DNA from: an uncultured delta proteobacterium
Lineage (GTDB): Bacteria; Desulfobacterota; Desulfobulbia; Desulfobulbales; Desulfurivibrionaceae
Reading direction: 5' to 3'
Assembly (NCBI GenBank): GCA_903869265.1
Contig: CAIPYE010000001.1
Location: 1 to 64,000, forward strand
Length of the DNA stretch: 64,000 nt
A program made the position numbers and the translations under genes. Below the pieces are notes generated by a model, which saw only the letters and a list, made by a program, of their open reading frames with translations, did no database searches and had not been told where the DNA came from. This document shows, piece by piece, positions 1 to 64,000 of this stretch (position 1 is the stretch's first letter; each line of letters begins with the position of its first letter).

Positions 1-146
1 AGCAGGATGGCGGCAAGGATGTATTCGTTCATCATTCCGCAATTCAGGCCCAGGGCTTCAAATCCCTGCAGGAAGGCGCACGGGTTACCTTCGACGTTGT
101 CGACGGCCCCAAGGGACCCTCCGCAGCAAATGTCGTTCAACGCTAA
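1..146 (+). CDS. Cold-shock protein (CspA family), C-terminal part
   Basis: The window opens inside this gene; 48 codons remain, read from base 3. The remaining protein has the end of an RNP2-like strand (DVFVHHSAI), then [22 protein letters not shown], the usual end of a CspA-type single-stranded nucleic-acid-binding OB fold. Family members are RNA chaperones of about 66-70 residues, so roughly the last two thirds is visible. A strong terminator follows directly, so it is probably a monocistronic gene. It lies outside the integrated element. Confidence 0.93.
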
Positions 147-167
147 AACCTGTTGAATGATATTTTA

Positions 168-196
168 AAGCCCCGCTTCGGCGGGGCTTTTTTTTG
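168..196 (+). terminator. Rho-independent terminator of the cold-shock gene
   Basis: A perfect 9-bp stem (AAGCCCCGC / GCGGGGCTT) closed by a TTCG tetraloop runs into a T tract, 21 bases after the stop codon. Confidence 0.93.
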
Positions 197-213
197 CGAA
201 AATTCTGTCGCTA

Positions 214-247
214 TAAAAATGGGTTACGGAGTCATCCGTAACCCATT
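214..247 (-). terminator. Original tRNA-Thr terminator, now stranded outside attL
   Basis: A 13-bp perfect stem around a GTCA loop reads into a T tract on the minus strand. It lies just beyond the 3' end of the tRNA-Thr fragment. Before integration it would have ended the tRNA transcript; the intact tRNA now uses an unrelated hairpin supplied by the element. Confidence 0.75.
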
Positions 248-255
248 CATTTTGC

Positions 256-300
256 TGGAGCCAACGAGCGGAGTCGAACCGCTGACCTACTGATTACGAA
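256..300 (-). repeat. attL: duplicated 3' part of tRNA-Thr
   Basis: These 45 bases are identical to the 3' 45 bases (through CCA) of the intact tRNA-Thr at the other end of the element. Identity stops exactly at the first base of the anticodon loop, the usual strand-exchange site for tyrosine integrases that use tRNA genes. The fragment has no 5' half and cannot be a functional tRNA. Just inside it is an inverted repeat, TGTGTC-N6-GACACA, that may be an integrase or accessory-protein site. Confidence 0.95.
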
Positions 301-378
301 ACTGTGTCCCGCATGACACAGCAAAGTAAACCGAGTTTAATCAACTTTAATACTCCTTGATTTATAAGCAAATTCACC

Positions 379-407
379 TTGACTGACCCGCTGATTAATT
401 CTATCAT
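379..407 (+). promoter_or_regulatory. Probable sigma70 promoter of the integrase
   Basis: TTGACT, 17 bases, TATCAT. The 10-bp tandem repeats start 13 bases after the -10 box, so bound protein there would cover the start of transcription; autorepression by integrase would fit. Confidence 0.5.
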
Positions 408-420
408 CTTTAATGAAATT

Positions 421-450
421 TAACCAATTTTAACCAATTTTAACCAATTC
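421..450 (+). repeat. Three tandem 10-bp repeats, TAACCAATTT
   Basis: Three head-to-tail copies (last base of the third differs) lie between the likely promoter and the integrase start. Tandem direct repeats at this place are typical of integrase arm-type or excisionase binding sites. Confidence 0.6.
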
Positions 451-470
451 CATGACACCGGCATGACACC
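450..470 (+). repeat. Arm-type site, left copy (ATGACACCGGCATGACACC)
   Basis: A 21-bp stretch, itself an imperfect tandem of CATGACACC, is found identically near the right end of the element in the same orientation. A third half-copy, GCATGACAC, lies beside attL. Sharing between the two ends and nowhere else I noticed suggests integrase arm-binding sites. Confidence 0.65.
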
Positions 471-503
471 GAAACTTCTGCTTAGCCCTTTTGGTTCAAG
501 GAA

Positions 504-1742
504 ATGACTGAAAAACTCGATGGAAAAACCAAGTTTACTGACACCAGGCTCCTGGCGCTGACTCCTCCGGAAGCAGGTCGTGCGTATTACACCGACACCA
601 CTCAGCCAGGGTTACGGCTACAGATCACCTCGGCCGGCACGATTACCTTTCAGTGTCGGGCATGGAGCAGTGAACACAAGCGCCCTATCACACAGACGCT
701 TGGCCGATACCCTACCCTTCCCATCGCAACCGCACGAAAACTCGCCGCCGAAGCCCTGGCCCGCATTCAGCGAGGCGCAGACCTGGAGCAGGAGCGCCGG
801 GATAAGCAGGCCGAGCAGACGCTCAACGCCGCGTTTCAGCGGCACATGAATGAATACGCAGCCGCGCACAATCGAGAGAAATACCGCATAACAACTGAAG
901 GCATATACCGCCAGCATGTCCAGCCAGCCTTGGGTAGCAAAAAGGTGTCAGAGATAAGCCCGGCCATGGTTGAAGCCTGGCACCGTGGATTGCTAACAAA
1001 AAAACGCTTACGCGGTGGGGGGACGATATCCAAAGCCACAGCCAACCGCGCCCTTGCCGCTATCCGCAGTCTGTACAACCACACCCTGCCCTCTCTCCCC
1101 AACCCGGCAGCGGGATGCAAACAGTTCCGGGAAACCAGTCGAGCCCGTTTTCTTCAGCCTGCCGAACTGAAAGCTTTTTTTGCTGCGGTGGCGGAAGAAC
1201 CTAACCGTGACATGGCCGAATATTTCATGCTCTCGATACTCACCGGTGCAAGGCGTGCTAATGTTCTTGGGATGCGCTGGGCTGACCTCGATTTTAACCT
1301 GGCCCTATGGACCGTGCCCGCGGATGAATCAAAAAACCATGAACATCTACAGATCCCCCTGCTGCCCGAGGCGATTGCAATCCTCATGGAGCGCAAACGG
1401 CGGGCTACCAGTATCTTCGTTTTTCCCTCACACGGCAAGACTGGCCACTTGCAAGAGCCTAAACGCGGCTGGCAACGCATATGCGAGCATGCAGGCCTGA
1501 AGGATGTCCGCATTCACGATCTGCGGCGGACAATGGGGAGTTACATGACCATTGGCGGCGCCAGCACGGCCATTACCGGAAAAGCCTTGGGGCACAAGAG
1601 CCAACAAGCCACGGCGATTTATGCCCGGCTAAACCTCGATCCGGTACGTTCAAGCATGGAGACCGCCGTGGGCCTGATGCTGGCTACTTCAAAATTACCG
1701 GAAGAAGAAAAAATCATTCCCCTGGAGGCCAGTAAGAAATGA
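504..1742 (+). CDS. int: Tyrosine site-specific integrase, DUF4102/P4 type
   Basis: A 412-residue recombinase that would insert and excise the element at tRNA-Thr. The N-terminal 100 residues match the DUF4102 arm-binding domain (TQPGLRLQI, LGRYPTLPIATAR), followed by a SAM-like core-binding domain and the catalytic domain. The catalytic set is complete: R250 in TGARRAN, H338 and R341 in HDLRR, H364 in LGHKS, and nucleophile Y373 in AIYARL. It is the first gene inside attL and is transcribed inward, as in P4-like elements. Its stop overlaps the start of the next gene (ATGA). The intact active site suggests the element can still move. Confidence 0.96.
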   Translation: MTEKLDGKTKFTDTRLLALTPPEAGRAYYTDTTQPGLRLQITSAGTITFQCRAWSSEHKRPITQTLGRYPTLPIATARKLAAEALARIQRGADLEQERRDKQAEQTLNAAFQRHMNEYAAAHNREKYRITTEGIYRQHVQPALGSKKVSEISPAMVEAWHRGLLTKKRLRGGGTISKATANRALAAIRSLYNHTLPSLPNPAAGCKQFRETSRARFLQPAELKAFFAAVAEEPNRDMAEYFMLSILTGARRANVLGMRWADLDFNLALWTVPADESKNHEHLQIPLLPEAIAILMERKRRATSIFVFPSHGKTGHLQEPKRGWQRICEHAGLKDVRIHDLRRTMGSYMTIGGASTAITGKALGHKSQQATAIYARLNLDPVRSSMETAVGLMLATSKLPEEEKIIPLEASKK

Positions 1743-2191
1743 TCGATGAATCCCCATTTGAAGACGATGACCCAGGCGGTCTAGGATGGCAGGGTTACGC
1801 TATGAGCATGCTTGAAACCGCGCTTGCAGATGGAGAAGAACCTTCACAGAAGACAATTGCCAACGTTTTATCAGAGACGATGGATATAGGAATACCAAAG
1901 CCGGTACAAGAATATCTGATCACCATTTTACGCAAAAAACCCAGGCTCTCTGGCACGGCCAGCAAAAGCCGCATGGACAGACCTAGCGTGGATATGATGT
2001 TCGGTGTCCCCCTGGCCGAGCGCAATGAAAAAATCAAACTTAGATACCTTGAATTAACGAGGCTCAATAGATCCAAAACTGCCGCCATTTCCCAATTACT
2101 AGACGAAGAAATAACTTTGAAAAAATGCGGAAAACGCCTTGAATACAGCACTGTGGAGCAAATCATAAAGAATACCCACCTAGAAGGGTAA
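1739..2191 (+). CDS. Unknown 150-aa protein of the element
   Basis: I do not recognise a family. The protein is acidic at the N terminus (DESPFEDDDPGG) and basic and helical in the second half, with two possible helix-turn-helix-like stretches (RSKTAAISQLLDEEI and TVEQIIKN). The ATGA overlap with the integrase shows translational coupling. Position between integrase and an AlpA-like gene suggests a role in regulation or excision, but that is guesswork. Confidence 0.75.
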   Translation: MIDESPFEDDDPGGLGWQGYAMSMLETALADGEEPSQKTIANVLSETMDIGIPKPVQEYLITILRKKPRLSGTASKSRMDRPSVDMMFGVPLAERNEKIKLRYLELTRLNRSKTAAISQLLDEEITLKKCGKRLEYSTVEQIIKNTHLEG

Positions 2192-2282
2192 TTCAAATAA
2201 TTAGTTAGACATACCCCCACACTGAATGCAAATCGGTTTTACTCCCTTTAAGTCAAAAGTATCCAACTTAAGGAGGAAAACC

Positions 2283-2498
2283 ATGCAGCATCTCAGCCCC
2301 CCACAAGCCGCCGCATATCTAAATGCGACAGGACTCTCATTCACACTGGGCACCTTGAACACATGGCGGCATGAAGGCCGTGGTCCGAAATACCTTAAGC
2401 TGGCACGCCGGATCTTCTATCGCCAAACAGATCTCGACCAATTTATCGCCAAGGCCGGTGTCGTCATTGAGACGGCAGACAGCCCCCTCGCTGCATAA
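2283..2498 (+). CDS. AlpA/excisionase-like helix-turn-helix protein
   Basis: A 71-residue MerR/HTH_17-type DNA-binding protein: LSPPQAAAYLN is the first helix pair, TLNTWRHEGRGPKYLKLARRIFYRQTDL is the recognition helix and wing, as in AlpA and Xis proteins. In P4-like elements such proteins activate the integrase and aid excision. The start was chosen because AAGGAGG lies 6 bases upstream; an earlier in-frame ATG lacks a ribosome site. It is followed after 13 bases by the primase gene. Confidence 0.85.
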   Translation: MQHLSPPQAAAYLNATGLSFTLGTLNTWRHEGRGPKYLKLARRIFYRQTDLDQFIAKAGVVIETADSPLAA

Positions 2499-2511
2499 GC
2501 GGGGGAATAGA

Positions 2512-4401
2512 ATGTCATCACCGGCCACCCCACTCAGTTTTGCCCTCGCCCTCGCCGAAAAGAGGGTCGCAGTTTTTCCTCTCCGCCCTAACGAGAAGCT
2601 TCCCTACTCAAAGCTAGCCATCGGCGGCGGCTGGCCTGATGTGTCAACCACAGTCCCGCAGCAGATAGAGGCCTGGAGCAAGCAGTTTCCCGGCTGCAAC
2701 TGGGGCGTCGATTGTGGCAAGTCCGAACTATTTGTTATCGACGTAGATGTCAAGGACGGCAAGGACGGCGGGGCCACCCTCGCCCAGCTTGAAACCGTCC
2801 ACGGAAAGCTTCCTCGCACTTTCACTGTGCAAACTCCCACTGGTGGCCGCCACCACTATTTCAAAGGTAGCGGCAAGACCACCGCTGGCGCCCTTGGCAC
2901 AGGTCTCGATATCCGATCAGCCGGGGGCTACGTCGTTTCCCCCGGCTCAGTCATCAACGGCAAAGCCTACCTTCCCCTGAGTAAAGGTTTTACCTTGGCC
3001 GATGCCCCCAGCCGGATCGTGGCCGCCGCAGGTGAGACCAAGGAGCGCACCCCCGATCACCAGACACCCGCCTGCGAGTTGGACCTGGAGCACAATATCG
3101 AACGCGCCACCCGCTACCTACAACTCGATGCACCGGAGGCGGTCCAAGGTGACAGCGGGGACCACACAACATTCGCCGCGGCTTGCCGGGTTCGGGATAT
3201 GGGCGTCACTGAAAATACCTGTGTCCAGCTTATGCTGGAGTACTGGAATAACATCAAGGCACTGCCGCCCTGGTCTCCCGAGGACTTGGCCAAGAAAGTT
3301 CGCAACGCTTACCGTTACGCCCAGGAAAAAGCGGGGCATGACACGCCCGACGCTATGTTCACCGATGAACCCGGTAGCCCAATCACCCAGGCGCCCGCCA
3401 GTGTTAAAAGCTACAATTCCTCCGCACTTCGTGAATTCTGCATGAAGGTTGAATCCTTTCAAAAAATATCCCTGCCGCCCCGCGAAAAGATCCTGGACCC
3501 GTTTGTACTGGCGCAAGCGATAATTCTGCTAACCGCAGAACGCGGTATAGGGAAAACCACCTTTCTGATACACATGCTCGCATCCATTACGTGCGGGGCA
3601 CACTTCGGCCCCTGGGCTACGATAACCCCGGCCCCGTGCCTTTATCTCGATGCCGAGCTGGTCCCCCAGGATCTGCAATCCCGCCTTGAAGGGCTGCCCA
3701 ACGAACGCAAAGCCCCCTTTTTCGTGCTCTCCGATGCGGTGCTTGTTGAAAACGGTCTACCCAAAAGCAACATATGCTCTCCCTCCTGGCGAGCGGCCAT
3801 GAAAGAACTGCTGCTCAGCCTTGGCGTCAAGGTCTGGGCGCTGGACAACCTTTCAAGTGCCACGGTCGGGGCCTCCGATGAAAACGATTCCAAGGACTGG
3901 CGCGAGATCAACGCATGGCTTTTGGATCTCCGATATGCAGGGATAACAAGCATACTCGTCCATCACACCAACAAAGCGGGCACGCAGCGGGGCACGCATT
4001 CAAGAGAGGACAATATCGACTTCAGCATCCTTTTGAAACGCCCAGCCGGATACAAGCTTACAGATGGTGCGAGTTTCGACGTGGTTTTCACCAAGGCCCG
4101 CCTGCCACTCTGCGATTTAGCAAAAATAAGCGACGTGAGCATGCGTCTTGATGCAGCGGGAGAGTGGCAGATCAATCGGCCAAAACAAAACACCCGGAGG
4201 GAAGTGCTGGCCATGGTAGCGGATGGCCTTCGCAACAAAGAGATATGCGCCCGAACCGGCCTCAAAGCCCCCAACGTTAGCAACCATTTAAAGAAGTTGA
4301 AGACGGAGGGCTTTATTGACGATGACGGGCGGTTAACCCGCAAAGGTCGGGGAATTTTGGATGATCCGTTTACCGATGAAAGTTTGTTCACTGCCGAATG
4401 A
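2512..4401 (+). CDS. Primase-polymerase/helicase replication initiator
   Basis: A 629-residue protein with three parts. Residues 1-190 are a bifunctional primase/polymerase (archaeo-eukaryotic primase fold), with the acidic pair D77/D79 in VIDVDVKDG and the GGRHHYF motif. A linker with a primase C-terminal-like helical part follows. Residues about 320-520 are a RepA-like hexameric helicase, Walker A GIGKTT with K348, Walker B in CLYLDAEL. The last 80 residues are a helix-turn-helix (DGLRNKEICARTGLKAPNV), likely the origin-binding part. Combined primase-helicases drive replication of P4-like satellites from iteron origins. Here such repeats begin inside the stop region of the gene. The start at the ATG after GGGGGAATAGA is preferred because longer versions overlap the AlpA gene. 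Confidence 0.9.
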   Translation: MSSPATPLSFALALAEKRVAVFPLRPNEKLPYSKLAIGGGWPDVSTTVPQQIEAWSKQFPGCNWGVDCGKSELFVIDVDVKDGKDGGATLAQLETVHGKLPRTFTVQTPTGGRHHYFKGSGKTTAGALGTGLDIRSAGGYVVSPGSVINGKAYLPLSKGFTLADAPSRIVAAAGETKERTPDHQTPACELDLEHNIERATRYLQLDAPEAVQGDSGDHTTFAAACRVRDMGVTENTCVQLMLEYWNNIKALPPWSPEDLAKKVRNAYRYAQEKAGHDTPDAMFTDEPGSPITQAPASVKSYNSSALREFCMKVESFQKISLPPREKILDPFVLAQAIILLTAERGIGKTTFLIHMLASITCGAHFGPWATITPAPCLYLDAELVPQDLQSRLEGLPNERKAPFFVLSDAVLVENGLPKSNICSPSWRAAMKELLLSLGVKVWALDNLSSATVGASDENDSKDWREINAWLLDLRYAGITSILVHHTNKAGTQRGTHSREDNIDFSILLKRPAGYKLTDGASFDVVFTKARLPLCDLAKISDVSMRLDAAGEWQINRPKQNTRREVLAMVADGLRNKEICARTGLKAPNVSNHLKKLKTEGFIDDDGRLTRKGRGILDDPFTDESLFTAE

Positions 4402-4562
4402 ACAAACTTTTTCACCGATTCAAATTTTAATGAACAAGAAATGAACAAACAGGGAACAAACGTTAGAGCCACAAGGGATTACAAGAAGTTCACCAGTGAA
4501 CAAAAAGTGAACAAGTTTGTTCATTCACTTCACACACCCTTAGGGTGTGAAAAGTGAACAAA
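4383..4562. other. Candidate replication origin with TGAACAA iterons
   Basis: Eight matches to TGAACAA(A/G) occur in 180 bases, six direct (from 4399, 4431, 4442, 4497, 4508, 4555) and two inverted (4383, 4516), plus one near-match (4453). Two form back-to-back pairs; one pair spans the primase stop codon. A 7-bp perfect hairpin (CACACCC-TTA-GGGTGTG) lies between the last copies. Clustering just after the primase-helicase gene fits an iteron origin read by its C-terminal helix-turn-helix. Confidence 0.65.
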
Positions 4563-4772
4563 ATGAAAAAGCTACACACCTGATAACCCCCAGACCACCC
4601 TTAATAGGGGGGTGATTAGTTGACTACGTTTTACCCCGTTTGACCACGTTCTCTACACTGCGCTTTCTGGCTAGGAAAAAGTTTAAGACGGTTTAAGGGC
4701 AGTTAAGCAACAGAGACTTAAACCCATGGCGATACACAACTGATACCCCCTGAGGGGAAAGGAGAACACAAC
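4563..4772 (+). promoter_or_regulatory. Leader region of the virion-protein operon
   Basis: No gene is seen. The stretch holds a weak hairpin around CCACCCTTAATAGGGGGG and two copies of TTGACYACGTT at 4620 and 4640, exactly 20 bp apart on the same helical face. It ends with the ribosome site AAAGGAG. I see no convincing sigma70 -10 box at a correct distance, so transcription may need an activator, perhaps from a helper phage. Confidence 0.35.
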
Positions 4773-4949
4773 ATGGCCTTACCAACCCCACTTCCCATCA
4801 TCACGCCTGAAGAGACAGCCGCTATTGAAATCTTTCATGCTCGTACCGATAGGGAGTTCCGTCGAGCGCTCGCAGTGTGGGAAATGACCGAAGCATACAA
4901 GGATTCCCCAGAGGACAGCGCCCCGGAGGAGATAACGAAATGCCCATGA
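4773..4949 (+). CDS. Small protein, first gene of the virion operon
   Basis: A 58-residue protein beginning MALPTPLPIITPEETAAIEI. Unrecognised. Supported by a good ribosome site (AAAGGAG, 8 bases before ATG), length free of stops, and overlap of its end with the start of the next gene, which suggests coupling. Acidic and probably helical; it could be a virion accessory or assembly factor. Confidence 0.65.
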   Translation: MALPTPLPIITPEETAAIEIFHARTDREFRRALAVWEMTEAYKDSPEDSAPEEITKCP

Positions 4950-6703
4950 TTCCCCAGTACCAGCGTCAGATCGACAGCCCGCTTACTCTCGGAGCGCCGA
5001 AGCAGAGTATCAATTCCCCCATAGAGGCGTTTGGCGGGGCCGCGGCCAAGGACGTTGGCGCCATGGGCGACACCGCCGGGAAGCTCGGCAACGCCATGGC
5101 GCAGATCGCCGTGCAGCAGAAAGAGAAGGAAGACTCGGCTTCCCTGAATGTCGTCACCAAGCAGTACCTGGACTGGGATCGGGACTACCAGGAAGGGGTG
5201 TATGCCATTCGGGGCGCGGACGCCAACCTTGATCTGGTCACGAAATCCAAGGATGACCGGAACGCCAAGATAGAGGAGCTGGCCGGAACCCTCCGGTCGC
5301 CCGCGCTTGGCGAGGCCCTGCGGGAAAAGTTGCTGCACACTTACAACTCCGGGCAGACACTCACCGCTCGGCATATCCGCTCCCAGATGGAAGATTGGGG
5401 GAAGAAGAGCCAGGCCGAGGTAGCGCAGGGGCATCTTGACTCCCTGACCGACTCGGCAGCATCGTTAGCCCCCGAAGAGGTGGAAGCCGGGTACGCCACC
5501 AGAGTGTTGCCCGAGTTGGCAGCCTTGGCCAAACTCACCGGTACCCCGGTTGAGGAACTGGTACGCAAGACCAAGGACGATCTTTTCGCCAACACCGTGA
5601 AGCAGGCCATTGCCACCGGGGATCACCCTCGGGCCAACGCACTCTTGGCTCGTTGGAAAGATGACATCGATGCAGGCACCCGTGCCTCGCTCACTGATTC
5701 CCTGCGCAAGAAGACCATCGATATTGAGGCATATGCCCTTGCCAAGAACGCTGTTGGGATGGATGGCAAGACCCTGAACAAATATCTTGACTCCCTGGAC
5801 AATGAAACACGGGACGCAGTGCGTCACGAGGTAAATATTTTGGAGGCGAACAAGCATAGGCAGGAAAGCGAGCTTGCGGGTTCATTCCTCGATAAGTGGG
5901 ATACGCAGATTCATAATCAAAAGAATCCGATACCAACTCGAGGCGCGTTCGTGGAGCAAGTGTACGGCGCATTGCCCGGCAAGGAGTTTGTAACCGCGCG
6001 GCACGCGGCAATCAGCATGTTCGACGCCGAGGTCTCCCGCAGGAGTGGCGGAACTCCCGGCGAGAAAGAATACCAGAAGGCCCTGGCCACGGCGCAGGCG
6101 GAATCCTACGTATTAAAAAACGGGATTACCGATCCAAACCAGGCGTTCTCCATGGTGAAGAAAGGCATGTTCCCCGCAGAGATCACCGTGGAGCTGCGGA
6201 ACATCATCGCCAAGAACGCCGAAGATCCCAGTGTCGGCAAGTTCGTTACCGACTTTTCAAATGAGCGGGAAAGCCTGCTCTCGGACAAGGACGCACGGCA
6301 GAAGTTTGAAAACAAGTACGCCGCTGATATCCGGCAGGCCCAGGCGGACAAGGGTAGCAAGCTGAACGATGCGGAGAAAAGGGGCATCGGGGAAAGGCTC
6401 CTGAAGTCTCACGCGGACCATTATATCGCCCGAGCCTTCGGCAGGCAGGATGACTACACCGAAACGTACGAAAAACAGCCCGAAATAGACACGCAGGCCT
6501 TCAAGCGGGCCGCGCCCCCTGCCCCATTACCTTCTCTGTTACAGGATATCCAAGACCCGGAAGGGAAATACGTCAAAAAGTTTGGCAGGGATGCAGTGAG
6601 CAAAGCCTTTGTTGATCAGCGGCTGGGCGTGGTCAGGATCATCTCCGGCAAGAAGAAGTATATCGTCGGTTTCGATGGACAGATTAAGGAGGACTTGAAC
6701 TGA
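4940..6703 (+). CDS. Probable internal virion protein (gp15-like)
   Basis: A 587-residue, largely helical protein. The N terminus MPMIPQYQRQ is a recurring start among podovirus internal or ejection proteins that precede the giant gp16-type protein. No enzyme motif is visible. GGAGGAG lies 9 bases before the chosen ATG. Its stop shares a base with the next start (TGATG). In T7, gp15 with gp14 and gp16 forms the tube that carries DNA through the cell envelope. Assignment rests on N-terminal resemblance, size and gene order, so it is moderate. Confidence 0.6.
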   Translation: MPMIPQYQRQIDSPLTLGAPKQSINSPIEAFGGAAAKDVGAMGDTAGKLGNAMAQIAVQQKEKEDSASLNVVTKQYLDWDRDYQEGVYAIRGADANLDLVTKSKDDRNAKIEELAGTLRSPALGEALREKLLHTYNSGQTLTARHIRSQMEDWGKKSQAEVAQGHLDSLTDSAASLAPEEVEAGYATRVLPELAALAKLTGTPVEELVRKTKDDLFANTVKQAIATGDHPRANALLARWKDDIDAGTRASLTDSLRKKTIDIEAYALAKNAVGMDGKTLNKYLDSLDNETRDAVRHEVNILEANKHRQESELAGSFLDKWDTQIHNQKNPIPTRGAFVEQVYGALPGKEFVTARHAAISMFDAEVSRRSGGTPGEKEYQKALATAQAESYVLKNGITDPNQAFSMVKKGMFPAEITVELRNIIAKNAEDPSVGKFVTDFSNERESLLSDKDARQKFENKYAADIRQAQADKGSKLNDAEKRGIGERLLKSHADHYIARAFGRQDDYTETYEKQPEIDTQAFKRAAPPAPLPSLLQDIQDPEGKYVKKFGRDAVSKAFVDQRLGVVRIISGKKKYIVGFDGQIKEDLN

Positions 6704-9700
6704 TGGGTATCTTTCGTAGAGAAGACGGGACAATTGAGCATATTGACCCACTACCGGCCATGGGAGATGTGATGGTCGCCACGGTGGACGTCAACCCCGA
6801 TGACTTGGCCGAAGTGCATAGCCTGGCAAAGCAGTTGCGCCTTTCCCCTGATGTCGTCAGCATGAATCGCCCTCTCGCTAAGCGGATGGCCGCCGCGCCC
6901 GATCTCGGTGTCATCGACAACACCGCCCCTGTTCTGGCCGGCATGGGAAGGGACTATGGCTTCATGGCCCTGGCCTCTGATGACCTATATAACCTGGCCA
7001 AGATCGAACAGAAAATATCCGCTGCCAAGCCTAAGCAGGAGTGGTGGAAAGACGTTATCCAGCCCACCCCCTCCCGCGCCTTGGCCTCGTACCAGAAAGG
7101 AACTGGAGGCATGTATCAATGGCTCGGCGAGGGGCTGGGCTCCGATTGGCTCACGAACACCGGTAAGGGAATCAAAGAGGATGCCGCACTGGTCGAAAAG
7201 CAGATTGTAAGCGAGCATCCCGTTGACCCGAACTCCACCAAGGGCGCGGTGAGTTCCGCGCTTTCCAGTATGTATCTGCAAGCTCCGTTCATGGCGGTTG
7301 GGGCGCTGGCCAATACCGCAAAGAATGCTACCGCGCTTTCCCTGAGTATGATGGGTTACAACACCGCAGGACAGACGTATGCCGACAGACGGGACAAGGG
7401 GTTCAGCCCAATGGCCTCAGGATTCTCAGCGGCGTGGGATGGCGTGGTAGAAGTAGGCACGGAGCTTCTACCGACCAAGACCCTGTTCGAGATGATGAAA
7501 CCGGCTGCGCGGGTTGGGTTCGGGAAGCTGGCCCTGAAGATTGGAGAGTTGTACGGAGAAGAAATGCTCGGGGAGTCAACCGCCACCTTCTTGCAGGACT
7601 CGAACGACAAAGTGATGACTTCTCCGGACATGAATCTTCAGCAGCGGGTAGACAAGCTGGGAGAATACTTCAGCTCTGGCGAGGCATACCAGAACTGGAT
7701 TAACACCATCAAGTCCACCGCCGTGCAGACTACCCTCATGGCCGGTAGCGGCGCCGGGATGAACCGAGTAGCCAATCGTGTCTACGAAGGAAAGTTCAAG
7801 GCTGCCCAGGAGCAGCAGCAGAAGCTGGTTGACGTCTTCACCTCGGCTGAGGCATCAAAACTCAATACCCGATCTCCTGAGCTATTCTCGGAATTCGCCC
7901 AGAGAGCAGCAGACCAGCACGGGGTAGGCACGGTGTACTTGCAGGCAGACCGGGTACTTGAGGAAGCGCAGAAAGCCGGAATAGCGCAGGAAGAAATCCC
8001 CCCCTGGCTGGAGAAGTACGGGGTGACTCAGAACGATTTCACCGCGGCTCTGGTATCCGGCGGTAACGTGGAGATGGAAACCGGTAAGATTGCCGCCGGG
8101 TTGAAAGATGATCCGATCCTCTCCTCTCTGCAAAACGACATGATGATCGACCCGGAAGCCCACCCTGCCAGCAGGGTAGAAAATGGCGTGGTGGCCGAGC
8201 AGGAGCATCTTGCCAGACTGAATGACTTGCACCAGCAAGAACAGGATCGCCTTATCCAACCTGAAGATATGGACTCCTGGGAAGAATCTGTCCTTGCCCA
8301 AGAAGGTTTGCGGGGCCGAGTCAAGAAAGAATCCCTGCTCCCCCTGGTGGCCAGAGCAAACGTGTTGGGCAAGCTGACCGGGGGGCCTGCCATCGAGCAC
8401 TTGAACCGGATGTTGGAGCCCACCGGATTACGGGCCATGAAGTTGAGGGATTTTCAGGCAGCCGGGCAAGCGGTTGATGTTAATGAAACCCCTGTTCGTG
8501 AGACACAAACAGCTTTGTCCTTTACCGGTGAGACACAAAAATACCAGCAACAGCAGGACACGCCCCTCGGCGCACTCAGCCAAGAGGGCGGCCAGAATGT
8601 CATATCCCTGTTTGAGAAGGCCGACAAGTCCACCTTCCTTCATGAAACCGGCCACATCTTCCTGAACGACCTGAAGCACATGGCCGAAACCCAAGGGGTT
8701 CAAACCGAAGTGTGGAACGCTACCAAGCAATGGCTGAGCGTTGGTGAGGATGGGGCAATTACCAAGGAGATGCACGAACAGTTCGCCGAGCATTTCGAGG
8801 CGTACTTGATGGAGGGGAAAGCCCCGACCATTGAACTCCGCAATGCCTTCCGCACCTTCAAGCGCTGGTTGACTCATATTTACGAGATGATGAAATCCGG
8901 TAGGTTCGGCCAGCGGGATCACGTTGAACTCTCCCCTGAAGTCAGCAGCATCTTCGACCGGCTCCTTGCCACTGAACAGGAGATCAAGCAGGCCCAGGAA
9001 CACTCCGCCCTGGTTGCCATGCTTGATGATCAGTTGCTGAACAACACCGGGTTCAGCAAGGAGCAGATAGACGAATACCGCCGGGTAGCCCGGCAGTCTG
9101 AGGACTCGGCTCGCGAGAAGCGGGATGACCACAAGTTGGCCGGAAGCAAAGAGCGGCTGAAAGGCTGGCGGGCGCAGGCGACCGGAGAATTTAAGAAAGT
9201 TCCCGTTGTTGCCTTTACAGACTTCCTCTCCCGCAACGCGGGCGGGGAATACGGAAAGGGCGTGGGGATAAGCAAGCAATCAATCCTCGATGCCTTCGGG
9301 GAGGTGAAGCTGCCAAGTCTGCCAGGCTTATGGCGCAAGGACGGGATGGATGTCAACCAGGCCATCGCTGAGCATGGGGACAAGTTTGGATACGAGACCG
9401 CCGCCGGCTTTGTGAGCGCCCTCATCGCCATGCAGCCGCGTGAGCTATGGCTTGACAAGCGAGTGGCGCAGCTTGAGGCGCAGCACATCATGGCCCAAGA
9501 CACAAACGAGGCCATCCGCACCGCGGGCCTACGGAAGATGCTGGAGATAGAGTCGAAGTGGCTTGAAAAGCAGATCGAACGGGCGCAGGAAAAAGCAGAA
9601 AAAGAAAAAATAAGCAACGCCTTTCGGCAAGCCAAGGTCGCTGCCATCCCCCCGGAGATAATGAAAGCTTGGGCGGAACAGGTGGTGGCCGGTCGCAATC

Positions 9701-12345
9701 TCGCGCAGATTCAAAATCTCGGGAAGATGCTGGTCGAGTCTCGCAGGCACCGGCAACAAGCGGTCACTCTGGCGAGGAAAGGAGATTGGACAGGGGCGCT
9801 CAAGTCCAACGAGCAGGCCCGGCTTACCGAAGAGTTGATTGCCGCCAGCTACCGGGCAAAGAACCAGTGGGAAAAGATTCAGAGTTCCTGGAAGAAAATA
9901 GCCAAATGGACCAACGACAACAGGGTTGTCAAGGTCGGTCAAGATTTCAGGGATCAGATCAACCGCATCCTCTCCGCTTACGGGATCGCCAAGGCGGGAT
10001 TCAACCCGCAAGCAAAAGACCTGCATTCTTTCGTCGCCGACTTTTCAGCAGCAGACGAGATGGGCCTGGGTACGACGCTTCCTGGGTGGATCGGGTTTGA
10101 GATCGCACCTGCGGATAAGCTTTCCTGGGAAAGAATCAAAGACCTGGATAATGCCATCAAGTTCCTTTACGGCCATGGCCGGGAGGAGGTGGAAGGGCTC
10201 AAGACCAGCAATGGTGAATACGTCAAGGACGTTGCTTTTTCCATAGTTAAGGCGCAGTCGGGGTTGAAGGGCGATAAGCTGAAAACCCTCAAGAGCGAGG
10301 CCACGGCATTCAGCAGGACCGCACGGGATATCCAGAAGAAACACCGCAAGTTCTTCGCCAATACCGCCATCCTCCGCTTCATTGCGCAACGGATGGACGG
10401 GTACACCAATGTGGGCGGGAACGGGGAGATGGGCCGGGCGGAAGAGCTGGTGCAGCGGGTAATCAACGGTATGGCCGGTGCCAATGACATGTTCACCGAG
10501 ATCAGCAAGCAGGTAGAACCAAGCCTTGAGCAACTGTCCCAGGACAAGGGAAAAATATTCACCGATCTGGAACTACCCGAGCTGTTCAAGCGCCACGGCA
10601 TGGTGTGGACCAAAGAACGGGTTGTGGCCGCCTGTCTGAACATGGGCAACGAGTCCAATATGCAAAGGCTGATGGACGGATACGGCATAGACCGGGACGG
10701 GATCAACGCCTTGCAGGGCAAATTAACCGCCGCCGATTGGAAAGCGCTAGAGGGGCTGTGGAAGGCGGTTGACAGCCTGTGGCCGAAGATCGCCGAGGTG
10801 CACAAGCGGTTGAATTATTTCGAGCCGAAGAAGATTGCCGCCGACTCGTTCACCGTGTTTACCGCCGAAGGGGAAAGGCTTGATCTTTCGGGGGGGTATT
10901 GGCCTGCGTCTTATGACAAGTCACTGGATAAGGATATCGCCCGATGGAATGAGAAAGACGACATCCTTGCCAGCAGCGAGGCAATCTTGCAGGTTCCCGT
11001 TGCCAAGAGTGGATTCGCCAAGGGCAGGATGGCTACTGTTTCAAGACCCCTGAATCTTTCTCTCTCCGTGTTGGCCCGGCACCTCACCGACACCATCCGG
11101 TATATCACCCAGGCAGAGGCGATACGGGACGCGGATAGGGTTTTTCAAAACACCACCTTGACGAACCGAAACGAGGAGACCATTGGCGCGGAGATGCACG
11201 ACATGATACGGCCAGCCCTGAAGAATGTCATCCGCCCGGAGCCGAACAACTACGGCCTCTTTGAATCTGGCCGGGTCAAGATGTCCATGTATTACATGGG
11301 CTACAACGCCTGGACTGCTCTCCAGAATGTCACCGGCGTTTTCCCCGCTATCCGTGCCGCAGGCATGGGGAATTACTTGAACGGGATATCCCACGTGTTG
11401 AAAAACCCCTTGGCCGCCCAACGCGCCATGGTGGAGACCTCGGCATACATGCGCTTGCGAGAAAACAACATCGAGCGGGACATGAAGAAACAGGCCAGAA
11501 ACTTCAAAGTTGACGGGTTCAAGATCAACGGCAAACGTTACACCTTCGAGGATGTGCAGTCTCTTGGCTTTGCCGGGATCAGGTTTATTGATGCGGTCGT
11601 AGCGCTTCCGGCCTGGTGGGGAAAATACAACGGAGAGATGGATAAGCACGGCGACATGCAAAAGGCCATTGCCGCTGCGGACACCGCAATAAATAAGGCC
11701 CTTGGCTCTGGACTGTCAATCGACTCTACCGGGTTCGGGAGACACAAGTTCCTCTCTCTCCTGTGCCCGTTTATGTCCTTCGCCGCTACTCAGCAGGAGG
11801 TTCTTTCATCTGAGCAAGACGCCTGGAAGAACGGAAAGATGTCCACCGCTGACTATCTGTACGGGAGGTTGATGGTTCAGGTTTTGCCGTCAGTGATGTC
11901 CACTTTCCTACAGGGGGCGCTGATGTACGGGATTATCGGGGCGTTGGGTGGCGGAGATGATGACCGAAAGAAAAAGGATCTGAGCGATTATTTCACGGAT
12001 CTTATTTCTTACCGCTTGATGGGCGTCCCATTTGCGCGGGACATCTACAACGCCGTTCTCCAAGGGACAAAGAAAAAAGGACCAGTAACCGGGGCAAGAA
12101 TGCCGGCTACGGAAGCGTTCAAGATGGCGCAAGACCTGTCTTACAGGGCGGGTTCTGCCTTTGATTCTGGAAGCGAGAAATCAGTGAAGGCGCTTGCTTG
12201 GTCCGCTGCGGAGTTATCCTCCCTGTGGTCGGGTATCCCGGCGACAAGAATCTATAAAAGATGGGTAAAGGGCACCAGGCAAATTGAAGAGGGCGACGGT
12301 TGGTGGGGGAATCATTTCATCCCTCAAGAGAACAAAAAACAATAG
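6703..12345 (+). CDS. Giant virion/polyvalent protein with zincin motif (gp16-like)
   Basis: A 1880-residue protein, the largest product of the window. It has a Gly/Ala-rich hydrophobic stretch near residues 185-230, an HExxH metallopeptidase motif H647-E-T-G-H651 with a later conserved-looking Glu in EHFEAYL (about 696-699), a long Lys/Glu coiled coil near 940-1100, and a C-terminal hydrophobic patch (MSTFLQGALMYGIIGALGG) before a short basic tail. This layout is like the large polyvalent proteins of phages and conjugative elements and like T7 gp16 in size and position. A lytic transglycosylase domain, usual for gp16, is not seen; the zincin may replace it for wall or host-protein cleavage. 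Ribosome site AAGGAGG is strong. The reading frame is unbroken. Confidence 0.72.
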   Translation: MGIFRREDGTIEHIDPLPAMGDVMVATVDVNPDDLAEVHSLAKQLRLSPDVVSMNRPLAKRMAAAPDLGVIDNTAPVLAGMGRDYGFMALASDDLYNLAKIEQKISAAKPKQEWWKDVIQPTPSRALASYQKGTGGMYQWLGEGLGSDWLTNTGKGIKEDAALVEKQIVSEHPVDPNSTKGAVSSALSSMYLQAPFMAVGALANTAKNATALSLSMMGYNTAGQTYADRRDKGFSPMASGFSAAWDGVVEVGTELLPTKTLFEMMKPAARVGFGKLALKIGELYGEEMLGESTATFLQDSNDKVMTSPDMNLQQRVDKLGEYFSSGEAYQNWINTIKSTAVQTTLMAGSGAGMNRVANRVYEGKFKAAQEQQQKLVDVFTSAEASKLNTRSPELFSEFAQRAADQHGVGTVYLQADRVLEEAQKAGIAQEEIPPWLEKYGVTQNDFTAALVSGGNVEMETGKIAAGLKDDPILSSLQNDMMIDPEAHPASRVENGVVAEQEHLARLNDLHQQEQDRLIQPEDMDSWEESVLAQEGLRGRVKKESLLPLVARANVLGKLTGGPAIEHLNRMLEPTGLRAMKLRDFQAAGQAVDVNETPVRETQTALSFTGETQKYQQQQDTPLGALSQEGGQNVISLFEKADKSTFLHETGHIFLNDLKHMAETQGVQTEVWNATKQWLSVGEDGAITKEMHEQFAEHFEAYLMEGKAPTIELRNAFRTFKRWLTHIYEMMKSGRFGQRDHVELSPEVSSIFDRLLATEQEIKQAQEHSALVAMLDDQLLNNTGFSKEQIDEYRRVARQSEDSAREKRDDHKLAGSKERLKGWRAQATGEFKKVPVVAFTDFLSRNAGGEYGKGVGISKQSILDAFGEVKLPSLPGLWRKDGMDVNQAIAEHGDKFGYETAAGFVSALIAMQPRELWLDKRVAQLEAQHIMAQDTNEAIRTAGLRKMLEIESKWLEKQIERAQEKAEKEKISNAFRQAKVAAIPPEIMKAWAEQVVAGRNLAQIQNLGKMLVESRRHRQQAVTLARKGDWTGALKSNEQARLTEELIAASYRAKNQWEKIQSSWKKIAKWTNDNRVVKVGQDFRDQINRILSAYGIAKAGFNPQAKDLHSFVADFSAADEMGLGTTLPGWIGFEIAPADKLSWERIKDLDNAIKFLYGHGREEVEGLKTSNGEYVKDVAFSIVKAQSGLKGDKLKTLKSEATAFSRTARDIQKKHRKFFANTAILRFIAQRMDGYTNVGGNGEMGRAEELVQRVINGMAGANDMFTEISKQVEPSLEQLSQDKGKIFTDLELPELFKRHGMVWTKERVVAACLNMGNESNMQRLMDGYGIDRDGINALQGKLTAADWKALEGLWKAVDSLWPKIAEVHKRLNYFEPKKIAADSFTVFTAEGERLDLSGGYWPASYDKSLDKDIARWNEKDDILASSEAILQVPVAKSGFAKGRMATVSRPLNLSLSVLARHLTDTIRYITQAEAIRDADRVFQNTTLTNRNEETIGAEMHDMIRPALKNVIRPEPNNYGLFESGRVKMSMYYMGYNAWTALQNVTGVFPAIRAAGMGNYLNGISHVLKNPLAAQRAMVETSAYMRLRENNIERDMKKQARNFKVDGFKINGKRYTFEDVQSLGFAGIRFIDAVVALPAWWGKYNGEMDKHGDMQKAIAAADTAINKALGSGLSIDSTGFGRHKFLSLLCPFMSFAATQQEVLSSEQDAWKNGKMSTADYLYGRLMVQVLPSVMSTFLQGALMYGIIGALGGGDDDRKKKDLSDYFTDLISYRLMGVPFARDIYNAVLQGTKKKGPVTGARMPATEAFKMAQDLSYRAGSAFDSGSEKSVKALAWSAAELSSLWSGIPATRIYKRWVKGTRQIEEGDGWWGNHFIPQENKKQ

Positions 12346-12356
12346 GAGAATGCAAA

Positions 12357-12944
12357 ATGGATGATGGCAGAATCGATACGGCAGAAGCCGCCCAAGCACT
12401 TTACGGCGGCAGGGGGCTTGATGACTACAGCAATACCCCGCCCGAGGCAGGCAGCAACCCCAGCCCGTTTGGCAAAGGCACCGACAACGACCTTGGCCGA
12501 ACGCCGCAAAAGGCAGAGCAAGGGGGCCAGCAACCCCATGGCAAGGAGAATCCCTTCGAGGCAGGGCAGAAGACACCCGAGTTTGATTATGGCCAGCTAG
12601 AGGCTTCTGGCGCACCCAAGGAGCAGGTGGAAAGCTTCCGCGAGGCAACCCGTGGTCTCAAGGCCGAGCAGGTCGGCCAGTTGACCGAGCTACACCGAAA
12701 AGTGTCCGAGGATTACTGGGGCAAGCAGGAGAGCGAGGGTTTTGCCACACTTGAAGAAGAGTATGGCGGCGACCTTGACCGCGTGGCCACCGAGGTTAAC
12801 GGCGTGCTGCGTCAGTTTGACCCGGATAATGAACTGGCCACTATGCTGAAAACGTATCGTATGCAGGCTAATCCGGCGGTTTTCCGGTTTCTGCATCGTG
12901 TAGCCGGGCATGTATCTCGGGGAGGTGACAGCCATGGCCGATGA
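12357..12944 (+). CDS. Scaffold-like capsid assembly protein
   Basis: A 195-residue protein. The first half is Gly/Pro/Gln-rich and probably unfolded; the second half is helical, and its end (FATLEEEYGGDLD ... NPAVFRFLHRVAGHVS) resembles the C terminus of podovirus scaffolding proteins, where the pattern EWG...NPxVIRxLxRIG is common. Scaffolds normally sit between portal and capsid genes; neither is here. AGGAG precedes the ATG. If it is a scaffold it must act on another phage's capsid protein. Resemblance is by eye only. Confidence 0.5.
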   Translation: MDDGRIDTAEAAQALYGGRGLDDYSNTPPEAGSNPSPFGKGTDNDLGRTPQKAEQGGQQPHGKENPFEAGQKTPEFDYGQLEASGAPKEQVESFREATRGLKAEQVGQLTELHRKVSEDYWGKQESEGFATLEEEYGGDLDRVATEVNGVLRQFDPDNELATMLKTYRMQANPAVFRFLHRVAGHVSRGGDSHGR

Positions 12945-13104
12945 TAGCAAGCCATGGGTCGATAAATCCACCAGCCAATTGACCGCCGAAGAAAAGCTTG
13001 GGGCTTTTCGGGCTACCGGCGTCACCGTAATCCAGCAGACGCAGCCAGGATACGTCGGCACGGGCAAGGCGCTTCCGCCTGAACGAAATAAAAGATTGAG
13101 ATAA
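12934..13104 (+). CDS. Small 56-aa protein of the virion operon
   Basis: Starts MADDSKPWVDKSTSQLTAEE and ends in basic NKRLR. GGGGAGGTGA lies before the ATG, and the gene overlaps the previous one by 11 bases. No family recognised. Position after the scaffold-like gene is where small head-decoration or head-closure proteins may lie in podoviruses, but nothing in the sequence proves that. Confidence 0.65.
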   Translation: MADDSKPWVDKSTSQLTAEEKLGAFRATGVTVIQQTQPGYVGTGKALPPERNKRLR

Positions 13105-13115
13105 GGAGAAACATC

Positions 13116-13871
13116 ATGGACCAAAAATTTATTGAATTTGAAGAAGCACTCAGCGCCTACCACACCACAGTCAGTGGCAAATCAGCCGCCAGTCGTGCAG
13201 CAGAGGCAGAGGCGGAAAGTCTCGTGGCGCAGATGCACGACCTCGCCCAGCAACGCGACACCGCCCTCCTCGATGGAGAAGATGACCAGGCTGTCGAGCT
13301 TGACCAACAGATTGATGATCTTACCGGCAAGGTGCGATTGCTCGAACGCCGTTCGGGCCTGCTGGCCGATCAGGTTGCCGAGCATGACCCCGCCGCCGCA
13401 GTCCAAGTCTTTGAGGCGGGCCGGACGGTCATCGAGCAGGCCCAAGGCGAGATTACCAAGCGAATCGCCGCCCTGGAGCAAAAACGCGACCGTTATGCCC
13501 GAGAGGTTGAGGGCTTAGCCCTGTTCGTTCGGCAGGTTGCCGATGTCCGACGGCTGACGACAACCTTGATGGCTCAGTCTGGCCTTGGCGGTGAGATCAG
13601 ATCGTTTCCGAGGACACACGGCTACGGGCCTGATGGTTTTATTCCCCGGCTGTCGGAAGGATTTGACGCCAACGTGGACGTGCCGGAATGCCTATACCGC
13701 AACCGGCCAGGGCTGGATTTTGAAGCCACATACGGGCGGCCAGACGAGGCGGAGACTGTGGTTGTCCCAGGAAGCGAGTCCCTGGTTCCGGTAATGTCCA
13801 CGGATCGCAATCTTTTGACTGACGAGCAAATCGCGACCCTCGAAGGGCCGCGCTGGTTGCAGGAGGTGTAA
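13116..13871 (+). CDS. Coiled-coil protein of the virion operon
   Basis: A 251-residue protein. Residues 1-150 form a long heptad-rich coiled coil (many Ala, Glu, Gln; LEQKRDRYAREVEGLALFVR), and the last 100 residues are a different, Pro/Gly-containing region (RTHGYGPDGFIPRLSEGF). Ribosome site AAGGAG is clear. Unrecognised; a structural or assembly role is likely from context. Its final codons contain the AGGAGG used by the next gene. Confidence 0.7.
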   Translation: MDQKFIEFEEALSAYHTTVSGKSAASRAAEAEAESLVAQMHDLAQQRDTALLDGEDDQAVELDQQIDDLTGKVRLLERRSGLLADQVAEHDPAAAVQVFEAGRTVIEQAQGEITKRIAALEQKRDRYAREVEGLALFVRQVADVRRLTTTLMAQSGLGGEIRSFPRTHGYGPDGFIPRLSEGFDANVDVPECLYRNRPGLDFEATYGRPDEAETVVVPGSESLVPVMSTDRNLLTDEQIATLEGPRWLQEV

Positions 13872-13872
13872 C

Positions 13873-14349
13873 TTGGCTAGGATTGAGGTGGTCCCAGCCA
13901 CATTGGCGCATGCGCGTGAAATGGCCCGGTTCGGTTTACGGGAGGCTGACCGGATCGAGGTGCTGCGCTCCCACGGTCACTCTGAGGAAAAGGCGCTGCG
14001 CAGCTCCTTGCGCCGGTCACGGTACGCGCTCACCGCCCTGGTGGACGACGCGCCGGTAGCGATGTTCGGAGTAGCGCCGTCCGGGTTGATAAGCACCTCG
14101 GGGGTTATCTGGTTGCTGGCCACGGACGAGTCGGAGAAGCACTGGATGCGTTTCGGCAAGATATCCCGTGACGCAGTGGAGTTCTTCCGAACTCAGTTCT
14201 CAGTCATCGAAAACTTTGTGGACGCGGAAAACACAATAAGCATCAACTGGCTCCGATGGCTCGGGTTCACCCTGGCCCCAGAGCCGGTTCCCTTCGGAGT
14301 GGCGCAGACGCCATTCTATCATTTTGAATGGAGAGCAAGCCATGTGTGA
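13873..14349 (+). CDS. T7 gp13-like internal virion protein (DUF2833)
   Basis: A 158-residue GNAT-like protein. The features MARFGLREADRIEV, PVAMFGVAP, the WLLATDE strand and the late NWLRWLGF motif match the phage T7 gp13 family pattern (gp13 itself has WFVTSD and IRFLKTIGAVF). In T7 the protein is needed for correct assembly of the ejection apparatus. It starts with TTG, strongly supported by AGGAGG 6 bases upstream and by the lack of another start. It overlaps the next gene by 8 bases, which matches the 13-14 order in T7. Confidence 0.8.
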   Translation: MARIEVVPATLAHAREMARFGLREADRIEVLRSHGHSEEKALRSSLRRSRYALTALVDDAPVAMFGVAPSGLISTSGVIWLLATDESEKHWMRFGKISRDAVEFFRTQFSVIENFVDAENTISINWLRWLGFTLAPEPVPFGVAQTPFYHFEWRASHV

Positions 14350-14917
14350 AGGAGTTTCCGGTGTCACCCTTGCGTATTTAGCCATAGCTGCCGCGGGCAC
14401 CGCGGTGTCGGTCAACTCTGCGCAAAATAGCCGAAAAGCCACCAATCAGCAAGCGGACTACCAGGCAGAGGTCGCAAAGAACAACGCCACCACCGCCGGA
14501 TACGAAAGTGATTACGCACGACAGGCCACCGAGCTAAAAACCGCGCAACATCGGCTCCAGGTTTCCCAAATGGTGGGCAAGCAACGGGCTGCCATGGGGT
14601 CTACTGGTCTCGCCGTTGACCAGGGCAGCTTCATGGACCTCACCCTGGACACCGTGGAACAGGGCAAGCTCGATGAGTTGGCCATCCTGCACGAAGGCGA
14701 CAAGGCCGTGTGGCGGGCCAATATCGAGGGCGGGAACTTCACCGCCCAGAGCGGCATGTACGAGGCGTCGAAGTCCAGCCCGCTTATGGCCGCAGCGCCG
14801 GTGCTGATGAACGGGGCCTCACAAACGGGGCTGAATTATTATAACATGACCGACAGGATGAGAGTTCCAGACACGCCGAAAATTGATACGAGCAAAGGCG
14901 ATTGGTCGTGGACTTGA
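14342..14917 (+). CDS. T7 gp14-like internal virion core protein
   Basis: A 191-residue protein: MC at the start, an Ala-rich hydrophobic helix (TLAYLAIAAAGTAVSV), a long helix rich in Ala/Gln/Lys, then MVGKQRAAMGSTGLAVDQGSFMDL, which matches the RAAIG...GSSMD region of T7 gp14. In T7 gp14 leaves the virion first and sits in the outer membrane as the start of the ejection channel. GGAGA lies before the chosen ATG. The neighbouring gp13-like gene supports the call. Confidence 0.8.
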   Translation: MCEGVSGVTLAYLAIAAAGTAVSVNSAQNSRKATNQQADYQAEVAKNNATTAGYESDYARQATELKTAQHRLQVSQMVGKQRAAMGSTGLAVDQGSFMDLTLDTVEQGKLDELAILHEGDKAVWRANIEGGNFTAQSGMYEASKSSPLMAAAPVLMNGASQTGLNYYNMTDRMRVPDTPKIDTSKGDWSWT

Positions 14918-14967
14918 TGCATGCGCGGCTTACCAACTGGCGGTCGCAAAAATAGAAGGAGATTATA

Positions 14968-15366
14968 ATGACGGTCGCAAAACTTGACCCAATTTGGACG
15001 CTGCTTGAGGAATGTTGGACCGAGCGACCAGGATGGATTTCCGGGGCGAATGTTGCAATTTTTGAGAAATCCATGCACGCGGAAGGTTTGATTGCAAATA
15101 CTTCGCTGTGGTTTCCCGAGCATTTGGGATCAACCGTTCCGGTAGATCCGCAGGAAGGGAATTTACTCGCGGGAGGCGAAACCGAGTTTGTAGTACAAAA
15201 ACGGTTTATCACGCTAAGCTTGATCCTGCTGGCCTACGTTACCTGCCACGATCACGAACACGGGTGGGCATTTACCCCCGGAGGCAACCCCAGAAACCCG
15301 AGCGTCCGAGTACAACTGAGCATACTGTGGAAGATTATCCGGGCTTGGCCATATAGCAGAGATTAA
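14968..15366 (+). CDS. Unknown 132-aa protein ending the virion operon
   Basis: Begins MTVAKLDPIWTLLEECW; Trp-rich, with a hydrophobic helix (FITLSLILLAYVTCH) followed by DHEHGW. GAAGGAG before the ATG is strong. No family recognised. A lysis-related role is possible because of position and the hydrophobic segment, but no catalytic motif of an endolysin is visible. The operon terminator follows. Confidence 0.7.
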   Translation: MTVAKLDPIWTLLEECWTERPGWISGANVAIFEKSMHAEGLIANTSLWFPEHLGSTVPVDPQEGNLLAGGETEFVVQKRFITLSLILLAYVTCHDHEHGWAFTPGGNPRNPSVRVQLSILWKIIRAWPYSRD

Positions 15367-15377
15367 CAAAGGGCTTT

Positions 15378-15417
15378 GGCGGGATTGGAGACCTTGGCCG
15401 GTGACTCCAGCCCCGCC
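15378..15417 (+). other. Long imperfect hairpin upstream of the operon terminator
   Basis: GGCGGG-AT-TGGAG pairs with CTCCA-GC-CCCGCC around a 14-base loop. It has no T tract, and a true terminator follows 7 bases later, so this may protect the transcript's 3' end or bind a protein. Confidence 0.4.
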
Positions 15418-15423
15418 ACTGTG

Positions 15424-15465
15424 GCCCCCTGGCGATCCAGCAGTTGATCGTCGGGGGGCATTTTT
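15424..15465 (+). terminator. Strong terminator of the virion operon
   Basis: A 14-bp stem with two G-T pairs (GCCCCCTGGCGATC / GATCGTCGGGGGGC), 8-base loop, then ATTTTT. It closes the transcript that begins before the 58-aa gene. Confidence 0.9.
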
Positions 15466-15552
15466 CTCTATCAAGAACTACAAAAAGTGATAGGATTGTT
15501 CAGGACTCGCTTTATCCCTCAGCATCAACAAACTGCCAGAAGGCGATAAATA

Positions 15553-15750
15553 ATGAATGTATTTATCACAGCGACGGTTAAGACCTTGGTCTTGGTCTGT
15601 GTTGTTGGCCTGATCTTCCTAATCAAGAAATGCGGCAAACCCTTGCTGCGAAAGTTTCCATTTCTCGGGCAGACCCCATCTCCTGTTGTTTGCGATATTG
15701 TCCTTGTGGCAAGTATCCTTTTATTCGTAGTTTTTATCTTATCCAACTAA
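15553..15750 (+). CDS. Small two-pass membrane protein
   Basis: A 65-residue protein with two strong membrane segments (TLVLVCVVGLIFLI and VVCDIVLVASILLFVVFIL) separated by a basic loop, KKCGKPLLRKFPFL. The layout would fit a class II holin or a superinfection-exclusion protein; the sequence alone does not decide. No strong ribosome site is seen (GAAGGCGATAA). It lies after the operon terminator, so it must have its own promoter. Confidence 0.6.
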   Translation: MNVFITATVKTLVLVCVVGLIFLIKKCGKPLLRKFPFLGQTPSPVVCDIVLVASILLFVVFILSN

Positions 15751-15772
15751 TCTTCATGCGTGGAAGACCCCC

Positions 15773-15937
15773 ATGACAGCATCCAAAAAAGAACCGCGCA
15801 AGCACGATAAACCCGTCACCGATCAGCAGCCCGGCAACCTTCGCTTGACTCCCTCCGAGATCGAATCCTTGCGGACGCACAAGCAGCAGGTATCGGCCCA
15901 AGCGCGTGGCAGGTTCACGCACCTCTTCAAGAAGTAA
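15773..15937 (+). CDS. Small basic 54-aa protein
   Basis: MTASKKEPRKHDKPVTDQQPG, then a helix (TPSEIESLRTHKQQVSAQARGRFTHL). Positively charged and probably nucleic-acid-binding, family unknown. The ribosome site is weak (GGAAG). Its end overlaps by 11 bases the end of the opposing gene, so both depend on convergent transcription. Coding status is likely but not certain. Confidence 0.5.
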   Translation: MTASKKEPRKHDKPVTDQQPGNLRLTPSEIESLRTHKQQVSAQARGRFTHLFKK

Positions 15938-16142
15938 AAGCCTTACGCCTTTCCTCTGATCGGCAAATCATCTCCTCACTGAGTTCAACCAGGGCGGCCC
16001 ACGTCGGCACGCCCTTGGCGTCTTCTATCAGGGGTATCCCATACTTCACATATAGCCGTTTATGCTCTGCGATTCCCACCTCCGTAAGTGGCTCTGTTCC
16101 GCACCTCTCGCGTATCTTCTCGAATATCGCGTCATCAAACAT
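15927..16142 (-). CDS. Small 71-aa protein, only minus-strand gene of the element
   Basis: MFDDAIFEKIRERCGTEPLTEVGIAEHKRLYVKYG...; a mixed helical protein with no known family that I can name. AAGGAGG lies 6 bases before the ATG, which decides the start over a longer version. It is transcribed away from attR, opposite to all other genes of the element. That placement would fit a lysogeny-maintenance or immunity gene, but this is inference. Confidence 0.7.
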   Translation of the reverse strand: MFDDAIFEKIRERCGTEPLTEVGIAEHKRLYVKYGIPLIEDAKGVPTWAALVELSEEMICRSEERRKAFTS

Positions 16143-16315
16143 GTCACATCCTCCTTTTATGGGTTGAAAACCTCTTACCTGTGAAGTCATTTTTACACGA
16201 TATTACAGGTAGTTGCGAGGAGAATTAGCGCGCTTCTGGGGCGCAGTTTTGCGCCGGATGGGGCGGATTACTGCTCATGAGAGGGACAAATTTGCTACGA
16301 TCAAGAGATGTGCAG

Positions 16316-16336
16316 CCATGACACCGGCATGACACC
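16316..16336 (+). repeat. Arm-type site, right copy
   Basis: Identical over 21 bases to the copy between the tandem repeats and the integrase gene, in the same orientation. It lies 45 bases inside attR. Two arm sites flanking the core are expected for a lambda-like attP. Confidence 0.65.
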
Positions 16337-16340
16337 AAAA

Positions 16341-16374
16341 AGAAAAAGGGTTTCCGAATCGACCGGAAACCCTT
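16341..16374 (-). terminator. Terminator now used by tRNA-Thr (supplied by the element)
   Basis: An 11-bp perfect stem (AAGGGTTTCCG / CGGAAACCCTT), 7-base loop, followed on the minus strand by TTTTTCTTTTT. It replaces the chromosomal hairpin left outside attL; the two are different in sequence. Confidence 0.8.
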
Positions 16375-16381
16375 GATACCA

Positions 16382-16457
<76 letters not shown>

Positions 16458-16489
16458 GTTATACCTTGCAGGATAACGATATTTTTCGT

Positions 16490-16517
16490 ATTTTAAACGA
16501 TGCTCTGCATCTATCAA
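16490..16517 (-). promoter_or_regulatory. Probable sigma70 promoter of tRNA-Thr
   Basis: On the minus strand TTGATA, 16 bases, TAAAAT, about 33 bases before the tRNA. Confidence 0.5.
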
Positions 16518-16597
16518 CTTTACCCAAAAGTGTCAAGCCCTTCCCATCTAGCAAGCGGCAAAATATCTAAAATCTCGGCCCAGGCTTACTGACAGTA

Positions 16598-17968
16598 ATG
16601 AAAAAAAACCGACCGGTTTCCATTCTCGTTGTCGATGACGACAAAACCCATCGCATCATGCTGAAAACCATGCTGAAGCAATGGGGCTGGCAGATAGAAG
16701 AAGCGGATGACGGGACAACCGCCATCGAAGCTGCCCACCGCTCGCCTTTTGACGCGATTCTCATGGATGTCCGCATGACCAAGCTGGACGGCATTGAAGC
16801 CCTGCGACAGATTCACGCGTACAATCCAGCCATCCCCGTGGTCATAATGACCGCCTACTCTTCTGTGGATGCCGCCGTTGAAGCCATCAAGATCGGAGCC
16901 CACGACTACCTGACCAAACCCCTTGATTTTGACCGGCTCAAACTCACCTTGGCCCGCGCCCTGGATCACCGGCAAATTCAGGAGAACAAAGATTCTTCCC
17001 GCACCAATAAAGCCACGGCCATCAACACCAAGGAGATTATTGGCAGCTCAAAGCCGATGCGCGAACTTCTGGAAATGGTCTCCTACGTCGCGCCAACCGA
17101 AGCAACCGTCCTTATTTCCGGAGAATCTGGCACAGGCAAGGAATTGATCGCCGCAGCTTTGCATCACAATAGCGCCCGGAAAAATGGCCCTTTCATCAAA
17201 GTCAACTGTGCAGCTCTTGTTGAAAATCTTCTGGAATCGGAACTGTTCGGCCATGAAAAAGGCGCTTTTACCGGAGCCGACCATCGACGGGAAGGGAAAT
17301 TCGCCCAGGCTCATGGCGGCACCATCTTTCTGGATGAAATAAGCGAAACCTCACCTGGCATGCAGGCAAAACTCCTTCGAGTTTTGCAGGAACACGAGAT
17401 CCAACGGGTAGGAGGACAGGAAACCATTGCCCTTGACGTACGCGTCCTGGCGGCCAGCAACCGCAAACTCGAAGAAGAGGTCGCCCACGGAACTTTCCGG
17501 GAAGATTTATATTACAGGCTCAACGTAGTACCCTTGCACGTTCCCCCACTCAAGGATCGACAAGAGGATATCCCGGCCCTGACAGAGTACTTTGTGGAAA
17601 AATTTGCAAAAAAAAACAACCGACAGGTTTCCGGCATTACCCCAAGCTGCATGACCCAACTTATCAATTACCCCTGGCCCGGAAACGTACGAGAACTTGA
17701 AAACGCCATCGAACGCGGCATCATCCTCATGCGCGGCGACTACCTTGATGAAGAAAGCCTGCCCCTCTCGGTGCGGCGTTTCGCCATGAAAAACGAGCCC
17801 CCATCTGCCTCTGCCGCGACTCCCCCTAGTTCGCTTGAAGAGGCGGAACAAATCGTTATCAAAAACATCCTGGCGGAAACAGGTGGAAACAAAAGCGAAG
17901 CATCCCGTCGCCTGAACATTACCCGCAAAACCCTGCTCAGCAAAATGCACAAGTATGGCCTGACCTGA
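16598..17968 (+). CDS. Sigma54-dependent response regulator, NtrC family
   Basis: A 456-residue activator: receiver domain 1-120 with phospho-acceptor D57 (LMDVRM), AAA+ domain about 145-385 with Walker A GESGTGKE, the sigma54-contact loop GAFTGA at 222-227 and Walker B IFLDEI, and a Fis-type helix-turn-helix at the end (NKSEASRRLNITRKTLLSKM). Once phosphorylated it would remodel RNA polymerase with sigma54. It is alone on its strand; no histidine kinase gene lies beside it, so its partner is elsewhere. No clear ribosome site precedes the ATG. The target genes cannot be told from this sequence. Confidence 0.95.
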   Translation: MKKNRPVSILVVDDDKTHRIMLKTMLKQWGWQIEEADDGTTAIEAAHRSPFDAILMDVRMTKLDGIEALRQIHAYNPAIPVVIMTAYSSVDAAVEAIKIGAHDYLTKPLDFDRLKLTLARALDHRQIQENKDSSRTNKATAINTKEIIGSSKPMRELLEMVSYVAPTEATVLISGESGTGKELIAAALHHNSARKNGPFIKVNCAALVENLLESELFGHEKGAFTGADHRREGKFAQAHGGTIFLDEISETSPGMQAKLLRVLQEHEIQRVGGQETIALDVRVLAASNRKLEEEVAHGTFREDLYYRLNVVPLHVPPLKDRQEDIPALTEYFVEKFAKKNNRQVSGITPSCMTQLINYPWPGNVRELENAIERGIILMRGDYLDEESLPLSVRRFAMKNEPPSASAATPPSSLEEAEQIVIKNILAETGGNKSEASRRLNITRKTLLSKMHKYGLT

Positions 17969-17979
17969 AAGCCTTCCCC

Positions 17980-18978
17980 TTACAGGCCCCACCCCTGAAA
18001 AAGTTCATCAGCAAGAGGCTCCGCAGTCAAATACTGCTCTTCTCCCCCGGAAGCAAACAACACCGCTGCCGCGGCTGACTCCCCGACTGTTTTTTTCCCG
18101 AAGCGAACCACAAGACCGGCTGCCGCAGCAAAATCATCCGGGTGCTCCGAATGCAAAACCCCCATCGGCCCAGACCGCTCCGGCATATGCACCAGAAAAT
18201 CACCTGGATCATGAAGCGCCTCAAGCCGAACATTCTCAGCCTCATCACGCCCCAGGACAAGCCAACCGCCATGCGGTAGCTGAAAATGACGGCCAAAGAG
18301 GAGCAAGCGGATATCATTGAGCCTAACCTTGGAATAGCGGCTATAATACCAGGCAATCCTTTTTGCCTGGTCCGGTTCGGTAAGAACGCAGCCCCCAGCA
18401 GGCCGAGGATAATCCTTGATGCCAAATCGTTCTGCCAGCTGTATTTGTGGCTGCCGCCCTCTGCCGTTAAAATCAAGGAGAAGCTCCCGATCCACCAGTC
18501 CGTCGCGCTCGGCAAAAGTTGGCTCCTGGGTTTTAGCACACAAGGGTCGCAGGAGAATCCCATCACAACCGCTGTCACGCTCAATCACCCGAAGGGTGTC
18601 GCGGCGTTGAGACATTGGCCGCTGGCCGATCACCTCGCCGGTAATCAGAAAAGAGGCGGAGAATTCCGGCATCAGCATTTTTGCCGCCCGGAGCAAAAGA
18701 ATCTTGCAATCAATGCAGGGATTGAAATTCTTGCCGTACCCATGGGGAGGATTGCGCAGCAGCGTAAAATAGGGCTCGCTCACATCCCGAAGGACAACCT
18801 CGATGCCGTAGCTCTCCCTGACCATCTGGGCATATTCCTGCTCCTTGGCCAAAAGTTCATAACCGAAAAAGGGAGTGACAAACTTGACCGCCTGCACCGT
18901 GATTCCTTGCGCCGCCACAACCCGGCAGGCCAAGATGCTGTCCAGCCCACCGGAAAAAAGAGCCAGCGCACGGGTCAT
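17980..18978 (-). CDS. ThiI/MnmA-like PP-loop protein, probable tRNA thiolation
   Basis: A 332-residue protein. The N terminus is an ATP pyrophosphatase domain with PP-loop SGGLDS at residues 9-14 and a CIDCK pair near residue 90 that could be a catalytic or metal-binding cysteine pair. The C-terminal third resembles the NFACT-R-like tail found in family members that lack the THUMP domain. Family members modify tRNA uridine with sulfur; the exact site is not clear here. Its ATG overlaps the recN stop (ATGA), so the two are co-translated. Confidence 0.8.
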   Translation of the reverse strand: MTRALALFSGGLDSILACRVVAAQGITVQAVKFVTPFFGYELLAKEQEYAQMVRESYGIEVVLRDVSEPYFTLLRNPPHGYGKNFNPCIDCKILLLRAAKMLMPEFSASFLITGEVIGQRPMSQRRDTLRVIERDSGCDGILLRPLCAKTQEPTFAERDGLVDRELLLDFNGRGRQPQIQLAERFGIKDYPRPAGGCVLTEPDQAKRIAWYYSRYSKVRLNDIRLLLFGRHFQLPHGGWLVLGRDEAENVRLEALHDPGDFLVHMPERSGPMGVLHSEHPDDFAAAAGLVVRFGKKTVGESAAAAVLFASGGEEQYLTAEPLADELFQGWGL

Positions 18979-20651
18979 AAAGCTGCCTTCCGCTCCATGA
19001 GCGTGCGCACATAGGCCAGGGTCTGCTCGCTGACCGAATCTCCATCCAGCATCCGGGCAAGTTCATGCTCACGTTTTTCAACGGACAGGGGAATAATGGA
19101 GGTTTGGGTGCGGGCATCGACCACGGATTTTTGCACCAGAAAATGCTCATCTGCCAGGGAAGCGATTTGCGGGAGATGGGTGATGCAAAAAACCTGGTGA
19201 TGCCCGGCCAGTTCTCGGATCTTCCTGGCCACCGCCTCTGCCGCCTTGCCGCTGATCCCGGCATCGATCTCATCGAAAATAACCGTATCGACCTGATCCT
19301 TCTCGGCCAGGAGTGTCTTTAAGGCCAACATCAACCGCGACAGTTCACCGCCCGAAGCAACCTTGGCCAAAGGCCTGAGCTCCTCACCCTGGTTAGCGGA
19401 AAACATGAATTCCGGACGATCCCAACCAAGTCTGGAGATGGCTCCCAGTTCCTGGCCTGACTCCCCCTTAAAACATATCTCGAAAACCGCCTGCTCAAAA
19501 CAAAGAGAGGATAGCGATGCGCGGATCTTGTCGGCAAGCTCCTGAGCCGCTGCATGACGGGCCTTGGAAAGCGAGGCCGCCGCCTCGCCTAGGTTGACTT
19601 CGCTTTGCCGCACTTCTTTTTCCAGGGCAGCCAACCGCTCATCCAGCGCCTCAATTTCCGCAAGCTCCTGTTTCGCCTCTCGGCCAAAGGCAATGACCGC
19701 GTCAAGCTCCCCGCCATATTTTCTTTTAAGCCGCTGCAACAGATCAAGACGCGCCGTCACCACATCGAGACGCGCCGGATCACTGGCAAGGGTCTCCACA
19801 TAGTTCCGGACTGCCTGCACATGGTCTTCCAGTTGAAAACAATTTCCAGCCACCTCTTCGGCAAGTCCGGCGAGGCTTGGGTCAAAGGCAGCCATCTGCG
19901 CCAAATTCTTACGCGCCACGGAGAGCGGGGTGCTGACCGCCTCAGCCAGGAGATGCCAGCTTTTTTTGCCAAGCCCGATCAGGTCATCGGAGGCCCGCAA
20001 CCTGTCGCGCTCAAGGACCAAGGCCGCGTCTTCACCAGAGCTGGTTGCAGCCTCCTCGATCTCCGTGACCTGAAAGGCAAGAAAGTCCCGTCGCTGCTCC
20101 TTGTCCTTCTCTTTGGCCACGAGATTCTGATATGCCCCCCTGACCTCCGTCCATTTGTCATAGCATTGAGAAACGATGAGCCGTTGGGGCCAGAGACCGC
20201 CAACCGCATCGATACAATCAAGATGGCTGCGAGGCTGCAACAGTTGCTGGTGATCATGCTGACTGGCAACACTGAGCAGATTTTCCATCACCTCGCCCAC
20301 AGCCTTGGCTGTTGCCAGACTGCCGTTCATGAAATACCGGCTGGAACCTTTGAGGGAAATAACCCGCTTGACCACGAGTTCGGCCTCGGGTTCATATCCC
20401 ATTTCCGCCAGTTTTTCCAGGATGATGCCATGCTGGGGATCGAGTTCAAAAAGGGCCTCAACCGTTGCCGTCTCCGCCCCGCCCCTGATCCACGTGGCTG
20501 CGGCCTTTCCGCCTCCCAGCAGATGAATAGCCTGCAAAATGATAGATTTTCCCGCTCCGGTCTCTCCGGTAAGAACCGTGAGCCCTTCGGCGAAAGAAAC
20601 ATGCAGTTTCTCGATGAGGGCAAGATTGGTGATGATGAGGTCCTTCAGCAT
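18975..20651 (-). CDS. recN: DNA repair protein RecN
   Basis: A 558-residue SMC-like ATPase for double-strand-break repair. N terminus MLKDLIITNLALIEKLHVSF, Walker A GETGAGKS at residues 30-37, a long central coiled coil (about 150-370), the ABC signature region (KVASGGELSRLMLALK) and Walker B VIFDEIDAGISG. All are typical and the length is normal. The ribosome site is weak. It heads a two-gene unit with the PP-loop protein. Confidence 0.97.
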   Translation of the reverse strand: MLKDLIITNLALIEKLHVSFAEGLTVLTGETGAGKSIILQAIHLLGGGKAAATWIRGGAETATVEALFELDPQHGIILEKLAEMGYEPEAELVVKRVISLKGSSRYFMNGSLATAKAVGEVMENLLSVASQHDHQQLLQPRSHLDCIDAVGGLWPQRLIVSQCYDKWTEVRGAYQNLVAKEKDKEQRRDFLAFQVTEIEEAATSSGEDAALVLERDRLRASDDLIGLGKKSWHLLAEAVSTPLSVARKNLAQMAAFDPSLAGLAEEVAGNCFQLEDHVQAVRNYVETLASDPARLDVVTARLDLLQRLKRKYGGELDAVIAFGREAKQELAEIEALDERLAALEKEVRQSEVNLGEAAASLSKARHAAAQELADKIRASLSSLCFEQAVFEICFKGESGQELGAISRLGWDRPEFMFSANQGEELRPLAKVASGGELSRLMLALKTLLAEKDQVDTVIFDEIDAGISGKAAEAVARKIRELAGHHQVFCITHLPQIASLADEHFLVQKSVVDARTQTSIIPLSVEKREHELARMLDGDSVSEQTLAYVRTLMERKAAL

Positions 20652-20815
20652 ATGGCTCTCTATACAGGATTATGCGAAGATTGCAATGGTTGACCTGCCC
20701 GCATGGAAGAGCAGAACAAATGGTGGCGTAAATAACCGATCATCATTATAATATTACAATTAGGTGAAGATGGAATCAACGAACTCCCCTCTCGTAGGCT
20801 ATCTAAATATTTCCC

Positions 20816-22246
20816 ATGAATCATAACACAACTTTCCGACGCCTCACCGCATACATCCTCTGCGTTGTATTTTTGCTCGGCAATCTGCCCATGGCAAGTT
20901 TTTCTCCGCCACAGGCCCAGGCATTCAGCGTTGGTGAGGAACGGGAGGTCGGCGAAAAACTCCTGTCTATTATCCGCAAAGAATTTCCCCTCCTTGATGA
21001 TCCAGACCTTACCGAGTATGTGACAAATCTCGGACGACAGACCCTATTGCTCGCCGGACCACAGTTCTTTGATTATCATTTTTTTATCATCGACAACAAG
21101 GAATTCAATGCCTTCGCCGCCCCTTCTGGTCTGATTTTTATCCATTCAGGCCTCATTGATCTTTGCGATACCGAGGGAGAACTGGTCAGCGTTCTTGCCC
21201 ACGAAATCGGCCACGCCGCCAGCCGACATATCGCGGATCGGATCAACAAATCGGGCAAACTCAATGCCACCACCACCGCCCTGATGCTGGCAGGACTGCT
21301 CCTCGGCGGGGGGGGAGCTCTTGGCCAAGCCGTTGCCACCGGCTCCATGGCTGGCGGCATGACTGCAAACCTTAAATTCAGCCGTGAGGACGAAGAAGAG
21401 GCTGATCGTTTGGCCTACAAATGGATGAGAGAAGAAAAGCGCGACCCAGCGGACATGGCGAGCATGCTCAAAAAAATGCGCCGGGTCAGCCGTTATCAAA
21501 GAAAACAGGTTCCCACCTATCTCGTCACCCATCCAGAGCCAGAAAACAGGATCAGCTACATAGAAGATCTTATCCAGCAGGATCAAGAGAAAAAAATTCA
21601 AACTCAGGACGAATTCGCCTACCAGCGGTTCAAATACCGGGTGCAGGCTCTCACCCGGGACACGCAGTCGATTCTACCGATTCTGAAAAACAAGGCAGAG
21701 GAACCAGGCATCCTCCAAAGTGATCCCATGGTTTTCTTCGGCCTCTCCCAATTCTATCTGGCAAATCGTGATTACCAGAAGGCTGAAGAGGCTCTTCAAA
21801 AAGTCATAACCCGTTTCCCAGATAAGCTCATCCTCAAAACAGATCTCGGCAGAATAAAATTTGAGGCGGGAGAAACGAAAAAAGCCCTGGAAATCTTCCA
21901 AGAAATAAAAAAACAGGCCCCCGATGAGGCATATAACGCTTACTATCTGGCCAAAGCCTTACAGCAGGCTGGAGAGCCAGCGCAGGCGGTTCTCATTTAT
22001 GAAAATCTAACCGAACGCATGCCAACCTATGCAAAGCTCTATCAGGAGATCGGAAAGATCCGAGCCGCCCTTGGCAACAAGGCCCTCGGACACTACAATC
22101 TCGCCCTGTATCAATATTATGAAGGATCAAGCCTCTCGGCCCGCTACCACATTGCGGAGGCACTTAAAGGCCTCTCCGAGAAGGACCCCCTCTTTCTTAA
22201 AGTAAAAGAGCTGAAAGATAAAATCGTCCGAATCGACAAGATGTGA
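20816..22246 (+). CDS. Periplasmic M48 metalloprotease with TPR domain, BepA-like
   Basis: A 476-residue protein. A signal peptide (LTAYILCVVFLLGNLPMASF) is followed by an M48 peptidase domain with HEIGH at 129-133 and the third zinc ligand Glu in EEEADRLAYKW. From about residue 290 there are tetratricopeptide repeats (FFGLSQFYLANRDYQKAEEA and others). E. coli BepA has the same layout and length and degrades or assists outer-membrane assembly proteins such as LptD. It is divergent from recN and transcribed alone. Confidence 0.9.
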   Translation: MNHNTTFRRLTAYILCVVFLLGNLPMASFSPPQAQAFSVGEEREVGEKLLSIIRKEFPLLDDPDLTEYVTNLGRQTLLLAGPQFFDYHFFIIDNKEFNAFAAPSGLIFIHSGLIDLCDTEGELVSVLAHEIGHAASRHIADRINKSGKLNATTTALMLAGLLLGGGGALGQAVATGSMAGGMTANLKFSREDEEEADRLAYKWMREEKRDPADMASMLKKMRRVSRYQRKQVPTYLVTHPEPENRISYIEDLIQQDQEKKIQTQDEFAYQRFKYRVQALTRDTQSILPILKNKAEEPGILQSDPMVFFGLSQFYLANRDYQKAEEALQKVITRFPDKLILKTDLGRIKFEAGETKKALEIFQEIKKQAPDEAYNAYYLAKALQQAGEPAQAVLIYENLTERMPTYAKLYQEIGKIRAALGNKALGHYNLALYQYYEGSSLSARYHIAEALKGLSEKDPLFLKVKELKDKIVRIDKM

Positions 22247-22301
22247 GTGCAGGAGAGGCAAGCCCCATTGGTGGATCGAAAAACGACAGAAAAGTGGCGA
22301 G

Positions 22302-23876
22302 TTACTGCTTGCGGCTGCGGAGTTTACGGATCGCCATCACCGCAAAATCTCGAAACAATCGGGTTGCCTTGATCCGGTTTGAATCAAGTTTTGGCCTGCC
22401 CTTTTTCCGGTCAAGATAGATCAGACCGATGGGCTTATCATCAAGACAGATGGGAAAAAGATACACAGTCCGGTCTTTAACAAAGAATTTAAGGCTCTCG
22501 GGAAAGGCGCCCGGAGTGTTGGGAGGGATGGCCATGTCCTTGCAAGCCTTGAGAGCCTTGGGGATGACGTAACCACTCGAGGCGAGATCGTGCTCGAATT
22601 TCGCGATACCTGCCGGGTCGATATCGCCCAGACCAAACCGACCGACCAAAACCCGGCGGGTTGGTTGCACGCTGATCACGGCAAGAAGCACCCTGTCAAA
22701 GCCAATGCCCCGGTAAAGGCCCTCCAGCAGGTTGATATAGAAATCATTGAGGTTGAATGGCCCCATGAGCGTTTCGGTAATGTCATGGATGAAATCGTTG
22801 ATGGATTTATCCTGACTGATCGGCAATTCGTCTAGCTCCTGAATACCCTCATTCCCTGTTTCCTCGTCCGCGCTTTTCCTCTCAGCAAAATCGCCCCTTG
22901 CTTCCGCTTCCTGATCCTTTTTTTTCTTCTTTTTGGCTGCCAGCGCAGGATCCTTGATGGCCTCTTCAATGCCCCGCAGACGGCTGCGAATCTTCAACTT
23001 GGAAAGCCCATACCGAATGGATTCGGAAATGTCTTCGGAAGCCTCCACGCTCTTGTTAACCATCTCCAGGGCTTCTTCCTTGTTAATGGACAGCAACTCG
23101 CCGTACTGCTCGACAAGAGCGTCTATATCCTTTTCCTCGCAAATATATCCGACAATTTTATTTGAAAAACTTGAGATGCTTTTCAAATAGCCAATCGTGT
23201 CATAGCTATTTTTTGGTTCACCAGGGTCCGGATCCATGGACGCGCTGACTTTATCGGACAAATTCCAAAAAGTGGCCACCTCGGCTCCGATCCTGTCAAA
23301 GGTCAAATCCTCAAGCACCTGCCGGGTGGCAGAATCTTCGGACATGCTCCCCGCCACCTTCTGTTCTATCTCCCGATAGACTTCCGGCAGGTAGATACAG
23401 ACAATAATCTTGCCAAGATCATGGAGGAGGGCGCAAATAAAGGCCTCCTCGGGTACGATATTGATATTTTTTTCGACAGCAAGGTCACGGGCCTGCATGG
23501 CGCTTAAAAAAGACCGGGTCAGGATCTTGCTGATCCCCTCTTTTTCAACGCCTGTTTTAAGAAAATCCTCAAACAGGGCGATGGCGGTGGCAAGATCGCG
23601 AACAGCGTCAAAGCCAAGAATAGTGACCGCCTTGGATATGGAATTAACCGGACGGCCAAGGGAGTAATACGCGGAGTTGACTACCTGGAGAACTTTATTG
23701 GTGAGGGAATAATCCTTCAGGATAACCTTGGAAAGCTCATACGCGGCGCTACGATTGCTGTGGGTGAGGGAAATCAGCTCCTGAACATTATGGGACATGG
23801 CCGGGAGCTCGCCCATATTCATTTTTGCAAATATTTCAGCAAGTTTTCCGCTTGATGACGGTGAGGTCTCAGTCAT
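22302..23876 (-). CDS. HDOD-domain signalling protein with GAF-like C terminus
   Basis: A 524-residue protein. Residues about 10-220 are an HDOD domain (MSHNVQELISLTHS, LTNKVLQVVNSAYYS, ILGFDAVRDLATAIALF, ALLHDLGKII). A low-complexity Lys/Glu linker (AKKKKKKDQEAEARGD) follows, then a GAF-like domain (LLEGLYRGIGFDRVLLAVIS, FPICLDDKPIGLIYLD). HDOD proteins occur in regulation of motility, stress and second-messenger networks; no target is evident. Start at MTETS is preferred over an upstream in-frame codon because the domain begins soon after. Confidence 0.88.
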   Translation of the reverse strand: MTETSPSSSGKLAEIFAKMNMGELPAMSHNVQELISLTHSNRSAAYELSKVILKDYSLTNKVLQVVNSAYYSLGRPVNSISKAVTILGFDAVRDLATAIALFEDFLKTGVEKEGISKILTRSFLSAMQARDLAVEKNINIVPEEAFICALLHDLGKIIVCIYLPEVYREIEQKVAGSMSEDSATRQVLEDLTFDRIGAEVATFWNLSDKVSASMDPDPGEPKNSYDTIGYLKSISSFSNKIVGYICEEKDIDALVEQYGELLSINKEEALEMVNKSVEASEDISESIRYGLSKLKIRSRLRGIEEAIKDPALAAKKKKKKDQEAEARGDFAERKSADEETGNEGIQELDELPISQDKSINDFIHDITETLMGPFNLNDFYINLLEGLYRGIGFDRVLLAVISVQPTRRVLVGRFGLGDIDPAGIAKFEHDLASSGYVIPKALKACKDMAIPPNTPGAFPESLKFFVKDRTVYLFPICLDDKPIGLIYLDRKKGRPKLDSNRIKATRLFRDFAVMAIRKLRSRKQ

Positions 23877-24182
23877 GTTTTTCTGTAACCACCCAAAATT
23901 CGGACAACCCACCCCCAGCGTTTCTTGTCTCTAACATACCACTATAATTAAACAATATTTATAAAAAAAACTAAAGATGTAACGTTTTTTTATTACACCC
24001 TTATGTGATATATGATAGGTTCATAACAGGCAAGTTAATTTCATGCAACTTTTTGATATAGTGTGACAAATAGTTTTTTTACTCATTTTCCCAGACACAG
24101 GGAATATATTTCTTTGTCATGTTTCTGCACAGGCATATTCAGACAAACGACTGCTAATAAAATGAAGTCCCCCCGGAAAAGG

Positions 24183-24935
24183 ATGATGATGCAAGACGGA
24201 ACGATCAATCTTGAGGATTACACCAAATCAGATTGGACCATTATGCTCAACGACCGGGTTCTCACGACCTTTACCACCCATGAAGGCAACAAACTCATCA
24301 TTGGCCGCAGCCCAGATGCGGATGTGGTCATCGACAACACCGCCATCTCCAGGCATCACTCATCCATTGAACTCCGTGATGGCCGTCATTATCTGGCAGA
24401 CCTGAAAAGCACCAACGGCACCACCGTAAATGGAAAAAAAATTGCCTCAAAGGTTCCGGTAACGGAAAAAGACGTCATTTTCATCGGGAAATTTCGCTTG
24501 ATCCCGGCAGCGGCAGGTGAACAGCATGCTTCGTCATCCTACGCTACAGCAATGGATATTGATGACGAAGCAACTGTTTTTGTCAGTTCCCCCCGGCAAC
24601 AATCCGTCCCCCAGCCCAGCCAGGCCGTGCCCGCCTCCACAACTGAGGCTTACAGGCTCACGGTGATTGAAGGAGGCGCCACACCAAGCACACTCTCCCT
24701 GGATGGGAAGAGCAGCGTAAAAATCGGCAAAGACCCAGCCTGCGACATGATCATTGCCGGCTGGCTTGTCAGCAAGACCCAATGCTACGTGGTGAGCAAA
24801 AAAGACAAGTATCACATCGTGCCCCAGCGATCATGGGCAAGCACCAAACTCAACGATGTCATCATCAAAGAAGAACGCCTCTTGCGCAAAGGCGACATCA
24901 TTCAAATTAAGAGCGTAAAAATCAGGTTCAGTTAA
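24183..24935 (+). CDS. Tandem FHA-domain protein
   Basis: About 250 residues with two forkhead-associated domains that bind phosphothreonine. The first has the full motif: IIGRSPDADVVI, ISRHHSSIEL, DLKSTNGTTVNG. The second (VKIGKDPACDMII ... STKLNDVIIKE) lacks the usual SxxH and may bind differently. It precedes by 8 bases a Ser/Thr kinase gene and is probably its reader. The start is uncertain: three consecutive ATG codons follow AAAAGG, and longer in-frame starts exist upstream without a ribosome site. Confidence 0.85.
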   Translation: MMMQDGTINLEDYTKSDWTIMLNDRVLTTFTTHEGNKLIIGRSPDADVVIDNTAISRHHSSIELRDGRHYLADLKSTNGTTVNGKKIASKVPVTEKDVIFIGKFRLIPAAAGEQHASSSYATAMDIDDEATVFVSSPRQQSVPQPSQAVPASTTEAYRLTVIEGGATPSTLSLDGKSSVKIGKDPACDMIIAGWLVSKTQCYVVSKKDKYHIVPQRSWASTKLNDVIIKEERLLRKGDIIQIKSVKIRFS

Positions 24936-24943
24936 TCTCCAGG

Positions 24944-27382
24944 ATGCTTTCCAAACTCTTTGCCCAAATAAATAAGTGGAAAAAAGGCGCCTCCCCCAGC
25001 ATCCCAGGCGAAGCATCCACCCAAACCCGACAGCCCTCCCCCTCTCCTGAAATCCTCCAGGTGCCTGCCTGGGCCCCTGGAGATACTATTCTTAACCGTT
25101 ATCGTATCGAACAGGTTATGTCGGGATCCATGGGGAACGTTTACATCTCTGAGCATCTCGGCTGGAAAATAAAGGTCGCGATCAAAGCCCCCCGTCCTGA
25201 AGTCCTTGCGGACCGTGAGGGCATGCGCCGGATACTCAAGGAAGCCAACAGCTGGGTCAGGATGGGCATGCATCCCAATGTCGCCTCCTGTTTTTATGTG
25301 CTTGGCATCAACAAGATACCCCATCTTTTCATCGAATTTATCGATGGAGGAAATCTTTCCGACTGGATCAAGGCTGGTCGTTGCAGAAACCTCCGCACCG
25401 CTCTCTCGCTTGCCATTCAGTTTTGTCACGGCATGGAATTTACCCACCAGCGGGGCATTATCCATCGCGACATCAAGCCCCAAAATATCCTGATCACTAA
25501 AAATTCTTTGCTGAAAATAACCGATTTCGGCATTCTCCTTGCCCATGGCGACACAGAAAAAGGCGATGGCCTAGTTCCTGGCGCTGACACCGCAGATCAT
25601 GAGGCAACCATCGGCTTTAGGGGAACCCCAGGCTACGCCTCCCCGGAACAACTGCGCGACGCCCACGCGGTTGACCTGCGGACGGATATTTTTTCATTCG
25701 GCCTGTGCCTCTGGGTCATGCTCTGTGGCAAAAAGCCATTTGTCAACAATGCCCTTGAACATAAAATCCCCAACCCGACTCCGGCAGCGCCGGATATCAA
25801 ATTCTCCGCAGGGCTCAAAGGGGTGTTACGCAAAAGCGTTGCCTACAATCCAGACGACCGCTACCAAAATTTCGCCGAGATGCGGGAGGCCCTGAACGGG
25901 GCTTATACCGCAGCCTTTAATTCCTCTTGTCCCTATGCGGAACTCAGCAATATCGATCTCAGGGCGGATGGCCTTAACAACAGGGCGGTCTCCCTTTTTG
26001 AACTGGGGGAAAGCAGGGAAGCCGCCGCCTGCCTGAACAAGACCCTTGAAGTCAACGAAATGCTTCCCGAAGCAGTTTACAATATGATTTTGCTCAACTG
26101 GCGCTCGGGAACAAAAGCAGGGAAAATTATCCGGCAGATTGAAACAGTCAAAAAACGCGGCGCCACAACACCCTGGCTCACCGAGATGGAGGCTGCGGTC
26201 AAACGCAGCATGGTGGCTGACAAGGTTGAGCTTGAAAAACAGCAGTTTCCAGAATTTCGGCTGTGCATCCCAAAAAACTCCCTGGAAATCTTCCGAGAAG
26301 GACAACTCCATCTCTCTGTGCAGCGCAATATCCTCGACCATCTGGACAACAAACGCTATGCCGCCTGCCATGACATCTTGATGACGGCTTGGAAAAACAA
26401 CAGCTACAAAAAAGACAAAATTTTCAACATGGTCTATCACAGACTGTTGCTGGTTGGCACCAAAAAGAAAGTCCTGGGAGTCCAACGCTTTCTTACCCTG
26501 AGCGGAAATGAAGGGCCAACCACACATCTTGCCCATATCCCGAACACGAAGAAATTTGTTGCCTCCGGTCCCGGGGGGAAAATAATCCTTCACGACTTGG
26601 GGGCCTCCTCACAACACGGCATTGTCTTGCGGAAAGACGGCAGTGTCATTTCAGCGCTGGCTGTCTGCCCCCAGGGAAAATATCTCGCCGTGGGCGCCCA
26701 AGATGGAACCGTCTGCCTATTCTCCGCAAAAACCGGCGCCATGGAATCAAGCGAAACTGCCCACAACGGCCCGGCGCATGCCTTGGCCTTTAACGAAGAT
26801 GGCCGCTACCTGGCCTCTGGCGGGGCAGACGGCATCATGAAAATACGCAAGCTTGGCACCGGTCCGGAAATGACCACTTCGATCAAAGAAGGCGGCGCTG
26901 TCCGGGCCATCACTTTTACAACTACCGGCTTGAATCTGGTGACAGGGAGCGAAGACGGCTCTGTCCGCTTTTGGGATGCAAGCGGAAAAGAATGCACGAG
27001 AATCATCGAAGCGCATGCCATGCCGGTTATCGCCCTGGCAAATTCGTCCGATGGCCAGCGCTTTGTCTCGGCCGGCACCGACCGTCACCTGAAAGTGTGG
27101 GAGCACAAGACCGGACGCTGTCTCAAATCGATCAAGGCACATGACGAGACCATTTCTTCCGCCTTATTTCTCCAGGACAACCAGACCCTGATCTCCGGCT
27201 GCGAAGATGACATTGTCAAACTCTGGGACAGCACCAGCGGGGAATGCCTTGCCATTCTTGATGGTAGGGGAGACGGCATTTACAGTCTTGCCCACGGGCC
27301 AAAGCCCCACACCTTTCTTTCCGGAAGAAAAGATGGGGCTATCGTTTTTTGGATGGTAATCTACCAGCTGCATTTTGAATAA
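24944..27382 (+). CDS. Ser/Thr protein kinase fused to TPR and WD40 repeats
   Basis: An 812-residue Hanks-type kinase. Catalytic domain about 45-305: Gly loop SGSMGNVY, VAIK with K81, HRDIKPQN with D176, DFG with D194, activation segment GTPGYASPEQ. A TPR-like helical part follows (about 335-400), then about 530-810 a beta-propeller of six to seven WD40 blades (SGGADGIMKIRKL, TGSEDGSVRFWDAS, AGTDRHLKVWEHK, GCEDDIVKLWDS). No transmembrane segment is seen, so it is likely cytosolic. The FHA gene before it and the phosphatase after it make a complete write-read-erase set. Confidence 0.94.
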   Translation: MLSKLFAQINKWKKGASPSIPGEASTQTRQPSPSPEILQVPAWAPGDTILNRYRIEQVMSGSMGNVYISEHLGWKIKVAIKAPRPEVLADREGMRRILKEANSWVRMGMHPNVASCFYVLGINKIPHLFIEFIDGGNLSDWIKAGRCRNLRTALSLAIQFCHGMEFTHQRGIIHRDIKPQNILITKNSLLKITDFGILLAHGDTEKGDGLVPGADTADHEATIGFRGTPGYASPEQLRDAHAVDLRTDIFSFGLCLWVMLCGKKPFVNNALEHKIPNPTPAAPDIKFSAGLKGVLRKSVAYNPDDRYQNFAEMREALNGAYTAAFNSSCPYAELSNIDLRADGLNNRAVSLFELGESREAAACLNKTLEVNEMLPEAVYNMILLNWRSGTKAGKIIRQIETVKKRGATTPWLTEMEAAVKRSMVADKVELEKQQFPEFRLCIPKNSLEIFREGQLHLSVQRNILDHLDNKRYAACHDILMTAWKNNSYKKDKIFNMVYHRLLLVGTKKKVLGVQRFLTLSGNEGPTTHLAHIPNTKKFVASGPGGKIILHDLGASSQHGIVLRKDGSVISALAVCPQGKYLAVGAQDGTVCLFSAKTGAMESSETAHNGPAHALAFNEDGRYLASGGADGIMKIRKLGTGPEMTTSIKEGGAVRAITFTTTGLNLVTGSEDGSVRFWDASGKECTRIIEAHAMPVIALANSSDGQRFVSAGTDRHLKVWEHKTGRCLKSIKAHDETISSALFLQDNQTLISGCEDDIVKLWDSTSGECLAILDGRGDGIYSLAHGPKPHTFLSGRKDGAIVFWMVIYQLHFE

Positions 27383-27413
27383 TTTCCCCGACCGGGAATA
27401 TAACGGAACGTGC

Positions 27414-28181
27414 ATGATGTTCAATTTTTTTAAAAAAATCTGCAAAAGCAAGCTCCGGGGCATTTCTTTTTATGGACGCACTGACACCGGAATGGTCCGC
27501 GACCATAACGAAGACAGCTTTTGCTCTCTGCGCAACCGGCGTCTTTTCGTGGTCGCCGATGGCATGGGCGGCCATAACGCGGGCGAGGTTGCCAGCCGTT
27601 TGGCCATCGAATCCCTGCTCGAATTTCTTTCGGAAGAAAAAATTCTGGAAATACGAGGCCATGACGAAGAAATCCGCCAGAGCATGCTCGCGGCCTTCAA
27701 TCATGCCAATCAGGCCGTAATGACCAAAGCCGCCACCGATGAGACAATGCGGGGCATGGGCTGCACCATGGTTGCCTGCCTTCTTGACGAAAACCGCCTC
27801 CACACCTGTCACGTCGGAGATGCTCGCTGTTATCTCTCCGAAAAGGGCAGCCTGAAACAGATCACCACCGATCATACCGCTGTGATCTACCTCCACAAAA
27901 CCGACGCCAATAACAAAGAGGTTCAGATTCCTCGCCATGTGGTAACGAGGGCCATCGGCTTCCACTCCCATGAGGGGCCGGAATACCACAAAAACATTTT
28001 GCAACCGGGAAACAGGGTGCTTCTCTGTTCCGATGGGTTGTGGAATATGGTTGACCACACCCGGATCGAGCAAATCCTTCTCAATACCCCCACCCCGGAA
28101 AAGGCCAGTGAAACCCTGGTCACGGCAGCCAATGAACAGGGCGGACGCGACAACATCACTGCCCTGGTAATTTTTTATTAG
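27414..28181 (+). CDS. PP2C-type Ser/Thr phosphatase
   Basis: About 255 residues with all PP2C motifs: [57 protein letters not shown]. The Asp residues that bind two metal ions are present. It should reverse phosphorylation by the upstream kinase. The chosen ATG follows the kinase stop by about 30 bases; an earlier in-frame start would overlap the kinase gene. Confidence 0.94.
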
Positions 28182-28192
28182 CGAGAAAAACA

Positions 28193-28783
28193 ATGTCTGC
28201 CCAACACAACCCTCCAAACACCCTTGAAAACATCGCCGCCGATCTTATGGCCCTGGCCACCGATCTTGCCCAGGGAAAACTCCGGGTTGGCAGTCGGCTT
28301 GTCGCCATCGGCAACCCTCTGTTCATAAAAACCAAGCAGAAAATCACCGGCGATACCGCATATTGCACCCTTTCGTTTCAAGTGCCCCTCCTGGATTCGG
28401 AGGAGAAAACACTGCTGACGGATGACCAAAAATATCCCCCGAGAAAAAGCTTCGGGGACAAGCATGACAAGGGGTTGCGATTGCAAGGACGACCGCCTGA
28501 GGGCAAAAAAATAAAAAAAGAGATTATCAGCCTCTGGAAAACCGTTTTCAGGAAGCTGGAACAGGGGGAGACTCCCACCCCTACCGAAGAAAAGGCTCTT
28601 GTTTCCGCCTTTGAGAACTATACCATCTTCTCGGAACCGGCCTGGCAAAAAGACTGGCTCGCCTGTTTCACAATTCTGCGGGAGGCTTTGGCCAGCGCCC
28701 GCAAGGGAAATATGCCAAAAGCCCTGGAACGGGCTGCGGAAGTAAACGCCCTCACCAAGATCTGCCACAAAAAATACAAGTAG
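28193..28783 (+). CDS. XXXCH-domain-like protein in the kinase cluster
   Basis: A 196-residue protein. The C-terminal half is a helical bundle ending in ALTKICHKKYK, like the XXXCH domain (GAK-system-associated) that resembles a cytochrome c' fold and ends in CHxxYK. There is no CxxCH heme site and no signal peptide, so it is probably not a cytochrome. An N-terminal amphipathic part (LENIAADLMALATDLAQG) precedes. It sits 11 bases after the phosphatase and 8 before the Fe-S gene, in one operon. The function is unknown; family identification is from memory of the tail pattern. Confidence 0.65.
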   Translation: MSAQHNPPNTLENIAADLMALATDLAQGKLRVGSRLVAIGNPLFIKTKQKITGDTAYCTLSFQVPLLDSEEKTLLTDDQKYPPRKSFGDKHDKGLRLQGRPPEGKKIKKEIISLWKTVFRKLEQGETPTPTEEKALVSAFENYTIFSEPAWQKDWLACFTILREALASARKGNMPKALERAAEVNALTKICHKKYK

Positions 28784-28791
28784 CCTGCTCC

Positions 28792-29592
28792 ATGAACCCC
28801 TTCGAGATTGTCCAACGAACCCCAAAGACCAATTGCGGGCAATGCGGCTATCCAACCTGCCTTGCCTTTTCCGCGGCGGTCACCAAAAGCGGCGAGGACT
28901 TTGGCAAGTGCCCCTATCTTGACACCACCGGCCTCAATGTTGAGCAAAAGCAAGGCATTGCTCTTGAGGAACTCTCCGGGCAACGCGATCTGGCCCTCAT
29001 CGAACACCTCAAAGACAAAATCTCCGCTCTGGATTTTACCCGTATCGCCGCCCCCTTGGGCGCCACCCTCTGTGGCTTGAACAATCAGGCCCTGTCGTTT
29101 CCGTTTCTTGCCCAGGAAGTGCTTCTGAGCAGGCAAGGGATTCTCCTCGACGGCTGTACCCCGGATGACCCCAGGGACCAGATTCTCATCTACAACTATA
29201 TCCACTCCCAGGGCGGACCCGATCCTGCCTTGGACTGGATCGGCCTGGAAACCCTGCCCAACTCCATCTCCAAGGTACGAACCCTTGCCACCTACTGCGA
29301 AAACAGATTGGCAGAACTCTTCACCCATCTTCCCGGCGAGACAATCATTTCGGCTTGCACCCGCCTAGGGGGCGTTGCGCACCCAACGCCATCCGCCACG
29401 CTCGGCTGCATCATCCCTGTCCTGCCCAAGATTCCGCAATACCTTGTCTACTGGACGGAAGAACCCGAAGACGGATTTCCCGCCAAGGTCAAAATTCTGT
29501 TCGATCGCCAGGTACTGAACTTTCTCGACCTGGAATCCCTGATTTTTTCAGCGGAACGGATGGCAGAACGTCTTGCCGTCCTGCTGGCCTAA
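28792..29592 (+). CDS. Fe-S domain plus DUF3786 protein
   Basis: A 266-residue protein. The N terminus has a four-cysteine cluster (NCGQCGYPTC, later GKCPYL), like the 4Fe-4S domain of corrinoid/CO-dehydrogenase proteins. The rest matches DUF3786 of anaerobes (QEVLLSRQGILLDG, DQILIYNYIHSQGG). No catalytic role is established. It ends the phosphosignalling operon; whether it is a target of the kinase is open. Confidence 0.8.
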   Translation: MNPFEIVQRTPKTNCGQCGYPTCLAFSAAVTKSGEDFGKCPYLDTTGLNVEQKQGIALEELSGQRDLALIEHLKDKISALDFTRIAAPLGATLCGLNNQALSFPFLAQEVLLSRQGILLDGCTPDDPRDQILIYNYIHSQGGPDPALDWIGLETLPNSISKVRTLATYCENRLAELFTHLPGETIISACTRLGGVAHPTPSATLGCIIPVLPKIPQYLVYWTEEPEDGFPAKVKILFDRQVLNFLDLESLIFSAERMAERLAVLLA

Positions 29593-29714
29593 AAAGCCGG
29601 AGAGTTTGCACCCTACACTGCGCATGATCTGCTGATGACTTTCCGGTAAATTCCTGGCATACTATTTTCTTGAAATCGATTTTCCCATTCTTTCCACCAG
29701 CCAGATAAAGAGTC

Positions 29715-31043
29715 ATGGCCCGACAACCTGCCGCATACACCGCCCCCCTGGCAGAACGCCTGCGTCCGCAAACGATAGATGATTTTGTCGGACAAAAACA
29801 ACTGTTGGGCGAGGACAAACTGCTCAAGCGGCTCATCCAGCAAAAATACCTGCCCTCTCTCTTGCTCTGGGGTCCGCCCGGCACCGGCAAAACCACCCTG
29901 GCCCGGATCCTTGCCCAAACAACCGGCGCTGATTTTGCTTTTTTTTCCGCAGTGCTGTCCGGGGTCAAGGAGATTCGGGAAATAGTGGCCCAGGCCCAGA
30001 CAGCCAAGGAAGATCGTAACACCGCCACCATTGTTTTTGTGGACGAAATCCATCGCTTCAACAAGAGCCAGCAGGACGCCTTTCTCCCCCATGTGGAAAG
30101 CGGCCTGCTGACGCTAATCGGTGCAACCACCGAAAATCCCTCTTTCCATGTTATCGCGCCTCTGCTCTCCCGGTGCCGGGTCCTGGTCCTTGAGCCGTTG
30201 AGTCCGGAAGATTTGCAGACCATTATCCTGCGGGCCATCTCGGACAAAGAGCTGGGGCTGGGCTCCTGGCAGATATCCTTGGAGCCGGAGGCGGCCGTCC
30301 ACCTGGCCAGGATTGCCGACGGTGACGCTCGCAGCCTGCTGAACAGTCTGGAAATCGCCGCCAATCTGGCCGAACCGGATGCCACGGGCACGCGGCAGAT
30401 AACCCTGGCCACGGTGGAAGAAGCCATCCAACGCAAAAGCCTGCGCTACGATGCGGACGGCGAGGAGCATTACAATCTGATCTCGGCTCTGCACAAAAGC
30501 CTGAGGGACAGCGATCCGGACGGAGCCCTGTACTGGCTATGCCGAATGCTCGCCGCCGGCGAGGAACCCCTCTACGTGGTCCGCCGCTTGATCCGCTTCG
30601 CCTCGGAAGACATCGGCAATGCTGACCCCCAGGCCCTTACGGTTGCCATCAACGCCAGAAACTCCTACCAGACCCTGGGCAGCCCGGAGGGAGAACTGGC
30701 CATTGCCCAAGCTACAACCTATCTTGCCACCGCCCCCAAGAGCAATGCCGTCTATGCAGCCTACAACGCGGTGATGCACGATATCAGACGCACAGGCAGT
30801 CTGCCGGTGCCGCTCCATCTCCGCAACGCGCCAACCGCGCTGATGAAGGATCTCGGCTATGGCAAGGGCTACCAGTATGCCCACGATGATTCCCATGCCC
30901 TGGTGGATCAACATCATTTGCCGACTGAACTTGAAGGAAAAACTTATTATCAGCCAACCAACCGGGGATATGAAGCGCTCATCCGGGATCGGCTTGGCAA
31001 ATGGCGACAGCTGTTGCGGGATCGAAAGAAACAACCCGCCTGA
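29715..31043 (+). CDS. rarA: Replication-associated recombination protein A
   Basis: A 442-residue AAA+ ATPase (MgsA/WRNIP1 family) acting at stalled forks. N terminus PLAERLRPQTIDDFVGQ, Walker A GPPGTGKTT, Walker B VFVDEIHRF with sensor 1 GATTENPSF, and the C-terminal MgsA region (YVVRRLIRFASEDIGNADP, LPVPLHLRNAPT). Normal length. It starts about 120 bases after the Fe-S gene and ends 33 bases before the selenoprotein gene. Confidence 0.96.
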   Translation: MARQPAAYTAPLAERLRPQTIDDFVGQKQLLGEDKLLKRLIQQKYLPSLLLWGPPGTGKTTLARILAQTTGADFAFFSAVLSGVKEIREIVAQAQTAKEDRNTATIVFVDEIHRFNKSQQDAFLPHVESGLLTLIGATTENPSFHVIAPLLSRCRVLVLEPLSPEDLQTIILRAISDKELGLGSWQISLEPEAAVHLARIADGDARSLLNSLEIAANLAEPDATGTRQITLATVEEAIQRKSLRYDADGEEHYNLISALHKSLRDSDPDGALYWLCRMLAAGEEPLYVVRRLIRFASEDIGNADPQALTVAINARNSYQTLGSPEGELAIAQATTYLATAPKSNAVYAAYNAVMHDIRRTGSLPVPLHLRNAPTALMKDLGYGKGYQYAHDDSHALVDQHHLPTELEGKTYYQPTNRGYEALIRDRLGKWRQLLRDRKKQPA

Positions 31044-31076
31044 GCCTCGTTCAGGCACCCACCAGATCAGGAGCAC

Positions 31077-32729
31077 ATGACCACAATGAACAAACTGACC
31101 ACCTTTCTGCTGCTTTGCTTTCTTGGCCTGCTGAGCATGACCGCACCCGTATCAAGGGCTTCGGGAAAAAGCACAGACAACCCCAAACAACAAGCAGGAA
31201 CACCGCACGACCTGACCTTCTTCTTTTCCAACGATGTGAGGGGAGAAACGGAGCCGTGCGGCTGAAAAAGCAACCAGTTGGGCGGTCTGCCCAAGAAAGC
31301 GCAGCAGCTTGAAACCGTGCGGGGAAAAAAATCCGCAGTACTTGCCCTTGACAGCGGAGCCCTGCTTTTTAAAGATGAAAAATTGCCGCCGGATCAGCGC
31401 GAACAGCTCACCGCTACAGCCGAGGGAATTGTCGCCGCATACAACAAGATGTCCTTTACCGCGGTTGGCGTGGCCCGGCAAGATCTCGCAGCAGGACTGC
31501 CCTTCCTCCTCGCTGTCCAGAAAAATTCAAGCTTCCCTTGGCTGAGTGCCAACCTGCTCAGCCGCACCGCACGAAAACCCTGGTTCAAACCGCACACCCT
31601 GATCACGGCAGGCGGGATGCGCATCGCGATCATCGGCCTCACCGACCAAGGTTCTGACTCTCTCTTTACGGAAAAGGACAACGCGATCATTGCCCCGTGG
31701 GAAGAAATTTTGCCCAAGGAAATCGCCCAACTGCGGGACCGGGCGGAGATGGTCATTTTGCTTTCCAGCTTTCCTGCAGCAATAAACCGGAAGATCGCCG
31801 AGGCCCATCCGGAGATTCACCTGATCCTCCAAGGGGGGAACACCCCGGGAAACATCCCGCCGGAGCGGATCAACAACACCCTGATTACCCAGGTGGAAGC
31901 CCAAGGAAAATCAGTGGGCATTCTGGAGGTGCATTGGAACGCACAAAGCAAGAGATGGGAAGAGCCCGGTTCGGAAAATCTCCTGGAGGACAAGAAAAAC
32001 GCAATGGACCGCCTGGGGTGGCAGATCAACCGTTATCGTCGACAAGGCGACCCGGAACAGACATTCAAGGACCAGCCCGAGGTTCTTGAGGCATATAACG
32101 ATTTACTGGCAAGGCAGAAACTGCTGGAAGAGGAGATTGTCCGTCTTACCGCTGAACAAAAGGCCCGGGATGCGAGCCACCAACGACTCTCCTCGTACAG
32201 CAGCCATTTTGAGCCCATGCGCAAGGAACTTCCGGACAACCCGGCAGTCCGGGCCATTGTCGATGCAACCACCAGCGAGGTGAACCGGATCGGCAAGGCA
32301 GCAGTCAAAGCGAGAATTTCAGAAACCACCGTCCAGCAGCAGAAAGGGCCTTTGGGAAATTATGTCGGCAGCACCGCCTGCACCAACTGTCATGCCCCCC
32401 AGTTTGCGAAATGGCGCGGCACACAGCATGCTACGGCCTATGACACCTTGGAGGCAAAGGGGCAGCAGTTCAATGTGCAATGCCTGCCCTGCCACATCAC
32501 CGGACCCGCCGCCCAGACAGGGCAGGAAATGCTCGCCCTTGCCCATGATCTGCGCCAAGTCGGCTGCGAATCCTGCCATGGCCCGGCCCGTGCCCACACC
32601 ATCCAGCCAACGGGGGCCAAAGCTGGCCAGCCGACCATGGACACCTGCCTGCGCTGCCACACTGGTGAGCATGATGACAGATTCAACTTTGCCGAGGCTC
32701 TCTCCCGCCTTCGCTGCGGCTCCGATTAA
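31077..32729 (+). CDS. Selenocysteine-containing UshA-like/multiheme cytochrome
   Basis: 550 residues if the in-frame UGA at codon 63 is read as selenocysteine. The N terminus is a signal peptide (TTFLLLCFLGLLSMTA), then an UshA/5'-nucleotidase-like domain in which EPCG-Sec-KSNQLGGL stands where related proteins have EPCGC...GGL. The C-terminal part holds four heme sites: CTNCH, CLPCH, CESCH, CLRCH. The protein would be exported and bind four c-type hemes. The UGA is followed by a SECIS hairpin at the standard distance, and the frame stays open and coding-like on both sides, so a nonsense mutation is unlikely. The start could also be the ATG 9 bases downstream. Confidence 0.85.
31263..31294 (+). 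promoter_or_regulatory. Bacterial SECIS element at the UGA codon
   Basis: The UGA is followed after 18 bases by GGTCT closed by a perfect 6-bp stem (TTGGGC / GCCCAA). The E. coli fdhF SECIS, as I recall it, has the same GGUCU loop motif 18 bases after its UGA; it is the part bound by SelB. Confidence 0.85.
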
Positions 32730-32742
32730 TCCGCTTAACGCA

Positions 32743-32777
32743 TAAAAAAAGGCCAGGAGACATGCGTCCCCTAGCCT
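32743..32777 (-). terminator. Terminator of grpE-dnaK
   Basis: On the minus strand an 11-bp stem with two G-T pairs, loop CGCATG, then seven T. It lies 28 bases past the dnaK stop. Confidence 0.8.
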
Positions 32778-32804
32778 ACAATTCTTGTTGCACCACGCGA
32801 TGGG

Positions 32805-34715
32805 TTATTTCACTTCTTCAAAATCCGCATCCACCACATCGTCATCATCCTTCTTTGCCCCACTGGCCTGACCGGCACCGCCTTGGGCGCCTTCGCCGGC
32901 CTTATCCTTGGTGGCTTGGGCATACATCATCTCCGCCAGCTTGTGGGAGGCCTGGGTCAGGGACTCAAGCCCCTTTTTGATCGCCTCCACATCGTCGGAC
33001 TCCAAGAGCTTCTTGAGGCTGTCGATTTCCACTTGGACCTTGTTCTTGGTCTCGCTATCAACCTTGTCCCCCAGATCCTTCATGCTCTTTTCCGTGGCGT
33101 AGATCATGGAATCGGCTTGGTTCTTGGTCTCGACCAGCTCCTTGCGCTTGCGGTCCTCGTCGGCATGGGCCTCGGCGTCCTTTTGCATCCGCTTGATCTC
33201 CTCCTCAGAAAGTCCGCTGGAGGCGGTGATCCGAATGGATTGCTCCTTGCCGGTGCCAAGATCCTTGGCGGAAACATGGAGAATGCCGTTGGCGTCAAGA
33301 TCAAAGGTGACCTCGATCTGCGGCACCCCGCGAGGAGCCGGAGGAAGATCGGTCAACTCGAAACGGCCGATGGTCTTGTTGTTTGCCGCCATCTCGCGCT
33401 CGCCTTGAAGCACATGGATGGAAACCGCAGGCTGACTATCCGCCGCAGTGGAGAAAACCTGGCTCTTCTTGGTCGGGATAGTGGTGTTCTTCTCAATGAG
33501 CTTGGTCATCACCCCGCCCAACGTCTCGATGCCCAGAGACAGCGGGGTAACGTCAAGGAGCAGCACGTCCTTGACATCGCCCTTGAGCACCCCGCCCTGC
33601 ACGGCGGCGCCGATGGCCACAACCTCGTCCGGGTTCACGCCCTTATGGGGATCCTTGCCGAAGATCTCCTTGACCTTTTCCTGCACCTTGGGCATCCGGG
33701 TCATGCCGCCCACCAGGATAACCTCATCGATGTCCGCCGCACTGATTCCAGCATCCTTCAAGGCAATTTTGCAGGGGTTGACCGTGCGTTCGATCAGGTC
33801 TTCCACCAGGCTTTCCAGCTTGGCGCGGGAGAGCTTCATCTGGAGATGCTTGGGCCCTGAGGCATCCGCCGTGATAAAGGGCAGATTGATGTCGGTCTCC
33901 ATGGTGGTGGAAAGCTCCATCTTCGCCTTTTCCGCCTCTTCCCGCAACCGCTGCAAAGCCATATTGTCGGTGCGCAGATCAATGCCCTGGTCCCGCTTGA
34001 ACTCGTCGGCAATCCAGTTGACGATGCGCATGTCGAAATCTTCGCCGCCGAGAAAGGTATCGCCATTGGTGGATTTCACCTCGAACACGCCGTCGCCGAT
34101 CTCCAGCACCGAGATATCAAAAGTGCCGCCGCCCAAATCGAACACGGCGATCTTTTCCTCACCCTTCTTGTCCAGGCCGTAGGCCAGGGCCGCAGCAGTG
34201 GGCTCGTTGATGATCCGCTGCACATTGAGACCCGCAATCCGACCCGCGTCCTTGGTGGCCTGGCGCTGGGAATCGTTAAAATAAGCGGGCACGGTGATGA
34301 CCGCCTCGGTGACTTCCTCGCCCAAATACTCCTCGGCGGTCTGCTTCATTTTGGTAAGGATCATGGCGGAGATCTCGGCGGGGGTCATCACCTTGGCGTC
34401 AACCTCAACAGCAGCATCGCCCTCCTTGCCGTTGACGATCTTGAACGGGCTGATCTCGATGCTCTTTTTCACTTCCGCATCGGTGAACTTACGCCCGATA
34501 AGCCGCTTGATCGCATGCAGGGTGCGGGTCGGGTTGGTGACTGCCTGCCGCTTGGCAACCTGGCCCACCAGCCGCTCTCCGCTGCTTGAAAAAGCAACCA
34601 CCGAAGGCGTTGTCCGGTTCCCTTCCACGTTGGCGATAACCTTGGGCTCACCGCCTTCCATCACCGCAACACATGAGTTTGTTGTCCCTAAATCAATACC
34701 AATAATTTTACCCAT
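32805..34715 (-). CDS. dnaK: Chaperone DnaK (Hsp70)
   Basis: A 636-residue Hsp70. N terminus [20 protein letters not shown], phosphate motif [17 protein letters not shown], adenosine motif [14 protein letters not shown], linker [19 protein letters not shown], and an acidic C-terminal tail ([15 protein letters not shown]). AAGGAG precedes the ATG. It is 39 bases after grpE and co-transcribed. dnaJ and hrcA are not in the window. Confidence 0.99.
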
Positions 34716-34754
34716 CTCAAATTCTCCTTACCTAACGGGATGAACCATCCTTAA

Positions 34755-35300
34755 TTATTCTTCAACATTACCCTTGGAAACGACGACCTTGGACGCTCGG
34801 ATAAGTCTGTCCTTAAACATATACCCCTTCTGATACTCTTGCAAAATCAGGTTTTCCGCCACGTCCGCGCTGGGTTCCATGGCCACGGCTTCGTGAAAAT
34901 TGGGATCAAAGGGCTGCCCTTCTCCAGCCAAGGGTTTTACCCCAAATTTTTCCAGGGTGTTGAGCAGCCCCTTGCAGGTCATTTCCACCCCGGCCAGGAG
35001 AGCTGCGGCATCCGGGGAACACTTACATTGCTCAACGGCACGTTCAAGGTTGTCCAGAGAAGGAAGAAGCTCCCGCAGGACGGCTTCTTCCGCATATTTG
35101 AACGCTGTTTCCCGCTCACGCTGCATTCTTTTCCTGAAATTATCCTGCTCCGCCGCCATGCGCAGCAGCTTGTCCTCCAATTCCCGGTTCCTTTCCAGAG
35201 CTTTTTCCAACTGAACGGAGACCTTTTCCGTCTCGGTCTGGTCTTTTTCTGAGCTATCCTGCTCAAGCCCCTCTTCCTTATTTTCTTCTTGCTCAGCCAC
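34755..35300 (-). CDS. grpE: Nucleotide exchange factor GrpE
   Basis: A 181-residue GrpE: an acidic N terminus, a long dimerising coiled coil (EKALERNRELEDKLLRMAAE), then the beta domain (GEGQPFDPNFHEAVAMEPS, VLQEYQKGYMFKDRLIRAS-like end). It exchanges ADP on DnaK. The start is the GTG following AAGGAG; a longer in-frame version begins in an untranslated-looking, basic stretch. No CIRCE repeat was found upstream, so HrcA control is not indicated. Confidence 0.95.
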   Translation of the reverse strand: MAEQEENKEEGLEQDSSEKDQTETEKVSVQLEKALERNRELEDKLLRMAAEQDNFRKRMQRERETAFKYAEEAVLRELLPSLDNLERAVEQCKCSPDAAALLAGVEMTCKGLLNTLEKFGVKPLAGEGQPFDPNFHEAVAMEPSADVAENLILQEYQKGYMFKDRLIRASKVVVSKGNVEE

Positions 35301-35648
35301 CCGTATCTCCTTTCCGGGGCAACACCCCCCTGAAATGTGCGAACTCAAACTGTATCCATTTGCAATAACTAGATTTTTACAGACAATTTCAAGTTTGTGT
35401 CCAACAATAAGTATGCTCTTTTTCATTGTCAAGACAACAGACGGTAATTGTCGATGGCAAAGAGGCTCGGCCCGAAAACGCATCCCGCTTGGCAACTGAC
35501 TGTTTTTCCGTCTTGACAGAGAATCGTTCTCTTGACTTTTAAGGACGACAAGATTTGTTGCGTGAAAAAAATTTTAGACATCCGCAGATTCACCGATAAT
35601 GACAGTAGAAAATACCGCTAATCTTTTGAAACAACAGGGCCAATACGA
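35301..35648. other. Divergent intergenic region, grpE / carbonic-anhydrase-like
   Basis: No gene is seen. It contains the likely grpE promoter and, nearer the plus-strand gene, a 15-bp palindrome AGAGAA-TCG-TTCTCT (35518-35532) beside TTGACA. No CIRCE and no clear sigma32 promoter are found. Confidence 0.5.
35404..35432 (-). promoter_or_regulatory. Probable sigma70 promoter of grpE-dnaK
   Basis: On the minus strand TTGACA, 17 bases, TATTGT. It would give a leader of about 100 bases. Confidence 0.5.
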
Positions 35649-36500
35649 ATGCGCCTCGGAATAATTCTCCACCTCTCATTGCTTATCGCCCTCCTTCCTT
35701 CGGCCAGCGGCGCGGATATGCGTCCGATCAAGAAGCTCCGGGCAGGGCTGCCTCCCTATGCCGTGGCAGAAAAGATCGCTCGGCACAATGATCAGGTTGT
35801 GGCCAGCAGGCCTCCAGACGAGCCGCTACGAACGCCAGGCACCCCGCACATGACCTGGCTGGCGGATTGCGATGCCCGGGTGCAGCCGACCCTATTCTAC
35901 CCCGACCCGGTTGACACCATCTATACGGTTCGAAATCCAGGCAATCAATTTTCGCTATCCGCCGGAGCTATTGACTACGGCGTCAACGAGCTCCTCACCC
36001 CTGTTCTGCTCATCACCGGCAATACCAACAGCGACAGCCTTCGTCTCTTTGCAAAAGGGTATAGCCACCTGGGACCGGACCTGCGTCGTGATCTGGACAC
36101 CCTGCGTCTTTCCCTGGGGGAGCAAACGTCGAGCAGTGGGGCTGGGGCAAAAGAAGAAACAAGGCTTGTGGAAAAGAATGTTGATTTTCAAGTGGCCACT
36201 GCCATGAAACGCTACGAGCAGAGGATAGAAAGCGGCAGGCTGGTGGTGATCGGAGCGGTGATCGATCTGAACAATCAGTATGGGTTTGGACTCAATCGTC
36301 TGGTCATCATCAACATCAATGGCGAAACCGCTCCGGAAAGGCTACGGGCCATGCATCACCTCATCCGGTTGGACAAACGGCTGCTTGACATGGTTGGCCG
36401 CAAGCCCGGGGAAGAAGAGAATCCGGATGCAAAGCCTGCCGCCCAAAGCAAGCCAATATCCAAAAAAAACCAAAAAAAGATCAGGGCCAAAAAGAAATAA
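35649..36500 (+). CDS. Secreted beta-carbonic-anhydrase-like protein without zinc ligands
   Basis: A 283-residue protein with a signal peptide (GIILHLSLLIALLPSASG). The core follows the beta-carbonic anhydrase pattern: D73-C-D75-A-R77, then VRNPGN at 94-99, SAGAIDYGV and PVLLITGN. Compared with C-x-D-x-R and H-x-x-C of active enzymes, the three zinc ligands are replaced by D73, N125 and S128 at matching spacing (52 and 3), while the D75/R77 dyad is kept. The C terminus is a Lys-rich tail. It should be exported but not a normal carbonic anhydrase; it may bind a ligand or another metal. It stands alone and ends before a bidirectional terminator. Confidence 0.65.
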   Translation: MRLGIILHLSLLIALLPSASGADMRPIKKLRAGLPPYAVAEKIARHNDQVVASRPPDEPLRTPGTPHMTWLADCDARVQPTLFYPDPVDTIYTVRNPGNQFSLSAGAIDYGVNELLTPVLLITGNTNSDSLRLFAKGYSHLGPDLRRDLDTLRLSLGEQTSSSGAGAKEETRLVEKNVDFQVATAMKRYEQRIESGRLVVIGAVIDLNNQYGFGLNRLVIININGETAPERLRAMHHLIRLDKRLLDMVGRKPGEEENPDAKPAAQSKPISKKNQKKIRAKKK

Positions 36501-36533
36501 CGCCCATTGGGCCTCGTGTGCGCGACACAAAAA

Positions 36534-36562
36534 AACCCCGGACGGGGATTCCCGTCCGGGGT
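36534..36562. terminator. Bidirectional terminator
   Basis: A perfect stem (AACCCCGGACGGG / CCCGTCCGGGGTT, loop GAT-T) has A tracts on the left and T tracts on the right. It serves both the preceding plus-strand gene and ppaC on the minus strand. Confidence 0.93.
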
Positions 36563-36591
36563 TTTTTTAAAACAGCTTAAATATTCAACGA

Positions 36592-37521
36592 TTAGCAGCC
36601 AAAAGCCTTCTGCAACGGCGGAACGGTCTGTTTCTTGCGGCTCATCATGCCACCTACCCACATGGAATTGCCCGCGATCTTGCCGCCGAAAGCCTGCTCA
36701 ATAACTGCGGGCTCATCGGAAACAACCAGCAGGTCGGTACCCTCTTTCACAACATCAGTAAGCATGAACAGTACAGAGTGACGACCATCCTTTTTGAGGT
36801 CCTCAAGAGCCTTGTACAGATCGGCACGAATGCCGGCAACCTGATCAAGGGTCGCGAGTTCGATCTGGCCGATACCAACCTTCTTGCCGTTCATGTCGAA
36901 ATCCTTGTAGTCGCGGAAAACCAGATCCTTCATGGGGACTCCGTCCACGGAAGACTTGGCCTTCAGCATCTCCATGAAGAGCGCATCGGTGTCGGCAACG
37001 CCGGCAATGGTTTTCAGGGCGGCAACCGCAGCCTTGTCAGGAGCGGTGCAGGTGGGGGACTTGAAGTTCACGGTGTCGCTCAGGATAGCGGAGAGCATGG
37101 CGCCGGCAATATCCTTGGGCAGGGCAACGTTGTTGTTCTTGAACATCTCGTACAGCACGGTGCAGGTGCAGCCAACGGGCTGGGCATTGAACACGATCGG
37201 GTTGTTGGTGGTGATATCACCGATCTTGTGATGATCGATAATGGCGACAACCTCGGCGTCCTTGATGTTTGCCGGAGCCTGACCGATATCGCTGAAATCG
37301 ACCAAGGCAACCTTCTTGCCCGCAGCGTCCATCATGGTCTGGGGCGCGGCCAGACCGAAATTTTTAAGCACAACGGTGCTCTCGGGATTCAGCTTGGCTG
37401 CCTCAATCTGCATGCAGGCATGGGCGTCAGTGCCGGTTGCCTTCAGATAATGTGCGTAAGCAATGGCAGCAGCAACGGAATCGGTATCGGGATTTGAATG
37501 GCCAACAACACAAACAGACAT
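36592..37521 (-). CDS. ppaC: Manganese-dependent inorganic pyrophosphatase (family II)
   Basis: A 309-residue DHH-family enzyme that hydrolyses pyrophosphate. Motifs: VVGHSNPDTDSVAAA, VDFSDIGQAP, IIDHHKIGD (the DHH triad), ILSDTVNFKSPT, and the DHHA2 end with SRKKQ. All metal-binding Asp and His residues are present. AAGGAGG precedes the ATG. Family II enzymes are common in anaerobes and Firmicutes. Confidence 0.97.
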   Translation of the reverse strand: MSVCVVGHSNPDTDSVAAAIAYAHYLKATGTDAHACMQIEAAKLNPESTVVLKNFGLAAPQTMMDAAGKKVALVDFSDIGQAPANIKDAEVVAIIDHHKIGDITTNNPIVFNAQPVGCTCTVLYEMFKNNNVALPKDIAGAMLSAILSDTVNFKSPTCTAPDKAAVAALKTIAGVADTDALFMEMLKAKSSVDGVPMKDLVFRDYKDFDMNGKKVGIGQIELATLDQVAGIRADLYKALEDLKKDGRHSVLFMLTDVVKEGTDLLVVSDEPAVIEQAFGGKIAGNSMWVGGMMSRKKQTVPPLQKAFGC

Positions 37522-37880
37522 GGTGATCCTCCTTAAAATTTTTTATTGAACCAAAAACATCCTGTTCTGACGCCAGCACAAAAAAACTGGAATCAGAAAA
37601 AATATGTGTGCTTCCTAGAGAAAATGCTCAACACCCTTCTACAATTAAAACTCGCAAAGAATAGTGCTATTAGAATAGAGAGTCAAGAGGAAAGACGCGA
37701 TAGCCAGAGACAATCAGATCACACACCATTTTCAATGTAACCATATAATATCACATGACAATTTCAACAAATATCGGCCAACTCCTGTTTTGTCTTGCCC
37801 CGCAACCTCTTTTTATGTAACAATTCAACAGATGTTTAATTTTCTTAAAAGCAAACCCTGTCAACAGTTGAGCGCACTCC
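37522..37880. other. AT-rich divergent intergenic region, ppaC / receiver gene
   Basis: About 360 bases without a convincing gene; short frames inside have no ribosome sites. It holds the probable ppaC promoter. No riboswitch-like fold stands out by eye. Confidence 0.5.
37658..37686 (-). promoter_or_regulatory. Probable sigma70 promoter of ppaC
   Basis: On the minus strand TTGACT, 17 bases, TATTCT, giving a leader of about 130 bases. Confidence 0.5.
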
Positions 37881-38342
37881 ATGAAGGCAAATGAGACGGC
37901 ACAAGAGGCGGCCACAACCCCCAAGGCTCAAAAACGCCACAAAGTCCTGGTTGCAGAGGATAACCCCGTGGTGCGCAAGGGTCTGAATAATTTTCTGGTG
38001 AAATGGGGCTACGAACCGATCGAAGCGGATAATGGCGACACAGCCTGGAATACCCTGGAAACCGACCCCACCATAACCCTGGCCATTCTGGACTGGAACA
38101 TCCCCGGACTCAGCGGCATGCAGGTCTGCCAACGTATCCGGACGCGCCCGAACGGGCCATATGTGTACACCGTCATCTTCAGCGCCCGCAGCTCCATTGA
38201 GGAACAAGTTCTAGCCCTGGAAGGCGGCGCGGACGACTACCTGGTCAAACCCGCCAAGCCCTCGTTACTCCGGGCAAGGCTCGGGATCGGTCTGCGAATT
38301 CTAAATTTGCTGTCTGGCCCAAAATCCGGCGCCGCAAAATAA
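37881..38342 (+). CDS. Single-domain response regulator
   Basis: A 153-residue receiver protein: KVLVAEDNPVVRKGL with the acidic pair, phospho-acceptor Asp in LAILDWNIPGLSG, Thr/Ser position in VIFSARSS, Lys in DDYLVKPAKP. A basic Thr/Ala-rich N-terminal extension of 20 residues precedes. There is no output domain, so it passes phosphate or binds a partner. The gph gene follows after 22 bases, but a functional link is not apparent. Confidence 0.9.
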   Translation: MKANETAQEAATTPKAQKRHKVLVAEDNPVVRKGLNNFLVKWGYEPIEADNGDTAWNTLETDPTITLAILDWNIPGLSGMQVCQRIRTRPNGPYVYTVIFSARSSIEEQVLALEGGADDYLVKPAKPSLLRARLGIGLRILNLLSGPKSGAAK

Positions 38343-38364
38343 GCCTCAACCGCCTCCCGCCTTC

Positions 38365-39030
38365 ATGACTCGCCACAAATGTGTGCTTTTTGATTTGGAC
38401 GGCACACTCGTTGACAGCCTCACCGATCTGGCGGTGTCGATGAATCTTGTCCTGACCAGCCAGGGTCTTCCTCCCCATCCAGTGCAGGCCTATCGTTATT
38501 TTGTCGGAGACGGCATCACCAAGCTGGTCACGCGCGCCCTGCCTGCGGACGCTCAACAACAGGATCTTATCCAGGATTGTGTTCAAAAAATGCGCCAGGA
38601 ATACGCCTTACACTGGGCCGACACAACAAGACCCTATCCCGGCATTGCCGAGTTGCTCGATACGCTAGCAGGCCGGGGGATACAGATGGCAATTCTGTCC
38701 AACAAGCCCGACGAATTAACCCAGGAGGTAGTCAGAAAACTTCTGCCAAGCTGGCATTTTGCTGCGGTGGCGGGAGCGAAGGAAACTTTTCCCAGAAAAC
38801 CTGACCCCACAGGGGCATTGCGCATCGCCGACCTGTTGCATCTTGAACCGGCAGATTTCCTCTATCTGGGCGACACCAACACCGACATGCAAACAGCGCG
38901 GGCAGCCCGGATGTTTGCCATTGGGGCGCTTTGGGGGTTTCGCACCGCAGACGAACTGAAAAAAAATGGCGCCCAAGCCTTGCTTGCCGCACCGATGGAG
39001 CTGTGCCCGCTACTGTACCTCGCCACATGA
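38365..39030 (+). CDS. gph: HAD-family phosphoglycolate phosphatase
   Basis: A 221-residue HAD hydrolase: motif I FDLDGTLVDSLTDL, cap domain with GDGITKLV, motif II ILSNK, motif III Lys in FPRKPDPTGAL, motif IV YLGDTNTDMQTA. The cap type and motifs match Gph, which clears 2-phosphoglycolate; other small phosphates are possible substrates. Confidence 0.88.
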   Translation: MTRHKCVLFDLDGTLVDSLTDLAVSMNLVLTSQGLPPHPVQAYRYFVGDGITKLVTRALPADAQQQDLIQDCVQKMRQEYALHWADTTRPYPGIAELLDTLAGRGIQMAILSNKPDELTQEVVRKLLPSWHFAAVAGAKETFPRKPDPTGALRIADLLHLEPADFLYLGDTNTDMQTARAARMFAIGALWGFRTADELKKNGAQALLAAPMELCPLLYLAT

Positions 39031-39097
39031 TCAAGGAACAACACGCCCCAGCAAGCTTCTACCCGGCACAAGATTCGCCGCGCAGACTGCCAGCCCG

Positions 39098-39526
39098 CTA
39101 GGCGCTAAGGCGCTCGGCTTCTTTTACCTTTCTTATCTCGCAGGCAATCTGAAACGCCCTTTCCTTCCCGTTCTTATTCACGGAAACGGAAGTTTTACCC
39201 TGTTTGCCAACACGATTCACCCAGCTCACTTCATACCTGTTCAGTTTCTCGTTAAACCGGACGCCGACAACCCCGGTGGTGGTGTTGCTCACCGTGACAA
39301 GATGTTTGTCGGTTCGGATTTTCCCAATCTTTTTTTCCATGGTATCCCGCCAGGTAAGGGCTGCGAGCAGACTTGAATAACGCCCGCCGCATTTGCCATC
39401 GGAAAAAAACTTAGAATGCGTTGTCCCCTGGAAACGAACCCGCACGTACCACCCGTGTGTCCGCTTATCTTCCTGATCGATCCGCGCTACATCCTTGTGT
39501 TTTTCAAGTATAACTTTCTTTGCCAT
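39098..39526 (-). CDS. AP2-domain protein
   Basis: A 142-residue basic protein. The second half (TGVVGVRFNEKLNRYEVSWV ... FQIACEIRKVKEAERL) has the GVR...W...G...F...A pattern of AP2/ERF domains, best known from plants but also found in bacteria, often with phage or homing-endonuclease genes. The first half (GWYVRVRFQGTTHSKFFSD) may be a second, diverged copy. It would bind DNA. GAGG lies 9 bases before the ATG; an earlier GTG is possible. The flanking DNA is AT-rich and has no partner gene. Confidence 0.7.
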   Translation of the reverse strand: MAKKVILEKHKDVARIDQEDKRTHGWYVRVRFQGTTHSKFFSDGKCGGRYSSLLAALTWRDTMEKKIGKIRTDKHLVTVSNTTTGVVGVRFNEKLNRYEVSWVNRVGKQGKTSVSVNKNGKERAFQIACEIRKVKEAERLSA

Positions 39527-39960
39527 GAACACTTACCTCGCACAGGTTCAAAACCACTGAAAATACCATGTCCAACCCTTCCGTTGGCAACACGGCCCCC
39601 CCTGCGCCAAATACCATTTCCTCACAGCTACTATGGATAAGAACGAAGAAACAACAAAATTCTTCGATGAAGGATGTATCTATATCCAATTAGGCATCTT
39701 TTTGCAAGCCGTAGCATATGAATGCTTTGCCCAATCACGGCCTAACAAGATTAGCCTACGAGAAACCTCACCGATACAGACAGATATCAAACCACAATCC
39801 TCCCTACAATCTCATTTTTTTACCAACAGTCCAGATACCGGACAATATACGGTTGACTTCTTCTCTTTCCCCCCAAGAGCTGGTATATAAAAACTTCTGT
39901 TTACTGCCAACGCGTTTGCCATCACCCCATTTTCTCCTTCAATCTGACACAGGCTGGCCC
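39527..39960. other. AT-rich region between the AP2 gene and mazG
   Basis: About 430 bases. Frames on the plus strand (including an N-terminal extension of mazG) have no ribosome sites and no protein-like composition. Nothing further is seen. Confidence 0.5.
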
Positions 39961-40770
39961 ATGATACGCACTGCGGAAAAATTCCTTGCCCTCCTTGAGA
40001 TCATCAACCGTCTCCGAGCGCCGAATGGATGCCCCTGGGATAAAAAACAGACCCCCCAGACCTTTAAACAATATCTTGTCGAAGAAACCCACGAACTGAT
40101 CGAGGCAATCAACGACGACAACCCCAACCACATCTGCGAGGAACTGGGGGATCTCCTTTTTCAGATTATTTTTCTCAACAATCTCTACCAAGAAAAAAAG
40201 CTCTTTACCCTCCTTGAGGTAATTGAATCCATTTCCGCCAAAATGATCCGCCGTCACCCCCATGTGTTCGGCAGTGAAACCGTAGATTCTGAACAAGAAC
40301 TGCGCCAGCAGTGGCAAGCGATAAAAAATCAGGAAAACAAGCAGAAAAAGCAGCCCCGGCACCCCCTGGATTCCATCCCCAAAAGTTTGCCAGCCCTATG
40401 CAGGGCTCAACGGGTCGCAGACCGGGTGGCCAGGGAGAGCTTTGACTGGCCGAATCTCTCCGACGCTCTGGGCAAGGTCAGCGAAGAATTCCAGGAACTA
40501 CAGGATGCCTTTACCCATGGGTCGCACGAACAGGTCAAGGAAGAGTTCGGCGACCTTCTCTTTGCCCTCGCAGTTGTGGCAAGGAAGGCGAATATTGACG
40601 GGGAAGACGCTCTTCATAAGGCAACAGACAAGTTCACGACCCGCTTTCTCGTGCTTGAAAAAAACATAGCCGAACAAGGAAAGCAGATAGCTACCCTCGA
40701 TCCCGATACACTTCTGGCGAACTGGCAACAGACCAAAAGCGAGCCGGAACCATCCCCAGAAAAGGATTGA
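39961..40770 (+). CDS. mazG: Nucleoside triphosphate pyrophosphohydrolase MazG
   Basis: A 269-residue protein with two MazG domains. The first has LRAPNGCPWDKKQTPQTF, EETHELIEAI and EELGDLLFQIIF (EExxE and ExxD metal ligands); the second has ALCRAQRVADRVARESFDW, EEFQELQDA and EEFGDLLFALA. MazG removes aberrant nucleotides. The start is set where the conserved domain begins; a much longer in-frame version is not supported. Confidence 0.95.
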   Translation: MIRTAEKFLALLEIINRLRAPNGCPWDKKQTPQTFKQYLVEETHELIEAINDDNPNHICEELGDLLFQIIFLNNLYQEKKLFTLLEVIESISAKMIRRHPHVFGSETVDSEQELRQQWQAIKNQENKQKKQPRHPLDSIPKSLPALCRAQRVADRVARESFDWPNLSDALGKVSEEFQELQDAFTHGSHEQVKEEFGDLLFALAVVARKANIDGEDALHKATDKFTTRFLVLEKNIAEQGKQIATLDPDTLLANWQQTKSEPEPSPEKD

Positions 40771-40890
40771 CAAACAAAAGGTTACTTGCTATCAATCGCG
40801 ATTGTTTTTTTACTATTTTTTCCCACATACCTCCTTGCTCTTCGCATGATACGCAAAAAGCAAGGGCCAAATGACCACAAGGAGGAAGCA

Positions 40891-41262
40891 ATGCGCAGGT
40901 ACGAGACAATTGTTATTGTCAGACCGGGGGCCGGAGAAACGGAATTCTCTTCGGTTTCCGACAAGGTGACTGGAACCATCGAAGGTTTTGGCGGACTCAT
41001 CGTGAGAACCGACCGGTGGGGCCTGAAAAAATTGGCCTACCCCATCAAGAAAGAAGCCCAAGGCGATTTTCTCTATATCGAATACGCCGGCCTGCCTGAT
41101 GGCGTCAAGGAAATGGAACGACTCATCCGCATCGATGACCGCGTTCTGAAGTTCATGACGGTAAAAACCCAGGATGTCTTCACCCCGGATGCTCCCAAGC
41201 CAGAAGGGTTTACAGAGCCGGAAACCAGCTCTGCAGCTGAAGACGACGAAGCCTCTGAATAG
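40891..41262 (+). CDS. rpsF: 30S ribosomal protein S6
   Basis: A 123-residue S6: MRRYETIVIVRPGAGE, GGLIVRTDRWGLKKLAYPIKK, FMTVKTQDVF. AAGGAGG is 5 bases before the chosen ATG; the upstream extension has membrane-like sequence foreign to S6. The acidic tail (EDDEASE) is common. It heads the rpsF-rpsR-DUF2232-rplI-dnaB group. Confidence 0.98.
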   Translation: MRRYETIVIVRPGAGETEFSSVSDKVTGTIEGFGGLIVRTDRWGLKKLAYPIKKEAQGDFLYIEYAGLPDGVKEMERLIRIDDRVLKFMTVKTQDVFTPDAPKPEGFTEPETSSAAEDDEASE

Positions 41263-41320
41263 TTTTTGCGCCCGTCGCGATTAAACTATACATATACTGA
41301 ACCAACAAAGAGGAAAAACC

Positions 41321-41563
41321 ATGGTTATCAAGAAAAAGAAGATCTTCAACCGTCGCAAGGTTTGTCGTTTCTGCACGGACAAGAGCCTGATGATTGACTA
41401 TAAGGATATCAAAACCCTTCGTAATTTTGTGACGGAACGCGGCAAGATTATACCCCGGCGCATCTATGGCAACTGTGCCCATCACCAGAGGCAGCTCACC
41501 GAGGCAATCAAGCGTGCGCGCCAGATTGCCCTGTTGCCTTATGCCGGTCAGGCCCAGCAGTAA
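41321..41563 (+). CDS. rpsR: 30S ribosomal protein S18
   Basis: An 80-residue S18: [12 protein letters not shown], then [20 protein letters not shown] and [13 protein letters not shown]. The S6-S18 pair bind together to 16S rRNA, and the gene order is conserved. It has the cysteine-containing form (CRFC). AAGAGG precedes the ATG. Confidence 0.98.
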
Positions 41564-41584
41564 AACAGGAACCAACCCGGAATC

Positions 41585-42562
41585 GTGTTTTTACGCACAG
41601 AAACAAGCAGACAGACAGAGACAATCGGGGCTATCGCAGTCACGGCCCTCATTTTCACGGTCCCGGCAGCTTTTGTCGGCCTTGAGTGGCTCCATTGCCT
41701 GATGCCTTTGCCGGCCTACTACTTCCTGAGCGTTTACGGGCAGAAACGGGGAGCAGTCATTATTGCCTGGGCCCTTGGCCTTGCAGCCGGCATGACTTTC
41801 TGGACTGGAACCCTGCCAGGCCTGTTTTTCTCACTGACCCTCCTGCCCATTGGCTTTATCCTGGCCAGGGCAGAGAGGAAAAATGATTCGGTACAACGGG
41901 CCGGGATACAAAGCGTTGGCTACCTCGTGCTTGTCTGGCTCGTCACGGGTTGGCTGATCGGCATGGCAAACAACAGCAATCCGTATCTTGACCTGCGGCA
42001 GAGTTTGGATAAGGGATTCGAGGCAACCTTTGCGCTGTACCGGGATTCAGGACATTTCCCGGCTGGTGATCTTGAAGCAATCAAGGCCCTGATCGCACAG
42101 CTCAGGGAACTGGTGGCAAGGCTTTTCCCGGCCTTGCTCCTTACCTCGATCATCTGCACCGTCTGGCTGAACACCGTAATCGGCAAATGGCTGCTGAAGA
42201 AAAGAGACCCTTCCCGGACAGATCGGGAAGATTTAAAAAAATGGCGACTCCCGGAATTGCTGGTCTGGCCGGTGATAATGACAGGCATCGCGCTTCTTGT
42301 CCACGATGAAAAGCTCCACACGCTGGGCTTGAATGTGGGCTTGGTGCTCCTGGTTCTTTATTTCTCGCAAGGGTTGGCGATTGTCTCGAACCTGATGCAA
42401 AAATGGTCGCTGCCCACAGCGATCAGAATAATAACATACAGCCTCCTGTTCTTGCAGGTTTACGGCCTGGGCTTTGTCGCAGTACTTGGCCTGGCTGATG
42501 TCTGGATTGATTTCAGGAAACAACGGTTTAAAAAAGATGTGGATGACACTTCGGTGTCTTAA
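41585..42562 (+). CDS. DUF2232 multi-pass membrane protein
   Basis: A 325-residue protein with about eight transmembrane segments (FTVPAAFVGLEWLHCLMPL, VLVWLVTGWLIGMA, LLLTSIICTVWLN, VGLVLLVLYFSQGL, ILVFLQVYG-like end). Members of this family lie between rpsR and rplI in many deltaproteobacteria and Firmicutes. Their role is unknown. It starts 21 bases after rpsR with GTG. Confidence 0.85.
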   Translation: MFLRTETSRQTETIGAIAVTALIFTVPAAFVGLEWLHCLMPLPAYYFLSVYGQKRGAVIIAWALGLAAGMTFWTGTLPGLFFSLTLLPIGFILARAERKNDSVQRAGIQSVGYLVLVWLVTGWLIGMANNSNPYLDLRQSLDKGFEATFALYRDSGHFPAGDLEAIKALIAQLRELVARLFPALLLTSIICTVWLNTVIGKWLLKKRDPSRTDREDLKKWRLPELLVWPVIMTGIALLVHDEKLHTLGLNVGLVLLVLYFSQGLAIVSNLMQKWSLPTAIRIITYSLLFLQVYGLGFVAVLGLADVWIDFRKQRFKKDVDDTSVS

Positions 42563-42660
42563 CTAGAGAAACACACTATGAAACTGGAGATTTTTTCAGG
42601 GTCTTCATTTTTCAGAAATAATGAATCCCGGTACAACCAGGATTCAATCGGAGGTACAAC

Positions 42661-43113
42661 ATGGAACTCATTTTAAAAGAAACCATTGACACTCTTGGCG
42701 AGGAAGGCGATGTTGTGAAGGTGAAGGACGGCTACGGCCGCAACTTCCTGATCCCCCGCCGTCTTGCCGTGTCGGCCACCAAGGCAAACCTTACCACTCT
42801 GGAAAGGGAAAAAGCCACCATTGTGTCACGAAAGAAAAACCAGCGTGACGAGGCGGAAACCCTGGCCAAAAAGGTGGCGGGAGCCACGGTGGTCATTGCC
42901 CATCGTTCAGGGGAAGACAACAAGCTTTATGGTTCCGTCACCTCCGCTGACATTGCTGAAAAGCTTGCTGCGCTGGGCATTGAAATCGACAAGAAAAAAA
43001 TCATTCTTGACGAACCCATCAAGACCCTGGGCATCACCATGGTGCCGGTGAAAATCGGCTACCAGATTTCCGCGGAAATCACTGTGGAAATCGTTCCCTT
43101 GGCAGCGGAATAA
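42661..43113 (+). CDS. rplI: 50S ribosomal protein L9
   Basis: A 150-residue L9: MELILKETIDTLGEEGDVVKVKDGYGRNFLIPR, central helix, and C-terminal domain with KLYGSVTSADI and IDKKKIILDEPIKTLG. GGAGG precedes the ATG. Expected position before dnaB. Confidence 0.98.
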   Translation: MELILKETIDTLGEEGDVVKVKDGYGRNFLIPRRLAVSATKANLTTLEREKATIVSRKKNQRDEAETLAKKVAGATVVIAHRSGEDNKLYGSVTSADIAEKLAALGIEIDKKKIILDEPIKTLGITMVPVKIGYQISAEITVEIVPLAAE

Positions 43114-43254
43114 TTCCAAACCCGCAAGCAGAAGGCTGGCCTGGACCACGGCGTGCAAACCGCCGAGTCCGCCATTGCTGTGGCCTTGGAATAACGCAGG
43201 ATAACCGAAGGGGGGCAGATTTCTGCCCCCCTCCATTACAGCCAACGATACTCC

Positions 43255-44622
43255 ATGGAATCCGGACCAACCTCTGCCAGCACCCACCGTCTGCCCCCGC
43301 AGAATCTTGAGGCCGAACAATGCGTTCTCGGCTCAATCATGCTGCAACAGGGCGCCATGCCCAAGGCGGCAGAGCTTCTCACCGAAGAAGATTTTTACCG
43401 CGACGCGCATAAACACATATTTTCCGCCATGATCACCCTGTTTGACCGTGGCGAACCCCTTGACCTCATCACCGTTTCCAACCTGCTGAAAGACAATAAC
43501 CGGTTTGAGGCGATTGGCGGTCCCACCTACCTCGCCACCCTCACCGACATCGTGCCGGTCGCTGCAAACATTGGTTATTACGCCAGAATAGTGCGGGAAA
43601 AGGCCATCCTCCGCAAGCTGATCCAAACCGGCACCGAGATCGCCGGTCGTTGCTACGAAGAGCAGGACGATATCGACACCCTCCTCGACGACGTGGAACA
43701 GACCGTATTTGAGATCTCCCGGGCCAAAAGCGGCCAGTCCTACCATCCGCTCAAGACCGTCATCTCCAGCACCTTCAAGTACATCGAGCAGCTCTACGAA
43801 CGCAAGGAACACATCACCGGCGTTCCCACCGACTATCACGATTTCGATAAGATGACCGCAGGGTTGCAACGCTCGGACCTCATCATCTTGGCCGGTCGTC
43901 CCAGCATGGGCAAAACCGCCCTGGCCGTCAACATCGTCCAGAACGCCGCCCTGCTCCACAAGGTGCCGGTGGCGATCTTCAGTCTGGAAATGTCCAAAGA
44001 GCAACTGGGCATGCGGATGCTCTGCTCCATCAGCCGGGTTGACGCCCAGCGGCTACGGACCGGCTTTCTCAAAGAACACGACTGGCCAAAACTTACCCGG
44101 TCGGTGGGCATGCTTTCCGAAGCCCCCATCTACATCGACGACACCCCGGCCATTACCGTGCTGGAGATGCGGGCCAAGGCCCGGCGCCTGAAAACAGAAC
44201 ACAACATCGGCATGGTGGTGGTGGATTACCTGCAATTGATGCGGGGCAGATCAAACGCCCAGTCCCGCGAACAGGAAATCAGCGAAATCTCCCGCTCCCT
44301 CAAGGCCATGGCCAAAGAGCTCAACATCCCGGTTCTCGCGCTTTCCCAGTTGAACCGCAGCCTGGAAAGCCGCCCCAACAAAAGGCCACAGCTTTCCGAC
44401 CTGCGCGAATCGGGCGCCATCGAACAGGATGCCGACTTGATTGTCTTCATCTACCGCGATGAGGTGTATAACAAGGCGGAAGACAACCCCAAAAAAGGGA
44501 TTGCCGAGGTCATCATCGGCAAGCAACGTAACGGGCCAACCGGCATGGTGGAGCTGGCATTCCTTGACCGCTTCACCACCTTTGAAAATCTTGCCCACCA
44601 TAGTTTCCCGTCAACTGAATAA
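43255..44622 (+). CDS. dnaB: Replicative DNA helicase DnaB
   Basis: A 455-residue hexameric helicase: N-terminal domain (PPQNLEAEQCVLGSIMLQ), RecA-like domain with Walker A GRPSMGKTALA, MRMLCSISRVDAQ, Walker B VVVDYLQLM and arginine finger region (RESGAIEQDADLIVFIYRDE). No intein is seen. It ends the ribosomal-protein group; the ribosome site is weak. Confidence 0.98.
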   Translation: MESGPTSASTHRLPPQNLEAEQCVLGSIMLQQGAMPKAAELLTEEDFYRDAHKHIFSAMITLFDRGEPLDLITVSNLLKDNNRFEAIGGPTYLATLTDIVPVAANIGYYARIVREKAILRKLIQTGTEIAGRCYEEQDDIDTLLDDVEQTVFEISRAKSGQSYHPLKTVISSTFKYIEQLYERKEHITGVPTDYHDFDKMTAGLQRSDLIILAGRPSMGKTALAVNIVQNAALLHKVPVAIFSLEMSKEQLGMRMLCSISRVDAQRLRTGFLKEHDWPKLTRSVGMLSEAPIYIDDTPAITVLEMRAKARRLKTEHNIGMVVVDYLQLMRGRSNAQSREQEISEISRSLKAMAKELNIPVLALSQLNRSLESRPNKRPQLSDLRESGAIEQDADLIVFIYRDEVYNKAEDNPKKGIAEVIIGKQRNGPTGMVELAFLDRFTTFENLAHHSFPSTE

Positions 44623-44756
44623 AAAAAGATGGCTAGCCTGTGGTGTTTAGCTATTAGCAACTGAGTCTCTTGCAACAGCCGCAAAAGTTCCATCCCCCCG
44701 CCCCCCGCCCGTCGAGGGAGGGGGATTTAATGCGAAAAAACCCCGGATAAACGAAC

Positions 44757-47231
44757 ATGAAATACGACTTCAAGGCCATTGAAGAAAAATGGCGCAACCA
44801 CTGGCTCGAGCACAACACCTACCGGGCCAGCGAAGATCCAACCCGGCCCAAGTACTATCTGCTTGAGATGTTTCCCTACCCTTCGGGCCGCATCCACATG
44901 GGCCATGTCCGCAACTACACCATCGGCGACGTGGTGGCCCGCTACAAGCGGATGAAGGGCTTCAACGTTCTTCATCCCATGGGCTGGGACGCCTTCGGGT
45001 TGCCGGCCGAGAATGCGGCGATCAAGCACGACACCCATCCGGCCAAGTGGACCTACGAAAACATCGACTACATGAAAAAACAATTGCAGCGCATGGGATT
45101 CAGCTACGACTGGGACCGCGAACTCGCCACCTGCAACGATAAATACTACCGCTGGGAGCAGCTGCTTTTCATCAAGATGTATGAAAAAGGGTTGGTCTAC
45201 CAGAAGGTGACCACGGTCAACTGGTGCGAAACCTGCCAGACGGTGCTTGCCAACGAGCAGGTCATCGACGGCGCCTGCTGGCGTTGCGACAACGCCGTGC
45301 TGCCCAGGGAGATGAACGGCTGGTTCTTCAAGATCACCGACTACGCCGAGGAGCTGCTGGCCGGTTGCGACACCCTCACGGGCTGGCCGGAAAAAGTGCT
45401 CACCATGCAGCGCAACTGGATCGGCAAGAGCGTAGGCGCCGAGGTGAACTTTCCCATAGAAAACTCCGACACAGCCCTCACCATCTTCACCACCCGGCCG
45501 GATACCATCTTTGGCGCGACCTTCATGTCCATCGCCCCGGAACACCTGCTGGCCCTTGAGTTGTGCGCTGGCACACCCCAGGAAGGCGCGGTCAAGGAGT
45601 TCGTTGCCCGGATCAAGATCGAAAAACAGCGGCAGAGGCCGGAAGACGAGATGGAAAAGGAGGGGGTCTTCACCGGCGGCTACTGCCTCAACCCCTTCAC
45701 CGGCGCACGGCTGCCGGTATACGTGGCCAATTTCGTGCTCATGGAATACGGAACCGGCGCGGTGATGGCGGTCCCTGCCCATGACCAGCGCGACTTCGAA
45801 TTCGCCAGAAAATATGAAATCCCGGTCAGCGTCGTGATCCAACCCGAAGGCGAGCCGTTGGACCCGGCGGCCATGGCCGAGGCCCACGAAGGTCCTGGGA
45901 TCCTGGTCGCCTCCGGGGAATTCACCGGCCTGGATTCGGAAAAGGCCAAGGGGGCAATCACCGCGGCGGCGACAGAAAAGGGCTTCGGCAGCCAGCGCAC
46001 CACTTTCCGGTTGCGCGACTGGGGCATCTCCCGCCAACGCTACTGGGGCGCCCCCATTCCCATGCTCCACTGCGCCCACTGCGGGGTGGTGCCGGTGCCG
46101 GAAAAGGATCTGCCCATCAGCCTGCCCACGGACATCCAATTTGACAAGTCCGGCAAGTCGCCCCTGCACACCCTGGAAAGCTTTTACCAGACCACCTGCC
46201 CTGTCTGCCACGGTCCGGCCCGTCGCGAAACCGACACCATGGACACCTTTGTCGAGTCCTCCTGGTATTTTGCCCGCTACGTCTCCCCCCGGTGCACCGA
46301 CGGGGTTTTGGACAAAAGAAAGGCGGACTACTGGCTGCCGGTGGATCAGTATATCGGCGGGGTGGAACACGCCATCCTCCACCTGCTCTACTCCCGCTTT
46401 TTCACCAAGGTCCTGCGTGATCTCGGCTACCTGTCCATCGACGAGCCGTTCACCAACCTGCTCACCCAGGGCATGGTCATCAAGGACGGCACCAAGATGT
46501 CCAAGTCCAAGGGCAACGTGGTAGACCCCAACGAGCTGGTGGAAAAATACGGGGCCGACACGGTCCGGTTGTTCAGCTTGTTTGCCGCCCCGCCGGAGCG
46601 GGATCTGGAATGGAGCGATCAGGGGGTGGAGGGGGCCTACCGCTTTTTGAACCGGGTGCATCGCCTGGTGGACGAAAACCTCAACGTTTTTTCCAAGCCT
46701 GCCTCGGGTCTGCCGCAGGAGATGAATGCACCAAGTGCGGCCCTGCACCGGAAAACCCATCAGACCATCCGCAAATTCGGGGCCGACATCGAGGCCAAGT
46801 TCCATTTTAACACCGCCATCAGCGCGGTGATGGAGCTGACCAATACCCTGTACAGCCTGGCCGCCGAAGAGTCCGGCGAAGCGGCTGACCCCGCCGTGCT
46901 CCGCGAGGCCATCGAAGCGATGCTTGCCCTGCTCTCCCCCATGGTCCCGCATCTGTGCGCCGAACTCTGGGAACTGACAAAACACCCCACCCCCCTTGCC
47001 GAAGTGCTGTGGCCGGAGTACGATGACGAAGCAGTCCGGGAGGAGGCGATCACCATCGTTGTCCAGGTGAAGGGCAAGGTTCGCAGCCAGCTCCAGGTTG
47101 CGCCGGGCACCAGCGATGGTGACCTTGAGAAGATGGCCCTGGCCGATGAAAAGGTACAGAAATTCCTGGAAAACAACCCGGTGCGCAAGGTGATTGTCGT
47201 GCCAAACAAACTGATCAATATTGTTATTTAG
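44757..47231 (+). CDS. leuS: Leucyl-tRNA synthetase
   Basis: An 824-residue class I synthetase: the HIGH motif as HMGH in [19 protein letters not shown], zinc-type insertion [14 protein letters not shown], editing domain ([31 protein letters not shown]), KMSKSKGN, and the C-terminal tRNA-binding end. Standard bacterial form and length. Confidence 0.99.
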
Positions 47232-47389
47232 AAGCCGTTAATAAAATAACCTGTGCAATTCTGGCCGTTTTTTTACGGCTTCTTACGCCGCTAACGCTGC
47301 TGCCGGTTTATCCGGACAAAATGCGCAGATTCTTTTTTAACAACGGCCCAGTGTGACAAGACCGACGTCAGTCCCCACGGAGACAGAGC

Positions 47390-47932
47390 ATGAAGATCTT
47401 TAGCCCAAAAAACCTGAGCCTGCTTTTTGTCCTGCTCATTGCAGCGGGGTGCGGCTACCATAACCCCAACCTGCTGCCGCCGGAACAACAGGGCCGGGTC
47501 TTCAAGCTCCATGTTCCCATCTGGCCCAACCCGACCAATGAACTCAGGCTCGCCTCTGATATCCGCAATGCTTTGCAGGACTGGCTCGGCCAGAGCAGAC
47601 AGTTCACCCTGGTGGACAGCTCCAAGGAAGCTGATTACGTTCTCGACGGCAAGATCAACTCGTTGAGTTATACCGGTCGAGCTTATGACGCCAACAACAA
47701 AGCCCAGGCGCTCATTGCCACCCTGAGCGTTAGCTACACCGTCACCGAAACCAGTACCGGCAAGACAGCCTGGCAGTCCAACTTTGCCCTCTCTGAATCG
47801 TATTCTCTTCAGACCGATGCCCACAAAAAACAGGCAGTGGAAACCCTTGTGGACAATCTGGGGGAGGATATATACATCCGCCTTTACAGCGCCATCTCCC
47901 GGTATGAAAAAAACAAGGGCCGGAAGAATTGA
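47390..47932 (+). CDS. lptE: LPS-assembly lipoprotein LptE-like
   Basis: A 180-residue protein with a lipobox (LLIAAGCGYH) and a small alpha/beta domain with TNELRLASDIRNAL and DYVLDGKINSLSY, like LptE, which plugs the LptD channel in the outer membrane. GGAGA precedes the ATG. leuS-lptE is a common gene order in Gram-negative bacteria, which supports the call over other lipoproteins. Confidence 0.85.
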   Translation: MKIFSPKNLSLLFVLLIAAGCGYHNPNLLPPEQQGRVFKLHVPIWPNPTNELRLASDIRNALQDWLGQSRQFTLVDSSKEADYVLDGKINSLSYTGRAYDANNKAQALIATLSVSYTVTETSTGKTAWQSNFALSESYSLQTDAHKKQAVETLVDNLGEDIYIRLYSAISRYEKNKGRKN

Positions 47933-48055
47933 GGGCGGTCTGCTTGTCGCAAATTATGATTCGCAATATCCCGCAGAGAAAGGTATATAGAAAATTTTTT
48001 CAATCATCCTTGCTCCAATAACCACATCCAACAGAACCAGAACCTGGAGGTCCCC

Positions 48056-50050
48056 ATGCCATCCCGCAGAGAACTCGCCAATGCCATCCGCGCCCTGAGC
48101 ATGGATGCCATCCAGAAAGCCAAATCAGGCCACCCCGGCGCACCCATGGGCATGGCCGACATTGCCGAAGTATTGTGGAACGACTTTCTTACCCATAATC
48201 CCGCCAACCCCAAATGGGCCAACCGCGACCGCTTTGTCCTCAGTAACGGCCACGGCTCCATGCTGCTGTACTCATTGCTCCATCTCAGCGGTTACGACCT
48301 GCCCATGGCGGAGATCAAAAACTTCCGCCAGCTGCACTCCAAAACCCCTGGCCACCCGGAATACGGCTACGCTCCCGGCATCGAAACCACCACCGGGCCA
48401 CTGGGTCAGGGCATTGCCAACGCGGTGGGCATGGCCATTGCGGAAAAAACCCTGGCAGGCCAGTTCAACCGGCCGGGCCACGCGATTATCGACCATCACA
48501 CCTATGTGTTCATGGGCGACGGCTGCATGATGGAGGGGATTTCCCACGAAGCCTGCTCCCTGGCCGGGACCCTGGGGTTGGGCAAGCTCACCGCCCTGTA
48601 CGATGACAACGGCATTTCCATCGACGGCGAGGTGCAGGGCTGGTTCACTGACAACACCCCCATGCGTTTCCGCGCCTACGGCTGGCATGTCATCGAGGGC
48701 GTGGACGGCCATGATGGCGAAGCAATCAAAAAAGCCATTGCCGAGGCAAAGAGTGTAACGGACAAGCCCACGCTCATCTGCTGCAAGACCGTGATCGGCT
48801 GGGGCTCCCCCAACAAGCAGGGCAAGGAAGATTGCCACGGCGCCCCCCTGGGTGACGCCGAGATCGCCCTGGTTCGCCAGACCATCGGCTGGCCCCATCC
48901 CGCCTTTGAGATTCCGGCTGATATCTATGCCGGCTGGAACGCCAAGGACAAGGGCGCTGCCCGCGAAGCCGAATGGAACACCCGGTTTACCGCCTACAAG
49001 GCAGCACATCCGGAACTTGGTGCCGAGCTTGAGCGCAGGCTTTCCGGCACACTCCCTGCGGATTGGCAGGCAAAGGCCGGGGCTTACATCGATGCGGTCA
49101 ACGCCAAGGCAGAAAAAGTCGCCACTCGCAAGGCCTCCCAGAACTGCCTCAACGGCTACGGCCCGCTGCTGCCGGAATTCCTCGGCGGCTCGGCGGATCT
49201 GGCCGGCAGCAACCTGACCATCTGGTCCGGCAGCAAGGGCATTCAGAAAGATCCCGGCGGCAACTACATCTATTACGGGGTCCGCGAGTTCGGCATGGCA
49301 GCCATTGCCAACGGTATCGCCCTGCACGCCGGTTTCATCCCCTACACCGCCACCTTTCTGATCTTTTCCGAATATGCCCGCAATGCCCTGCGCATGGCAG
49401 CGCTCATGAAGCAGCGCTCCATCTACGTCTTCACCCACGACTCCATAGGGCTAGGCGAGGACGGCCCCACCCACCAGCCGGTGGAACAGGCCGCCACCCT
49501 GCGGATGATCCCGAACATGTCCGTCTGGCGCCCCTGCGACGCGGTGGAAACCGCAATGGCCTGGAAGCTTGCCGTCGAGCGCAGCACCGGCCCCACCTGC
49601 CTGCTGCTCTCCCGGCAGAACCTGCCCCACCAGCCCCGCACTGCCGAGCAACTGGCCAACATAGCCAAGGGCGGCTATGTCCTGAGCGATTGCGGCTGTT
49701 CCACGCCTGACGCCATCCTTATCGCCACCGGCTCTGAGGTCGAGCTTGCCATGGCTGCCGCCAAGGAGCTTACCGCCAAGGGCAAGAAGATCCGCGTGGT
49801 CTCCATGCCCAGCCCCGATTGCTTTGAGAGCCAGAACAAGGAGTATCGGCAATCCGTGCTGCCGGATGCGGTCCAGGCCAGGGTCGCCATTGAGGCGGGA
49901 GTCACCACCGGCTGGTACCGCTATGTCGGCACCAAGGGCCGGGTCGTTGGCCTCGACCGCTTTGGCGAATCCGCCCCGGCAGAGCAGCTGTTCCCCTACT
50001 TCGGCTTTACCACCGAGAACGTGGTCAAGGCTGTGGAAGAAATTTTATAA
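48056..50050 (+). CDS. tkt: Transketolase
   Basis: A 664-residue thiamine-diphosphate enzyme of the pentose phosphate pathway. Motifs: [27 protein letters not shown], cofactor motif [13 protein letters not shown] ... DDNGISIDG, and pyrimidine domain with [15 protein letters not shown] and [26 protein letters not shown] precedes the ATG. Length and motifs are normal. Confidence 0.98.
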
Positions 50051-50089
50051 GCCAATCCAGGAGAGGAGCAAGATTGCAGAAACAAGTGT

Positions 50090-50159
50090 TTCGACAGGCT
50101 CAGCACGAGCGGATATTATCTTAACATTATGATATTCCGCTCGTGCTGAGCCTGTCGAA
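50090..50159. repeat. Long palindromic repeat (REP-like)
   Basis: Two perfect 24-base arms in inverted order start TTCGACAGGCTCAGCACGAG and flank a 22-base AT-rich centre. This arm is like widespread REP/MITE-type palindromes seen across many bacterial genomes. It lies just after tkt and may also stop transcription. Confidence 0.8.
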
Positions 50160-50213
50160 GGGCTGTTGTGCGTGTCCATCAATCTTGCTCCTTTCACCTT
50201 GAGCCTCCCCACC

Positions 50214-51155
50214 ATGTTTTCCATCACCACCCTCCGCATCGACAACCCCTTTATCCTCGCGCCGCTGGCAGGTTACAGCGATCTCGCCTTCCGCCTGCTC
50301 TGCCGGGAATTCGGTGCAGGCTTATGCTTTTCGGAGATGATCAGCTGCCACGGCCTCTATTTCCAGCAGAAAAACACCCTGGAGATGCTCAAAACCGTGG
50401 CGGCAGAACGCCCGGTGGCCATGCAGCTCTTTGGCAGCGAGCCGGAGGTCATGGGCAAGGCAGCGGCCATCCTGTCGGAACTGCCAATCGACCTCATCGA
50501 CATCAACATGGGCTGCCCGGCAAGAAAGGTCATCAAAAAAGGGGCAGGCTGCGCTCTGATGAAAGAACCCGCCCTGGCCGCGGAGATCATCCGGAGTGTG
50601 GTGAAAGGCTCTAACGTGCCGGTCACGGTCAAGTTCCGCTCCGGCTGGGACCACAAGGCCATCACCGCCTGCGACTTCGCCAAAATGGCCGAAGACAACG
50701 GGGCCGCAGCGATCACGGTTCACGCCCGAACTTGGAGCGACGGCTTCAGCGGCACCGCAGACTGGCGGATCATCAGCCAGGTGAAACAGGCGGTGTCCAT
50801 CCCGGTGATCGGCAACGGCGACGTCCAATCCCATGGTGACGGCTTACGGATGCTGGAGGAAACAGGCTGCGACGGGGTAATGATCGGCCGGGGTGCCCTA
50901 GGTGCGCCCTGGATTTTCTCCGCCGACGCTCCGGAAAAGCCATCCCTTGCCTTCAGACTCGAGGCTCTGAACCGCCACCTCGAACTCATCCGACTCCACC
51001 AGCCCGACACCCCGCCTTCCCAGATCAAAAACCACGCAGGCCGGTATTTCAAGGGAGTGGTGGACGGTGCGGAAATCAGACGGCAGATCTTCAGCCAGAC
51101 ATCCTATGCTGGCCTGGAGGAGGTCATTTCCTCTTTCTCCCGAGTCCTTCCTTGA
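50214..51155 (+). CDS. dusB: tRNA-dihydrouridine synthase
   Basis: A 313-residue FMN enzyme: PFILAPLAGYSDLAFR, DINMGCPARKVIKKGAG with the catalytic Cys, VTVKFRSGWD, ITVHART, IPVIGNGDVQSHGDG, GVMIGRGALGAPWIF. The set matches the DusB branch. The start chosen is the ATG where homology begins; an upstream TTG is possible. Confidence 0.94.
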   Translation: MFSITTLRIDNPFILAPLAGYSDLAFRLLCREFGAGLCFSEMISCHGLYFQQKNTLEMLKTVAAERPVAMQLFGSEPEVMGKAAAILSELPIDLIDINMGCPARKVIKKGAGCALMKEPALAAEIIRSVVKGSNVPVTVKFRSGWDHKAITACDFAKMAEDNGAAAITVHARTWSDGFSGTADWRIISQVKQAVSIPVIGNGDVQSHGDGLRMLEETGCDGVMIGRGALGAPWIFSADAPEKPSLAFRLEALNRHLELIRLHQPDTPPSQIKNHAGRYFKGVVDGAEIRRQIFSQTSYAGLEEVISSFSRVLP

Positions 51156-51229
51156 CCCTGTATTTTCCTGCCATTAGACTATTCAGGTGTTACCAGAAAT
51201 ACCCCATAAATATGTACCAGTCCAACATC

Positions 51230-51270
51230 CAACAAAAAAATGGCGGCAAATTGCCGCCATTTTTTTGTTG
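51230..51270. terminator. Bidirectional terminator after dusB
   Basis: A perfect palindrome with 20-base arms and one central base: GC-rich core ATGGCGGCAA / TTGCCGCCAT bordered by A7 on the left and T7 on the right. It can work on both strands. Confidence 0.93.
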
Positions 51271-51289
51271 TAGTTCGCGACAGCCCACA

Positions 51290-52766
51290 TGCCCATTTCA
51301 AAAAAACCGCCCTACATTCTTTTTCTGTCTACCGCCTTTTTAGCACCGCTCATCTGGTATCCAGGCCTGAGTGATTTCTGCAATCTCCCCCAACGCTTTT
51401 TCCTAGAAACAGCAGCACTTCTCCTTACCCTTGCCTGGCTCACCAATCAGACAAGCAAAAACGCTCTTCCCCTCCGAAGATGCTTTTTTTTACCTGGCCA
51501 CTTCTTGTTCTTCTCGGCTGGAGTCTATTCACAGCGATCTTTGCGCTCAATTCCTATGAGACCTGGGAAATCGGCCGCCAGTGGCTATCGGCTTTGCTGT
51601 TTTTGTTTCTAGTCCAACAAGTTGCTATCTCCTCGGCCCAACGACGCCAGGTCCTGACCGCCCTGTTCGGTGCCGCCTTCCTTGTTGCTGTTCTGGGCAT
51701 CAACCAGCATTTGCTTGGCCTGTCCCATATTCCCCAGCTTGCTCCGCCTGCCGCGAACTTTGCCAATAAAAACAGGCCGTGCACTTCATTGTCCTGCTCT
51801 TTCCAGTGGGAGCCTTCCTTTTTCTGACCGCGAAAAACAATACCACTGCCTGGGCCGCAAGCCTCATGCTCAGCCTGATCGTCGTCTATCTCATATACAC
51901 GCAAACCCGGGCCTGGTGGCTGGCTGTCGCCTGCCAGTGCCTGCTGTTCGCTTTCCTGCGCAAAACAACCCAACTCGACCTCGCCTCCCTGGTGCACGAG
52001 GCACGTCCCGACACCGATCCATATCCCCAAACGCTTTCCCGCCTATGCCGCTATCATCCTCCTTATCTTTGCGCCGATCATCGTAGTGGACAATCTCAAG
52101 GCCATTGCCGCAGATCGTTTCTATCTCAAGACCTGCATGGCCACGGTGGATGAGAACTGGCCGGAGATCATTGATTCCGGCAACAAGTCCCTGCACTACC
52201 AGCCCAACGATGTGACCCCGCACACCTATATCGGCCCGGCCTATCTGGCGCAGGATAATTACAGCGAAGCCTTGCCCCACCTCTTGACCATGCTGGAAAA
52301 ATTCCCATACCACTACATTACCCTGCTCAACACCGGAACCGCTTATTACGGACTGCACAAGCATCAGAAGGCGCAAGAGTACTTTGCCAAGGCCGTGCAG
52401 ATCGCGCCAATAGCCGGGGCAGCACACGGCCAGTTGGGCAAAACCGAGTGGAAACTAAAAGATTGCCCAAAGGCGCTCGTTGAATTTAACGAGGCCATCC
52501 AGTTGGAGCCCGAGAAAAAATCGAGGTATCCCTACAACCTCGGTCTGGTTGAGCGGGAACTGGACCATGTGCCAGAGGCGATTACCGCATTTGAACAGGC
52601 CATTACCGCGGACAACCGGTTTGCCCTGTCTCATAAGGAACTGGGCATGATCTCCCTGCAACTCAAACCCGACCAAGCACGCGCCGGGTATCACGCCCGG
52701 CTCTTTGCAAGAACTTTCCCAAACGCCAGTCAGCCAATAAAACTTGACAAGCCGCTCAGTCCTTAA
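51290..52766 (+). pseudogene. Frameshifted O-antigen-ligase/TPR membrane protein
   Basis: Four overlapping fragments in changing frames together resemble one protein: N-terminal membrane segments (ILFLSTAFLAPLIWYPGLSD; LLVLLGWSLFTAIFALNSYE), more membrane segments (FIVLLFPVGAFLF, LMLSLIVVYLIYTQTRAWWL, AIILLIFAPIIVVDNL), then about 215 residues with tetratricopeptide repeats (THTYIGPAYLAQDNYSEALP, KAQEYFAKAVQIAP). The shifts fall near 51480 (a run of eight T), 51770 (a run of A) and 52030. The central catalytic-loop region usual in WaaL/PglL-type ligases seems missing. The TPR part remains open and could still be made, starting GTG at 52086. Confidence 0.8.
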
Positions 52767-52837
52767 TACTTTTAGACAATCCTAAGAATATTTTTCTCTG
52801 GAGCAGACTACAGGTGCCCCTCGGGAGTAACATCCAT

Positions 52838-53347
52838 ATGCCAGGTAAGCAGCCCACAACAACACCCAAACGACTCAGCGCCAGCCTGGAAGACTATCTG
52901 GAAACCATCTTCCACATTATTGCCGAAAAACAGGTGGCCAGGGCCAAGGAGATCGCCAGCACGCTCAAGGTCAGCCGCTCCTCCGTGACCGAGGCCTTCC
53001 GATCCCTGGCCCAGAAAGGGCTGATCAACTATGCCCCCTATGAGGTAATAACCCTCACCCCAGCCGGGCAGGAAATGGCCAAGGATGTCATCCTCCGCCA
53101 TCGGGCACTCAAGGATTTTTTTATCAAGGTGCTGGCGGTGGGAGAAAAGGTGGCTGAGGAAGGGGCCTGCAAGATCGAACATGCCGCTCCCAAAGAGATC
53201 ATCGAACGGCTGACCCAGTTTGTCAGCTTCATGGAGCAATGCCCACGGGGCGGCAGCGATCTGATCTCAGGGTTCAGCAAATACTGCCAGACCGGAAAAA
53301 CCGACAAGAAATGCAAGGAATGTATTGCCCACTGTCTTGAAAAATAG
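52838..53347 (+). CDS. DtxR/MntR-family metal-dependent regulator
   Basis: A 169-residue protein: winged helix (LSASLEDYLETIFHIIAEKQ, ARAKEIASTLKVSRSSVTEAF) and the metal-binding dimer domain (VILRHRALKDFFIKVLAVG, ACKIEHAAPKEIIERL). The end has extra cysteines (KKCKECIAHCLEK) as in some anaerobe members. Such regulators sense iron or manganese. GGGAG precedes the ATG. The likely targets, iron transporters, are not in the window. Confidence 0.92.
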   Translation: MPGKQPTTTPKRLSASLEDYLETIFHIIAEKQVARAKEIASTLKVSRSSVTEAFRSLAQKGLINYAPYEVITLTPAGQEMAKDVILRHRALKDFFIKVLAVGEKVAEEGACKIEHAAPKEIIERLTQFVSFMEQCPRGGSDLISGFSKYCQTGKTDKKCKECIAHCLEK

Positions 53348-53403
53348 AATTATGGGGCAGACGGAATTATAACGACGCAACACAGAGGGAGACTCACAGG
53401 CAC

Positions 53404-53598
53404 ATGGACGGCACATACTCTGAAGGCTGGTTTACGCACCCCAATCATGGACTTATCAGGATTTTTAACAAAGGCGGGGAGTGGCTCTATCTTTGTTACA
53501 CCAAGAACGGCCAGAAGGCGGTCTCAAAGGAGCGCCCCCTGGACAGTTGGACCTGGGCTTTGAGCGATGAAGCGCCTCAAGATTACGGTCCAGGCTGA
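53404..53598 (+). CDS. Small unknown protein after the DtxR-family gene
   Basis: A 64-residue protein with many aromatic residues (YSEGWFTHPNHGLIRIF, GGEWLYLCYTKNG). It looks like a small beta-rich fold; no family recognised. GGGAG lies upstream. It follows the regulator by 56 bases and may be co-transcribed. Confidence 0.6.
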   Translation: MDGTYSEGWFTHPNHGLIRIFNKGGEWLYLCYTKNGQKAVSKERPLDSWTWALSDEAPQDYGPG

Positions 53599-53689
53599 GT
53601 AAACAAGGACGCCGCATCTGCGGCACCTTGCAATCGCTTACAATTTTTAGACAGAAGCGCAACTACTGAATTCTTCCTGATCACTTATC

Positions 53690-54895
53690 TCAAGAGAGTT
53701 TCCCCAAAGCCGTTGCCAGCCGCTTCATTCCTTCTTCGATGGTCCCCATGGCCGTGGCAAAGGAGAAGCGGATAAAGGCATCCGCCCCGAAAGCCGCGCC
53801 CGGCACCGTGGCCAGCAATGCCTCATCCAGCAGATAATCCGCCAGATCAACCGAGTTCGCCATCACCTTGCCCTGGAAGTTTCTGCCATAGTAGGCAGAA
53901 ACATTGGGGAACACGTAAAAAGCGCCCTTGGGCCGCACGCAGGTAACGCCGGGTATATTGCCCAGGGCAGACATGATGAAGTCAAGCCGGGGCACAAAGG
54001 CGTCCCGCATCATGGTCGGGAAATCCTGCGGCCCGCTCACTGCGGCCAGCGCCGCCTTCTGGGAGACGGAACACGGGTTGGAGGTGCTCTGGCTCTGGAT
54101 CTTGTTCATGGCCGCGATGATCTGCTTTGGCCCGGCGGTGTAGCCGATGCGCCAGCCGGTCATGGCAAAGGACTTGGACACGCCGTTGAGCACCAGGGTC
54201 TGGGCTGCGAGCCGTTTGTCCACATCCAAAATATGCGGCAGCTTGCCGTCGCCATAAACAATGGTGTCGTAGATATCGTCGGAGATGATCAGCCAGTTAT
54301 TGGCCAAGGCCATCTTTGCCACCGCCTCAAGGGCCTTGGCGGAAAACACGGCTCCGGTGGGGTTTGAAGGGCTGTTGAGGATAATGGCCTTGGTTTTCGA
54401 CGTGGCGTAACGAGTAAGCAGCTCCTCGCTCAGGTCGAAATCATTGACCTCGGAAAGCGGCACCTCCACCGGGGTGGCGCCTGCCAACAAAACGATGGGC
54501 GGATAGGAGACCCAGTACGGGGTCGGAATCAGCACCTCATCGCCAGGGCCGAACAGAGCCTGGGCCATGTTGTAGAGCCCGTGCTTGCCGCCGCAGCAGA
54601 CCTGGATCTGATCGGGCTCATAGCTCCAGCCCTTGTCTTGGCCCAAGCGATTGGCAATGGCCTCGCGCAGCTCAGGGATGCCAGGCACCGCAGTGTAACG
54701 GGTAAAGCCTTCGTCGATAGCCTTTTTCCCAGCCTCGCACACATGGGGTGGGGTATCAAAATCCGGCTCGCCCACGCTGAAATTGAGGATATCAGCGCCC
54801 GCCGCCTTCAGGGCCTTGGCCTTGGCATTTACAGCAAGGGTGGGCGACGGCTTGATCTGCTTAACCCGTTGTGCAAGACTAATTTCCGCTTCCAT
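53690..54895 (-). CDS. Class I aminotransferase (aspartate aminotransferase type)
   Basis: A 401-residue PLP enzyme: KPSPTLAVNAKAKALKAAGA, NFSVGEPDFDTP, YTAVPGIPELREAI, NSPSNPTGAVF, Schiff-base Lys in SKSFAMTGWRIGYTAG, and RFSFATAM near the end. The pattern is the Ib subgroup (AspC/AatA). AAGGAAAG precedes the chosen ATG; a longer start is less likely. It is third in the argC-truA unit. Confidence 0.92.
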   Translation of the reverse strand: MEAEISLAQRVKQIKPSPTLAVNAKAKALKAAGADILNFSVGEPDFDTPPHVCEAGKKAIDEGFTRYTAVPGIPELREAIANRLGQDKGWSYEPDQIQVCCGGKHGLYNMAQALFGPGDEVLIPTPYWVSYPPIVLLAGATPVEVPLSEVNDFDLSEELLTRYATSKTKAIILNSPSNPTGAVFSAKALEAVAKMALANNWLIISDDIYDTIVYGDGKLPHILDVDKRLAAQTLVLNGVSKSFAMTGWRIGYTAGPKQIIAAMNKIQSQSTSNPCSVSQKAALAAVSGPQDFPTMMRDAFVPRLDFIMSALGNIPGVTCVRPKGAFYVFPNVSAYYGRNFQGKVMANSVDLADYLLDEALLATVPGAAFGADAFIRFSFATAMGTIEEGMKRLATALGKLS

Positions 54896-54955
54896 TTTCT
54901 TTCCTTGTAATGGCGTTTGCAAAAAAGCTCCGGCAGTCATCACCACCAAGCCAAC

Positions 54956-55720
54956 TTAATACAAAACAGTCTTCAAGGTCAAACCCTTGGCAGGCGCGGT
55001 TGCTCCAGCCAAGGCCCGATCCCGGGCAGCCACAATCTCCTGAAAATCCAAGGGGGTCAACCGCCCACGACCCACGTCAAACAGGGTGCCGACAATGTTC
55101 CGCACCATATGCCGTAAAAATCCTTCCCCGGCAATGGTCAGTCGATACACCTGCTCGGCTTTTCCCTCCTCGTCAAGCCGAGCGGAAAAAATTGTCCGCA
55201 CAGCGCCCCTGCCCCCGGTGATGGACAGATCGCGGGACCCGGATGCCTCAAAGCTGCTAAAATCATGGGTTCCAACCAGCATCGGCAAACAGAGCCGCAC
55301 GGGTCCGCAGGCGAAAGGCCCCCGGACCTGGGCGGCATACAACCGCGAACAGGGCGGCATGATTTCGGTAACCATGAAGGTGTACACATACACCTTGCCC
55401 CTGGCGTTATAGCGCGCATGAAAATCATGCGCAACCTTTTCAGCGGTCAAGACCCGGATAGCCGCAGGCAGCATACCGTTCAACCCTTTCACCAAGCCGG
55501 AAAGGGGAATGACCGCCGCTGTCTGAAAATTGGCCGCCATCCCCTCGGCATGCACCCCGGCATCGGTACGACCAGCCCCGTGGAGCGTGACTGGAGCCTG
55601 AGTCAGACGGGCAATGGCCTCTTCCACGACCTGCTGGATGGTGGGGGGTTGGCCCAGCTGTCTCTGCCAGCCGGCATACTCTGTTCCGTCATAAGCCAGG
55701 ACAAGTTTTATGTTTCGCAC
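54956..55720 (-). CDS. truA: tRNA pseudouridine(38-40) synthase
   Basis: A 254-residue TruA: LAYDGTEYAGWQRQ, catalytic Asp in GAGRTDAGVHA, FHARYNARGKVYVYTF, GEGFLRHMVRNIVGTL. GTG start, 6 bases after the argC stop, suggests coupling. Complete and of normal length. Confidence 0.97.
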   Translation of the reverse strand: MRNIKLVLAYDGTEYAGWQRQLGQPPTIQQVVEEAIARLTQAPVTLHGAGRTDAGVHAEGMAANFQTAAVIPLSGLVKGLNGMLPAAIRVLTAEKVAHDFHARYNARGKVYVYTFMVTEIMPPCSRLYAAQVRGPFACGPVRLCLPMLVGTHDFSSFEASGSRDLSITGGRGAVRTIFSARLDEEGKAEQVYRLTIAGEGFLRHMVRNIVGTLFDVGRGRLTPLDFQEIVAARDRALAGATAPAKGLTLKTVLY

Positions 55721-55726
55721 TGCGCT

Positions 55727-56758
55727 TTAGGGGAAAAGGGGTACGATTCTAAGACCGGTATTCTCCGGAAAGCCGCACATAAGATTCATATTCTGCACCG
55801 CTTGCCCGGAAGCGCCCTTGACCACGTTGTCTATGGCGGAGAGGATGATAACCCTGCCGGTACGCGGATCGAACTTGCTCCCGATATCACAGTAGTTGCT
55901 GCCCCGGACATACTGGGTAGCCGGATACTGGCCGGCCTGGCAGACCCGGACAAACTCATCCTCCCGGTAAAAATCCTGATAGAGTTCGGTCAACCCGGGG
56001 AGCGGCTTGCTCGCGTGGGCGTAAATCGTGCTGAGAATGCCCCGCGACATCGGCACCAGATGCGGAGTGAAGGACACCGTCACCGACTTGCCGCACAACC
56101 CGCTCAATTCCTGCTCGATCTCCGGGGTATGCCGATGCTCGCCCACCTTGTAGGCCTTGAAGCCGTCGGCCACCTCGCAGTAAAGCGAGCCAACCTGCGC
56201 CGTCCGTCCTGCCCCGGAAACCCCTGACTTTGAATCGATGATAATGGTTGCCGGATCAACAAGCCCAGCCTTGAGCAAGGGCGCCAAACCCAAAATAACA
56301 CTGGTCGGGTAGCAACCTGGATTGGCAACCAACTGCGCCTTGCAGATCGCCGCCCGATACAGCTCTGGCAAGCCGTACACCGCCGTGGCCAGCAAGTCCT
56401 TGGCGCTGTGTGCCTGATACCATTGCTCATAGACCTGCGCATCGTGGATGCGAAAATCGGCGGAAAGATCAACGACCTTCTTGTCTGCGGCCACAAGCTG
56501 CGGCACGATATTCATGGCTGTCTGATGGGGCACCGCGGTAAAGAAAAAATCAGCCCGTTCGACCAGAGCCTCGACCTGAAGATCTTCACAGATAATATCC
56601 GCCCTCCCCTGCAAGCTGGGGAAAGCCTGGGAAAGCGGTTTCCCTGCGTATTGCCGGGAGGTCGCCACCGTCAGTTCCACCTCGGGATGATTGCACAGTA
56701 TCCGGGCAAGCTCCGCCCCGGTATACCCTGATGCACCGATAATGCCGACTCGTACCAT
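55727..56758 (-). CDS. argC: N-acetyl-gamma-glutamyl-phosphate reductase
   Basis: A 343-residue NADPH enzyme of arginine synthesis: [20 protein letters not shown], catalytic Cys in [34 protein letters not shown] precedes the ATG. It is separated from rpsI by a terminator. Confidence 0.97.
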
Positions 56759-56804
56759 TTTTTTCTCCACTCAATTTGCAACCGCAGGGCAGACTAACCC
56801 AGGC

Positions 56805-56847
56805 CAAAAAAAAATCAGGGGAAGAGCGATAAGCGCCTTCCCCTGAT
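56805..56847 (-). terminator. Terminator of rplM-rpsI
   Basis: On the minus strand an 11-bp perfect stem (ATCAGGGGAAG / CTTCCCCTGAT) around 12 bases, followed by a long T tract. Confidence 0.92.
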
Positions 56848-56897
56848 GAGATACACAATGGTGTCCGTGATATTGACAAGGCAATACCAGGCAACGA

Positions 56898-57299
56898 TTA
56901 ACGCTTGGAGAACTGGAACCTCGCTCTGGCCGCTTTCTGGCCATATTTTTTCCGTTCTTTCACGCGCTGATCGCGGGTGAGAAAACCCGCTTTTTTCAAA
57001 GCGCCCCGGTGCTCAGGGTCAACAACCAACAAAGCCCGGGAAATCCCGTGCCGCAAAGCCTCGGTCTGGGCGATCTTGCCGCCGCCGGTCAAGGTGGCGA
57101 GGATATCGAACTTTGCTGCGGTATCGGTCAAGGCCAAAGGCTTAGAAATCTTCTGCAGGTAGTCAAAGCCGCCGCCGAAATAATCCGGCACGCTCATCTT
57201 GTTGACCTGGATGTTGCCGGAACCCGGTCTCAACCACACCCTGGCAATAGCGGTCTTTCTTTTTCCGGTCGCGTAAAAACTATTATCTGCCATGTTCAA
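56898..57299 (-). CDS. rpsI: 30S ribosomal protein S9
   Basis: A 133-residue S9: [52 protein letters not shown] and the basic end [10 protein letters not shown] that contacts P-site tRNA. It follows rplM by 32 bases. Confidence 0.98.
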
Positions 57300-57331
57300 G
57301 CTCCATTATCCTGTTTGCAAAGAGCAGGATT

Positions 57332-57760
57332 TTATAATTCCAGAGACACAGGTTGCTGGGCGCTATGGGGATGCTCCGCTCCGGCATATACCTTTAATTT
57401 CTTCAGTTGATTCCGCCCCAAGGTGTTCTTGGGCAACATGCCGCGAACAGCCTTGCGCAACAGTTCTTCCGGCTTTTGCTCCAGAAGCACCTTGGCGGTT
57501 TTTTCCTTCAAGCCGCCCATAAAACCGGTGTGATGACGATACATCTTGTCGTCCCACTTCTTGCCGGTCAGACGAACCTTGTCCGCATTGACCACAATGA
57601 CAAAATCGCCGACATCAAGGAAGGTGCAGTAATTGGGTTTGTGCTTACCGCGCAAACGCGTGGCAATCTCGGAAGCCAAACGACCAAGCACCTTATCCTG
57701 AGCATCAACGATCAACCACTTGCGCTCAATATCTTTGACCGGGGTCAAATATGTCTTCAT
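57332..57760 (-). CDS. rplM: 50S ribosomal protein L13
   Basis: A 142-residue L13: [82 protein letters not shown]. First gene of the rplM-rpsI unit. Confidence 0.98.
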
Positions 57761-58000
57761 TTCAAAGCCCTCGCAAAACTTCAGTAAAGAATAGGTCTAT
57801 ATAAGTCAAAATGGCCCGTTCTGCCATAAAAAAATGCAGACGGGCTGTCGGTCAATGCAAATAGGCCCAGAAAAGCTCGAGCCACAAGCAAAGCCGTTGT
57901 AAAAAAACAATCTGGTCATCCTGGAGAGTCAACACGGCATAAGAAGCCGTAAAGGAACGGTTCAGAATTGTACAAGTTATTTCTCAACGGCTCCTAAATA

Positions 58001-58075
<75 letters not shown>

Positions 58076-58103
58076 TCATTTTCAGTATGTGAAAAACGCC
58101 AGA

Positions 58104-58132
58104 TGTATAACAATGCGGGAGGGGGTTGTCAA
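58104..58132 (-). promoter_or_regulatory. Promoter of tRNA-Gly
   Basis: On the minus strand TTGACA, 17 bases, TATACA, about 29 bases before the tRNA: near consensus. Confidence 0.65.
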
Positions 58133-58252
58133 CAAAAAACCGGTAACCCGGAATCTTTTTGCCCCTTGGAGCAACAGGACCTCCTTAGCGACAAAACGAT
58201 CTATAATATTTTGTTATTACAATCTTTTCTCTGGGAGATATGGGGATTCCTA

Positions 58253-58282
58253 TTGCTTGAAACCGCCACATCTTGGTATAAA
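58253..58282 (+). promoter_or_regulatory. Possible promoter of hisB
   Basis: TTGCTT, 18 bases, TATAAA, about 85 bases before the start codon. The rest of the 290-base gap shows no gene. Confidence 0.35.
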
Positions 58283-58368
58283 CAATCATCCTTGTTTTTT
58301 TACCCGTATATTCTTTACCGATGACACTGGCCTCTGCGCAAGCAGCCAGACAATTGCAGGAGTAGCCC

Positions 58369-58968
58369 ATGGTAGCACCGAGAATCCGCCAAAGCGAAGT
58401 GAAACGCAAAACCAAGGAAACCGATATCGCCCTCTCGTTCGCCCTTGACGGCACAGGCAAGACCCAGTGCGCCACGGGCGTACCCTTCATGGATCACATG
58501 CTCACCCTTTTTGCCGTGCATGGATTTTTTGATCTTACCATCCGCGCCTCTGGAGACACGGAGGTTGACGCGCATCACACAGTTGAGGATCTGGGAATCT
58601 GCCTGGGCCAGGCCCTGAAAAAATCCCTAGGGGATTTTGGCGGCATCAGGCGTTACGGCTTCTGCGCACTTCCCATGGATGAGACTCTGGTCCGGGTAAC
58701 TCTGGATTGCTCCAACAGACCACACCTCCACTATGGCGTTCCCTTTCTGGAGCAAAAGGTCGGCGACTTCGACACCCAACTGGCCAAGGAATTCCTCCGC
58801 GCCTTTGCCCTGCACGGCGGACTGACCCTGCATGTTGAATTGGCCCACGGCGAGAACACCCATCACATTCTCGAAGCAATCTTCAAGGCCCTGGGCCGGG
58901 CCCTTGACGAGGCAACCACCATGGATCCCCGCGCCCAAGGGCCTGTCTCCTCCAAAGGCTCCTTATAA
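58369..58968 (+). CDS. hisB: Imidazoleglycerol-phosphate dehydratase
   Basis: A 199-residue single-domain HisB of histidine synthesis: two Mn-binding repeats, GVPFMDHMLTLFAVHG, DAHHTVEDLGICLGQAL, and HYGVPFLEQKVGDFD, ENTHHILEAIFKALGRAL. GGAG precedes the ATG. It is separated from other his genes. Confidence 0.98.
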   Translation: MVAPRIRQSEVKRKTKETDIALSFALDGTGKTQCATGVPFMDHMLTLFAVHGFFDLTIRASGDTEVDAHHTVEDLGICLGQALKKSLGDFGGIRRYGFCALPMDETLVRVTLDCSNRPHLHYGVPFLEQKVGDFDTQLAKEFLRAFALHGGLTLHVELAHGENTHHILEAIFKALGRALDEATTMDPRAQGPVSSKGSL

Positions 58969-58991
58969 CTTCTCACACTGGAGAAACCATC

Positions 58992-59627
58992 GTGACACTT
59001 TCTAAACCGTATACCGTTTTTCTCGCAAGCCTGACCGTGCTCACCCTGCTTTCCGGATGTGCGCGGTCAACCGCCAAAACCCAACCAGAGGATCTGGCCC
59101 CAATCAAAACAATCGTCGTGCTTCCTGTGGAAATCGGCAGGGATAGCCAGAGCAGCCGTTCGCCCAAAGAAATGAAAGGGCTTGAGAAAGGACAGATACT
59201 CCTGAACACCCTGCTGGCGGAACAGTTTTCCGGCAGGGAAGATATCGCCCTTCTCACCCCGGAACAACGCGATGCCCTGGAAAAAGACATGATCCGCTGC
59301 CGAACGAGTGCGGTCGTCACCATCTGCCGGACCAAGGTTGCTGACGCGGTCCTCCTCTGCACCCTGCAACGCTTTACCGAACGGGAGGGGACAGAGTATT
59401 CCATCGTCAGCCCGGCCTCTGTCGCCTTTGACTACAAGCTGATCCAGGCGGAAACCGGCCAGACCTTATGTTCCGGCACCTTCACTGAAACGCAGCAGCC
59501 ACTGCTTGACGACATGTTCCAGTTTTTCAAAAAAGCGAAACGGGGCGTGAAATGGCTCAGCGCAGAGGAACTTGTCCGTGACGGCCTCCAGCAAAAAATT
59601 GCCGACTGTCCCTATCTGAAAAAATAA
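58992..59627 (+). CDS. Predicted lipoprotein
   Basis: A 211-residue protein with a lipobox (TVLTLLSGC) and a CsgG-like alpha/beta layout: KTIVVLPVEIG, KGQILLNTLLAEQF, LLTPEQRDAL, VADAVLLCTLQRF. Proteins with this layout report or build outer-membrane structures, but no specific family is certain. GTG start with GGAG. It lies between hisB and a TtcA-like gene. Confidence 0.75.
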   Translation: MTLSKPYTVFLASLTVLTLLSGCARSTAKTQPEDLAPIKTIVVLPVEIGRDSQSSRSPKEMKGLEKGQILLNTLLAEQFSGREDIALLTPEQRDALEKDMIRCRTSAVVTICRTKVADAVLLCTLQRFTEREGTEYSIVSPASVAFDYKLIQAETGQTLCSGTFTETQQPLLDDMFQFFKKAKRGVKWLSAEELVRDGLQQKIADCPYLKK

Positions 59628-59636
59628 TCCTACCCC

Positions 59637-60395
59637 GTGTTCGCCATCCCCAAACAGATCAATCACCTTGTCGGTCGGGCCATGCATCTCTACCAGATGC
59701 TGGCCGATGGCGACCGGGTAATGATTGCGGTGTCCGGAGGCATCGACAGCTTGGTGCTCGCCTGGCTTTTAAAGGAATGGCGCCGCAAGGCACCTATCCG
59801 CTATGAGCTTCTGGCTGTGCATCTTGACATGGGGTTCGGCGGGACGGAATACGATTTAGTCCGCAAACAGCTCTACAGCATAGATCTGCCCATGCTGATG
59901 GAGCGGACCGACTTCGGCCACCAGGCGCTCGCCGCCGAGAACGGCAAAAACGGCTGCTACCATTGCGCCCGTCAACGCCGCAACCGACTTTTCTCCCTGG
60001 CGGGAGAACACCACTGCAACAAAATCGCCTTTGGCCACCACCAGGAAGACATCATCGAGACATTTTTTCTCAATCTGTTTTATGGCGGCAATCTCAGCGC
60101 CATGGCGCCGAAACAGGAATTGTTCGGCGGCAAACTGGCCCTTATCCGTCCCCTGGCCATGGTGGAGAAAAAACGCATCGTTGAGTTGGGCCAGGACCTG
60201 GGCATTACCCCGGTGGCCAACCCCTGCCCTCTTGCCGCGGATTCCCGCAGGGAAAAGATCCGAGCCTGGCTCACCCCCTTATACGAAAGAGAGCCCGCTC
60301 TCAAGGCCACCATCTTCGCAAGCCTCGGCAATGTAAGAACCGACTACCTGCTCACTCCCCTGTCGATCACGGACTCCGTCTCCACCGCAAGATAA
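59637..60395 (+). CDS. TtcA-family tRNA thiolation protein
   Basis: A 252-residue PP-loop ATPase: SGGIDSLVLAWLL, the CxxC in GCYHCARQRR, FGHHQEDIIETFFLNL, and a third Cys in NPCPLAADSRREKI. TtcA makes 2-thiocytidine at position 32 using an Fe-S cluster held by three Cys, all present here. Its GTG start is 9 bases after the lipoprotein stop; no strong ribosome site. Confidence 0.85.
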   Translation: MFAIPKQINHLVGRAMHLYQMLADGDRVMIAVSGGIDSLVLAWLLKEWRRKAPIRYELLAVHLDMGFGGTEYDLVRKQLYSIDLPMLMERTDFGHQALAAENGKNGCYHCARQRRNRLFSLAGEHHCNKIAFGHHQEDIIETFFLNLFYGGNLSAMAPKQELFGGKLALIRPLAMVEKKRIVELGQDLGITPVANPCPLAADSRREKIRAWLTPLYEREPALKATIFASLGNVRTDYLLTPLSITDSVSTAR

Positions 60396-60413
60396 GCTAC
60401 AATCGCTCTTCGC

Positions 60414-61388
60414 CTATCCGTTAAGCAATCGAGCCATGTCCTTGGCAAAGTAGGTAATGATGATATCCGCTCCTGCCCGCCGGATGCTGAGCAGGCTCTC
60501 GTGCATGACCTTGTCCCCGTCGATCCAGCCATTGGCTGCGGCAGCCTTGATCATGGCGTATTCCCCGCTCACATGGTAGGCGGCGATGGGCAGGTCGAAT
60601 TCGTCCCGCAACCGACTGACCACGTCCAGATAAGCCATGGCCGGCTTGACCATCAGGATGTCCGCGCCCTCTTCCACATCCAGGGTCGCCTCCCGCAACG
60701 CCTCGCGGATGTTCGCCGGGTCCATCTGATAGGACTTGCGGTCGCCATGTTGGGGCGCGCATTCCGCCGCGTCCCTGAAAGGCCCGTAAAACGCGGAGGC
60801 GTATTTCACCGCATAGGACATGATCGGCAACATGTGAAAATTATTCTCATCCAGAATCCCCCGAATCTCGGCAACCCGGCCATCCATCATGTCCGAGGGC
60901 GCGACCATGTCGGCCCCGGCCTGGGCATGGGAAAGCGCGGTCCTGGCAAGCACCTCCAGAGTGGTATCGTTGTCCACCACATCGTTGATCATGATCCCGC
61001 AATGGCCGTGGCTGGTGTATTCGCACAGACAGACATCGGTGCAGACCGTGAGCGCAGGCGATGTGTTCTTCAGCTCCTTGATGGCCCGCTGGATGATGCC
61101 GTCCTTGGCATGCGCGCCTGACCCTTTCGAATCCTTCTTGTCGGGCAGACCGAAAAGGATGACCGAGTTCACCCCCAGCCCCATGCACTCCTTGGCTTCC
61201 TTGGCCAATTGGTCCACGGAAATCCTGAACACCCCGGGCATGGATGGCACTTCTTCCCGGATGCCCTTGCCAGGCATGACAAAAAGCGGGTAGACAAGAT
61301 TGGCTGGAGAAATGCTGGTCTCCCGGATAAGCGCCCGGAAGGTTTCGTTCTGTCTGAGCCTGCGGGCCCGGTATTCAGGAAAAATCAT
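60414..61388 (-). CDS. hemB: Delta-aminolevulinic acid dehydratase
   Basis: A 324-residue heme-synthesis enzyme: [27 protein letters not shown], zinc-type Cys set in [14 protein letters not shown], catalytic Lys regions in [18 protein letters not shown] and [19 protein letters not shown] precedes the ATG. In agreement with the heme-rich life suggested by the cytochrome upstream. Confidence 0.98.
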
Positions 61389-61435
61389 GGTCTCTTCTCT
61401 CCTTTTCTTAGCTGGGGAAATGTTTTCGCCAGCAT

Positions 61436-63193
61436 TTATTCAATCTTAAAGGTTTCCCCCACCAGAGTATTGATATACCGCTCCGGCGTATCGACTCCCT
61501 CTTTGGGAACAACCACCTGTGTAACCCCTTTTTTCTGGCCCATGAGCCGCAGGCCGTACTCCATGGCCTGTAGAATCTTGGCACATGAGGACTGAATGGT
61601 CTCAAGGGTTCGCGGCTCTCTGGCCAGCAATCGGTCAACGGCCTCTTCGCTGAAAATGATCCTTATCCCGCATTTTTCGCTGATCTCCGCCTCACAGCCG
61701 TGTATGGCCTGAACCAGTCGAATAAAGGCATCACAGACCTCGCGGGGATCCACGTCCTGGTCCTGGCTCTCCTTGGCCATGAGTTGCAACCGTTTTGGGG
61801 TAGTGAGCACCTGATGGTCTTCCAGATAATTCCCCATCCGCTCCAGGATAAAACCGACCAAGCGCTCAAACTCCGCAGCCTGCAACGCTTCGAAACGAAC
61901 CCGGTGCTCCACCTGCACCTCAGCGTTCGCCAACAGCCTTTCAAGTACGACGGCAGGCGAGCGCACCATCTCCACATCCACCACCAGGTGACGAATGCTG
62001 GTGGAGGGCAGTTTTTTCTCGTAGTGGAGAAGAATTTTTTCCATGACACTGACCAGCCCCCGAGCCCCGGTGCGTTCCAGCTTGGCCAGCTTGGCTATCT
62101 CTTGCAGCGCCGCGTCTTCAAACTGAAGATTGACGCCGTACACCCGAAAATCCTGTTTCTTGGTAACCACGATGGAGCTGTTGGGATTGGCCAGAATCTC
62201 GTAAAAATCATCTTCACTCAGTTCATCGAGCACGGCGATAACCGGCAGCCGCCCAACGAACTCACTCTCAAAGCCAAACTCGACAAGATCCTCCGCCTTG
62301 ACCTGCTTGAGAAATCGCCCGGCTGTTTTCACCGAGGAGACAGAACTTTCAAAGCCCATGGATTGCTGCTGCACCCGCTTCTTGATGATATCTTCAAGCC
62401 CAGCAAAGGCGCCGCTCATGATGAAGAGGATGTTCTTGGTATTGACCAGACGCCGCTCTCTCTTGCCCGTTGCCCGATACTGCTCGATGGCCTCGATCTG
62501 CGAGACCGGATCGTGGGCAACCTTGAGTTCGACCTCGGTTTCCTCCATGGGTTTGAGCAGGGCGCGCTGCACCCCGGTGCGGGAGACATCGGCCCCGATT
62601 CTAAACGGGCTGGCGGCTATCTTGTCAATCTCATCCAGGTAGATAATGCCGTACTGGGCCCGTTCGATATCCCCGTTCGCCTCCCGGACCAGATCGCGGA
62701 CCAGATCCTCCACGTCTCCGCCCACATAGCCGGTTTCGCTGAATTTGGTGGCGTCGCCCTTGATGAAGGGCACCCCGAGATGACGGGCGATGAGCTTTAT
62801 AAGGAAGGTCTTGCCAACCCCGGTCGGCCCCATCAGCAGGACATTGCTCTTGATCTGCCCCATGCTGCGTCGTGCCTGCTTGGGCCTGGCCAAGGCATAG
62901 CTGATCCGGTTGAAGTGGGTGCAGATCTTGGTGGCGAGAATGGCCTTGGCCTCATCCTGCCTCACCACATACTCGTCAAGATAGGCGATAAGCTCTTCCG
63001 GGGTGGTGTCGAAATGAAAATCAGCCGCGCCGCCGATACCCGGCTGCCCCGCTTCGCTCTCCTCGCCCTGGCCCATGGGCAACAGGCCGCTTGAGATGAT
63101 CTTCACCTTCTGCCCGTATTTTTTCGTGAGATACTCCCCGATCTCCTTTTCCAGCGCCTTCTGGTCGGGAAGACTGGTTTCGTGTTCGCTCAT
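61436..63193 (-). CDS. ClpX-like AAA+ unfoldase without zinc-binding domain
   Basis: A 585-residue protein. AAA+ core like Clp[20 protein letters not shown], Walker [10 protein letters not shown], pore loop [14 protein letters not shown], Walker [28 protein letters not shown]. The N-terminal Cys4 zinc domain is absent; in its place are about 60 unrelated residues. The ClpP-docking loop reads M279-G-F instead of IGF. The C-terminal 160 residues go beyond ClpX. clpP is not adjacent. It may be a second, specialised ClpX or act alone. Strong GGAGAGG before the ATG. Confidence 0.85.
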
Positions 63194-63228
63194 GGCATCC
63201 TCTCCTCAAATCTCGAAAAAATCAGCAG

Positions 63229-64000
63229 CTAGTCTTCGTCCAAGGACAATGACTTCATCTTCCTATGGAGATGACTCCGCTCCAGACCTATTTGTTCCGC
63301 GGTCTGGGAAATATTCCCGTCATTGCCTGCAAGCCGGGCCTTGAGAAAGTCCCGTTCAAAAATCTTCTTGGCCTCTTTATAGTTGAGGGTGTGGTACAGC
63401 GCCTCCAAACCGGCAGTCGATGGCGCAACATCTGCCGGAGCAATGCCGAGCAGTTGCCAGACCAAGGGTTCGTCCACCGTTTCCGTAGGGCACATAATCA
63501 TGACCCGCTCCACAAAGTTGCGCAATTCCCGAATATTACCCGGCCACCCATGCTGCATCATGGCCTGTAGTGCCCCTTGGCTGAACACCTTTTCCCCCAA
63601 CCCTTTTCTTGCGTTATCCGCCACAAAATCAGCGACCAGCAGAGGGATATCTTCCCGTCGTTCCCGAAGCGGCGGCACCTGAATAGGCACCACGTTGAGC
63701 CGATAATAGAGATCCGCCCGGAAGGTGCCGTTCTCGATCTCCTGCTCAAGATCCTTGTTGGTGGCGGCCAGGACCCGAACCTCGACCTGAATGGTTTTCG
63801 AGCCGCCCACCCGCTCAAATTTCTGTTCCTGCAGGATGCGCAGCACCTTGGCCTGGGTCTTGAGGCTCATATCGCCGATTTCATCCAGAAAGAGCGTGGT
63901 GCCGTCGGCCAGGTCGAACTTCCCCCGGCGGCTGGCCGTGGCTCCGGTGAACGAGCCCTTCTCATGACCGAACAGCTCGGACTCGATCAGCTCTTCCGGG
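63229..64000 (-). CDS. Sigma54-dependent regulator, C-terminal part
   Basis: Continues beyond the window. The visible 257 residues cover ESELFGHEKGSFTGA (sigma54-contact loop, here GSFTGA), Walker B TTLFLDEIGDM, LRILQEQKFERVGG, YYRLNVVPIQVPPLRER, WPGNIRELRNFVERV, and a Fis-type helix-turn-helix (NISQTAEQIGLERSHLHRKM). The receiver part lies outside. It is transcribed ahead of the ClpX-like gene, 35 bases apart, so the two may be one operon. Confidence 0.94.
   Translation of the reverse strand, partial: PEELIESELFGHEKGSFTGATASRRGKFDLADGTTLFLDEIGDMSLKTQAKVLRILQEQKFERVGGSKTIQVEVRVLAATNKDLEQEIENGTFRADLYYRLNVVPIQVPPLRERREDIPLLVADFVADNARKGLGEKVFSQGALQAMMQHGWPGNIRELRNFVERVMIMCPTETVDEPLVWQLLGIAPADVAPSTAGLEALYHTLNYKEAKKIFERDFLKARLAGNDGNISQTAEQIGLERSHLHRKMKSLSLDED

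Follow-up and report, generated by a model that had tools for sequence, protein, structure and literature searches.

Gene organization and protein architecture

The stretch of DNA that we analyzed (the window) comprises the first 64,000 nucleotides of contig CAIPYE010000001.1 from an uncultured delta proteobacterium of the Desulfurivibrionaceae. It carries, directly downstream of a rarA-like gene, a gene for an UshA-like tetraheme protein, in which an internal UGA is almost certainly read as selenocysteine (Sec). The features at this locus are as follows.

29715 to 31043, plus strand: rarA-like AAA ATPase gene, directly upstream with a 33-nt gap (conserved neighbor)
31077 to 32729, plus strand: gene for an UshA-like, Sec-containing tetraheme protein of 550 residues, with Sec at residue 63 (NF041198 match and sequence)
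31086 to 31163, plus strand: predicted signal peptide region (MNKLTTFLLLCFLGLLSMTAPVSRA; hydrophobic N terminus, model helix 6 to 19)
31209 to 31985, plus strand: calcineurin-like (UshA/5'-nucleotidase) fold domain without dimetal ligands (Foldseek and ligand comparison)
31263 to 31265, plus strand: Sec-UGA codon for residue 63, motif P-C-G-U (at this column, TGA in 78/90 and a Cys codon in 12/90 homologs)
31278 to 31294, plus strand: bacterial SECIS (bSECIS) hairpin, 6-bp stem TTGGGC/GCCCAA and loop GGTCT (inner five pairs in 77/77 in-register Sec genes and 2/12 Cys genes)
32361 to 32690, plus strand: C-terminal tetraheme domain with four CxxCH sites, cytochrome c554 type (PF13435)

The gene starts at an ATG at position 31077 with AGGAG just 5' of it, and the next stop after the TGA is the TAA at 32727 to 32729. 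The original prediction had placed an in-frame UGA at codon 63 and expected most gene callers to break the gene in two, which is plausible; the codon lies at 31263 to 31265, and standard translation gives a split into a 62-amino-acid peptide and a 483-amino-acid open reading frame beginning at TTG 31278. As a routine matter for this genome, the locus should be annotated as a single selenoprotein of 550 residues. A codon usage scan for other in-frame TGAs in the window yielded no convincing candidate, the higher-ranking ones including ends of ordinary genes and antisense frames.

The predicted protein matches the NCBIfam model NF041198, "UshA-like (seleno)protein," with 631.4 bits (E = 1.1e-189; curated cutoff, 275), and its PCGU motif occupies residues 60 to 63. 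The UshA-like and tetraheme assignments that had been proposed from the sequence were both borne out. The best PDB matches found with Foldseek are 5'-nucleotidases (1hp1 and 1ush; E of ~1e-17 over ~285 residues), based on an AlphaFold2 model built from 47 homologs (mean pLDDT, 88.8; pTM, 0.84). Pfam Cytochrome_C554 (PF13435) was detected at residues 434 to 502 (52.3 bits; cutoff, 20.8), and the four CxxCH sites, at C435, C469, C497, and C524, are invariant in 47 sequences. The hydrophobic N terminus, predicted to be a signal peptide, suggests that the protein is exported.

In 34 of the 39 loci with flanking sequence, which span many families of the order, a rarA-like gene is the immediate upstream neighbor and has the same orientation, and this conserved adjacency indicates old vertical inheritance of the selenoprotein gene in the order. 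A manganese-dependent pyrophosphatase gene is found downstream on the opposite strand in 20 loci. The arrangement of rarA-like gene, selenoprotein gene, and pyrophosphatase gene is conserved over the order (29715 to 31043 and 36592 to 37521 in the window), and in the window's genus dnaK lies downstream on the opposite strand, with dnaK-grpE between the selenoprotein and pyrophosphatase genes. These rarA-like, pyrophosphatase, and dnaK neighbors are housekeeping genes and gave no functional clue. Elsewhere in the window, the protein encoded at positions 28792 to 29592 matches the gamma subunit of acetyl-CoA decarbonylase/synthase over 45 residues at its N terminus, with the motif CGQCGYPTC (Fe-S type), and the rest of it has no assignment.

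The UshA-like domain and its dimetal site

Given the UshA/SoxB-type fold, the protein could be a Sec-bearing hydrolase, either an UshA-like nucleotidase or a SoxB-like, thiosulfohydrolase-like enzyme. The residues of the dimetal site (D-x-H, GD, GNH, H, and GHxH) argue against this reading. L002, a canonical paralogue from this genome, keeps SDVH, AGD, GNH, SH, and GGHSH, whereas the window protein, with this paralogue as the reference, keeps only one of the eight metal-binding and catalytic residues, and no member among 47 of the family keeps more than three. The attached tetraheme domain likewise does not fit a hydrolase, and no Pfam match to the 5'-nucleotidase C-terminal domain was found in the window protein. 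The dimetal phosphoesterase site has been lost across the family, and because of this loss the window protein is probably not a nucleotidase or other phosphoesterase; we regard a Sec-bearing hydrolase as improbable.

Sec/Cys exchange and the Sec machinery

Among the 258 genomes of the class, 190 encode a protein that scores above the NF041198 cutoff, and most of the matches listed for the class have exactly one internal TGA. In a sample of the phylum, 40 of 198 genomes carried a member above the cutoff, again mostly with one TGA; some of the phylum matches cover the UshA part only. The family is common in the phylum and often selenium dependent. Named close relatives, 78 to 85% identical, come from uncultured Desulfobulbaceae and Deltaproteobacteria assemblies.

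We read 90 homologous genes taken from the matches listed for the same class. The alignment around the motif is gapless, with TGA in 78 genes, a Cys codon in 12, and no other residue at this column; since the Cys forms were picked on purpose, the ratio of 78 to 12 is not a frequency. The homologs thereby confirmed that the UGA takes the place of the second Cys of EPCGC, as had been proposed, and provided the Cys/Sec exchange that an alignment had been expected to reveal. A tree of 88 sequences requires three independent switches between Sec and Cys, and C61, G62, residue 63 (U or C), and all heme Cys and His residues are invariant in 47 sequences. Some distant members, among them L068, L073, and L108, have ACGU or GCGU in place of PCGU, with CGU and the hairpin kept. 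Five genomes (G239, G242, G243, G254, and G257) contain both a Sec copy and a Cys copy (loci L055 to L058, L060, L061, L077, L079, L106, and L110), and in these the Cys copy is possibly a selenium-independent backup.

The genome (2.82 Mb, 99.2% complete) encodes SelA (615 bits), SelB (370 bits), and SelD (379 bits), all above their cutoffs, and a tRNA-Sec (selC; 72.5 bits, above the cutoff) with the anticodon TCA, so that the search for selA, selB, selC, and selD suggested with the original prediction recovered all four. Neither outcome named beforehand as refuting, a genome lacking the Sec machinery or homologs with neither Cys nor Sec at this position, was encountered. The SelD gene (L024, C14:1869-2792) has one in-frame TGA of its own, and SelD is very probably itself a selenoprotein, a known situation.

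Conservation of the hairpin in Sec genes

The predicted 6-bp stem with a GGTCT loop was found exactly as described: TTGGGC at 31278 to 31283, GGTCT at 31284 to 31288, and GCCCAA at 31289 to 31294, with exactly 18 nt between the TGA and the loop. Published rules for bSECIS elements (PMC13188914) call for a stem of 4 to 16 bp, a loop of 3 to 9 nt located 16 to 37 nt from the UGA, a G within the first two loop bases, and a minimum free energy of at most -7.5 kcal/mol. With 6 bp, a 5-nt loop, a distance of 18 nt, and a free energy of -12.1 kcal/mol over the 42 nt that follow the UGA, the hairpin has the SelB-type geometry that had been claimed for it. In one sequence alone, such a hairpin is weak evidence for Sec, because 8% of the window's 2,023 TGA triplets are followed by some hairpin under loose rules and 0.44% by this exact geometry, and because the folding energy is ordinary. 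Relative to shuffled sequences, the local fold has no extra stability (z = -0.41), and we therefore set folding energy aside as uninformative.

The comparison of homologs, by contrast, places the hairpin far beyond chance. All 77 in-register Sec genes retain the full set of inner five stem pairs, against only 2 of the 12 Cys genes (Fisher P = 1e-11, relatedness ignored); the 78th Sec gene (L072) keeps the usual spacing with a shifted hairpin of 8 pairs. Silent sites follow the same pattern: the first Gly is encoded by GGC and the second Leu by CTG in 77/77 Sec genes versus 7/12 Cys genes in each case, against background usage in these genes of 44% of Gly codons for GGC and 36% of Leu codons for CTG. 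The outer stem pair alternates between T-A and C-G (Fisher P = 9e-7, relatedness ignored). That the hairpin is kept in Sec genes and relaxed in Cys genes, at silent sites too, shows selection at the RNA level that keeps it in step with Sec.

These observations bear on two further readings of the TGA. It might be decoded as another amino acid without selenium, by reassignment to Trp or Cys or by readthrough, and the existence of Cys homologs is compatible with this idea; however, the genome has SelA, SelB, SelD, and a tRNA-Sec with a TCA anticodon, the SelB-type hairpin is conserved at silent sites, and the exchange is with Cys, Sec's usual counterpart, all of which make such decoding highly improbable. 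That the TGA is a real stop, in a pseudogene or through a sequencing error in a Cys-type gene, agrees with the standard code and with the ordinary stability of the hairpin but has a negligible probability and is refuted by the homologs, since TGA occupies the same codon in 78/90 genes from many families of the order, the frame past it and all hemes are kept, and the hairpin is conserved only in TGA genes. We infer that Sec is inserted at residue 63 in vivo, and the window protein is almost certainly a Sec-containing member of NF041198.

Discussion

The UshA-like selenoproteins are an already-named family of which the window gene is an ordinary member. The family (COG0737, motif CxU) was published in 2008, when 76 Sec members and 92 Cys members were counted in the Global Ocean Sampling data (PMC2398784); it also appears in review tables (PMC9312934 and PMC13188914), and NCBI holds a dedicated model for it. 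In the literature searched, the family was confined to tables and lists, and we found no study of its function.

The loss of the metal site, the gain of Cys-Gly-Sec, and the four fused hemes provide a concrete redox hypothesis. SelA and SelD would make selenocysteyl-tRNA, and SelB would carry it; loaded SelB would then bind the hairpin just past UGA 63 and insert Sec, creating a Cys-Gly-Sec pair. The protein would be exported and subsequently receive its four c-type hemes. Since the UshA-fold domain has lost the phosphoesterase metal site, the Cys-Gly-Sec loop, which directly follows the old D-x-H segment in the sequence, may be the working site and may exchange electrons with the tetraheme domain. 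The protein is probably a thiol/selenol oxidoreductase or reductase of the periplasm; we infer the redox function, the electron path, and the partner. Taken by itself, a redox mechanism is one that we moderately favor. The fuller proposal, that a phosphoesterase fold became a redox enzyme whose Cys-Gly-Sec is wired to the tetraheme domain for direct heme-to-selenenylsulfide exchange in the periplasm, is more tentative, and we would put it slightly below an even chance.

Among known systems, E. coli UshA/5'-nucleotidase shares the N-terminal fold (1hp1 and 1ush), but the window protein is without the dimetal ligands and the catalytic His and has a tetraheme domain instead. Its C terminus shares the four-heme region of cytochrome c554 (PF13435; 1bvb), although the c554 type is present here only as a fused domain, with a different partner domain. 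Similarity to UshA-like selenoprotein family 2 (NF049981; CxxU) is weak, covering residues 46 to 295 with 39.5 bits, below the cutoff of 140, and the Sec motif of that family differs. NF041198 (UshA_like_PCGU), in contrast, matches over its full length (residues 36 to 538), shares the PCGU motif, and has known Cys homologs, and nothing sets the window protein apart from this family.
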